A stretch of DNA of 40,991 nt from Ectothiorhodospiraceae bacterium (GTDB lineage: Bacteria; Pseudomonadota; Gammaproteobacteria; Nitrococcales; Aquisalimonadaceae), in the NCBI GenBank assembly GCA_007125985.1, contig SLCE01000228.1:1-40991 (forward strand), read 5' to 3'. Each line of letters opens with the position of its first letter. Position 1 is the first letter of the stretch. The translations under genes were made by a program, and so were the position numbers. A model generated the notes under the pieces. The model was not told where the DNA came from. It worked only from the letters and a program-made list of their open reading frames with translations, and searched no databases. Below, one piece after another: positions 1-40,991 of this stretch.

Positions 1-1065
1 GGAACGCAGCTCCGGGAAATGAAAATATTCCAGGTACAGGGCGGCCAGTGCGTCCGCCGCCCAGGCACCCAAGGCCACGCCCACCGCCGAGCCAATCAGC
101 ACGATCAGACCGGTCAGCAGGCCGTAATGCAGGGCGATGTCGCCGTTTCCGTAGCCGAAGGCCTTGATCACCGCGATCTCCTGGCGCTGGGTGCGGATGA
201 TTCGCCCCATCAGGATGTTCAGCAGAAAGGCGGAGACGCCGAGGAAGATGGCGGGCAGCACGGTGGCCATGATGCGCAGCTGGTCCAGTTCCTCGGACAG
301 AAAACGGTGGGAGGCCAGCTCATCACGTCCGTGGGCGCCGGTGCCGCCGTAGCGCGCCAGCAGGGCGTCCAGCTGATCGATAACCGGTTCTTCGGCAGCC
401 CCGGTCTGCAGCGTGGCCACCACGCTGTTGAAGGCGCCGTCCATGCCGTAGGCATTGGCCAGGGCGCGCCGGTTCATCCACAGGATGGCGTAGCGCTTGG
501 GGTCCGGCAGCAGGTCCGCCGGGCCGATCTGGTAGACGAATTCCGGCGACAGGGCGACACCGCTGATGGTCAGGGTTTCCTGCCGCCCGCCGATGATCGC
601 CACCAACTGATCGCCGGCGTGCAGCCCGTGGGCATCGGCGAAGGGTTCGCTGACCAGCACCTGGTCCGAGCGCTCCGGCGCCGGCAGGCTGCCTGCGCGC
701 AGGTACAGGCGATTCACATCCGGCTGCCTGCCGTCCGGGGCGGAGACGATCTGGCCGCGCACCGGCTCGGCAAAGCCGGGGACTTCCAGTCGCACCGGCG
801 CCCGCACACGGGTGTCCACCAGGTTGATTCCGGGAATATCGCGCAGGCGGTCGGCCAGCCCCTCCGGTGCCCGCTTCAAGTCCGCGAACACATGGGCGAA
901 CTGGTGATCCCGGTAGAAGCGGTCCTTGGTCAGGTTCAGCGCATCCAGGGTGGTGACGCTGAGGATCAGCGTCATCACGCCGGCCGCCAGCACGGCGGCG
1001 ATGGCGGCCACCTGGCCGCGCATGGCAGCCAGGTCCCGAAGCAGTTTGCGGTGCAGGGTCCGCAT
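1..1065 (-). CDS. ABC transporter permease, FtsX/MacB type (3' end outside window)
   Basis: Inner-membrane permease that would pair with the ATPase encoded just upstream. The frame is open for 355 codons from the ATG at 1065 to the left edge, so the C-terminus is missing. Visible order: a short basic N-terminus, a first membrane helix at about residues 18-40 (AAIAAVLAAGVMTLILSV), a large periplasmic domain at about 45-265 of MacB_PCD character, then two hydrophobic helices separated by the cytoplasmic stretch RTQRQEIAVIKAFGYGNGDI, which is the hallmark coupling segment of FtsX domains. Four bases separate its start from the stop of the ATPase gene, so the two are one operon. Such systems do mechanotransmission or lipoprotein/lipid export rather than classical transport; the substrate cannot be told from sequence. 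Confidence 0.9.
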   Translation of the reverse strand, partial: MRTLHRKLLRDLAAMRGQVAAIAAVLAAGVMTLILSVTTLDALNLTKDRFYRDHQFAHVFADLKRAPEGLADRLRDIPGINLVDTRVRAPVRLEVPGFAEPVRGQIVSAPDGRQPDVNRLYLRAGSLPAPERSDQVLVSEPFADAHGLHAGDQLVAIIGGRQETLTISGVALSPEFVYQIGPADLLPDPKRYAILWMNRRALANAYGMDGAFNSVVATLQTGAAEEPVIDQLDALLARYGGTGAHGRDELASHRFLSEELDQLRIMATVLPAIFLGVSAFLLNILMGRIIRTQRQEIAVIKAFGYGNGDIALHYGLLTGLIVLIGSAVGVALGAWAADALAALYLEYFHFPELRS

Positions 1066-1069
1066 GGGC

Positions 1070-1810
1070 CTACCAGTGCAGCTCGGCCGGCTGCTTGCGG
1101 TGGCGGTTCTCGTGCACCTCGGAGACCCGCCCGTCACTCAGGTGGATGACCCGGTCGGCCATCTCGCCGATCACCACGTTATGGGTGATGACCGCCGTGG
1201 TGGTGCTCAACTCCCGGTTCACATGCGCCAGTGCCTCGAGCACCTGTACCCCGGTTTTCGAGTCCAGCGCCCCGGTGGGTTCGTCGCAGAGCAGCACATC
1301 CGGGCGTTTGGCAATGGCGCGGGCAATGGCCACGCGTTGTTGTTCTCCGCCGGAGAGCTGTGAGGGAAAGTGATCCAGGCGCTGGTCCAGTCCGACCAGC
1401 GCCAGCGCGTCCTCGGGCTTCATCGGGTTGCGGCTGATCTCCGTGACAATGGCCACATTCTCACGAGCCGTGAGGCTGGAGATCAGATTGTAGAACTGGA
1501 ACACGAAGCCAACGTGGTCGCGCCGGAAGGCGGTCAGGGCCTTTTCGGAGGCCTGGACCAGGTTGTGTTCTCCATAGCGCGCCTCGCCCCCGCTGGCGCT
1601 GTCCAGCCCGCCAAGGATGTTCAGCAGTGTGGATTTTCCGGAACCGGAGGCGCCGAGCATGACAGCGAACTCACCCGCATACAGTTCCAGATCCACGCCG
1701 CGGAGTGCATGGATCTCGGTCTCGCCCATGCGGTAGACCTTGGTCAGGCCGCGCGTGGCGAAGACCACCTGACGCCCCTGCGGAGCGTGTCCCTTGGCGC
1801 TGACAGACAT
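1070..1810 (-). CDS. ABC transporter ATP-binding protein, LolD/MacB family
   Basis: Cytoplasmic ATPase of 246 residues powering the FtsX-type permease encoded directly downstream. Seen in sequence: Walker [11 protein letters not shown]-loop ([12 protein letters not shown]), signature [14 protein letters not shown], Walker [14 protein letters not shown] and the switch His in VITHN. The FQFYNLIS and EPTGALDS forms are typical of the LolD/MacB/FtsE group. The ATG at 1810 is preceded by an AGGGA Shine-Dalgarno about 8 bases away. The N-terminus (about 20 residues before the core) is slightly longer than in LolD. First gene of a two-gene operon reading leftwards, divergent from the copper chaperone gene at 1935. 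Family is certain; the transported molecule is unknown. Confidence 0.93.
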
Positions 1811-1875
1811 AGAGCGTATCCCTGCTGGAATGATTCCCCCGTTCCGTCAGTCTACACCGCGGTTGGGACCGCTGT

Positions 1876-1889
1876 TTGACCTTGGTCAT
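1876..1889 (+). promoter_or_regulatory. CRP/FNR-type box upstream of PCuAC gene
   Basis: TTGAC-CTTG-GTCAT has the 5-4-5 half-site geometry of FNR/Anr/Dnr operators (family consensus TTGAT-N4-ATCAA). A copy with a single base difference, extending over 15 bases, lies at 9886 in front of another gene. The left half could also serve as a -35 (TTGACC), with TAGTCT at 1899-1904 as -10 at 17-bp spacing, so activator box and plain sigma70 promoter are alternative readings. Confidence 0.5.
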
Positions 1890-1934
1890 GTGGCGGCCTA
1901 GTCTGCTCCCGGTTCATTCTTGAGAGGTCCTGCA

Positions 1935-2414
1935 ATGCTGCTGAAATCATGTATTCGTTCCCTGGCCCTGGCCGGTCTGTTGTCACCGTTTGGTCTGTTG
2001 GCCGCCGATTCGATTGAAGTCTCCGATGGGTGGGTGCGCTGGATGCCGCCGGTTGCCGAGCATACGGCCGCCTATATGGTGATAAGCAATCATGGCGATG
2101 AGGAGCGTCGCCTGGTGGGCGGCGAGGCGCCACGCTTTGGCAAAGTGGAGGTGCATGAGTCCACCGAGCAGGACGGGGTTGCCCGCATGATACATCTGGA
2201 TTACATCGTGGTCCCGGTCCACGGCGCGGTGGAGCTCAAGCCGGGCGGATATCATGTGATGCTGATGCAGCGTCAGGGTGACGGCCTGGAGGAAGGGGAA
2301 TCTATCGAGCTGCAACTGCACTTCGATGACGGCAGCACCAAGCAGCTCGAACTGCCTGTGCAGCGTGGCGCTGGCGGGCATGGCGGTCACCACGGCGGGC
2401 ATCATCGCCATTGA
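1935..2414 (+). CDS. periplasmic copper chaperone, PCuAC family
   Basis: Small secreted protein (159 aa) that binds Cu(I) in the periplasm and, in studied relatives, delivers it to cytochrome oxidase. The N-terminus is a signal peptide (SLALAGLLSPFGLLAA). The family copper motif H-X10-M-X21-H-X-M is complete: His74, Met85, His107, Met109. The C-terminus ends in a His/Gly-rich tail (GGHGGHHGGHHRH) likely to bind additional metal. The ATG at 1935 is chosen over the upstream in-frame TTG at 1920 because AGAGGT sits about 8 bases before it. It is monocistronic, preceded by an FNR-type box, and no cytochrome oxidase gene is nearby in the window. The family call is firm; the oxidase partner is inferred. 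Confidence 0.92.
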   Translation: MLLKSCIRSLALAGLLSPFGLLAADSIEVSDGWVRWMPPVAEHTAAYMVISNHGDEERRLVGGEAPRFGKVEVHESTEQDGVARMIHLDYIVVPVHGAVELKPGGYHVMLMQRQGDGLEEGESIELQLHFDDGSTKQLELPVQRGAGGHGGHHGGHHRH

Positions 2415-2505
2415 TCGCAATGCGGCAGGCGGAACAGATTCTTGAGCGCCTCCGGAAGGGATTCCGGGTGCGCCCGCTGGTTTGCCGGGGGGTCTCCGGT
2501 CCGCT

Positions 2506-2608
2506 CGCTGGCGGCGAGCTTGCAAACGGACACGCCGTGAATACGTCCGTGTAGGCTTGTCGGCCGCGTCCGTGCGGCCGACAGTCCGTCGCAAGCTCTC
2601 CGCCAGCG
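2506..2608. repeat. 103-bp branched inverted repeat, REP/MITE-like intergenic element
   Basis: Outer arms 2506-2523 and 2591-2608 are inverted copies matching at 17 of 18 bases. Inside are two further hairpins: ACGGAC/GTCCGT (2526-2531 with 2545-2550) and a perfect 9-bp stem GTCGGCCGC/GCGGCCGAC (2559-2567 with 2574-2582). The whole can fold as a three-way junction. It lies between two convergent genes, has no ORF, and resembles dispersed palindromic elements; no second copy was noticed in this window. Confidence 0.7.
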
Positions 2609-2662
2609 CCCTGTCGCATGGTGGCCGAACCCGAGATTGCGGCCTCGGGTGGCCTGGCGCTC

Positions 2663-4078
2663 TCAGAGCTGGATGGCGCGCAACTCCAGAAACTCCTCCA
2701 GACCATACTTGCCGGCCTCGCGGCCAAGCCCGGAGTGGCCGAAGCCGCCGAAGGGTGCCTGGGGGTTGAACTTGCCATTGTTGACGGTGACCTGCCCGGT
2801 ACGCAACTCATTGGCCACAGCCAGCCCGCGATCCTGATCGCCGGACCAGACGGCGCCCGCCAGGCCGTAGGCCGTGCCGTTGGCGATCGCGATGGCTTCT
2901 TCCTCGTTCCGGTAGGGAATGACGCTGAGCACGGGGCCGAAAATCTCCTCCTGGGCGATGCGGGCGTTCGGGTCCACATTGCCGAACACGGTGGGCTTGA
3001 CGAAATACCCCTGCTCAAGACCCTCCGGCGCCTCCGCGCCCCCGACGACCAGGGTGGCGCCCTCCTCGATGCCGATACGGATGTAGTCGCGCACCCGGTC
3101 GCGCTGAATCGCCGAGGCCAGCGGGCCGAGCCGGGTGCTTTCCTCCAGCGGGTTGCCCGGGGCGAAACGGGCCGTGCCAGCCGCCGCGATTTCGCAGGCC
3201 CGGTCGTGTAAATCCGCCGGGACCAGCATGCGGGTGAGCGCGGTGCAGGTCTGGCCGGAGTTCAGATAGCACTGGGTCAGTGTGCCCTTTACCGCACCCT
3301 CCAGATCGGCGTCCGACAGGATCACGGAGGCGGACTTGCCGCCCATCTCCAGGGCCATGCGCTTGAAGTCATCGGCCGCGGCGTGAAAGATGCGATTGCC
3401 GGTGCGGGTGGAGCCGGTGAACGAGATCATGTCCACATCCGGATGGGTGATCAGTGCCTCGCCTACGTCCTGGCCCAGGCCGGTAACCACATTCACGACG
3501 CCGGCAGGCAGGCCAATGGCCTCGCACATCTCAGCCACCATGAAGCCGGTCATTGGTGCGATCTCGCTGGGCTTGAGCACCATGGTGCAGCCCGCCGCCA
3601 GGGCCGGGGCGATCTTGAGCATGATCTGATGCAGCGGGTAGTTCCACGGCGTGATCGCACCCACCACACCCACTGGCACCCTCTGAACCAGGGAGTTGCC
3701 CACTTCCTCGGTGAACGGGAAATCGTCCAACAGCTTGACCACGGTGCCCGTACTCACCTGCGGCACACCGGCCTGAATCATGGTGGAGAGCTTGATGGGC
3801 ATGCCCACTTCACAGCTGACCGTGCGGGCGATTTCGTCGGCACGCCCTTTGAGCTGCTCCAGCAGCGCGGCCAGGTAATTCTGGCGTTCCGCCACGGGCG
3901 TGCGGGACCAGGCCGGGAAGGCCCGGCGTGCCGCCTGCACGGCCTGATCCACCTCGCCGCGCCCGGCGGCGGGGATGCGCGCCATCACCTCACCGGTCGC
4001 GGAATCGTGGACATCCAGCAGTTGGCCGTCTACCGGCTGCCACTGGCCATTGATGTAATTGCTCGACAAGGTCTGCAC
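2663..4078 (-). CDS. NAD(P)-dependent aldehyde dehydrogenase
   Basis: Cytoplasmic oxidation of an aldehyde to its acid (471 aa, normal for the superfamily). Catalytic residues are visible: Asn in ITPWNYP (residue 146), general-base Glu in LEMGGKS (244) and nucleophile Cys in NSGQTC (278), with the EEIFGPV cofactor motif and a C-terminal FGGFGHSGLGREAG segment. Start: an ATG lies 5 codons upstream (4093) without a ribosome site, but GGAGGAG stands exactly 6 bases before the GTG at 4078, so GTG is preferred. It follows the TetR gene on the same strand with a gap under 100 bases, suggesting local control or co-transcription. The natural substrate is not evident; aliphatic or aromatic aldehydes are both possible. 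Confidence 0.95.
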   Translation of the reverse strand: MQTLSSNYINGQWQPVDGQLLDVHDSATGEVMARIPAAGRGEVDQAVQAARRAFPAWSRTPVAERQNYLAALLEQLKGRADEIARTVSCEVGMPIKLSTMIQAGVPQVSTGTVVKLLDDFPFTEEVGNSLVQRVPVGVVGAITPWNYPLHQIMLKIAPALAAGCTMVLKPSEIAPMTGFMVAEMCEAIGLPAGVVNVVTGLGQDVGEALITHPDVDMISFTGSTRTGNRIFHAAADDFKRMALEMGGKSASVILSDADLEGAVKGTLTQCYLNSGQTCTALTRMLVPADLHDRACEIAAAGTARFAPGNPLEESTRLGPLASAIQRDRVRDYIRIGIEEGATLVVGGAEAPEGLEQGYFVKPTVFGNVDPNARIAQEEIFGPVLSVIPYRNEEEAIAIANGTAYGLAGAVWSGDQDRGLAVANELRTGQVTVNNGKFNPQAPFGGFGHSGLGREAGKYGLEEFLELRAIQL

Positions 4079-4160
4079 GTTGTTCTCCTCCATGGGTCAT
4101 TTGGCGAAACAGGGCCGGAAACTTCAGCATAGGCGACCGTGAAGGCGCAACTGTGGGGCA

Positions 4161-4757
4161 TCATGGCAACGCCATTGCCAGATAGGCCTCCATCTGGCGA
4201 CCCACGTCGGCATTCAGCAGTTTGAGCCGCCCGGTCCGGTGCATGATCAGCAGACCGATTGCCTGGGCCACGCCGGCCGTGGCCTGGGTCTCCGGCTCGT
4301 TCACGCCGTCGCTGATCAAGGCGTGCGTAATGGTCTGGTAGATGCCCAGCACCGCCTGGTTGAGTTGCTGGTCGAGCTCAGGTGTCAGGCCGCCTGGCCC
4401 CAGCCCCTGGTAAAGGTATAGACCCAGTGCCAGTTCCGAGGGCTGCTCCAGGTAGTAGCGGAAGAAGCCCTGCAGGGCGACGCGGCCACGATGGTTCCCG
4501 GCCTCCTGCAGGCTTCGGTCCAGAGACTGCTGAAGGCGGTCCAGCGAACCGGCCAGTATCTCAGCATACAGGGCCTCTTTTCCGGAGAAGCGCGCGTACA
4601 CGGCGCCCGTGGTGCAACCGGCATGTTGTGAGATCACGCGCATGGATGCGCCATCCAGGCCGCGCTCCTCGAAGACCTGCCGGGCGGCCGCCAGAATACG
4701 CTGCCGACGCCTGTCGGGTTCGGCCACGTCACGGGCGAGTGCTGGTGTGTCAGTCAT
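4161..4757 (-). CDS. TetR/AcrR family transcriptional regulator
   Basis: DNA-binding repressor of 198 aa. The N-terminal helix-turn-helix is typical: RRQRILAAARQVFEERGLDGASMRVISQHAGCTTGAVYARFSGKEALYAEIL (split across residues 17-68). The C-terminal part is an all-helical ligand-binding domain without recognisable specificity. Its gene precedes the aldehyde dehydrogenase gene on the same strand, so that enzyme is the most likely regulated target; the MFS/hydrolase genes upstream are also candidates. No clear palindromic operator was found in the short region before its start. The start ATG at 4757 has only a weak ribosome-binding site. Confidence 0.92.
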   Translation of the reverse strand: MTDTPALARDVAEPDRRRQRILAAARQVFEERGLDGASMRVISQHAGCTTGAVYARFSGKEALYAEILAGSLDRLQQSLDRSLQEAGNHRGRVALQGFFRYYLEQPSELALGLYLYQGLGPGGLTPELDQQLNQAVLGIYQTITHALISDGVNEPETQATAGVAQAIGLLIMHRTGRLKLLNADVGRQMEAYLAMALP

Positions 4758-4826
4758 CCACTACTCGATTCACAATCTGCTCACCGTATCTTTGCTGGCG
4801 TCGGGCGGGGGCCGCCCCTGCGCCTG

Positions 4827-5105
4827 CTAGGAGTAGGTTAGGCCGATAGCCGTGGAAGCCGGTTTGGCACTACTTTGGCCATCATCCCCGCAGGCTGCAA
4901 GCCCAGGTGACCCTGATGTGGCTTCGCTTGGCTGCGCCACGGCGAAGCCGGCCATGTAGACGCTCAGCGTGCGCTGACCCTGGTCCACGTCAGCGCCCAG
5001 GCTGACGCCCATCGACGGCATGGCCGGCAGGTACATGTCGGTGGCCAGCGGGCCGAGTGCCGCCCCGGCGGCCAGAAGTAGAATCAGGCGCGGACTGCCC
5101 CACTT
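4827..5105 (-). pseudogene. decayed fragment of a Bcr/CflA-type multidrug transporter (N-terminal part)
   Basis: Immediately after the MFS gene stop, in another frame, the sequence reads SPRLILLLAAGAALGPLATD followed by MYLPAMPSMGVSLGAD and QRTLSVYMAGFAVAQ. This is the first helix, the ATDMYLPALP motif and the second helix of Bcr/CflA drug exporters. The similarity stops after about 60 residues, where helices 3-12 should follow; about 33 unrelated residues then lead to a stop at 4827. No ATG, GTG or TTG start lies at the expected position, the first in-frame ATG being inside the DMY motif. I read this as the relic of a deleted gene. It also fills the otherwise gene-free stretch 4758-5104. Confidence 0.72.
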
Positions 5106-6343
5106 CAGTATTGTTTGTCGCGGAGCGCGGCGCTCTCCCCGATGGCTGCCGGTTCCGCCGGGAAGCGACGCATGCGCTGGGTGAGGTAGATGCCTGCCGT
5201 CAGGCCGACGCAGGTGAACGCAATCGCGGCGCGGAAATCACCCGTGGTCTCAATCAACCACCCGGCCACGGCCGGGCCAACCAACTGGCCACCGGCGAAC
5301 AGCAGTGTGGCGAAACTGAAGGCGATGGGAATATAGCGCGGCGGAACCTGGTCCGTACTGGCAGCCTGGACAGTGGTGAATGTGCCGTTGAGGGAGCTGC
5401 CGATGAGCAGGAAATGCAGGAAAAAAGCCAGCAGGCTCTGACTGAACAGCACAATCGCCATGGACAGTGTCACCAGGCCCATGGCGGCGGTCAGGGCGTT
5501 GGGACGGCCCAGACGGTCGGACAGCGTGCCCCAGATTGGCGCACTGGCCACCGACAACAGGCCCGACATGGCCAGCAGCCAGCCGGCGACGGTCTCGCTG
5601 AAGCCGGATTCCACCACGTAACTGACCATGAACACCGCTTGTACGATGTAGCACAGCCCGATAATGCCGTAGATGGATGCCACCACCAGGACGCGGGGGT
5701 TTGTGTATATCAGCCATTTGTCCGCCGTTGGTGGACGGATGTTGGGGCCGACCTGCTCCGCCGGTGGATTGCGCACGACGATGGTCACCAGCAGCCCGGT
5801 GGCCACGGCAGATGCGGCGAAGACGCCCCAGGCAAGGCGCCAGCCGATGGCGCCGAAGGCGTCCAACAGCCAGGGCACCAGGGCCCCCGTGATCAGTAGC
5901 CCCAGGCCGATGCCGGCACTCATGTAACCGATCACCTGCCCCCGTTTTTCCGGATACCAGGTGGCGAGTAGGGAGATCATGGGAGCGAAGCTGAACGCGG
6001 TGCCGAAGCCCAATAGCGCCATCAGTGCCATGATCACCAGGTAATTGGTGGCCAGGGCCAGGCCAGTGAAGCCGACGGCGACGACGAACAGGCCCAGCAC
6101 CACGGCCTGCTTCGCGCCCCATCGCGCCGCCGCCACGCCGCCAGCAAGCACCAGAGCAAGGTAGCCCAGTGCCGTGATGGTCCCGAGCAACCCGGCCTGT
6201 TGGTAGCTCATCCCCAAATCTGCGCGCATGGCCGGAAGCAGCATGCCGTAGGCCAGCCGCGCGAACACGATGACCACCAGGGCAACAAACAAGCCCGCGA
6301 GCACCATTGGGAGGGTGTTCGGCCTTTCTCGCTGCGTTGTCAT
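5105..6343 (-). CDS. MFS transporter, YbfB/YjiJ family
   Basis: Inner-membrane permease of 412 aa with about 12 hydrophobic segments. The first helix and loop, FARLAYGMLLPAMRADLGMSYQQAGLLGT, is characteristic of the YbfB/YjiJ branch of the major facilitator superfamily, and the half-repeat signature between helices 8 and 9 appears as WGTLSDRLGRP. The substrate is unknown. The gene lies between an alpha/beta hydrolase gene upstream (TTG-started, 6391-7188) and a transporter relic downstream, all on the minus strand, so it could export or import an ester or its product; this is inference from neighbourhood only. Confidence 0.9.
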   Translation of the reverse strand: MTTQRERPNTLPMVLAGLFVALVVIVFARLAYGMLLPAMRADLGMSYQQAGLLGTITALGYLALVLAGGVAAARWGAKQAVVLGLFVVAVGFTGLALATNYLVIMALMALLGFGTAFSFAPMISLLATWYPEKRGQVIGYMSAGIGLGLLITGALVPWLLDAFGAIGWRLAWGVFAASAVATGLLVTIVVRNPPAEQVGPNIRPPTADKWLIYTNPRVLVVASIYGIIGLCYIVQAVFMVSYVVESGFSETVAGWLLAMSGLLSVASAPIWGTLSDRLGRPNALTAAMGLVTLSMAIVLFSQSLLAFFLHFLLIGSSLNGTFTTVQAASTDQVPPRYIPIAFSFATLLFAGGQLVGPAVAGWLIETTGDFRAAIAFTCVGLTAGIYLTQRMRRFPAEPAAIGESAALRDKQY

Positions 6344-6390
6344 TGAATACGTCGTCCAGTCGCCGATCCGGCCTCGGCAAGGTGTTCAGT

Positions 6391-7188
6391 CTAAGGTTGG
6401 CAACCCCGGGAAGCGAGCCAGTCGCTGATGCGGCTGGCGCATTGCTCCCAGCCGGGCTCGATCATGAACATATGGCCGTGATCACCCAAATCGATAAAAT
6501 CGGTACCGTGAAACCGGGCGATCTCCCGCTGCATGTCGAAGACCGTGGTGCGGTCAGCCCGCCCGCCCGTGGTCAGCAGTGGAGCATCGACCCGGGAAAG
6601 GTCTGCGCTGATGGTGCCTTTCAGCACCTCCACGGCAACGGTGGCGGATTCGGGGCACAGGCGTTGCCAGAGTTCTCGCTGGTGGTGTTTCTCCACCCGG
6701 TTCAACAGGGCCGTACGGGCCACGCGGAACCCTGGTCGGATGGTGCGCTTACGGAGCATGGCGGGAATGGACTTCAGTCCGTAGAGCAAAAACCAGAGGC
6801 TGAATGGCGGATTCTGGAACTTGACCCCGGCCACCGGTGCGGAACTGGCGAACACGGCCGCCTTCAAGGGCATGTCCTGCGCCAGCACCTGGGCGATGGC
6901 GCCGCCCATGGAATGACCGATCAGAATGACCTCGCCCAGTTCCTGCACAACGCCGCGGGCGTCGTTGACGTAGTCCTGCAGGCTGACCCGGCCCAGCTGA
7001 TCCACTGGCGGACTGGGCGGGTGGCCCCGCAGGTTCATCGCGTAACAGTCGTAGCCCAGTGCGGCAAAACGGTGCATGAAGCCATGCCAATACCAGGAGC
7101 CCCCGCTGGATCCGTGGATGAACAGCACACGGGTACCGGGGCCCGGCTCCCGTTCCACGGCCAGGCCGTTAATGGTCAAACGTTCCAA
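6391..7188 (-). CDS. alpha/beta hydrolase
   Basis: Soluble serine hydrolase of 265 aa, full length for the simple alpha/beta fold. Oxyanion-hole segment FIHGSSGGSWYW follows strand 3, the nucleophile elbow is GHSMGG (Ser93), an acidic residue is available in TTGGRADRTTVFD, and the histidine lies in GDHGHMF near the C-terminus. No signal peptide. The start codon is TTG: GGAGG precedes it by exactly 6 bases and there is no better ATG. Located upstream of the YbfB-type MFS gene on the same strand with about 47 bases between, likely co-transcribed. Substrate unknown; lipase, esterase or haloperoxidase-like activity are all possible. Confidence 0.9.
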   Translation of the reverse strand: MERLTINGLAVEREPGPGTRVLFIHGSSGGSWYWHGFMHRFAALGYDCYAMNLRGHPPSPPVDQLGRVSLQDYVNDARGVVQELGEVILIGHSMGGAIAQVLAQDMPLKAAVFASSAPVAGVKFQNPPFSLWFLLYGLKSIPAMLRKRTIRPGFRVARTALLNRVEKHHQRELWQRLCPESATVAVEVLKGTISADLSRVDAPLLTTGGRADRTTVFDMQREIARFHGTDFIDLGDHGHMFMIEPGWEQCASRISDWLASRGCQP

Positions 7189-7245
7189 ATCCGTCCTCCA
7201 GGCCCGCCGACTCGGGGCCGCCGGGCCGCTCGACTCCAGAGCCGG

Positions 7246-8841
7246 CTAGCGCTGGTTGCCGTACCAGTACCAGTGTCCGTCCTTCTGGATCAGCATGGCG
7301 CCGCGGGGCAGCCGCTGGGTGCCGAAATTGGTGATCACGGCACCTTCCACGATGGCCTTGTCACCGTCCATCTCCAGGCCGGTGATGTCCACTTCATAGC
7401 TCTGCAGCATGGGGATGATCTGCCGCAGGAACTCCCGCTGTGCACGGAAGTCGCGACCATCGTCCCGGTAATCCGGGTGATAGTGCTCCATTACGGCGTC
7501 GATATCCCGCGACATCATCGCTTCCTGATCGCTTTCCAGGAAGGCCTGCAGGCTCTCCGGCAGCTCGGCGGCGGGTTCCTGATAGCGTGCCGGGTCCTCC
7601 GTGGGACGGTTCAGCCGGCCGCTTTCGGTGAAGCGGATAATGTCGGCATTGAAGGCATCGGGCACATCCACGTGCGGGAAGTGCGCGGCGCCGTCATAGA
7701 ACTTCACTGCCGGGCTGGCACCCCGTTCCGAGAGTTTTTCCCAGGCCGGTCGCACGAGGTCCCAGCGCACATCCTGGTTGCCGGTGACGGCGGTGGTGGG
7801 GATAAGCGGATCCTCCTCACCGAACAGGATTGCGACAGGCATCTCCAGTTCGCCGAGGCGTTTCACCAGGCTGTCCGGGTCTTCCCGGTTTAACTCGATG
7901 CCCATGGTGTAGATGTCCCGGACGAATGCGATGACCCAAGCTTCGTATTCCTCCGGATGACCATCGATCATGCCCACACGGGTTTCGGTCAGGAATTGCG
8001 CGTCAATGCTGTCATTGAGGAAAAAACCCACGTCGGCGCGGCTGACTTCGCCGGTTTCCGGGTCCGTTTGCTGGAAATAGTAGAAATCCCGCACCGCCTG
8101 TTCGGTCATGGCCCGCTCCTGGTCCAGGCGGCCCAGCGGCTCCCAGACCTGCTTCCAGGTGTCGAAATCGCGCTTGTAGGCCGGATCCATCCAGGGCAGT
8201 TCACCGCCGGGTAACTGCAGTGCCCGCGGATACTCTTCCAGGCCGGACGGTGCCACGAGGATCAGCTTGTCCACCTGTTCGGGCCAGGTGAGCGCATAAC
8301 CCAGGGACCACTGGCCACCCATGGAGTGCCCCATATGGGTGGCGCTGGTCACGCCCAGTTCGTCCACCAGCAGGCGCTGAACCGCTTCGCGCGTATCCTG
8401 CAGCGTGCGGTCGTAAGTGGCCGGATCCAGGTTTCCGGGGATGGACTTGCCGTAATGGGGAATGTCAAAGGAAATTACGCGCAGGCCCGCTTCCAACGCA
8501 TCCCGCATCAGCAGGGAGAAGCTGCCGGCATTGGAGCCTTTTCCGTGCACCAGCACCAGCACCCGGGCGTTCTCCGGGTCGTCTCCACGGTATTCGTCCA
8601 TATAGGCGATCTCGTACGCCATGCCGCGGTCGTCCTCCACCGTGGCGTATTGCACGTCGAATGGATACACCACCCGCTCGCGCCAGAAGCTTTCGGTGCT
8701 GCCCCCGGGTTGCACCATCGGGGTGCGCATATCGGTGACCGGGTTCTGGGCCACCGGGGCGGTCTGGCACGCCGCCAGCACGGCTGCTGTCAGCAGGGCC
8801 AGCCCCAGTTGCCAGTTCCGATGGAAAGCGTGGTGTCTCAT
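7246..8841 (-). CDS. lipoprotein alpha/beta hydrolase fused to a C-terminal NTF2/SnoaL-like domain
   Basis: Exported 531-aa protein. A signal peptide with lipobox LAAC places the lipidated Cys at residue 25. The hydrolase domain (about 60-405) has LVLVHGKGSNAGSF, nucleophile elbow MGHSMGGQWS (Ser173), an acidic site in LFGEEDPLIP and a His in DGAAHFPHVD. The last ~105 residues (LQAFLESDQEAMMSRDIDAVMEHY onward to HWYWYGNQR) look like a separate SnoaL/NTF2-type cone domain, an unusual partner. GGGAG stands about 8 bases before the ATG. A symmetric CTGAT-N4-ATCAG site lies about 40 bases upstream. It is anchored to a membrane and may act on an extracytoplasmic ester; activity is not known. Confidence 0.88.
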   Translation of the reverse strand: MRHHAFHRNWQLGLALLTAAVLAACQTAPVAQNPVTDMRTPMVQPGGSTESFWRERVVYPFDVQYATVEDDRGMAYEIAYMDEYRGDDPENARVLVLVHGKGSNAGSFSLLMRDALEAGLRVISFDIPHYGKSIPGNLDPATYDRTLQDTREAVQRLLVDELGVTSATHMGHSMGGQWSLGYALTWPEQVDKLILVAPSGLEEYPRALQLPGGELPWMDPAYKRDFDTWKQVWEPLGRLDQERAMTEQAVRDFYYFQQTDPETGEVSRADVGFFLNDSIDAQFLTETRVGMIDGHPEEYEAWVIAFVRDIYTMGIELNREDPDSLVKRLGELEMPVAILFGEEDPLIPTTAVTGNQDVRWDLVRPAWEKLSERGASPAVKFYDGAAHFPHVDVPDAFNADIIRFTESGRLNRPTEDPARYQEPAAELPESLQAFLESDQEAMMSRDIDAVMEHYHPDYRDDGRDFRAQREFLRQIIPMLQSYEVDITGLEMDGDKAIVEGAVITNFGTQRLPRGAMLIQKDGHWYWYGNQR

Positions 8842-8852
8842 AATTTTTCTCC

Positions 8853-8935
8853 CGGGGGTTCCTGCGGTGAACTGACCACTGATTCATATCAGACTATGCC
8901 CAGTATGCGCTGTCTGCAAACATGTCATTTCCCGA
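8853..8935 (-). promoter_or_regulatory. putative promoter and operator of the lipoprotein hydrolase gene
   Basis: Reading leftwards, TTGCAG is followed after 17 bases by TAGTCT and then by CTGAT-TCAT-ATCAG (8879-8892), a perfect 5-4-5 inverted repeat differing from the FNR consensus only at the outermost base of each half. The position, downstream of the -10, would suit a repressor site. No experimental support. Confidence 0.35.
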
Positions 8936-8948
8936 ACTCCGCGTTTCT

Positions 8949-9809
8949 TCAGTCGGAGAGGAAATCCCGCAAAGCCGTTGCATAGGCCTCCGGTGCCTCC
9001 ACGTTCATGGAATGGCCGATGCCGGGTATGACGTCCAGTCGGCAGGCGGGCATCTGCGCCTGCATCTCCTCCACGTCGGCGCGGGGGATCCAGGCATCCA
9101 GTTCCCCCCACAAAATCCGTCGCGGGTGGCGGAGTGCCGCCTGGTGCCTGCGTAATCCCCCGCTTCGGTGTTCCCGATTCAGTTGGGTCGGGGTGCCCAA
9201 CCAGATGCCGTCGCTGAGTTGCCGCGTGCGCCCCACCAGGTGTTGGAAATGCCGGCGCTGTGCCTCGCCGGCCGTCTCCCGGAATACCGGCAGGCCGCTG
9301 CCTCCCAACGTTTCCGGCCGGAACAGGGAGGAAACCGCCGTGGCCAGGGCGGACCAGCAGACGGCGGAGTCATCGCGCATTACGGCAAAGCCGGCGATCT
9401 GCTGTTCGGTGAAAGCGAGGGCCATGGGCCCCACCGGTGCCAGGCTCAGCACCCGGCCAAACCGTTCCGGCTGTTGCAGCAGCATGTGGCTGGCAATGAA
9501 ATCACCCGTGGAGTGGGTCGCCAGGTGGCAGTAATTGATCTGCAGCGCGTCCAGCAGTGCCAGCATGTCCGCGGCATGGGTCTGCATGCTGTAGTTGTCG
9601 AAATCCTGGTCCGGTACCGGTTTGTCGGAATCACCGCAGCCGCGCCAGTCGGGCGCGACAATCCTCATCCCGGATGGCAGGTGGGGCAGTGCCAGGCTGA
9701 TCCAGTCGCCGCAACCCAGGTTGCCGTGAATGAACAGCACCGGGGTGCCATCGCCTGTTCCGTGTTCCAGATAGTGGTGACGTAAGCGTGCGGTTTGGAT
9801 GTGGGGCAT
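8949..9809 (-). CDS. alpha/beta hydrolase with atypical nucleophile elbow
   Basis: Soluble 286-aa alpha/beta-fold enzyme. It shows the HGN oxyanion segment (VLFIHGNLGCGDW), the strand-4 signature PDWRGCGDSDKP, an acidic residue in LWGELDAWIPRADV and the catalytic His in GIGHSMNVEAPEAY. The elbow reads ATHSTGDF (Ser100): the usual first Gly of G-X-S-X-G is replaced by Thr. The start ATG at 9809 is preferred to an upstream in-frame ATG at 9899, because the protein then begins a few residues before strand 1 and the 9899 codon overlaps the FNR-type box of the divergent gene. It lies upstream of the lipoprotein hydrolase gene on the same strand, about 107 bases away. Function unknown. Confidence 0.88.
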   Translation of the reverse strand: MPHIQTARLRHHYLEHGTGDGTPVLFIHGNLGCGDWISLALPHLPSGMRIVAPDWRGCGDSDKPVPDQDFDNYSMQTHAADMLALLDALQINYCHLATHSTGDFIASHMLLQQPERFGRVLSLAPVGPMALAFTEQQIAGFAVMRDDSAVCWSALATAVSSLFRPETLGGSGLPVFRETAGEAQRRHFQHLVGRTRQLSDGIWLGTPTQLNREHRSGGLRRHQAALRHPRRILWGELDAWIPRADVEEMQAQMPACRLDVIPGIGHSMNVEAPEAYATALRDFLSD

Positions 9810-9885
9810 GGGGCCTCGCTGGTGTCTGTGGTTCACGGGTCCATGTGTGTGGGTTCGAGCCCGGTCACCACTTCCATGGCCCGGC

Positions 9886-9927
9886 TTGACCTTTGTCATG
9901 AATCGGCTTCACTACTCAGCGTAGAGT
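9886..9927 (+). promoter_or_regulatory. FNR-type class II promoter of the host-attachment family gene
   Basis: TTGAC-CTTT-GTCAT (9886-9899) matches the box at 1876 except for one base. A -10-like TAGAGT lies at 9922-9927; box centre to -10 centre is 32 bases, the spacing of FNR/Anr class II promoters (box at -41.5). This suggests activation by a CRP/FNR-family regulator, possibly under low oxygen. Confidence 0.5.
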
Positions 9928-9969
9928 CTGCTGGAGTAGGCCCGCAACGCATCGGGAGGCATCACTGTC

Positions 9970-10407
9970 ATGGGAACCGTATGGGTGGTTGTCGCACAGC
10001 AGGGGCAGGCGCGCCTGTTCCGTCGGGAAAAGCGCTTCAGTCCCTTGGAGGAGTTGGACAACCTGGTCCAGCCCGAAGCCCGTCTGCAGGCGCAGGATCT
10101 GCAGTCGGATCGTCCAGGGCGCGCGATGAATCGTGCCCGGGGCGGGCGAACTGCGCTTGAATCCTCGGCGGACCCGAAACGCACGGAAGCAGAGGTCTTC
10201 GCCCGAAGGGTTGCGGAGCGGCTGCATGAGGGGCGGACATCCGGGGCCTACACCGAGTTGGTGCTGGTGGCCGGGCCGTCGGTGCTGGGCCTTCTGCGGG
10301 ATGCCATGGATACCGACACCGCGCGCTGTGTGGTTAAGGAAGTGCGCAAGACCCTGCCCGACGCCACTCTGGCCGAGATTCAGGCCATTGTTGACGAAGC
10401 GGATTGA
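9970..10407 (+). CDS. host attachment family protein (PF10116-like)
   Basis: Cytoplasmic-looking 145-aa protein without signal peptide or membrane segment. The N-terminal strand (TVWVVVAQQGQARLFRRE), the central charged stretch with ESSADPKRTEAEVFARRVAERL, and the strand ELVLVAGPSVLGLLRDAM followed by KEVRKTLPDATLAEIQAIV are the usual landmarks of the family named for an Agrobacterium attachment phenotype. The fold has been related to the central domain of release factor eRF1, so an RNA or ribosome-linked role is possible. GGGAGG lies about 9 bases before the ATG. Monocistronic, preceded by an FNR-type promoter. The family name should not be taken as proof of function. Confidence 0.85.
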   Translation: MGTVWVVVAQQGQARLFRREKRFSPLEELDNLVQPEARLQAQDLQSDRPGRAMNRARGGRTALESSADPKRTEAEVFARRVAERLHEGRTSGAYTELVLVAGPSVLGLLRDAMDTDTARCVVKEVRKTLPDATLAEIQAIVDEAD

Positions 10408-10453
10408 TCTCGCCTGCGCGAGGTCATTGAAATTCGCGGATACACTTGGCCAT

Positions 10454-10490
10454 GCCCTCCATGCCGGATCAGGCGTGGAGGGCTGAATTT
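10454..10490 (+). terminator. possible terminator of the host-attachment gene
   Basis: GCCCTCCA (10454-10461) pairs with TGGAGGGC (10476-10483), with a short inner GCC/GGC stem, and is followed by TGAATTT. A weaker hairpin (GATCTCGC/GCGAGGTC) at 10406-10425 overlaps the stop codon. The T-tract is short, so termination strength is uncertain. Confidence 0.45.
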
Positions 10491-10517
10491 GGTTGCCCTG
10501 CCAAGCACGGGCCGGAC

Positions 10518-10898
10518 TCAGTCAGCCTGATCATCGATCAGCTGGATGTCCTCCAGATGATGTTCGCCATTGTGGACCCGAACAGTGGCGGAGATCCGGC
10601 GGTCGACAGCGACCTCAGGTGGCCAGGTCTCCTTGGGGGGTGCCTGAAACGGCATGGTCATGGCGTCCATGTAGTCAGGTATCGGGTCGTGATCCACGTA
10701 CCAGACTTCCGTCTCCGGGTTGATGGCAACAATGGTGCCCGTGACGGGATGCCGCTCGCCCGCCACCGCGGCGCTGTGTTCATGGCGCGGTCCATCCGGC
10801 CCTGCTGCGCAAGCCGCTGCGACCAAGGCAAGGCAGATTGGGATGGTCAGCTTCCTGACGCCTGAAAGGCTACGGTGTTCGCGGTGTCTTAGTTTCAT
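10518..10898 (-). CDS. copper-binding lipoprotein, CusF-like
   Basis: Small exported lipoprotein (126 aa): signal sequence ending in the lipobox VAAAC, then a His-containing linker and a single small beta-barrel domain. GTIVAINPETEVWYVDHDPI followed by PDYMDAMTMPFQA is the signature of CusF/CopK-like periplasmic copper binders, where the His and the methionines of the AMTMPF segment ligate Cu(I)/Ag(I). The ATG at 10898 is chosen because AGGAG precedes it by about 8 bases; an in-frame GTG at 10919 would overlap the upstream stop codon. Last gene of the minus-strand copper/thiol cluster. Homologues often sit next to thiol-redox genes and SenC/Sco proteins, supporting a copper-handling role. Confidence 0.82.
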   Translation of the reverse strand: MKLRHREHRSLSGVRKLTIPICLALVAAACAAGPDGPRHEHSAAVAGERHPVTGTIVAINPETEVWYVDHDPIPDYMDAMTMPFQAPPKETWPPEVAVDRRISATVRVHNGEHHLEDIQLIDDQAD

Positions 10899-10915
10899 AG
10901 GGGGGCTCCTAGCAT

Positions 10916-13081
10916 TCACGGTGACGTGGGTCGAGCAGCCTGATTCGTGTTGTCGGTCTCAATGGATTCCAGCGCGTCCAGGACGATGCCGGGCGTGAGA
11001 ATTGTCGGTAACACGACCGGTTCGCGCGGGTTGCCGTCAGGACCGGAGCCCGGGAAAAGCACGTAAAGCGGTATCCCCTTGCGGTTAAATCGGTCGAGCA
11101 GGCGGGTGATTTCGGGGTCGGGTCTTGTCCAGTCCGCCTCCATGAGCGCCACGCCGGCTTCGGAGAAGCCGTTTTTCACGGTCGTTGCGCTTAGCGTTGT
11201 ACGTTCGTTGGCAATGCAACTGATGCACCAGTCCGCAGTCACATTCAAAAACACGGGTTGCCCCTCGGCGACCAATCGTTCAAGTCGCTCCGCGCTGTAC
11301 CGCTGCCACTCCGAATTCGTCGTTGCCGCGCCGGGTGTGCGGTCTATTGGAGGCATTGTTGGCAGCGCGAGCAGCCCCAAGGCGCCAATAATTGCGACGG
11401 CCGCCAGGGATCGTGCGGCCAGGGTGGTGGTGAATCGATACTGACCACGTGGGAGGTTTTGCAGCCAGGCGACGAAGCAGATGAGCAGCAGGCCGCCGAG
11501 CAGAATGGCCATGCCCATTGGCCCGGTTTGCTGGCCGACGACCCATAGCAGCCAGATCACAGTCAAATAAAGCGGGAACGCAAGCGCCTGCTTCATCACC
11601 ACCATCCAAGGCCCGGGTTTCGGAAGCAGGCGCCCGAGGCCCGGCACAGAGACGAGCAGCACGAATGGCAGTGCCATGCCGGCACCGAGGGCGGCGAACA
11701 CTGTCAGTGCATGCAGGGGTGGTTGGACGAGCGCATAGGCGATGGCCGCCCCCATGAACGGTGCTGTGCATGGTGTGGCAACCACGGCGGCCAGAGCGCC
11801 GGTAAAGTAGGAGCCCACATACCCGCCGGATTCGGTCAACGACTGCCCGACCCCCATCAGGCGGTTTCCGAAACTGAGCACGCCGGAAAAACTTAGCCCC
11901 AGCGTGAAGAGGATGTAGGCCAACAAGCCGACGAACCAGGGCGAATGGAGCTGGAAGCCCCAGCCTATGGTCTCGCTCTTGGCGCTAATGGCGTAAAACA
12001 CGCCGCCCAGTGCCAGGAAAAAGCTGATAACACCGAGCGCATAAAATAGGCCGTGCATCTGATGCGTATGCTGGCCGCGCTCGGGCGATTCCATGACAAC
12101 CACGGCCTTGAACGACAAGACCGGGAACACGCAGGGCATGGTGTTGAGGATGATGCCGCCGGCAAAGGCCATCAGCAGAGCGATCAGCAGATGGTAGTCA
12201 CCCGGTGCCGCAGATGTTGTCGCCGGCATGACGGATCCGGTGTCGTCGGTAGCGGCGTAAGCCCGCACCGAGTAGGCCTCAGTCCCACCGGCTGCAGATC
12301 GGAGCACGGCCACTCCGGATATCTGGTGCAGGTCGTCCGGTGCATTTCTGCTGATTTGCCCCGTCAGGCGGATGCCTTGATCCGTGATTTCGGCGTTCCG
12401 CAGGCCGGCCGATTCCTCGAGAATCCGGGACGACGCCGGAAAGAACTCGGCGCTCTCCCAATCGGCTGCGGCGAACCCGTCTGCCTGTATGCGCAGCCGG
12501 ATTGTGTCGTTTCGTCTGACAAAGGTACTATCCCAGGCGTCCGGCTCCCTGGGTAAGCGGCTACGCGCGTCTTCGAACAGCTGGTGTTTTTGGGGCGCGA
12601 CCGAAGCGTCGCCGCCTGAAACCGGCAGGGTCAGCTGAAAGGATCCGTCGCCGAGAATGCAGATATCGCTGCATACCGCCCACGAGACTTCTGCGGAGAG
12701 ACTGAGTTCGTCTCCCGGGCGCAGGTGCTCCGATGGCGTAACCCGGGAAAGTAGAAGAACATCCTCGTAGTAGCCGTAGCTCGCGACGCCTTGTGCCTCG
12801 ATACGATCAGGGAACGGCCACTGCGTGTCGCTCGTATGACCGCCCGAGCCGGCATCCCACTCTATTCGGGTTGGTAGCCCCGCTTCCCCCGGGTTTTTCC
12901 AGTAGGTGCCCCAGCCGTCGTCGGGCCTCAGGTGCACACCGATCCAGAAGGGTTCCCCGGGCTGGACCGACGTAACTTCGCTGAGCAGCTCGACATCGAT
13001 ACGATCGAACCTTTCCGCAGAGACGTCGAACGTGTGAAGGCCTAGAACGATGGTCAGGACATAGGCCAGCCGTCGTAGCAT
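10916..13081 (-). CDS. ScsB/DsbD-like thiol:disulfide interchange membrane protein
   Basis: Carries electrons from cytoplasmic thioredoxin across the inner membrane to periplasmic partners (721 aa). Order: signal peptide; periplasmic N-terminal domain with the Cys pair in VSWAVCSDICI; about eight membrane helices of the DsbD/CcdA type containing the two functional cysteines in NTMPCVFP and VVATPCTAPF; and a C-terminal periplasmic thioredoxin domain with active site WCISC (Cys619 and Cys622). The N-terminal domain resembles the larger alpha domain of ScsB rather than E. coli DsbD. AAAGGTG lies 6 bases before the ATG. It follows the TlpA-like gene and precedes the CusF-like gene, fitting a suppressor-of-copper-sensitivity type function. 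Confidence 0.92.
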   Translation of the reverse strand: MLRRLAYVLTIVLGLHTFDVSAERFDRIDVELLSEVTSVQPGEPFWIGVHLRPDDGWGTYWKNPGEAGLPTRIEWDAGSGGHTSDTQWPFPDRIEAQGVASYGYYEDVLLLSRVTPSEHLRPGDELSLSAEVSWAVCSDICILGDGSFQLTLPVSGGDASVAPQKHQLFEDARSRLPREPDAWDSTFVRRNDTIRLRIQADGFAAADWESAEFFPASSRILEESAGLRNAEITDQGIRLTGQISRNAPDDLHQISGVAVLRSAAGGTEAYSVRAYAATDDTGSVMPATTSAAPGDYHLLIALLMAFAGGIILNTMPCVFPVLSFKAVVVMESPERGQHTHQMHGLFYALGVISFFLALGGVFYAISAKSETIGWGFQLHSPWFVGLLAYILFTLGLSFSGVLSFGNRLMGVGQSLTESGGYVGSYFTGALAAVVATPCTAPFMGAAIAYALVQPPLHALTVFAALGAGMALPFVLLVSVPGLGRLLPKPGPWMVVMKQALAFPLYLTVIWLLWVVGQQTGPMGMAILLGGLLLICFVAWLQNLPRGQYRFTTTLAARSLAAVAIIGALGLLALPTMPPIDRTPGAATTNSEWQRYSAERLERLVAEGQPVFLNVTADWCISCIANERTTLSATTVKNGFSEAGVALMEADWTRPDPEITRLLDRFNRKGIPLYVLFPGSGPDGNPREPVVLPTILTPGIVLDALESIETDNTNQAARPTSP

Positions 13082-13141
13082 CGCAACACCTTTATCCAGG
13101 ACAGCGGCCTAGGAATTCCTGGTTCCGTCGGCCGCTGCCAA

Positions 13142-13696
13142 TCAGGGTTCCGCCACCTTCTCAAGCTTCTGGTGAAGCTCGGGGCTGGTCCAGCCAGGAT
13201 CTCCGACAATCTTGTAGTGGATGCGCCCGTCGCCGTCCAGGATAAAGCTGGTGGGTAGGCTGCTGACGTCCCAGGCTGCGGTAGTCTGGCCGTCTCGGTC
13301 GGGAATGAGCGGAAAGCCCAGGTCCCTCATCTCTGGCCGGGCGTCAAGGAATTCCTCGATGTCCACCGCCAACTGTCGCATTGCGATGGCCACCACCGTT
13401 ACCTCGGCACCATTGGTGCTCTTGTGTAACTGGGCCAGATCAGGCAACTCCCTGACACACGGCGCACACCATGTGGCCCAGAAGTTGACCACAAGTAGCT
13501 GTCCACCGAAATCATCCAGGCTCCACTGAGTGCCGGAGATATCCGGAAGATCAAAGCCCGGAGCGGACGGCGGGTGCTCGAAGTGAGTGATGTCCGCCGC
13601 GTCTGCGGCGTCGATCAGACCCCAGATCAATGTCCAAGAAACAAGAGCAAGAAACAGTGTCCTGACGTTTCTCGGTTCGGCGTTTCCCAATAGCAT
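13142..13696 (-). CDS. TlpA-family periplasmic thioredoxin
   Basis: Membrane-tethered or secreted thiol-disulfide reductase of 184 aa. A hydrophobic N-terminal segment (TLFLALVSWTLIWGLIDA) is followed by a TlpA/ResA-type AhpC-TSA/Redoxin domain with active site ATWCAPC (Cys77, Cys80) and the cis-proline loop SSLPTSFILDGDGRI. Its natural reductant is likely the ScsB/DsbD-like protein encoded 60 bases downstream on the same strand. Clients may be copper centres or apocytochromes. First gene of the three-gene cluster; its upstream region is the AT-rich gap to 14107. The exact start is uncertain because no good ribosome site precedes the ATG at 13696. Confidence 0.9.
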   Translation of the reverse strand: MLLGNAEPRNVRTLFLALVSWTLIWGLIDAADAADITHFEHPPSAPGFDLPDISGTQWSLDDFGGQLLVVNFWATWCAPCVRELPDLAQLHKSTNGAEVTVVAIAMRQLAVDIEEFLDARPEMRDLGFPLIPDRDGQTTAAWDVSSLPTSFILDGDGRIHYKIVGDPGWTSPELHQKLEKVAEP

Positions 13697-14107
13697 GGCG
13701 GTTTACCAAGGTTGCTGGGGGCGAGGTGGACGCATTCCTGATGCGAAAGCATTGCCACCTCGGGCAGTAAATAATCATGATGTAACTTTATTCTCTGTTT
13801 CAGGGGGAAGGGCAACAATCAGTAGAAACACCTATGGATGAATTAGGGCTGCATTCTCCGTTTATGAGTCTTGATCATTTTTGGAATGAATAATTCTCTA
13901 AGTGTCTGTTTAGTTATTATTTATGTGTCTAATAAGTAGTGGCTATTGCGAGTAGTTTCGAGTAATTGGAGCGATTCGAGTCTTAGTTGGTGTATGCCCT
14001 AATTGTCGGTGCCCCCTTAGTGAAAAAACGTATTTTTATAGTGGTCGTGAAGGCCAATAATAAAGACGCTCAATCAAGAGCAAATTTCTTCAGGCATGGG
14101 AGGCATT
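13697..14107. other. AT-rich intergenic region with short direct repeats
   Basis: About 410 bases without a credible gene, far poorer in G+C than the rest of the window (much of 13790-13940 is plainly AT-dominated). Three near-identical CGAGTA/CGAGTC blocks start at 13949, 13959 and 13977, the first two one helical turn apart, and a GTGTCTNNTNAGT-like motif occurs twice near 13901 and 13925. It must contain the promoters of the divergent TlpA-like gene and the secreted protein gene; a -10-like TATAGT lies at 14037. No transposase or tRNA remnant is visible. Confidence 0.6.
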
Positions 14108-14551
14108 ATGAAGAATCTCAAGCATGTGAAATTGCCGCTGGCCACGCTGGCGCTCGCTGGTGCTTTTGCCGCAGCGTCTGGAAGCGTGTACGCAGCTGAG
14201 CGAAGCACCGTTTCCGGGTTCGTCAACGGTTATGAATGCGCAACCATCGGCGAACGTTGCCCAGTGGACAATGCTGATCCGCGCATTACCCTGCAATCCG
14301 GTTTCGTGGTGCAGCAGGCAGACGGTTCATTCCATCTGATGACTGGAGTCCCGCGTGATGTACAGGTCAGGGCGGTCAACGAACGCGTTCAGGTGACGGG
14401 AAACATCCATGAACGCTACAGGACTGTTGAAGTCGAGGAGTTCAAGGTCCGGAGGGGCGACTCCTATGCGACAGTGTGGTCCCAGGACATCCAGCGTCAG
14501 GAGCGGGAGGGTTTCGAGGAACTCCGCCGTGCATTCCAGGCTGGGGGATAG
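14108..14551 (+). CDS. secreted hypothetical protein, possible OB-fold
   Basis: Exported protein of 147 aa that I cannot assign to a named family. A clean signal peptide (LATLALAGAFAAASGSVYAA) is followed by an alternating strand pattern: STVSGFVNGYECA, a Cys pair about 10 residues apart (ECATIGERC), GSFHLMTGVPRDVQ, ERVQVTGNIH and RTVEVEEFKV. The V-X-V-T-G-N-I plus V-E-V-E-E-F ending resembles small periplasmic OB-fold proteins. The C-terminal ~35 residues are charged and probably helical. The ATG at 14108 is preferred over that at 14096 because GGGAGG sits between them at good spacing. It is monocistronic and ends with a strong terminator; the copper/thiol cluster is divergent across the AT-rich gap. 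Confidence 0.78.
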   Translation: MKNLKHVKLPLATLALAGAFAAASGSVYAAERSTVSGFVNGYECATIGERCPVDNADPRITLQSGFVVQQADGSFHLMTGVPRDVQVRAVNERVQVTGNIHERYRTVEVEEFKVRRGDSYATVWSQDIQRQEREGFEELRRAFQAGG

Positions 14552-14604
14552 TCACGAACCTCCTCCGCTGCGCAATCACAGGGTAAGGTCCATGGCGGGC
14601 CGGG

Positions 14605-14639
14605 ATGCCCCGCTGTCACGGCAGCGGGGCATAATTTTC
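14605..14639 (+). terminator. rho-independent terminator
   Basis: An 11-bp perfect stem (ATGCCCCGCTG with CAGCGGGGCAT, loop TCACGG) is followed by AATTTT, about 55 bases after the stop of the secreted protein gene. It lies just before the convergent gene ending at 14642 and may serve both directions. Confidence 0.85.
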
Positions 14640-14641
14640 AT

Positions 14642-15604
14642 TCAAGGAAGTAGCACAATCTTGCCGCGGGCGCCCGGTTCCATCACCAGGTGATGCGCCT
14701 TGGCGGCGTCGGCCAGCGGCAGTTCCTGACTGATCACCGGTTTCAGTGTGCCGTTGCGCAGCCCCGCTACCAGCGCAGCATGGGCGCTACGATATTCTTC
14801 CGGCGTGATCTGGAACAGGGCGCAGCCGATGATGCTGGCCCGCCGGCCCATGGTATCCCGCGGGTTGATCTCCACGGGGCCGCGGCTGCCGATCACCACC
14901 ACCCGGCCCTGGCGTCCGAGTACGGTCAGGTCCTTGCCCAGATTCACGTTGGCCAGCATTTCCAGGATCACGTCCACGCCCTTGCCGTCGGTCAGTTCCA
15001 TGACCTGATCCATGTAGCCGTCGGCTGCGTGGTCCAGCACGTGGTCAGCGCCCTCCGCGGCCACCAGCTGACGACCTTCATCGGAACCGCCCGTGGCGAT
15101 CACAGTCATGCCGGCGGCCTTGGCCAGCTGGATGGCCGCAATGCCCACGCCGCCGGTGGCGCCATGTACCATGATCGTGTCTCCTGGCAGCGCGGCGGCG
15201 CGCTGGAACAGGGCATGGTAGGCCGTGGTGCAGGGAACGCCGATGGCGGCCCCCTGCTGAAAACTGATGCCCTCGGGCAGCGGATGCACGCGATGTTCCT
15301 CGGCAATGGTCTGCTCGGCGTAGGAGCCGGTGACTGTGCCCGCCACGTACACCCGGTCACCCGGATTGACGCGGGTCACGCCTTCGCCCACGGCCTGCAC
15401 CGTGCCGGCGCAATCCATTCCCGGAGTGTAGGGTGTTTCCGGTAGCATGGCGTACTGGCCGGCGCGGATGTAGGTTTCCACCGGATTGACGCCGATGGCC
15501 TGTACCTTGACCAGAACCTGTTTGGGGCCAGGAACCCGGTCGTCGAGTGTTTCCAACTGCATGACCTCGGGTTCGCCCGGGGCATGGATGCGGATCGCTT
15601 TCAT
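14642..15604 (-). CDS. NADPH:quinone reductase-like oxidoreductase (MDR superfamily)
   Basis: Cytoplasmic 320-aa medium-chain reductase without zinc. The N-terminal GroES-like domain contains GVNPVETYIRAGQY and PYTPGMDCAGTVQAVGEGV. The Rossmann domain carries the nucleotide-binding motif HGATGGVGIAAIQLAKAAG and the family sequence GADHVLDH. The structural and catalytic zinc cysteines of alcohol dehydrogenases are absent, which places it with zeta-crystallin/QOR enzymes that reduce quinones or enones with NADPH. GGAG about 9 bases before the ATG at 15604 supports this start; the frame is open for 34 more codons upstream but these encode no conserved sequence. Divergent from the ABC transporter operon. 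Confidence 0.92.
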   Translation of the reverse strand: MKAIRIHAPGEPEVMQLETLDDRVPGPKQVLVKVQAIGVNPVETYIRAGQYAMLPETPYTPGMDCAGTVQAVGEGVTRVNPGDRVYVAGTVTGSYAEQTIAEEHRVHPLPEGISFQQGAAIGVPCTTAYHALFQRAAALPGDTIMVHGATGGVGIAAIQLAKAAGMTVIATGGSDEGRQLVAAEGADHVLDHAADGYMDQVMELTDGKGVDVILEMLANVNLGKDLTVLGRQGRVVVIGSRGPVEINPRDTMGRRASIIGCALFQITPEEYRSAHAALVAGLRNGTLKPVISQELPLADAAKAHHLVMEPGARGKIVLLP

Positions 15605-15657
15605 TGCTGTTTCTCCTCCAGTGGTCTGTGTCAGCAGTCTGCCACATGCGCTTGGAA

Positions 15658-15687
15658 TTGACTGCCCGGGATGCTGACCAGTAGCTT
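15658..15687 (+). promoter_or_regulatory. possible promoter of the peptide ABC transporter operon
   Basis: TTGACT (15658-15663) and TAGCTT (15682-15687) are 18 bases apart, about 50 bases before the first gene. The -35 is good, the -10 weak. Confidence 0.3.
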
Positions 15688-15735
15688 CCGCTATGGTAGG
15701 CAACACCCAACCGGGAGCCCATAACGGACACGCGG

Positions 15736-18261
15736 ATGAAAAAACTGGTCGTCATCATGCTGCTGCTGGCCTTGTTCGTCGGGGCCTACCTGCTTCTGGA
15801 CAGTGGCCCGGGCTCGCAACAGAGCGTTGCCCCGGACACCGAACCGGCGGACGCAGCCAGTCTGGCTGAGCGGCGCGGCGCGCTGGTGGATCAGATCGTG
15901 TTCACCCAGGAGACGGACCCCGGCAAGGTCACCGGCATGATCGAAACCGGCACCCATCACGTGTTCGGTCAGGGTGTGACCAGCGTGACCGTGTTCAACC
16001 GCATCCGTGACTCCCAGCAGGCTGCTCACGATATGTCCTACGGGTTCTCGGTGGAACTGACCCTGAACCCGGCCGGCCCCGAATTGGCGGACGGGGGCCT
16101 GAACCCGTTCCATGTGCCCGCGATCCGCGAGGCCATGAACTGGTTGATCGACCGCCGCTACGTGGCCGAGGAACTCTATGGCGGGCTGGCCGTGCCCCGT
16201 TACCTGCCCTTGAATACCGCTTTTCCGGATTATGCCCGGCTGGCGGATGTGGCCCGCGCGCTGGAGCTTCACTACCAGTATGACCCTGCCCGCGCGGAGC
16301 GGGTGATCACCCGGGAAATGGAGGCCTTGGGGGCCGAACGCCGTGACGGGCGCTGGTTCTACCAAGGGCAGCCGGTGCAGCTGAACGTGCTGATCCGCAC
16401 CGAGGACGTGCGCCAACGTGTGGGGGACCATGTGGCCAACCGGCTGGAGGACCTGGGCTTCCGGGTGGAGCGGCGTTACCGTGCCGCCGCCGAGGCCTCG
16501 CGTCTATGGCTGGCCGGTGATCCGGCCTCCGGCGAGTGGCACGTCTACACCGGCGGCTGGATTGCCACCACCATCAACCGTGATCAGGCGGACCAGTTCG
16601 GTTTTTACTACACGCCGCGCGGCCGGCCCGAGCCGTTGTGGCAGGCCTACCAGCCGGACCCGGAATTCGACGCCATCAGCGAGCAACTGCAGCGGCGCGA
16701 TTACAGCAGCTGGGAAGAACGTCAGGAACTCATGGCACGGGCGCTGGAGTTGGCCATGCGAGATTCCGCCCGTATCTGGCTGGTGGACCAACTCAGTGTC
16801 TCACCGCGTTCCCGTGAGGTGGAACTGGCCGCGGACATGGCCGGCGGCGTGTCCGGCTCCTGGCTCTGGCCGTACACCATCCGCTTCCGTGATCGCATCG
16901 GTGGCAGTGTGGTGTTTGCCCTGCCCGGCCTGCTCACCGAGCCCTGGAACCCTGTGGCCGGCAGCAACTGGGTATTTGACAGCCTGATCATGCGTTCGCT
17001 GAATGATCTGCCGCTGCTGCCCGATCCGTTCACCGGCCTGTACTGGCCCCAGCGCATCGAATCGGCCCTGGTCACCGTCCAGGAAGATGTGCCCATCACG
17101 CGCACCCATGACTGGCTGGCCGTGGACACGGCACCGGAAATCCGGGTGCCGGAGGATGCCTGGATCCAATGGGATGTGGAGGAGCAACGCTTTCTCACCG
17201 CCGGCGAGGTACACCCGGAAGGTGTCACGGCCCGCACCCGCACCCGCGTGCATTACGAGGATGGCTATCTGCAGCGTCGCTGGCACGACGGCAGTCAGGT
17301 GTCGCTGGCCGACATGGTGCTGCCCTGGATCCTCACCTTCGAGCGGGGGGATGAGGCCAGCCCGCTGTACGATCCCAGCCACGCGCCGAGCTTCCAGGTG
17401 TTCCAGCGCCATTTCCGGGGCTGGCGCATTATCTCCCGCGATCCACTGGTGATCGAGATCTACAGTGACCAGATCTACCCGGATGCGGAAACCATCGTTG
17501 CCCAGCGCACACCGTCGGTTCAGCCGTGGCATGTGCTGGCGCTGGGAATCCGTGGAGAACGCAGCGGCGAACTGGCGTTCTCCTCACATCAGGCGGACCG
17601 CCGGCGTGTGGACTGGCTGAGCCTGGTGGCCGGGCCCAGCCTGCGCATACTGGACCGGCATCTGGAGCAGGCGGCGGCGCAGCAATGGCTGCCCTGGGAA
17701 GGGCTGCTGCTGGATCTGGTGCGCGAGGGCGAGGTGCAGGCCCGCTACGATGCGCTGGCAGGCTGGCGGGAGCGATACGGCCATTTCTGGGTGGGTGATG
17801 GTCCGTTCTACCTGCATGCGGTGCATCCGGTGGAACGCACGGTGGTCCTGCGTCGCAACACCCATTTCCCCGATGCCAGCGACAAATGGCTGCGCTTCAC
17901 ACGCCCGGAGATCCCCGAACTGGATCTGGACGGGCCGCTGGTGGTGGAACTGGGCGAAGGGGCCGATTTCCGCCTGAATATCACCTTCCAGGGTGAACCG
18001 TATCCGGCGGAGGATGTAGATGCGGTGCAGTACCTGCTGTTCGACGGGCGTGGTTCCCTGGTGCGCCGGGGCCAGGCGGAACAGCAGGCGGACGGGCGCT
18101 GGTTCATACCGGTGTCGGCCGATGAGCTCATGGCGCTGGGTCCCGGGGCCAACAGCCTGGAGGTGGCGGTGACCTCCAAGCGGGTGGCATTGCCGGCCTT
18201 CGCGTCCCACGGGTTTGCCACAGTGCCGGCGCGCCCGGCCGCAGCCGGAGGAACAGACTGA
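15736..18261 (+). CDS. family-5 ABC solute-binding protein with apparently permuted domain order
   Basis: Large (841 aa) periplasmic binding protein held by an uncleaved or signal-type N-terminal helix (VVIMLLLALFVGAYLLL). The first half looks like the second half of an ordinary peptide-binding protein: ALVDQIVFTQETDPGKVTGM near residue 50, then VPAIREAMNWLIDRRYV (127-143). The usual N-terminal opening, GGSVVFALPGLLTEPWNP, only appears at residue 389 and is followed by RWHDGSQVSLADMV and DGPFYLHAVHPVERTVVLRRN. The C-terminal ~110 residues form an extra beta-rich domain. No lipobox Cys is present. It is the first gene of a five-gene importer operon overlapping the next gene by one base. Peptides, opines or oligosaccharides are possible ligands. 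Confidence 0.85.
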   Translation: MKKLVVIMLLLALFVGAYLLLDSGPGSQQSVAPDTEPADAASLAERRGALVDQIVFTQETDPGKVTGMIETGTHHVFGQGVTSVTVFNRIRDSQQAAHDMSYGFSVELTLNPAGPELADGGLNPFHVPAIREAMNWLIDRRYVAEELYGGLAVPRYLPLNTAFPDYARLADVARALELHYQYDPARAERVITREMEALGAERRDGRWFYQGQPVQLNVLIRTEDVRQRVGDHVANRLEDLGFRVERRYRAAAEASRLWLAGDPASGEWHVYTGGWIATTINRDQADQFGFYYTPRGRPEPLWQAYQPDPEFDAISEQLQRRDYSSWEERQELMARALELAMRDSARIWLVDQLSVSPRSREVELAADMAGGVSGSWLWPYTIRFRDRIGGSVVFALPGLLTEPWNPVAGSNWVFDSLIMRSLNDLPLLPDPFTGLYWPQRIESALVTVQEDVPITRTHDWLAVDTAPEIRVPEDAWIQWDVEEQRFLTAGEVHPEGVTARTRTRVHYEDGYLQRRWHDGSQVSLADMVLPWILTFERGDEASPLYDPSHAPSFQVFQRHFRGWRIISRDPLVIEIYSDQIYPDAETIVAQRTPSVQPWHVLALGIRGERSGELAFSSHQADRRRVDWLSLVAGPSLRILDRHLEQAAAQQWLPWEGLLLDLVREGEVQARYDALAGWRERYGHFWVGDGPFYLHAVHPVERTVVLRRNTHFPDASDKWLRFTRPEIPELDLDGPLVVELGEGADFRLNITFQGEPYPAEDVDAVQYLLFDGRGSLVRRGQAEQQADGRWFIPVSADELMALGPGANSLEVAVTSKRVALPAFASHGFATVPARPAAAGGTD

Positions 18262-19376
18262 TGCTGCCGGGAAGCCAGCCAGCAACACCGGTGCGCCGCG
18301 GTCTGTGGCGGGATCTGCGCAGCCTCACGCTGTTCTCGTTGAAACGCCTCCTGGCCCTTTTCCTCACCGTGCTGGTGGGCGTTTATCTGACCATCTACAT
18401 CGCCAACATGGGCGGGCAGGTGGATGAGTTACGCCTGGTGCAGATTCGCAGCACCGTGGGCGAGGAAGTGCGCGCCGATCCGGCCTTCTTCGACATGCCG
18501 GCGGAGGAACGCAATGCCCTGATCGAGGATCGCGTGCAGCTGGAAGTGGACCGGCTGCGGCTGGACCAGCCCTTCATTCTGCGCAGCGTTGATTACCTGC
18601 AGCAGGCCATCCGGCTGGACCTGGGGCGGGCGGAGCAGATGCACAGTGATACCGGCTCACGGCAGGTCTATGACATCATCGTCGAACGGCTGCCGGCGAC
18701 ACTGCTGCTGTTCGGCACCGCCAACCTGCTGGTGTTCTTCATCTCCGTCATCGTGGCCCTGGCTCTGTCGCGACGCTACGGCAGCCCGATGGACCGGGCG
18801 GTGATTGCGCTGGCGCCCAGCTCGGCGGCGCCCGCCTGGTTCTATGGCATCTTCCTGATCCTGATTTTCGCCTTCCTGGTGCCGTTATTCCCGGCGGGAG
18901 GCATGGTGCAGGTGCCGCCGCCGGAGGGCACTCTGGCCTATGCCGCCAGTGTGCTGCGCCACATGGCGTTGCCGGTGCTGGCCATGTTCCTGGGCAGCAT
19001 CTTCATCTCCATCTATTCCTGGCGCACCTTCTTCCTGATTCACTCCAGCGAGGACTACGTGGAAATGGCGCGGGTCAAGGGCCTGTCCTCCGGTCTGATC
19101 CAGCGGCGTTACATCCTGCGGCCGACGTTGTCGCCCATTATCACCAGCTTCGCGCTGATGCTGATCGGCCTGTGGAGCGGGGCGATTATTCTGGAACAGG
19201 TGTTCAACTGGCCGGGCCTGGGCACGCTGCTGTTCCAGGCCATCGGTCATCGGGACACGCCCGTGATCATTGGTTCGGTGGTGATTTTCGCCTACCTGTT
19301 GGCCATCACCGTGTTTTTGCTGGATATCCTTTACGCGGTGCTGGATCCGCGGGTGCGCATGGAGGCCAACCGATGA
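18261..19376 (+). CDS. peptide-type ABC transporter permease, DppB/OppB-like
   Basis: Inner-membrane permease of 371 aa. TM1 (about 28-52) is followed by a periplasmic, partly coiled-coil stretch of roughly 85 residues (EERNALIEDRVQLEVDRLRL), longer than in E. coli DppB. The transmembrane domain starts near residue 136 (IIVERLPATLLLFGTANLLV). The EAA coupling loop is visible as YVEMARVKGLSSGLIQRRYILRPTL, followed by the conserved FNWPGLGTLL segment. Start and stop overlap with both neighbours (TGATG upstream, ATGA downstream), indicating translational coupling. It should form a heterodimer with the next gene product. Confidence 0.93.
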   Translation: MLPGSQPATPVRRGLWRDLRSLTLFSLKRLLALFLTVLVGVYLTIYIANMGGQVDELRLVQIRSTVGEEVRADPAFFDMPAEERNALIEDRVQLEVDRLRLDQPFILRSVDYLQQAIRLDLGRAEQMHSDTGSRQVYDIIVERLPATLLLFGTANLLVFFISVIVALALSRRYGSPMDRAVIALAPSSAAPAWFYGIFLILIFAFLVPLFPAGGMVQVPPPEGTLAYAASVLRHMALPVLAMFLGSIFISIYSWRTFFLIHSSEDYVEMARVKGLSSGLIQRRYILRPTLSPIITSFALMLIGLWSGAIILEQVFNWPGLGTLLFQAIGHRDTPVIIGSVVIFAYLLAITVFLLDILYAVLDPRVRMEANR

Positions 19377-20707
19377 GCGGACGCTGGTCACAGGGGCTGG
19401 CACAGCTTCGCCGCTACCCCTCGGCGGTGGTGGGCATGGGGCTGATCGCCCTGCTGGTGGCGCTTTCCATCTACACCGTGTTCGCCATTCCCTACAGCCA
19501 GGCCCTGGATCTGTGGCGGGGCGGCGAGACCTGGCGGATGCATCCGGTGAACGCCCGGCCTGTCTGGGTGGATCGGCTTGCCGGCGGAGACCTGCCGCGC
19601 TCCCAGATCATCTCCGGCAGCCGGTCACCAGTCGAATCGGAGCCCTTTGAGGGAGGCCGGCAGAAACGCATTGAACTGGCCTTCGACTACGACAGCAGCG
19701 CCTTTCCCAGCGAGTTGAACCTGTTCCTGGACGCGCGGTTTGCGGAGCGGGAGCCCTTTGTGCGACTGAGCTGGCATACGCCGGATGGGCGGGAGATCCA
19801 CCTGGGGGGCAGGCGCGTCACCGGCAAGGACCGGGTCTCCATCTCGCAGGACTGGAATCTGGAGCGTCGGCTGGGGCTGGTGCCCCACGTGGGCCTGCTG
19901 GCCGAACCCGACACCATGGAAAACCCGGTGGTGCAGGCCGGCCGGCACGCCTTGGTGGTGGAGGCGGTGTTGTTCGAGGAGGATGCTGCGCTGGATGCGG
20001 ACCTGGCGGTCTATGGCCGGGTGCACGGGCTGGCCGGCACCGATCACCAGCGACGCGACCTCATGGTGGCGCTGATGTGGGGCACGCCCATCGCGCTGGC
20101 GTTCGGCCTGCTGGCAGCGGTGGGCACCACGATCACCACCCTGATCATCGCCGCCACCGGGGTCTGGTTCGGTGGCTGGGTGGATGCCGTTATCCAGCGC
20201 CTCACGGAGGTGAACATCATCCTGCCGCTGCTGCCCATCCTGGTCATGGTGGGCACATTGTACTCCACCAGTATCTGGGTGATGCTCGGAGTGGTGATCG
20301 CGCTGGGCATTTTCAGTGCCGGCATAAAGATGTATCGCGCCATGCTGCTGCCGATCCGTGAGGCGCCTTACGTGGAAGCGGCCCGGGCCTACGGTGCCGG
20401 CCATGCCCGGATCATCCTGCGCTACATGATTCCGCGCATCCTGCCGGTGTTGATTCCCACCTTTGTCACCCTGATTCCCACCTTCGTGTTTCTGGAGGCC
20501 TCGCTGGCGCTGCTGGGGCTGGGGGATCCGGTGCTGCCCACCTGGGGCAAGGTGATGAACGACGCCCAGGCCCAGAGCGCGCTGTACCACGGCTTCTACT
20601 ACTGGGTGCTGGCGCCGGCCGCGCTGCTGATGCTCACCGGCCTGGGTTTCGCCATGCTCGGCTTCGCGCTGGACCGGGTGTTCAACCCGCGACTGAGGAA
20701 CCTGTGA
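19373..20707 (+). CDS. peptide-type ABC transporter permease, DppC/OppC-like, with large periplasmic insert
   Basis: Second permease of the importer (444 aa; classical DppC is about 300). After TM1 (about 18-42) comes an insert of roughly 180 residues, rich in beta-strand patterns (IELAFDYDSSAFPSELNLFL and EPFVRLSWHTPDGREIHL). The transmembrane domain begins near residue 226 (RRDLMVALMWGTPIALAFGL). The EAA loop reads YVEAARAYGAGHARIILRYMIPRILP, and LEASLALLGLGDPVLPTWGKV is the typical late DppC motif. Start is the ATG at 19373 overlapping the previous stop by four bases; an in-frame extension further upstream lies inside dppB-like coding sequence and is rejected. Confidence 0.92.
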   Translation: MSGRWSQGLAQLRRYPSAVVGMGLIALLVALSIYTVFAIPYSQALDLWRGGETWRMHPVNARPVWVDRLAGGDLPRSQIISGSRSPVESEPFEGGRQKRIELAFDYDSSAFPSELNLFLDARFAEREPFVRLSWHTPDGREIHLGGRRVTGKDRVSISQDWNLERRLGLVPHVGLLAEPDTMENPVVQAGRHALVVEAVLFEEDAALDADLAVYGRVHGLAGTDHQRRDLMVALMWGTPIALAFGLLAAVGTTITTLIIAATGVWFGGWVDAVIQRLTEVNIILPLLPILVMVGTLYSTSIWVMLGVVIALGIFSAGIKMYRAMLLPIREAPYVEAARAYGAGHARIILRYMIPRILPVLIPTFVTLIPTFVFLEASLALLGLGDPVLPTWGKVMNDAQAQSALYHGFYYWVLAPAALLMLTGLGFAMLGFALDRVFNPRLRNL

Positions 20708-21681
20708 TGGCCCGGGACACGCTGCTGGAGGTCAAGGATCTCAGCGTGCATTACCGCACCGAGCGCGGCGCCGTGCGCGCCGTAGATGGGGTGAGCTTTG
20801 ACGTGCGCCGCAACGAGGCGCTGGTGGTGCTGGGCGAGTCCGGCTGTGGCAAGAGTTCACTGGCCAAGACCCTGCTTCGGGTGCTGCCGCGCAATGTCGG
20901 TCACGTGGGCGGTCAGGTACTGCTGAACGGCGACGACATCATGGCCTATCCGGAGGAGCGGTTTCGCAAGGAAGTGCGCTGGCTGCGCATCTCCCTGGTG
21001 ATGCAGGCGGCGATGAATGCGCTGAACCCGGTGGTGCGGGTGGGTGAACAGGTGGCAGAGCCGCTGCGCGTGCACCGGGGTCTGCGCCGGCCGCAGGCCA
21101 TGGAGCGCGCGGCCCAGGTGTTCAATCTGGTGGGGTTGTCACCGGATTTCCTGCAGCGCTATCCCTTCGAGCTCTCCGGTGGCATGCGCCAGCGGGCGGT
21201 GCTGGCCATGGCGCTGATCACCGAGCCGGAACTGGTGATCATGGACGAGCCCACCTCGGCGCTGGACGTGTTGACCCAGGCCAGCATCATGAACGTGCTC
21301 AAGCGCATCAAGGCGGAGTTGGGCACCAGTTTCATGCTGATCACGCATGATGTGGCCACGTCCAGTGAGATCGCCGATCGGGTGGCGCTGATGTACGCGG
21401 GGCAGATCAGCGAAGTGGCCAGCGCCGCGGATTTCTTCCACCACCCCGCGCACCCCTATTCGAAGCTGCTGATGGACAGCGTTCCCCGGCTGCGCCAGAC
21501 CGAGCGCCCCGTTCATATTCCGGGGGAGCCGCCCAACCTGCTTGATCCACCCCGCGGCTGCCGTTTCGCGGAACGCTGTCCGTCCCGCTTCGAGCGTTGC
21601 CGGCGGGATCCACCGGCCTTCGAACTGCCCAACCGGCGCCAGGTACGTTGCTGGCTGCACGAATCCGGAGGTAAGCCATGA
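20707..21681 (+). CDS. peptide-type ABC transporter ATPase, DppD/OppD-like
   Basis: First ATPase of the importer (324 aa). Walker A GESGCGKSS, Q-loop LVMQAAMNALNPVV, signature LSGGMRQRAVLAMAL, Walker B LVIMDEPTSALD and switch His in LITHDVA are all present. The C-terminal oligopeptide-transporter region has the Cys pattern CRFAERCPSRFERC followed by CWLHE, which in DppD/OppD proteins can carry an iron-sulfur cluster. ATG at 20707 overlaps the previous stop (TGATG). It forms a heterodimer with the next product. Confidence 0.95.
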   Translation: MARDTLLEVKDLSVHYRTERGAVRAVDGVSFDVRRNEALVVLGESGCGKSSLAKTLLRVLPRNVGHVGGQVLLNGDDIMAYPEERFRKEVRWLRISLVMQAAMNALNPVVRVGEQVAEPLRVHRGLRRPQAMERAAQVFNLVGLSPDFLQRYPFELSGGMRQRAVLAMALITEPELVIMDEPTSALDVLTQASIMNVLKRIKAELGTSFMLITHDVATSSEIADRVALMYAGQISEVASAADFFHHPAHPYSKLLMDSVPRLRQTERPVHIPGEPPNLLDPPRGCRFAERCPSRFERCRRDPPAFELPNRRQVRCWLHESGGKP

Positions 21682-22685
21682 CCGGGGCACAGCCGGCTAA
21701 GGAAGCCGGGGATGAGACGCTGCTGTCGGTGCGTGATCTGCATGTGTGGTTCGAACTGCGCCAATGGGGTTTTCTGCGTGTGGGCTCGGTGCGCGCCGTG
21801 GATGGCGTGGATCTGGAATTGAAACGCGGCGAGGCGGTGGCCTTCGTTGGTGAGTCCGGCTGCGGAAAGAGCTCTCTGGCCAAGACGCTGCTGGGCCTGC
21901 ATCGGCCGAGCCAGGGCGATGTGGTGTTCGCCGGCCGCTCCCTGAGCGAACTGGACAAGGCCGGGTTGAAGGATTACCGGGCCCGGGTCGGCTATGTGCA
22001 GCAGGACCCCTACGGCGCGCTGCCGCCGTTCATGGATGTGCGCCGGTTGCTGCACGAGCCGCTGATCATCCACGGCGTCCGGAACAAGGCCGAGCGGGAG
22101 CGGCGCGTGCGGCAGGTGCTGGAGGAGGTCCGCCTCACCCCGCCGGAGGAGTACCTGGGCAAGTTCCCGCACCAGTTGAGTGGCGGGCAGCAGCAGCGGG
22201 TGGTCATCGCACGCGCACTGATCTTGAACCCGCAAATGATCATCGCCGACGAGCCCGTGTCCATGCTGGATGCCTCGGTCCGTGTTGAGATTCTCAGCCT
22301 GCTGCGGCGCATTCAGCAGGAGCATCAGCTCACCCTGGCTTTCATCACGCACGATCTGTCCACTGTCCGTCATTTTGCCGAGCGCATTTTCGTCATGTAT
22401 GCCGGCCGCGTGGTGGAGCAGGCCGCTGTGGATGATCTGCTGGAGCATCCCCAGCACCCCTACACCCAGGCATTGCTCGCGGCGCTGTCAGACCCGGATG
22501 CGGGCAATGCGCACCGGCAGGCGGAAATCCCGCCCGGGGAACCGCCCAGCCTGATCAATCCGCCCAGCGGGTGCCGGTTCCATCCCCGCTGCCCCCAGGC
22601 CATGGCCGGCACCTGCGACGTGGACGAGCCGCCCGATTTCGAACCACGCGCCGGGCATCTGTCCGCCTGCTGGCTGCACCGCTGA
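21678..22685 (+). CDS. peptide-type ABC transporter ATPase, DppF/OppF-like
   Basis: Second ATPase (335 aa). Motifs: Walker A GESGCGKSSLAKTLLG, Q-loop YVQQDPYGALPPF, signature LSGGQQQRVVIARAL, Walker B MIIADEPVSMLDAS, switch FITHDLS. The C-terminal oligo_HPY segment has CRFHPRCP and CWLHR. The insertion between strand 1 and Walker A (FELRQWGFLRVGSVRAVDGV) is typical of OppF/DppF. ATG overlaps the upstream stop by four bases after a GGAGG ribosome site. Followed after a single base by a tiny membrane ORF. Confidence 0.95.
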   Translation: MTGAQPAKEAGDETLLSVRDLHVWFELRQWGFLRVGSVRAVDGVDLELKRGEAVAFVGESGCGKSSLAKTLLGLHRPSQGDVVFAGRSLSELDKAGLKDYRARVGYVQQDPYGALPPFMDVRRLLHEPLIIHGVRNKAERERRVRQVLEEVRLTPPEEYLGKFPHQLSGGQQQRVVIARALILNPQMIIADEPVSMLDASVRVEILSLLRRIQQEHQLTLAFITHDLSTVRHFAERIFVMYAGRVVEQAAVDDLLEHPQHPYTQALLAALSDPDAGNAHRQAEIPPGEPPSLINPPSGCRFHPRCPQAMAGTCDVDEPPDFEPRAGHLSACWLHR

Positions 22686-22686
22686 C

Positions 22687-22866
22687 ATGCCACTGCTGGG
22701 CGCCGGTCTTTCGCTGGCCTTGGTGGGGCTCGGTGTGCTGCTGGCGCAGACTGTGCGGCTGCTGCCGCCGGGCCTGATCCTTTCACTGCTCGCCTTTGTT
22801 GCAGCCTTCGCCGGCATTGTCCTCGGCGTGGCGGGGATGCTGCAACGCTTCCATACTCGGCGTTGA
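22687..22866 (+). CDS. 59-aa putative membrane protein at the end of the ABC operon
   Basis: An ATG one base after the dppF-like stop opens a 59-codon frame ending TGA. The product is two hydrophobic helices (GAGLSLALVGLGVLLAQ and LILSLLAFVAAFAGIVLGVAG) joined by TVRLLPPG, with a basic tail RFHTRR, the layout of a small hairpin membrane protein. It lacks its own Shine-Dalgarno and would depend on coupling with dppF. I recognise no family. It could be an accessory of the transporter or an unrelated small membrane protein; a chance ORF is less likely given its composition. Confidence 0.6.
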   Translation: MPLLGAGLSLALVGLGVLLAQTVRLLPPGLILSLLAFVAAFAGIVLGVAGMLQRFHTRR

Positions 22867-22929
22867 CGGTCTTCGACTTCATTGCTGTACTGTCGAAAAC
22901 CGAAAATACACGACTGTATGGATGTGACC

Positions 22930-24594
22930 ATGAGCACGCGCAGCCCGATTTCTGAACTCCCCACCCATCGCGTCGAGAACCAGCCGGAAGCGCTGGGCGA
23001 CTACAACGCGTTCACCACAGATATCGCGCTGATGGAGGCCGTGCGCCGGGAGGGGCCGGACTGGGTGGCCGGGCGCTGTGACACCCTGGGGCAGCAGTTG
23101 GGGAGCCGGGAGTACCAGGACATGGGCTTCCAGGCCAACGAATATCCGCCGCGGCTGAAGACGTTCGACCGCTACGGCCGGCGCATTGACGAGGTGGACT
23201 TCCACCCCGCCTACCATGCCTTTATGCGGCTCGCCATTGAGAATGACTGGCACTCCGTGGCCTGGAAGGAGGAAGGCAGGGGCGGCCATGTGGCGCACAT
23301 TGCTGGCATGTACCTGCTGACCCAGCCGGAACAGGGTTACTGTTGCCCGATCACCATGACTCATGCCGTGGTGCCGGCGCTGCGGCACCAGCCGGAGCTT
23401 GCGCAGGAGTGGGAGCCACGCATCCTGGCCTCGGCCTACGACGGCCGTTGCGTGCCGGCCACGGAAAAGCCCGGCGTGACCTTCGGCATGGCCATGACCG
23501 AGAAACAGGGCGGCTCCGACGTGCGCGCCAATACCACGGTGGCGAAGCCGCTGGGCGCGGGAGGGCCCGGTGGCGAATACGCGCTTACCGGGCACAAATG
23601 GTTCTGCTCCGCGCCCATGTCCGACGCGTTTCTGACCCTGGCGCAGGCGCCGGGGGGGTTGTCCTGCTTCCTGGTTCCACGCTGGCGTCCGGACGGCAGC
23701 CGCAATCCGTTTTTCATCCAGCGTCTGAAGGACAAGCTGGGCAACCGTTCCAACGCCTCCAGCGAGATCGAGTACAACGACACCTGGGCGCAGATGGTGG
23801 GCGACGAAGGCCGCGGCGTGCGCACCATTATCGAAATGGTGCAGCAGACGCGCCTGGACGCCGCCACGGCGCCGCCGGGGATGATGCGCCAGGCCCTGGT
23901 GCAGGTGCTGCACCATGTGCGCCAGCGCAAGGCCTTCGGCAAGGAGCTGATTGACCAGCCGCTGATGCGCAATGTGCTGGCGGACATGACAGTGGAAACC
24001 GAGGCGGCGGTGGCCATGGTGCTGCGTGTGGCCCGGGCCATGGACGAGGGGTTCGCCGACCCGCAGGCCCGCGCCTTCGCCCGCCTGGCCACGGCGGTGA
24101 CCAAGTACTGGACCAACAAGCGCACACCGCAGTTCATCTACGAGGCCATGGAGTGTCTGGGTGGCATCGGCTACGTGGAGGAGAACATCCTCCCGCGCCT
24201 GTTCCGGGAGTCGCCGCTGAACAGCATCTGGGAGGGGTCGGGCAATGTGATCTGCCTGGACGTGCTGCGGGCCATGCAGAAGGAGCCTGAAAGTGCCCAG
24301 GTGTTCATCGCGGAGCTGGAAACGGCCCGAGGCGGTGATGCGCGACTGGATGCGGCCCTCGATCAGCTGAAACAGGAACTCTCTGACACCGGTGACATCG
24401 AGCTGCGTGCCCGCATGATCACGGAGCGGATGGCCACCTGCCTGCAGGGCAGTCTGCTGGTGCGCCATGCGCCGCCGGCGGTGGCCGACGCCTACTGCGC
24501 CACCCGGCTGGCCGGTGACTGGGGCATGAACTACGGCACCCTGCCCCGCGGCGCCGATCTGGATGCCATCCTGACGCGGGCCTGGCCTGTTTGA
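22930..24594 (+). CDS. aidB: AidB, acyl-CoA dehydrogenase-like alkylation-response protein
   Basis: FAD-binding protein of 554 aa, matching E. coli AidB in length and motifs: THRVENQPEAL near the start, CPITMTHAVVPAL, GMAMTEKQGGSDVRANTT, GHKWFCSAPMSDA, GGLSCFLVPRW, RLKDKLGNRSNASSEIEY, and MECLGGIGYVEENILPRLFRESPLNSIWEGSGN. AidB binds DNA and protects against alkylation damage; its acyl-CoA dehydrogenase activity is weak. Start chosen at 22930 because a GGATG element precedes it; in-frame ATG at 22918 is an alternative. No Ada-box or ada gene is visible nearby. It is separated from the ABC operon by about 60 bases and followed by an alcohol dehydrogenase gene. Confidence 0.93.
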   Translation: MSTRSPISELPTHRVENQPEALGDYNAFTTDIALMEAVRREGPDWVAGRCDTLGQQLGSREYQDMGFQANEYPPRLKTFDRYGRRIDEVDFHPAYHAFMRLAIENDWHSVAWKEEGRGGHVAHIAGMYLLTQPEQGYCCPITMTHAVVPALRHQPELAQEWEPRILASAYDGRCVPATEKPGVTFGMAMTEKQGGSDVRANTTVAKPLGAGGPGGEYALTGHKWFCSAPMSDAFLTLAQAPGGLSCFLVPRWRPDGSRNPFFIQRLKDKLGNRSNASSEIEYNDTWAQMVGDEGRGVRTIIEMVQQTRLDAATAPPGMMRQALVQVLHHVRQRKAFGKELIDQPLMRNVLADMTVETEAAVAMVLRVARAMDEGFADPQARAFARLATAVTKYWTNKRTPQFIYEAMECLGGIGYVEENILPRLFRESPLNSIWEGSGNVICLDVLRAMQKEPESAQVFIAELETARGGDARLDAALDQLKQELSDTGDIELRARMITERMATCLQGSLLVRHAPPAVADAYCATRLAGDWGMNYGTLPRGADLDAILTRAWPV

Positions 24595-24728
24595 GTTCCT
24601 GAATTACGGGTCGACTTTCGGGGGGCTTCGGGGCGGCCGGTGAGGGGAGCCTCCGATTCCCGGCCGGAACGAAGCCCGCTATCCTGCTCCCAAGTGATCA
24701 ACACGGGTTCAAGGGGATGACGAACACT

Positions 24729-25715
24729 ATGCGTGCCATGCGACTCCGCCGGGTGGGGCAACCGCTGGTGCTGGAGGAGGTTCCCCGCCCGCAGCCCGGC
24801 CCCGGTGAGGTGTTGGTCCGGGTGTTGGCCTGTGGAGTGTGCCGCACCGATCTCCATGTGGTGGACGGGGAACTCACCGAACCGAAGCTGCCCCTGGTCC
24901 CTGGCCATGAGATTGTCGGCCGGGTGGATGCGCCGGGTGAGGGCGTCAGCGGCTTCGAAACCGGCGATCTGGTGGGCGTGCCCTGGCTGGGCTGGACCTG
25001 CGGGGATTGCGATCATTGCAGGGCTGGCCGTGAGAACCTGTGCGTTCGGGCCGAGTTTACCGGCTACACGAGGAATGGCGGCTACGCCGAGTTCACCGTG
25101 GCCGATGCGCGCTATTGCTTTCCGGTCAGCGGCTACTCACCGGAAGCGGCCGCGCCGCTGCTCTGCGCCGGGCTGATCGGCTACCGGTCCTGGCGCATGG
25201 CTGGCGGGGAGGAGCCGCGACGGCTGGGGATTTACGGTTTCGGGGCGGCGGCGCACATCCTGGCGCAGGTGGCGGTGGCCAAGGGGCAGGAACTCTACGC
25301 TTTCACCCGGCCGGGGGATACTCAGGCCCAGGATTTCGCCCGTCGGCTTGGCGCGGTCTGGGCGGGCGGCGCGGATGAAACTCCACCGTGCCCGCTGGAT
25401 GCGGCCATCCTGTTCGCTCCGGTGGGTGAACTGGTGCCGACGGCACTATCACATGTGCGGCCCGGCGGACGGGTGGTGAGCGGCGGAATTCACATGTCGG
25501 ATATCCCGTCCTTTCCCTATCGGCTGCTGTGGGAGGAACGCAGCATCCACTCGGTCGCCAACCTCACCCGTCGGGACGGCGAGGAATTCCTGGCACTGGC
25601 GCCGACGGTGCCCGTGGAAACGGAAACACGGGCTTATCCGCTGGCGCAGGCCAACCAGGCGCTGGATGACCTGCGTCACGGGCGGTTTACCGGCGCCGCC
25701 GTGCTGATCCCCTGA
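24729..25715 (+). CDS. zinc-dependent alcohol dehydrogenase family protein
   Basis: Cytoplasmic MDR-superfamily oxidoreductase of about 328 aa. Catalytic zinc ligands are in ACGVCRTDLHVVDG and GHEIVG; the four structural-zinc cysteines are intact in CGDCDHCRAGRENLC. The Rossmann motif is altered to GIYGFGAAAHILAQVA (GxGAAA instead of GxGxxG), as in the AdhA-like group that contains this short variant. The start is uncertain: AAGGGG abuts the ATG at 24717, so 24729 (MRAMRLRR) is preferred. It converges tail-to-tail with the thioesterase gene with only seven bases between stops and no terminator. Confidence 0.92.
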   Translation: MRAMRLRRVGQPLVLEEVPRPQPGPGEVLVRVLACGVCRTDLHVVDGELTEPKLPLVPGHEIVGRVDAPGEGVSGFETGDLVGVPWLGWTCGDCDHCRAGRENLCVRAEFTGYTRNGGYAEFTVADARYCFPVSGYSPEAAAPLLCAGLIGYRSWRMAGGEEPRRLGIYGFGAAAHILAQVAVAKGQELYAFTRPGDTQAQDFARRLGAVWAGGADETPPCPLDAAILFAPVGELVPTALSHVRPGGRVVSGGIHMSDIPSFPYRLLWEERSIHSVANLTRRDGEEFLALAPTVPVETETRAYPLAQANQALDDLRHGRFTGAAVLIP

Positions 25716-25722
25716 GCGTGGG

Positions 25723-26526
25723 TCAACCCTCCAACAGCATGGCCAGCTGACGCGAGCGGGCCACCAGGGCTCCGGTTTCGTCCCAGAGCTCGCCGTCCTC
25801 CACCAGCAGGCCATTGTGCAGGTCCTGGGTGTGGAAGCGCGCCGCGATCCAGCCCGGAGCCGGGCGGCGGCGCACCTGCACGGTCAGTTCCAGCGTCGGC
25901 ACCCAGCCCACGCGCCCCAACAGACTGAACACGGCGGGAGGGAAGGCGTCGGCGAACAACGGCAGGGCGGCGGCATCCGTGGGTCGGCCATCCAGGAAAC
26001 GCACCCAACCGGCGATCTCGGCCCGACCGGCGGCGCCGGGCTCGGCGTATTCCGGGGCCATGCGCAGTTCCAGGCGGGAGGTGATGGGCAGGTCGATACC
26101 CTGATCCTTGCCGCTCCGGCTGGGGCAGTCCTCCGGCCGCGGCAAATCCACCGGCGGCAGGCTGAGCGCCGCGCGTCCGGAATCCGGCGCACCCGAAAGA
26201 TCGCCGAAGGCGGCCAGGCAGCGCAGCCGTTCCTTGCCGTCCTGGTGCAGCGAGGCGGCTGTGTTCACGGTGCGCCGGCCGCTGCGGACCAGTTCCGTAT
26301 GGATCTCCGCATCCTGGTCGGCAATGCCGGGGCGCAGGTAATGGGTGGTCACCGTCACCGGATCCTCGCGCCCCGCCAGGCGGGTCATGGCGCGGATCAG
26401 GGTCGCGGCGGCGTAGCCGCCATTGGGCTTGTCGCCGATGTTCCAGGCCGGGTACAGATGGGTGCGCCAGCGCCCGGCGCTCAGCTCCTGTACCGCGGTT
26501 TCGGTGTCGAATTGCCACTGTGTCAT
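25723..26526 (-). CDS. acyl-CoA thioesterase family protein (double hotdog, TesB-like)
   Basis: 267-aa protein with a tandem hotdog layout. The first half contains WNIGDKPNGGYAAATLIRAM, the conserved NGGY substrate-binding segment, then VTTHYLRPGIADQDAEI. The second half contains RAEIAGWVRFLDGRPTD and VGWVPTLELTVQVRRRPAPGWIAARFHTQDLHNGLLVEDGELWDETG, with the usual late Q/D region. It would hydrolyse acyl-CoA thioesters; chain specificity is not visible. ATG at 26526 has TAGGAA about 7 bases upstream. It lies 31 bases downstream of modC on the same strand and may be transcribed with it, though functionally it fits better with the neighbouring aidB/alcohol dehydrogenase genes. Confidence 0.88.
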   Translation of the reverse strand: MTQWQFDTETAVQELSAGRWRTHLYPAWNIGDKPNGGYAAATLIRAMTRLAGREDPVTVTTHYLRPGIADQDAEIHTELVRSGRRTVNTAASLHQDGKERLRCLAAFGDLSGAPDSGRAALSLPPVDLPRPEDCPSRSGKDQGIDLPITSRLELRMAPEYAEPGAAGRAEIAGWVRFLDGRPTDAAALPLFADAFPPAVFSLLGRVGWVPTLELTVQVRRRPAPGWIAARFHTQDLHNGLLVEDGELWDETGALVARSRQLAMLLEG

Positions 26527-26557
26527 AGCGTTTCCTATTCGATGGAGTGGTCGGTTA

Positions 26558-27653
<1,096 letters not shown>

Positions 27654-27664
<11 letters not shown>

Positions 27665-28325
27665 TGACCACCCTCCTCCGGCCGGCCAATCCGTATACCA
27701 GGGCAATGGCCACAAACGAGGTGATCAGCAGCAGCAGCGACATCGCGCCCGCGGCTTCCTCGTCAAAGGCCTGGACCCGGTCATAGATGGCGATGGCAAT
27801 GGTTTTGGTCTCGCCCTCGATAGCGCCGCCCACCATCAGCACCACGCCGAATTCGCCGATGGTGTGCACAAAGGTGAGCACAAAGGCGGAAATCACGCCG
27901 GGCCAGACCAGCGGCAGCTCGATGCGCCAGAAGGTGCGCCAGTGGGACAGGCCCGAGCACCAGGCCGCTTCCCGCAGGTGCATGGGCACTGTCTCGAAGG
28001 CGCGCTGTACGGGCTGGATGGCGAAGGGCAGATTGAAGATGATCGAGGCCAGCACGATACCGGCAAAGCTGAAGTTCAGGCCCTGGCCGGTCAGGCTTTG
28101 CCAGAACTGGCCCATCGGCATGTCGGTGCTGAAGCTCACCAGCAGATAGTAGCCCAGCACCGTGGGGGGCAGCACCAGGGGCAGCGCGATGGCCGCTTCC
28201 AGAAAGCCGCGGCCGCGAAAGTGGCTGTAGGCGAGCCAGCGCCCCACCAGCAGCCCGATGGGTATGAGGACCCCCGTGGTCCAGGCTGCCAGTTCCAGCG
28301 AAAGGCGAAAGGCCGTCCAGTCCAT
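27654..28325 (-). CDS. modB: molybdate ABC transporter permease ModB
   Basis: Inner-membrane permease of 223 aa with five hydrophobic helices. Characteristic sequences: AIALPLVLPPTVLGYYLLV near residue 40, FNLPFAIQPVQRAFETVPMHLREAAWCSGLSHWRTFWRIELPL (coupling EAA loop) and FVHTIGEFGVVLMVGG. These are the standard ModB landmarks. Six bases separate its ATG from the modA stop. It pairs with ModC, whose start overlaps the end of this gene. Confidence 0.95.
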
Positions 28326-28331
28326 GGGCGC

Positions 28332-29123
28332 TCAGTCCTCGTCCGGTGCCACGAAGCCGTAGTCCGCGAGCGTGGCGCGGGCTGCATCCTGCTGCAGATA
28401 ATCGTAAAAGGCGCGCGCTGTGTCGCCGGCGTTGCGGATCAGCACCATGCGTTGCCGCAGTGGACTGTGCAGATCCTCCGGCACCAAGGCGTACGTGCTG
28501 CGCCCGGCGATGCTCGGGGCCAGTGCCAGGGAGTAGGCGACCAGCCCGCCCTGGGTCTCTCCGGACAGCGCGTAGCGCGTGGCCTGGGAGACATTCTCGC
28601 CAATGATCAGGTAGGGCCGGATCTGCTCCCAGAGGCCGCTGGTCTGCAGCGCCTCCTTCGCGGCCACGCCATACGGCGCGTGCTCCGGATTCGCAATGGC
28701 GAAGCGTGTTATCTCGCCGGCCTCCAGCCGTGCCCGCAGCTGTTCCAGACTGCCGTCCACAATAGCCGCCGGGTCATCGGCTCCGGCCAGAACGACCAGC
28801 CGGCCGATGGCGTACAACACCCCGGCATCCTCGGTATGCCCGTCCCGGTGCAGGGCCTCCACGTAGGATTCGTCGGCCGACAGGTACAGCTCGAATGGCG
28901 CGCCCTGGGCGATCTGGCGCCGGAAATTACCGCTGGAGCCGAAGCTCAGCCGCACGGTTTTGCCGGTGTCGGCCTGGAACTGCGTCGCGATATCCTGCAG
29001 CGCAAACTGCAGATCGGAGGCGGCCGCGACAATGGGCCGATCCGCCTGTGCCGGCAGGCAGATCAGTAAGCCGGCGATGCAGGCGAAAAGCCGCAGAAAC
29101 CCCGAGCGACGGTTGCAGAACAT
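28332..29123 (-). CDS. modA: molybdate-binding periplasmic protein ModA
   Basis: Periplasmic molybdate/tungstate receptor (263 aa) with signal peptide LFACIAGLLICLPAQA. The ligand loops are recognisable: VAAASDLQFALQDIA, LSFGSSGNFRRQIAQGAPFELYLSADESYV, FAIANPEHAPYGVAAKEAL and GENVSQATRYALSGETQGGLVAYSLA. Start: ATG at 29123 places the signal peptide correctly and has an AGGGA element upstream; the ATG at 29165 would add 14 non-conserved residues encoded by a repeat-containing leader. First gene of modABC, divergent from an MFS gene. No classic ModE site is visible. Confidence 0.93.
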   Translation of the reverse strand: MFCNRRSGFLRLFACIAGLLICLPAQADRPIVAAASDLQFALQDIATQFQADTGKTVRLSFGSSGNFRRQIAQGAPFELYLSADESYVEALHRDGHTEDAGVLYAIGRLVVLAGADDPAAIVDGSLEQLRARLEAGEITRFAIANPEHAPYGVAAKEALQTSGLWEQIRPYLIIGENVSQATRYALSGETQGGLVAYSLALAPSIAGRSTYALVPEDLHSPLRQRMVLIRNAGDTARAFYDYLQQDAARATLADYGFVAPDED

Positions 29124-29163
29124 GGTACCGGATCCCTGTGTCCCGAATGCGGGACATGGTACC
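29120..29163. promoter_or_regulatory. repeat-flanked palindrome at the modA start
   Basis: A perfect 7-bp inverted repeat TGTCCCG-AATG-CGGGACA (29139-29156) sits in the modA leader. A 10-bp direct repeat ACATGGTACC occurs at 29120 (covering the modA start codon) and at 29154, 34 bases apart. It could be an operator or an mRNA hairpin controlling modA; it is unlike the known ModE box. Confidence 0.4.
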
Positions 29164-29273
29164 ACCGTGCCCCGGCGCTGCCTGCTGCGGCGTGTTGCCC
29201 CGCCCCGGGCGGCGGGCTAAGGTGGCAACAGTGGTTCACGCATAAACAGAAAAATCACGGGGGAGTCCAGGGC

Positions 29274-30521
29274 ATGCGATCCGGTGCGCAGCCGCTGTTC
29301 CATGGCTGGGTTGTCGTGGGCGGGGCGTTTCTCACCATGTTTCTCGGTTTCGGCATCGTCTACAGCTTCGCTGCCTTCATCGATGCCCTGGAGTCCGAGT
29401 TCGGCGCCTCGCGCACCGGGGTCTCCCTGGTGTACTCCGTGTCCAGCGCCCTGTATTTCAGCCTCGGTGCGCTGAGCGGCGTGGTGGCGGACCGGCTGGG
29501 GCCTCGCGTCATGGTGGGAACCGGCCTGCTGGCCGTGGGTGTCGGGCTGATCGCCGCCAGCCTCGGTGACAGTCTGTTTCTGGTGGGCCTGGCGTTTGCC
29601 CTGGGCACGGGTTTGGGCGTGGGCATGAGTTACGTGCCGTCGGTGGGCGCCGTGCAGCACTGGTTCCTGCGCAAGCGCGGGTTTGCCTCCGGACTGGCTG
29701 TGGCGGGCATTGGCGTGGGCATGCTGTTGTTGCCGCCGCTGGCCGCGGGGCTGATCGCCCTTTTTGGCTGGCGCATCGCCATGGCAGTGCTCGGTGCGCT
29801 GGCGCTGATCGGTGCGGTGGTGGCCACCCTGATGGTGGAATCCTCCCCGGAGCGGCGCGGGCTGGGGCCGGACGGGGATCCACCGCTGCCCGCCGGAACA
29901 GCCGGCGAGCCCCTGCCCGGCACGCGCTGGGCGGATGCGGTGCGTTCCCGGCCTTTCAAACTACTCTACCTGGCCTCGTTTCTGGTGGCCCTGGGCCTGT
30001 TCATCCCCTTTGTGCATCTTGTGCCCTATGCGCAGGGCGAAGGCCTGGGCCGGACCCAGGCTGTGCTGCTGCTGAGCCTGATCGGGGTGGGCAGCACGGC
30101 GGGACGCTTCGTCCTCGGGGGTATTGCTGACCGTGTGGGGCGGCGGCCGGCACTGGGCGGCATGCTGCTGGGGCTGGCGATCATGATGGGCTTCTGGGCC
30201 GTGGCGTCGGGGTTCTGGAGCCTGGCCGCCTTCGCCGTGATTTACGGCATGTGCTACGGGGGGTTCGTCGCGCTGCTGCCGGCACTGACCATGGACTACT
30301 TCGGTGCACGCAGTGTCTCCGGCCTGATCGGCGCGCTCTACACCAGTGTGGCGGTGGGTACTTTCGCCGGACCGGCGCTGGCCGGCGTGGCCTACGACCT
30401 GTTTCAGGACTACACGCTCCCCATCGTGCTGGCGGCGGTGGCCAACGTACTGGCGGCTGCCTGCGTTGCCATGCTGGCTGACCCGGTGCACTGGCGCTCT
30501 GAGGCCACGGGTCAGGCCTGA
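29274..30521 (+). CDS. MFS transporter, monocarboxylate/OFA-like
   Basis: Inner-membrane transporter of 415 aa with 12 predicted helices. It begins FHGWVVVGGAFLTMFLGFGIVYSFAAF, the start typical of the monocarboxylate and oxalate:formate antiporter-related branch. The loop 2-3 motif appears as GVVADRLGPRVMV and the second-half equivalent as GGIADRVGRRPALGG. A central cytoplasmic loop (about 190-220) is short and Pro-rich. GGGGGAG lies about 10 bases before the ATG. Divergent from modA and separated from the tetR-RND locus by its own promoter region, so probably monocistronic. Substrate unknown; carboxylates are a reasonable guess. Confidence 0.9.
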   Translation: MRSGAQPLFHGWVVVGGAFLTMFLGFGIVYSFAAFIDALESEFGASRTGVSLVYSVSSALYFSLGALSGVVADRLGPRVMVGTGLLAVGVGLIAASLGDSLFLVGLAFALGTGLGVGMSYVPSVGAVQHWFLRKRGFASGLAVAGIGVGMLLLPPLAAGLIALFGWRIAMAVLGALALIGAVVATLMVESSPERRGLGPDGDPPLPAGTAGEPLPGTRWADAVRSRPFKLLYLASFLVALGLFIPFVHLVPYAQGEGLGRTQAVLLLSLIGVGSTAGRFVLGGIADRVGRRPALGGMLLGLAIMMGFWAVASGFWSLAAFAVIYGMCYGGFVALLPALTMDYFGARSVSGLIGALYTSVAVGTFAGPALAGVAYDLFQDYTLPIVLAAVANVLAAACVAMLADPVHWRSEATGQA

Positions 30522-30538
30522 CCGGCGCTGGGGCTCAC

Positions 30539-30586
30539 TTGACGCGGTTGGCGGGTGCCGCCATTATCCGGACGGACCAGTCCGTC
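30539..30586 (+). promoter_or_regulatory. promoter with overlapping TetR-type operator for the efflux operon
   Basis: TTGACG (30539-30544) and CATTAT (30562-30567) are exactly 17 bases apart, a near-consensus sigma70 promoter. Three bases after the -10 is the perfect palindrome GACGGAC-CA-GTCCGTC (30571-30586), centred on the expected transcription start and 20 bases before the tetR start codon. This is the classic arrangement of an autorepressed TetR gene. Confidence 0.75.
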
Positions 30587-30605
30587 AATGCGATTCCGGG
30601 TAGCC

Positions 30606-31244
30606 ATGACGATCATCCACGGTGCACAGAAAACGCCCCGCGTGCGCAAGGCGGCGGCTGAGCGGGAAGCCGAGATTCTGGCGGCGGCCACCACCGTGTT
30701 CGCGCGCGAGGGTTACCGGTCAGCGGATGTGCAGCGGGTTGCCGATCTGGCGGGCGTCGGCAAGGGAACGGTGTATCGGTATTTCCCGACCAAGGAAGCC
30801 CTGTTCCGCGCAGCGCTCAAGCGCTGTCTCGACCGGCTTCGGGCCTGCAGTGAGGCCGCGCGTGCGGGCGCGGATGATCCGCTGGCGCAACTGAGGGCTG
30901 TGCTGCGGGCCTATTTCGGCTTCTTTGACGATAACCCGGAAGCCATCGAACTGTTCATCCAAGAACGGGCGGAATTGCCGGGCGACGGCGCTTCCCTGTA
31001 TTTCGTGTATTTCGAGGCTCATCATCAGGAATGGGAAGGCATGATCATCGGGTTGCAGGAGAACGGTGTCCTGCGACGATTGCCGCCCCGCACGATCCTT
31101 GAGCTTTTGAATGACATGGCCTACGGCGCGGTCGTTTCCAGCACGCTGTCGCTCAACCGCGCCCCGCTGCGTGAGCGCGCCGATCTGATCATCGATATTT
31201 TCCTCAACGGGCTTGCCGTGCGGCGATCGCAGCACAGTGCCTGA
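30606..31244 (+). CDS. TetR/AcrR family repressor of the RND efflux operon
   Basis: DNA-binding protein of 212 aa. HTH domain: EREAEILAAATTVFAREGYRSADVQRVADLAGVGKGTVYRYFPTKEALFRAAL. The effector domain is helical with FGFFDDNPEAIELFIQERAEL, typical of regulators next to RND pumps. The start ATG at 30606 is chosen because the alternative at 30588 lies within 2 bases of the operator. The gene is the first of the plus-strand efflux locus; about 58 bases separate it from the adaptor gene. Ligand unknown; it probably represses its own promoter and the downstream pump genes. Confidence 0.92.
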   Translation: MTIIHGAQKTPRVRKAAAEREAEILAAATTVFAREGYRSADVQRVADLAGVGKGTVYRYFPTKEALFRAALKRCLDRLRACSEAARAGADDPLAQLRAVLRAYFGFFDDNPEAIELFIQERAELPGDGASLYFVYFEAHHQEWEGMIIGLQENGVLRRLPPRTILELLNDMAYGAVVSSTLSLNRAPLRERADLIIDIFLNGLAVRRSQHSA

Positions 31245-31302
31245 TTACCGACGCCCTGCGTTCAGGCCGGGCCCATCCAGCAGCATGAACTGGAGTGCAT
31301 TC

Positions 31303-32451
31303 ATGACACAGGCAACCAGTGGCCGATCGGCATTTTCCGGTGTTCTCCTTGTGGCCGCGATGCTGCTTGTCGGCTGCGGCACCGAGCCGGGAGGCAATGG
31401 CGAGCAGGAAAGTCCGGCACCGCGGGTGACGGTGGCAACGGTGGAGACGCAGGACGTACGGGTTCAGGGTGAGTACGCGGGACGGGTCCGTGGCTCCCGC
31501 GAGGTGGAGGTGCGTGCCCGCGTTGAGGGTCTGCTTGAGGAACGGCTGTACACCGAAGGTCAGTTGGTGGAGGAAGGCGATGCCCTGTTCCGTATCGATC
31601 CGGAGCCCTACGAGATCGCCGTCCGCAGTGCCGAGGCGGAACGGGCCGATACCGCGGCAAGTCTCGCCCAGGCAGAACGGGAGTGGGAGCGCATTGCCGG
31701 CCTGTATCAGCGGGATGCGGTCAGCCGCCGGGAGCGGGATCAGGCGGAAACGAACCGGCAACTGGCCGAGGCGCGGCTCTCGCTGGCCGATGCCGCCCTC
31801 GCCGATGCCCGCCGTAACCTGCGTTATACCGAAGTGACGGCGCCGGTGTCCGGCGCCACGGATCTGGAGAGTCTGCCGGAAGGCAGCCTGATTGAACGCG
31901 GCACGCTGCTCACCACCGTCACGCGCCATGATCCGGTCCACGTCCGCTTCGCGCTGCCGGAAACGGATGCGGGCATCCAGCGTCTGGCCCGCCGCGCCAT
32001 GGGGCGTGGCCAGGATGAGGTGCAGCCGTACACGGCACAGGTGATTCTGCCCGGCGGTGAACCCTACGAACGCGAGGGGGAGGTGGATTTCACCGCTAGC
32101 ACCATCAACCCGCGCACCGGGACGGTATCCGCCCGGGCGGTGTTTGAAAACCCGGATGGCGATCTGGTTCCAGGCCAGTTCGTCCGTGTGCGTCTGCTCC
32201 TGGAGGAACTGGAAGACGTGTTCCTCATCGACCAGCGCGCCGTGGGTGAGGGCCGGGATGGCCCGCAGGTCTTCGTGGTGGACGATGACGCTGTGGCGCA
32301 CGTGCGCACCGTGCGGCTCGGCCCGGTGGTGGATCGCCGGCAGGTGGTGCTGGAAGGGCTGGAAGCCGGTGACCGGCTGGTGGTGAACGGCATGGCCGGC
32401 CTGGAGGATGGCGCCTCTGTTGATGCCGCCGAGGCCGACGAGGAGTCCTGA
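31303..32451 (+). CDS. RND efflux periplasmic adaptor (membrane fusion) lipoprotein
   Basis: Links the inner-membrane pump to the outer-membrane channel (382 aa). Lipobox LLVGC follows a signal segment. Order: first lipoyl half and beta strands ([22 protein letters not shown]), helical hairpin ([21 protein letters not shown] onward to [13 protein letters not shown]), second lipoyl half ([29 protein letters not shown]), beta-barrel, and membrane-proximal domain ending in [17 protein letters not shown] precedes the ATG at 31303 by 9 bases, which decides it against the ATG at 31285. One base separates its stop from the pump start. Confidence 0.95.
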
Positions 32452-32452
32452 C

Positions 32453-35400
32453 ATGCTGCGCTTTTTCATCGATCGGCCGATTTTCTCCTCGGTGATTTCG
32501 TTCATCATCGTTCTGGCCGGGTTGGCCGCGCTGAACAACCTGCCGGTGGAGCAGTATCCCGACGTGGTGCCGCCGCAGATCGTGGTGCAGGCCAACTATC
32601 CGGGTGCGAGTTCCGAGGTGCTGGCGGAGTCGGTGGCGGCTCCGTTGGAGCAGGAGATCAACGGCGTGGACGACATGATTTACATGGAGTCCACCAGTAC
32701 CGATGCGGGGTTCCTGCAGATATCGGTGTCTTTCGAGATGGGAACCGACCCGGATCAGGCGGCTATCAACGTCAATAACCGGGTGCAGGCCGCCCTGCCG
32801 CGACTGCCGCAACAGGTACGTGATCAGGGCGTACGGGTTGAGGCGCGGTCCACCAACATCCTGATGGTGCCAGTGCTGAGTTCGCCGGATGGCCGCTATG
32901 ATTCCCTGTTCATCAGCAACTATGCGCTGCTCAACGTGCTGGATGAGCTGGTGCGTTTGCCCGGCGTGGGTGATGCGCGGCTGTTCGGGGCCCAGGACTA
33001 CTCCATGCGCGTCTGGCTGCGGCCGGACAAGTTGGCCCAGTTCGAACTCACACCCTCGGATGTGGCCGCTGCACTGCGCGAGCAGAACGCCCAGTTCGCC
33101 GCCGGCCGCATCGGAGCGGAGCCGGCGCCGGAGGAGCAGGCCTTTACCTTCACCGTGACCACCGACGGTCAGCTGGAGAGCCCGGAAGCCTTCGAAGAGA
33201 TCATCCTGCGGTCCGAAGGCGACGGCAGCACGCTGCGACTGGGTGATGTGGCGCGGGTCAGCCTGGGCGCCCAGCGCTACGAGTTTTCAGCCACGTACAA
33301 CGGCGAGCCCACGGTGCCGTTGGGTATCTACTTGCAACCTGGCGCCAACGCGCTGGACACCGCCCGCGAGGTACGCGCAGCGCTGGCCGATGTGTCCGAC
33401 CGTTTCCCGGATGGCCTGGAATACACGGTGGCCTATGACACCACGGAATTCGTCGAGATTTCCGTGCGCGAGGTGTTCATCACGCTGCTGATCGCCGTGG
33501 CGCTGGTCATCCTGGTGACGTTCCTGTTCCTGCAACATCTGCGGGCGACGCTGATCCCCGTGGTGGCGATTCCGGTGTCTTTGATCGGCACCTTCGCCGG
33601 CATGCAGTTGATGGGTTTCTCGGTCAACCTGCTAACCCTGTTCGGCCTGGTGCTGGCCATCGGCATCGTTGTGGACAACGCCATTATCGTCATGGAGAAC
33701 GTGGAACGACTGATGGCGGAGAAGGGGTTGAAGGCGCGGGAAGCCTCCATAGAGACCATGCAGCAGGTCGCCGGCGCCGTGGTGGCCTCCACGCTGGTGC
33801 TGGTGGCGGTGTTCGCACCCGTGGCCTTCTTGGGCGGACTCTCCGGCGAGCTTTACCGGCAGTTCGCGGTCACCATTGCCGTTTCGGTGGTGGTCTCGGG
33901 CGTGGTGGCGCTGACCCTGACGCCGGCCATGTGTGCCCTGTTGCTGGACAAACAGAAGCACACCGTGGCGTGGCCGTTCGCCGTGTTCAATCGTGCATTC
34001 AATGCCCTCACCCGCGGTTTTGTGGCGACGGTGGGGCTGTTGCTGCGTTTCCGCAAGGTGGGTGTGGTGCTGTTTCTGCTGTTCTGTGGCACCGCGGTGT
34101 TTCTGATGGAGCGGATGCCTTCCGGCCTGGTGCCGCAGGAAGACCAGGGTGTGGCGCTGGTGGTGGGGCAGCTACCCCCGGTTTCGGCCCTGGGCCGCTC
34201 GGAGCAGGTACGGGATGACCTGGCCGATCGCCTGCGTGAGATCGACGAGATCGAACGGTTCACCGCCTTTGCCGGCTTTGACATCATCGCCTCCTCGCTT
34301 CGGTCCAACGCCATTATCGGCTTCGCCAACCTGAGCGACTGGTCCGAGCGCCCTGATCCCGCTCAGCATGCCTCAGCCGTCGTGGGAAAGATCATGGGGG
34401 TCGGGGCCGGCATGCAGGAAGCCAACGTGTTCGCCTTCACCCCGCCGCCGATTCAGGGACTGTCTCTCACCGGCGGTGTGGAAGGCTATCTGCAGGTCCG
34501 CGGCGAGACCACCACGGATGAGGTGGAAGCCCTCGCACAGCAGGTGGTGGAGGCCGCCAATGAGCGGCCGGAACTGACCAATGTGCAGGCCACGCTGGAC
34601 ACCGGCATCCCCCGCTACAGCGCCACCGTGGACCGGGAAAAGGCCCGGGCGCTGGATGTGCCCATCGACAGCATTTTCGAGACCATGCAGAGCACGTTCG
34701 GGTCACTGTATATCAATGATTTCACCTACCAGGGGCGCCTGTGGCAGGTGAACATGCAGTCGGAGGCCGAGTTCCGCAGTCAGGCGCAGGACCTGCGGCA
34801 TGTCTTCGTCCGCTCCGGTTCGGGTGAGATGGTGTCGGTGGATTCGCTGGTGACGCTGAAGCGGGGCAGTGGCGCCGATATCATCAATCGCTTCAACATC
34901 TACCAGTCGGCCCGCCTGCTCGCGGATCCAGCGCCCGGTTTCACCACCGGGCAGGCACGCGAAGCCATGGAGGAGGTTGTCGCCGGTCTGGGCAGCGAGA
35001 CCCAGACCACGCTGGGCTGGATCGGCGAAGCCTATCAGTTGCAGGCCGCCTCCGGTGCCGGTGGTGCTGCCTTCGGGCTGGGGCTGCTGATGGTGTTCCT
35101 GATTCTGGCGGCGCAGTACGAGCGCCTCACCTTGCCGCTGGCCGTGGCCACGGCGGTGCCCTTCGGCGTATTGGGTGCGGCGCTGGCGGCGACCTTGCGC
35201 GGCTTCCCCAACGACATCTATTTCCAGGTGGGGCTGCTGGTGCTGATCGGTCTGGCGGCGAAAAACGCCATTCTGATCGTCGAGTTCGCAGCCCAGAACC
35301 GACGGGCGGGCATGAGCTCCACCGACGCCGCCATGGCCGCGGCGCGGCAGCGTTTCCGGGCCATCATCATGACTGCGATGACCTTCATCATCGGCACGCT

Positions 35401-35587
35401 GCCGCTGGTGTTTGCCACCGGCGCCGGCGCAGCCAGCCGGCAGGAGATCGGCACGGTCGTGGTGGGGGGTATGATCGCCGCGAGCACCCTGGCGCTGCTG
35501 TTCGTGCCCTTGTTCTACAAGCTCTTTGATGATCTGGCCACCTGGCGCCAGAATCGCCGCCAGGCGAAGGAGGCCAATGATGCGTAA
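32453..35587 (+). CDS. RND multidrug efflux pump, HAE1 (AcrB-like) family
   Basis: Proton-driven inner-membrane exporter of 1044 aa, full length for the family. N-terminus [20 protein letters not shown], followed by the first periplasmic loop with [24 protein letters not shown]4 region [25 protein letters not shown]; second periplasmic loop; TM10 [18 protein letters not shown]. Proton-relay residues: Asp408 and Lys937 are present, but the second Asp of the AcrB pair is Asn409, as in a known subset of HAE1 pumps. AGGAG lies about 9 bases upstream of the ATG. Overlaps the outer-membrane factor gene. Substrates cannot be inferred. Confidence 0.95.
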
Positions 35588-37028
35588 GTGGGGGGTGATC
35601 GCCGTCAGCGCGCTGTTCCTTGCCGGTTGCGCGGTGGGGCCGGACTACCAGCGCCCGGAGCTGGATCTGCCCGAGGACTGGCCCGAGCATGTGCTGCTTA
35701 GTGAGGACGAGCAACAGGCCTGGCAGGACTGGTGGACACGGTACCAGGACCCGCAGCTGGATGCTCTGGTGGAGCTGGCGCTGGACCATAATCTGGATGT
35801 CCGGCTGCAGGTGCAGCGCATTCAGGAATCCCGCGCCCGGCTGGGCCTGGTGGATGCCAATCGCCTGCCTACGCTGGACGCCCAGGCGGAGGCGGCGCGG
35901 GAACGCCAACCGGCCGCCGCCGCGCCCGCCTCGGGTGCCGGAGGCACCGGCAATCTGTTTTCCATCACCGGCGCACTGGGCTACGAGCTGGATCTGTGGG
36001 GGCGTCTGGCGCGTCAGCAGGAAGTGGCCGAGGCCTTTCTGGAGCAATCCCGGTTCAGTCATGAGGCTGTGCGGCTGAACGTGGTGGCGGACGTGGTGGC
36101 CACCTACGTGAACCTCCGCAGTGCGCAGGAGCAGTTGGCGATTACCGAACGCACGCTGGAGTCCCGTGAACGCACCTTCGACCTGGAGCGGATTCGCCAT
36201 GAGGACGGGGAAACCGATGCGTTGACCCTCCGCCAGGCGGCTTCGGAGCTGGAAACCACCCGGGCACGGATTCCCCCGCTGCGCCAGGAGGTACTGACCC
36301 TGGAAGGAGCGCTGGCCGTGCTGTTGGGGATGGGACCAGGCGAACTGCTCGGCGAACTGGACTTCGGTGACAGCCGCCTTGCCGATTTGGAGTTGCCGGA
36401 TCAGGTGCCCGCCGTCATGCCGTCGGAACTGCTGCGCCGCCGCCCTGATATCCGCGCGGCGGAGGCCGAGTTGATGGCGTCCACCGCGGAAATCGGTGTC
36501 GCTGAGGCCGACCGGCTTCCCAGACTGAACCTGATGGGGTTCCTCGGCACGGCCGCCACCGATACCAGCGATCTGTTCAGCGGGCCGGCGCAAACCTGGG
36601 GGCTGGGCGCCTCGGTGGCCGGGCCGCTGATTGATTTTGGCCGCGGCCGTGCGCGGGTGGATACAGCGGAAGCCCTGCGCGATCAGGCGGAAACCCGCTA
36701 TGCCATCACTGTGACCCAGGCGTTCCGCGAGGTCCGGGATGCCCTGGTGCTGTACCAGGCCACCGACGAGCGCGTGGGGGCCATCCGGCGGCAGGTGCAG
36801 GCCATCGAGGAGACGCGCGATCTGGCGCAGATCCGCTACGAGGAAGGCTTTACCGGTTTCATCGAACTGCTGGACGCCGAACGCGCCCTGCTGGATGCGG
36901 AACTGGCCCTGAGCGAGGCCCTGCGGGATCGCCTCGGGGCGACGGCCACACTGTTCAAGGCTATGGGCGGCGGATGGACGGATGGGCACCCTGAACTGGG
37001 CGCAACAGAGGCGCTCCAGGATGGTTGA
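35580..37028 (+). CDS. outer-membrane efflux factor, OprM/NodT family lipoprotein
   Basis: Outer-membrane exit channel of the RND pump (482 aa). Signal peptide with lipobox FLAGC, then [18 protein letters not shown], the standard start of NodT-type factors. Two tandem OEP repeats follow, with [20 protein letters not shown] and [21 protein letters not shown] in the first and [35 protein letters not shown] and [19 protein letters not shown] in the second. Start at the second of two adjacent ATGs (35580), 6 bases after GGAGG and overlapping the pump stop by eight bases. Ends overlapping the MipA gene. Confidence 0.95.
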
Positions 37029-37839
37029 CCGTCGGGGCCTGGTGTCCCTGTTGTTCCGCACCGTTGCCCTGTCCGCCGTTCTGTTGCTGACGGGTCAGGC
37101 CGCGGCGTCAGACTCGCGTGAGGCCATGGCGGCCATGCAGATGCCGGAGGGCGCCTGGCGCGTCGCCGCGGGCGCCGGGGTGGGTCTGTTTCCGGAGTAT
37201 TCCGGCGCCTCCACCTACCGCACGCTGCCGCTTCCCTTCATTGACGTGGCCTGGGGCAACCGAGTCCGGATCAATCCGGCGCAGGGCGTCCGCCTGGACG
37301 TGCTGCCCGGACGACGCTGGGACGGCGGACCGGTGATCCGCTACCTGGGCGGGCGCTCAGCGCGCGGCGCCATTTCGGATCTGGACACCGTGCGGGGCGG
37401 GGCCGCGGCCGGTGCCTATCTACGGTATTCCCTGGGTCCGATCCAGCTGCGTGCCGAGGCGGTCAGCCCGTTTACCGGCGACACCTCCGGCACGCGGGTC
37501 TCCTTCGGTGCGAACTGGCGCGGGCTGCTGGGGCCGCGGGCGTTTTACGCTGTTGGTCCGTCTGCGGTGTGGGACAGCAGCAACCGGGCCGATCGGCTAT
37601 ACGGTCTGTCAGAGGCGGACGCCGATCTGCTCGGAGTTGCTCCGCATGAGGCGGGCAGCGGCGTCGTCAGCGTCAGGCTGAGCGGCACCCTAGTGTGGAT
37701 GATTGATCGCAACTGGAGCCTGACCAGTTTCGTTCTCGCGGGGAGACTGGTGGATGATGCGGCGGCGAGCCCCATCGTTGACGACCTGGGCAATCGGAAC
37801 CAGGGACTGGTGGGCCTGATCGGCCTCTACCGCTTCTGA
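37021..37839 (+). CDS. MipA/OmpV family outer-membrane protein
   Basis: Beta-barrel protein of 272 aa. Signal peptide (VALSAVLLLTGQAAAS), then WRVAAGAGVGLFPEYSGASTYRTLPLPFIDVAWGNRVRINPAQGVRLDVL, the diagnostic MipA/OmpV opening in which the barrel strands alternate. It ends in an aromatic Phe (GLVGLIGLYRF), as outer-membrane barrels do. In E. coli MipA scaffolds peptidoglycan synthase and hydrolase; in other bacteria relatives are tied to antibiotic and metal tolerance. ATG at 37021 overlaps the outer-membrane factor stop by eight bases, so it belongs to the efflux operon and may support envelope function of the pump. Confidence 0.9.
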   Translation: MVDRRGLVSLLFRTVALSAVLLLTGQAAASDSREAMAAMQMPEGAWRVAAGAGVGLFPEYSGASTYRTLPLPFIDVAWGNRVRINPAQGVRLDVLPGRRWDGGPVIRYLGGRSARGAISDLDTVRGGAAAGAYLRYSLGPIQLRAEAVSPFTGDTSGTRVSFGANWRGLLGPRAFYAVGPSAVWDSSNRADRLYGLSEADADLLGVAPHEAGSGVVSVRLSGTLVWMIDRNWSLTSFVLAGRLVDDAAASPIVDDLGNRNQGLVGLIGLYRF

Positions 37840-37854
37840 AACGAGGAGTGAGGG

Positions 37855-38385
37855 ATGAGCCAGCCTGGAATGCGCTGGCCAGTGCCGATTTTTTCTGCGC
37901 TTGCGCTGCTTGTGGCTTGCGTGCCCGCCCAGGCCCTGGAGGTTGGGGTGCGGATCGGCACGAATCTGCGCGGAGCGCAGGGCGTGGATTCACAGGAAGT
38001 CTACGTGCGCGCGCCACTTCCGTACGCGGTCGGTCAGCCGCAGGGTTGGCACCTGCGCAGCTACCTGGAAGCCAACGCCGGGCGGTTGGTCACCCGCGCT
38101 GATTCCCTGGCCTATGGGGGCGTCGCCGGTGCCCTTTGGCTCAACAGTCCTGCCTCGCCGCTGAGCCTCGGTGCCGGCACCGGTCCGACCTACCTGTCGC
38201 AAGCCACGCTGGGGCATCGGGATTTTGGGGGACACTGGCAGTTCACAAGCCATGCCGTCGTCCGGTTGGCGTTCACGCCGGCGGTGAGCCTCGCCTATCG
38301 GGTGCAGCATACGACCAATGCGGGTCGCTACTCGCCCAACGATGGGATCGACATCCATGCGGTGGAACTGCGGTTGCGATTCTGA
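37855..38385 (+). CDS. PagL-like lipid A deacylase homologue with substituted catalytic residues
   Basis: Small outer-membrane beta-barrel (176 aa) with signal peptide LALLVACVPAQA. The C-terminal signature YRVQHTTNAGRYSPNDGID, then ...LRLRF, matches PagL (lipid A 3-O-deacylase) where the catalytic triad is His-X-Ser and Glu twelve residues after the Ser. Here His152 is kept, Ser is Thr154 and Glu is Asp166 at exactly the same spacing. It is unclear whether the enzyme is active. GAGGAG ribosome site about 9 bases before the ATG; 15 bases after the MipA gene, hence likely the last gene of the efflux operon. The earlier part of the barrel is weakly conserved, so the family call rests mainly on the C-terminus. 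Confidence 0.72.
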   Translation: MSQPGMRWPVPIFSALALLVACVPAQALEVGVRIGTNLRGAQGVDSQEVYVRAPLPYAVGQPQGWHLRSYLEANAGRLVTRADSLAYGGVAGALWLNSPASPLSLGAGTGPTYLSQATLGHRDFGGHWQFTSHAVVRLAFTPAVSLAYRVQHTTNAGRYSPNDGIDIHAVELRLRF

Positions 38386-38492
38386 TCCTTCCGGATGAAC
38401 AGAAATGGCATCGCCAGGTCCGGGATCAGGAGAGCTTGCTAACCTTGATGGAGAGTCTCCGACCAAGGTGGTAGCAACGGAAGGGAGGCGTT

Positions 38493-39548
38493 ATGCGTAT
38501 CGGGGTTCCCAGGGAGATCAAGCCGCTGGAGGGGCGCGTCGCGCTGATACCAGCAGCCTGCAGTGACTTGGTTCGTGCCGGACACACAGTCTACGTTCAG
38601 GCCGGGGCGGGCGAGAAAAGCGCCTTCAGCGACGCGGAATTTGCCGCGGTCGGCGCAGAGTTGGTGCCGGATGCCGCCACCCTGTATTCAAAGGCCGAAT
38701 TGGTGGTCAAGGTCAAGGAGCCCGTGGACGGGGATCTGCGGCACCTGCACGCCGACCACCGGCTGTTCTGTTTTCTGCACTTGGCCGCGGAGCCGGCGCT
38801 GAGGCGCAGGCTGCTGGACATCGGGCTTACTGCGGTCGGCTTCGAGACGGTGGAAGAGAACGACGGCAGCCTGCCGCTGCTTGCCCCCATGAGCCTGATC
38901 GCAGGCAGCCTTGCTGTGCAGATCGGTGCCCACCTGTTGCACCAACCCCAGGGCGGCAAGGGCGTATTGCTCGGCGGGTTGCCGGCAGCTCCCAGGGGTC
39001 ACGTGGTGGTGCTGGGTTCGGGCGTAGCGGGCGGTAATTCAGCCAGGCTGGCCGCCAGCATGGGGGCGCGGGTCACCGCGTTCGACAAGCGGATGGATCG
39101 CATGAGCGCCATGATGAACGCCGCACCCAACGTCACCGCCCTTTACCCTTACAGCGACGTGGTGGCCGAGATGCTCAGCACCGCCGATCTGGTCATTGGT
39201 GCCGTGCTGGTCACCGGAAGCCGCACCCCCCGGCTCGTCACTCGGGACATGGTGGCATCCATGGAGCCGGGTAGCGTTATCGTGGATGTCTCGGTGGATC
39301 AAGGCGGCTGCGTGGAAACCACCCATCCCACCACCTATGCCGATCCCACCTATCAGCAGCTCGGGGTCACCCACTTCGCCGTCACCAACATGCCGGGTGG
39401 CGTGCCGCGCACCGCCAGCCACGCCCTGTCCGCGGCGATACTTCCCTACGTGCAGCAGATCGCGGAGCCCGAGTGGCAGGACCACCCGCCGTTGGCCCGT
39501 GGGGTGAATGTCAGCGACGGCGAGCTCGTGCACCCGGCTCTGCGGTAG
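38493..39548 (+). CDS. ald: alanine dehydrogenase
   Basis: Cytoplasmic NAD-dependent interconversion of L-alanine with pyruvate and ammonia (351 aa; slightly shorter than the usual 370). N-terminal MRIGVPREIKPLEGRVALIP is the AlaDh/PNT signature. Pyruvate-binding Lys75 (VVKVKEP) and catalytic His96 (CFLHLAAE) are in their canonical positions. The nucleotide motif is VVVLGSGVAGGNSARLAASMGA, followed by DKRMDRMSAM and VIVDVSVDQGGCVETTHPTTY; the last is an active-site loop conserved in AlaDh. GGGAGG lies about 6 bases before the ATG. Monocistronic; converges with the next gene. The short region 38386-38492 before it holds no obvious gene. Confidence 0.93.
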   Translation: MRIGVPREIKPLEGRVALIPAACSDLVRAGHTVYVQAGAGEKSAFSDAEFAAVGAELVPDAATLYSKAELVVKVKEPVDGDLRHLHADHRLFCFLHLAAEPALRRRLLDIGLTAVGFETVEENDGSLPLLAPMSLIAGSLAVQIGAHLLHQPQGGKGVLLGGLPAAPRGHVVVLGSGVAGGNSARLAASMGARVTAFDKRMDRMSAMMNAAPNVTALYPYSDVVAEMLSTADLVIGAVLVTGSRTPRLVTRDMVASMEPGSVIVDVSVDQGGCVETTHPTTYADPTYQQLGVTHFAVTNMPGGVPRTASHALSAAILPYVQQIAEPEWQDHPPLARGVNVSDGELVHPALR

Positions 39549-39636
39549 TGCTTCCTGGTTGGCGGGCCAGCTCCCGCGAACGGTGGCGGCAGGAGGCTGG
39601 GAGACTGTCCACACTCCTCGGCTGCCGTGTCCCGCG

Positions 39637-40539
39637 TCACGTCGTCGTCAAGCACTCCGGCAGACAGTCGCGCATGGCGCGAGGCACGACATCCAGCTCG
39701 GCGAAGGTACCGACCGCTTCGCTGACGCAGTTGTCCTGCTGCATCAAGATCACCTGGTCGCGGGTCAGCGGCGGGTTGGGCAGAACCGAGGCGGCCAGCG
39801 CCACAAGGTGCCACAGTGGAAAGGGAACCGGCAGCAGCGGACGGCGTCGTTCCAGGTACGTCAGCAGCAGGGTGAGGATATCTCGGTAGCGGATCACGTC
39901 GGGCCCGCCCAGCTCGTAGATCCGCCAATGGGGTGGGTTGCCGCCCAGCAGGCGGACCACGGCACGTGCCACATCCACCACATGGACCGGTTGCAGGAGG
40001 GTATCTCCGCGGCCGAACAGCGGAATCACCGGCAGGCGGGTGAGTTCGGCCAAGTTGCTCAGAAAGGCGTCCCGGGGGCCGAAAAGCACGCTGGGGCGCA
40101 CAATGACCGCCTTGGGGAACTCCGCAATGACTTCCGCTTCGCCCCGGGCCCTGGCCCGTACATAGGGCGAGCGGGAGCGTGAATCGCTGCCGATCCCGGA
40201 GATATGCACCAGCCGTTTGATGCCGGCCGCCGTGGCCAGGCGGGCGAGCCGGCCGGCCCCCTCGACATGAATCTCGTCGAAGCGGGTCTTGCGGCCCTGC
40301 ACGTACAGACTCACTGCGTTCACGACACCGCCGGCGCCGTCCAGGGCATCGGCCACGCTGGCCTCGTCACGGATGTCGGCGCTGACCAGTGACAGCGGGT
40401 CACTCTCCTTAACCCACGCTGGCAGGGTAGGCTGGCGGGCGGCGATACGCACCGCGTGGCCGGCACCCAGCAGCTCGTGCACAATGGCGCTACCGAGAAA
40501 GCCGGAGCCGCCGAACACCGTGATCGGGTCGTTGGGCAT
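39637..40539 (-). CDS. NDUFA9-like NAD(P)-binding (atypical SDR) protein
   Basis: 300-aa protein of the atypical short-chain dehydrogenase group. The cofactor motif ITVFGGSGFLGSAIVHELL is at residues 5-23, followed by VRIAARQP and VNAVSLYVQGRKTRFDEIHVEGA, VHISGIGSDSRSRSPYVRARARGEAEV and AVIVRPSVLFGPRDAFLSNLAELTR. This is the complex I NDUFA9 pattern: no Tyr-X3-Lys catalytic pair is in the normal place, with Y-V-R-A-R-A instead, so it probably binds NAD(P) and quinone or ubiquinone-related partners without classic dehydrogenase activity. ATG at 40539 is selected since the open frame above it encodes no conserved residues. Convergent with ald; minus strand. Confidence 0.88.
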   Translation of the reverse strand: MPNDPITVFGGSGFLGSAIVHELLGAGHAVRIAARQPTLPAWVKESDPLSLVSADIRDEASVADALDGAGGVVNAVSLYVQGRKTRFDEIHVEGAGRLARLATAAGIKRLVHISGIGSDSRSRSPYVRARARGEAEVIAEFPKAVIVRPSVLFGPRDAFLSNLAELTRLPVIPLFGRGDTLLQPVHVVDVARAVVRLLGGNPPHWRIYELGGPDVIRYRDILTLLLTYLERRRPLLPVPFPLWHLVALAASVLPNPPLTRDQVILMQQDNCVSEAVGTFAELDVVPRAMRDCLPECLTTT

Positions 40540-40697
40540 GGACCTCACCCGTCGAGCGTGCTGGCGTATAACTAATTGCCAGCGGAAAACGGAATGCGTA
40601 CATGTGGCATCTCCGCACGCGTTGGCACCGGGCGCCAGACGCAACCATAAAACGCGTTGCCGGGATCCGATCCGGGCACCGCGACCAGACCGGGGAG

Positions 40698-40991
40698 CTA
40701 CTTCTCCTTCAACAGAGACTTGAGATCGGCGAACGGTGAATGCTTCGCCGTAGTGCTGGTATCGCTCGCGGACCCCTTACCGACGTGCGCCTCAATCTGG
40801 CGCTGGTGCTCATTGTCGTGGCAATAGATGCACAGCAACTCCCAGTTGCTGCCGTCCGGAGGGTTGTTGTCATGATTGTGGTCACGGTGATGTACCGTCA
40901 ACTCGTGCAGGTTGTCGCGCGAGAACTCACGGGCGCACCGGCCACAGATCCACGGGTACATCTTCAGCGCGCGCTCGCGGTAGCCCTGCCC
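40698..40991 (-). CDS. yajD: YajD family HNH nuclease (5' end outside window)
   Basis: 97 codons of an HNH endonuclease are visible; the start lies beyond the right edge, as the frame remains open through GQGYRERALK before MYPWICGRC. It matches E. coli YajD: zinc cysteines CGRC and CIYC, the HNH core ELTVHHRDHNHDNNPPDGSNWELLCIYCHDNEH and the ending HSPFADLKSLLKEK. The ATG at 40961 is internal and should not be taken as the start. Role in the cell is unknown; the fold suggests a nucleic-acid endonuclease. About 160 bases separate its stop from the NDUFA9-like gene. Confidence 0.9.
   Translation of the reverse strand, partial: GQGYRERALKMYPWICGRCAREFSRDNLHELTVHHRDHNHDNNPPDGSNWELLCIYCHDNEHQRQIEAHVGKGSASDTSTTAKHSPFADLKSLLKEK

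Follow-up and report, generated by a model that had tools for sequence, protein, structure and literature searches.

PagL is an enzyme that trims one fatty acid from lipid A. The Pseudomonas aeruginosa enzyme (PDB entry 2erv) has a His/Ser/Glu triad, which we take to be numbered H126/S128/E140. In Salmonella, lipid A deacylation in vitro was carried out by wild-type PagL and abolished in the H163A/S165A double variant (PMC4958258), and the B. pseudomallei protein is described as keeping all conserved catalytic residues (PMC6204721). Bordetella holmesii PagL has both His and Ser, yet it seems inactive in the cell (PMC5454989), and catalytic residues alone are therefore no proof of activity. Passages of a further paper (PMC12571757) have no bearing on the active site. 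No Thr variant of PagL, activity data included, appears among the literature matches listed, in a search outside which most subscription papers lie.

Here we describe a PagL-family protein encoded in a 40,991-nucleotide stretch of an Ectothiorhodospiraceae bacterium genome (hereafter the window). It resembles P. aeruginosa PagL in its predicted eight-stranded barrel, in an active-site segment that aligns without gaps, and in sharing the His and both conserved Asn residues. It differs in carrying Thr for the catalytic Ser and Asp for Glu, and the two proteins are 16-17% identical over structural alignments.

A PagL-family gene with threonine at the nucleophile position

The gene is an intact ORF, with ATG at 37855, a stop codon ending at 38385 and an AGGAG-like stretch visible by eye just 5' of its start. 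PagL (PF09411) is the only Pfam match of the encoded protein at E <= 0.001, scoring 65.4 bits against a cut-off of 23 (E 7.3e-18, profile positions 17-135 of 136), whereas an NCBIfam search of the protein returned no match. A phmmer search of the PDB retrieved 2erv as sole match at E <= 1 (E 6.4e-4), in line with the PagL homology put forward in a preliminary description of this DNA. Profile searches of the window's own genome found a single PF09411 match, the protein described here; LpxR (PF09982) was matched neither by this protein at E <= 0.001 nor anywhere in the genome. By sequence, the protein is a member of the PagL homologous family, and it is a homologue, probably an orthologue, of PagL-family outer-membrane proteins in its bacterial family. 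As the catalytic Ser is missing, we file it as a homologous-family member only, and sequence by itself gives no ground for annotating it as a PagL deacylase.

The phmmer alignment to 2erv runs without a gap over residues 105-170, active site included, and places the window segment HTTNAGRYSPNDGID opposite HYSNAGLKQPNDGIE of 2erv. Because this segment is ungapped, His152, Thr154 (+2) and Asp166 (+12 from Thr) can be equated with the His, Ser and Glu of 2erv, so that the spacing of the preliminary description holds. The catalytic His is thus present as His152, while the Ser expected at His+2 is replaced by Thr154, which is flanked by Thr153 and Asn155. The His-orienting acid, Glu in the P. aeruginosa enzyme, is represented by Asp166, an acid and not strictly Glu. 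The conserved Asn residues at +3 and +10 from His are both present: Asn155, which presumably has a role in the PagL active site, and Asn162, at what we take to be the proposed oxyanion-hole position in PagL. Ser160 (+8 from His) lies opposite a Gln of 2erv, and all of the eight nearest homologues have a Ser at +8 besides the catalytic one. We rejected an alternative Ser as nucleophile, given the gapless alignment, which leaves no room for another Ser in the active site, and given that Ser160 is common to 8/8 nearest homologues that also carry the catalytic Ser.

Table 1 Coordinates of the PagL-family gene, its active-site codons and the neighboring genes in the window
Feature	Position	Strand	Basis or remark
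TetR regulator	30555-31244	+	upstream
Membrane-fusion protein (MFP)	31213-32451	+	upstream
AcrB-like RND pump	32408-35587	+	upstream
Outer-membrane efflux protein (OEP)	35526-37028	+	upstream
MipA/OmpV-family outer-membrane protein	36982..37839	+	PF06629 E 6e-33; 15 bases from its stop to PagL start
PagL-family (PF09411) outer-membrane protein, 176 aa	37855..38385	+	ORF; Pfam; 2erv sequence match; sole genome match
Probable signal peptide, residues 1-27 (AQA end, then LEV)	37855..37935	+	by eye from translation; model helix 10-21, low confidence there
His152, catalytic-base position, codon CAT	38308..38310	+	2erv alignment; His in 243/249 aligned sequences (one without column coverage)
Thr154, nucleophile position, codon ACC	38314..38316	+	2erv alignment; Ser in 244/248 sequences covering the column
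Asn155, conserved Asn adjoining nucleophile	38317..38319	+	Asn in 232/249
Asn162, conserved Asn	38338..38340	+	Asn in 241/249
Asp166, Glu position of P. aeruginosa PagL	38350..38352	+	column: Asp 85, Asn 78, Glu 56, Thr 19 of 249
Alanine dehydrogenase (AlaDH)	38493-39548		downstream of PagL

Variation of the active site across the family

The search for PF09411 covered 59 genomes from the window's surroundings, 398 from its phylum and 369 from its class, in draws that overlap and include the window's own genome. The final table was read from 270 of 303 loci, the other 33 being repeats or larger neighborhoods of the same genes. Leaving aside 16 of the 270 that failed to match the profile, 254 remained; two of these (L290, L295) had no aligned stretch, and the other 252 correspond to 249 distinct sequences, 248 of which cover the nucleophile column. 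The survey alignment profile was built from 54 rows, and the sample leaves out three places below the cut-off (G720, G722, G657).

The nucleophile column is nearly invariant, its four non-Ser entries being two Thr, one Asn and one Cys, and on this count the window's Thr goes beyond chance. The second Thr belongs to L279, a weak match (E 0.0067) that lacks the His and is probably misaligned. Among the 243 His-bearing sequences, 241 carry Ser, one carries Cys (L246) and one, the window protein, carries Thr; this distribution indicates very strong selection on the position to remain Ser, and nowhere else in the sample is Thr tolerated as an alternative. The acid column is far more permissive: besides the residues given in Table 1 it holds four Ser, four single other residues and three gaps, and within the window's own order Asp is found in 26/36 ORFs. 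Asp166 as an anomaly was rejected, Asp being the commonest residue of the column. Only the Thr at the nucleophile position is exceptional; at the Glu position Asp represents the ordinary state. The preliminary description had treated both non-His positions as changed and had named many known active members with these residues as grounds for refutation; the first point stands for the Thr, unique among the His-bearing sequences, and falls for the Asp. On the second point the sample holds no such members for the Thr, and Asp is common to many members, known here by sequence.

Several other variants were seen in the survey. Many PF09411 relatives combine the His-Ser pair with a neutral third residue (Asn or Thr). 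L246 (G748:C66:3697-4450), encoded on the minus strand of a gammaproteobacterial genome, has His-x-Cys-Asn and is a possible Cys-based variant; it resembles the window protein as the only other His-bearing sequence without a Ser nucleophile, and differs from it in having Cys, not Thr, and Asn at the acid position. The catalytic His is replaced by Arg in L198 (G593:C180) and by Tyr in L199 (G699:C40), both of which keep the Ser; their genomes are related (family f235, genus g372), pointing to a candidate lineage of inactive PagL-like barrels. L257 (G701:C38), a short frame (96 aa), has Asp for His, and L249 (G504:C73) is without both His and Ser. Since these four members lack one or both of the two catalytic residues, loss of activity in a retained PagL-like barrel probably happens. 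In viral contigs, 32 stretches matched a pattern and no relative was confirmed.

Origin of the threonine and constraint on the gene

The eight nearest homologues (L016, L014, L007/L061, L013, L017, L018, L027 and L023) are 40-61% identical to the window protein. Three of them, L016 (60%), L014 (57%) and L061 from Alkalilimnicola ehrlichii AK92 (49%), are near-full-length matches from the same bacterial family and order, with the same motif region. All eight differ from the window protein in having a Ser nucleophile, have Asp, Asn or Thr at the acid position, and are found without the window's neighboring genes. Their nucleophile codons are TCG, TCC or AGT, as opposed to ACC in the window. A single base distinguishes ACC from TCC, and two bases distinguish it from the TCG found in L016 and L014, the two nearest homologues. 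In a tree of 25 homologues, many forks of which are unresolved, the window protein groups with L016 (support 94/87); this sister bears Ser, and the Ser-to-Thr change most simply arose on the branch leading to the window alone. Besides the window's own genome, two genomes of the genus were searched: one (G001) has the Ser version and the other (G002), 99%-complete, has no PF09411 match, so that Thr is found in one genome only. Since G002 and, more widely, 26/59 searched genomes of the surroundings (own genome included in the 59) are without a match, the PagL-family gene is, judged by gene content, dispensable in the window's group.

Nine columns reach a conservation of 75% or more in the rest of the alignment, and the window protein keeps 8/9, the exception being the nucleophile. 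Tajima relative-rate tests of the window against L016 with seven outgroups were not significant (chi-square 0.13 to 1.88), the end branch measures 0.40 for the window and 0.30 for its sister L016, and comparison of the two genes gave pN 0.26, pS 0.61 and dS about 1.3. At this dS, a rough estimate that was not computed gives an unconstrained residue about one chance in four of surviving on the window's branch; had the loss been old, it is therefore very unlikely that chance would have preserved the eight other conserved columns. Neutral drift after an old loss is thus unlikely. A pseudogene, or long-term decay, is not supported, with 8/9 conserved columns kept and a normal rate. The pattern fits a recent change, whether weakening or inactivating, an error of sequencing or assembly, or a still functional Thr.

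Genomic surroundings and predicted fold

Between 30555 and 38385 of the window, the genes for the TetR regulator, MFP, RND pump, outer-membrane channel, MipA and PagL are co-directional, with short gaps or overlaps, and co-transcription of the PagL gene with the pump genes is possible. Genes for MFP, RND, OEP, MipA and AlaDH were not found beside the homologue in eight loci (4.3 to 12.5 kb, some with contig ends near the gene). These eight loci, some of them short, do not support a conserved arrangement of the gene in one operon with MipA and the RND pump. In G001, the flanking ORFs resemble trehalose-phosphate synthase and PurT, from a reading of their translations. A simple scan of 36800-38600 gave no match to a sigma-70-type promoter; the + strand of this region has two terminator-like sites, at 37034 and, early in the ORF, at 37872, where chance would give 0.8. 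The scan carries little weight.

An AlphaFold2 model was built from two rows only, the window protein and its Alkalilimnicola ehrlichii homologue. It has eight strands and a helix at the signal peptide, with a mean pLDDT of 65.7, about 85 over residues 131-150 and 65 to 72 over residues 151-170, where the active site lies. Foldseek returned 2erv as the best PDB match of the model (E 3.9e-5), and VIA-align placed 2erv third (Z 12.8, rmsd 3.0 over 137), on a par with OprF, a designed barrel and OmpA. The model is thus an eight-stranded outer-membrane beta-barrel, and because of this tie the fold by itself does not distinguish PagL from other small barrels. The fold is that of a small outer-membrane barrel, and the PagL identity comes from sequence.

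Discussion

Four explanations can be weighed for a PagL-family protein that has lost the family's Ser and kept nearly everything else; the weights that we give them are a matter of judgement and were not computed. The most likely one, which we hold tentatively, is that 3-O-deacylation was weakened or lost after a recent Ser-to-Thr change. A recently weakened or lost enzyme is a third option beyond the Thr-based deacylase and the non-enzymatic binder offered by the preliminary description. In this reading the eight-stranded barrel would be built for lipid A binding, with its active-site pocket on the outside, both the pocket position and lipid A binding being carried over from PagL. The nucleophile codon would have turned from Ser to Thr on the window's own branch, for which one base suffices, with the His, both conserved Asn, the Gly and the acid type commonest in the family all retained. 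Strong weakening or loss of 3-O-deacylation would be the likeliest consequence, since Thr has one methyl group more than Ser, which would leave too little room in the small pocket that lies between His and the oxyanion site, an idea that comes from general serine-hydrolase chemistry. The change would be too recent for the rest of the gene to have begun decaying, and Asp166 needs no explanation. In favor of weakening or loss count the near-invariant Ser of the family, the Ser of the sister and of all eight nearest homologues, the dispensability of the gene, the inactive Salmonella double variant and the relatives that have lost catalytic residues. Three points speak against it. Conserved columns, rates, branch length and pN versus pS give no sign of relaxed constraint; Thr retains a hydroxyl, unlike the usual random loss; and an ancestor with TCG would need a further silent change to reach ACC.

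The same hydroxyl, together with the His, both Asn and a family-typical acid, would suit a working deacylase, in which Thr154 would serve as nucleophile, His152 as its activator and Asp166 would orient the His, carrying out the PagL reaction, perhaps more slowly or on another acyl ester. We regard this reading as less probable, although far from negligible. The gene shows no rate acceleration, and with a sole PF09411 match and no LpxR in the genome, the lipid A O-deacylase function of these families would rest on the window protein alone. Against a working Thr, the residue occurs once in 243 His-bearing sequences and is no accepted alternative across the sampled family, and natural Thr nucleophiles are best known elsewhere, in N-terminal nucleophile hydrolases and not in Ser-His outer-membrane esterases. 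If the reading is right, the protein would be, to our knowledge, the first PagL-type esterase of the outer membrane found in nature to use threonine as its nucleophile.

That the real residue is Ser, and the Thr a sequencing or assembly error or a base from a minor strain in a draft genome of 248 contigs, strikes us as improbable. One base separates ACC from TCC, the Thr is present in one assembly only, and no second genome of the species was found among those searched; however, the ORF is uninterrupted, assembled contigs seldom contain substitution errors, and the TCG of the nearest homologues is two bases from ACC. Least probable of all, and a distinctly poor prospect, is a true pseudoenzyme maintained in a selected new role as a non-enzymatic lipid A-binding barrel: barrel and pocket residues are conserved without the canonical nucleophile and other His-less family members exist, but His152, the acid and a hydroxyl residue would be kept without obvious reason if only binding mattered, and no partner gene is conserved beside the homologue in the eight loci.

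For the family, the survey shows that only a minority of sequences (56/249) carry the Glu of the textbook triad, most sampled relatives having Asp, Asn or Thr in its place; the third triad member is therefore unfit for calling a homologue unusual. If the window protein is inactive, it would offer a clean natural example of an enzyme soon after loss of its nucleophile. If it is active, it would present an outer-membrane esterase of the Ser-His type working with a Thr nucleophile, and a useful natural test of how much the PagL site tolerates, and would mean that this barrel site can swap Ser for Thr.
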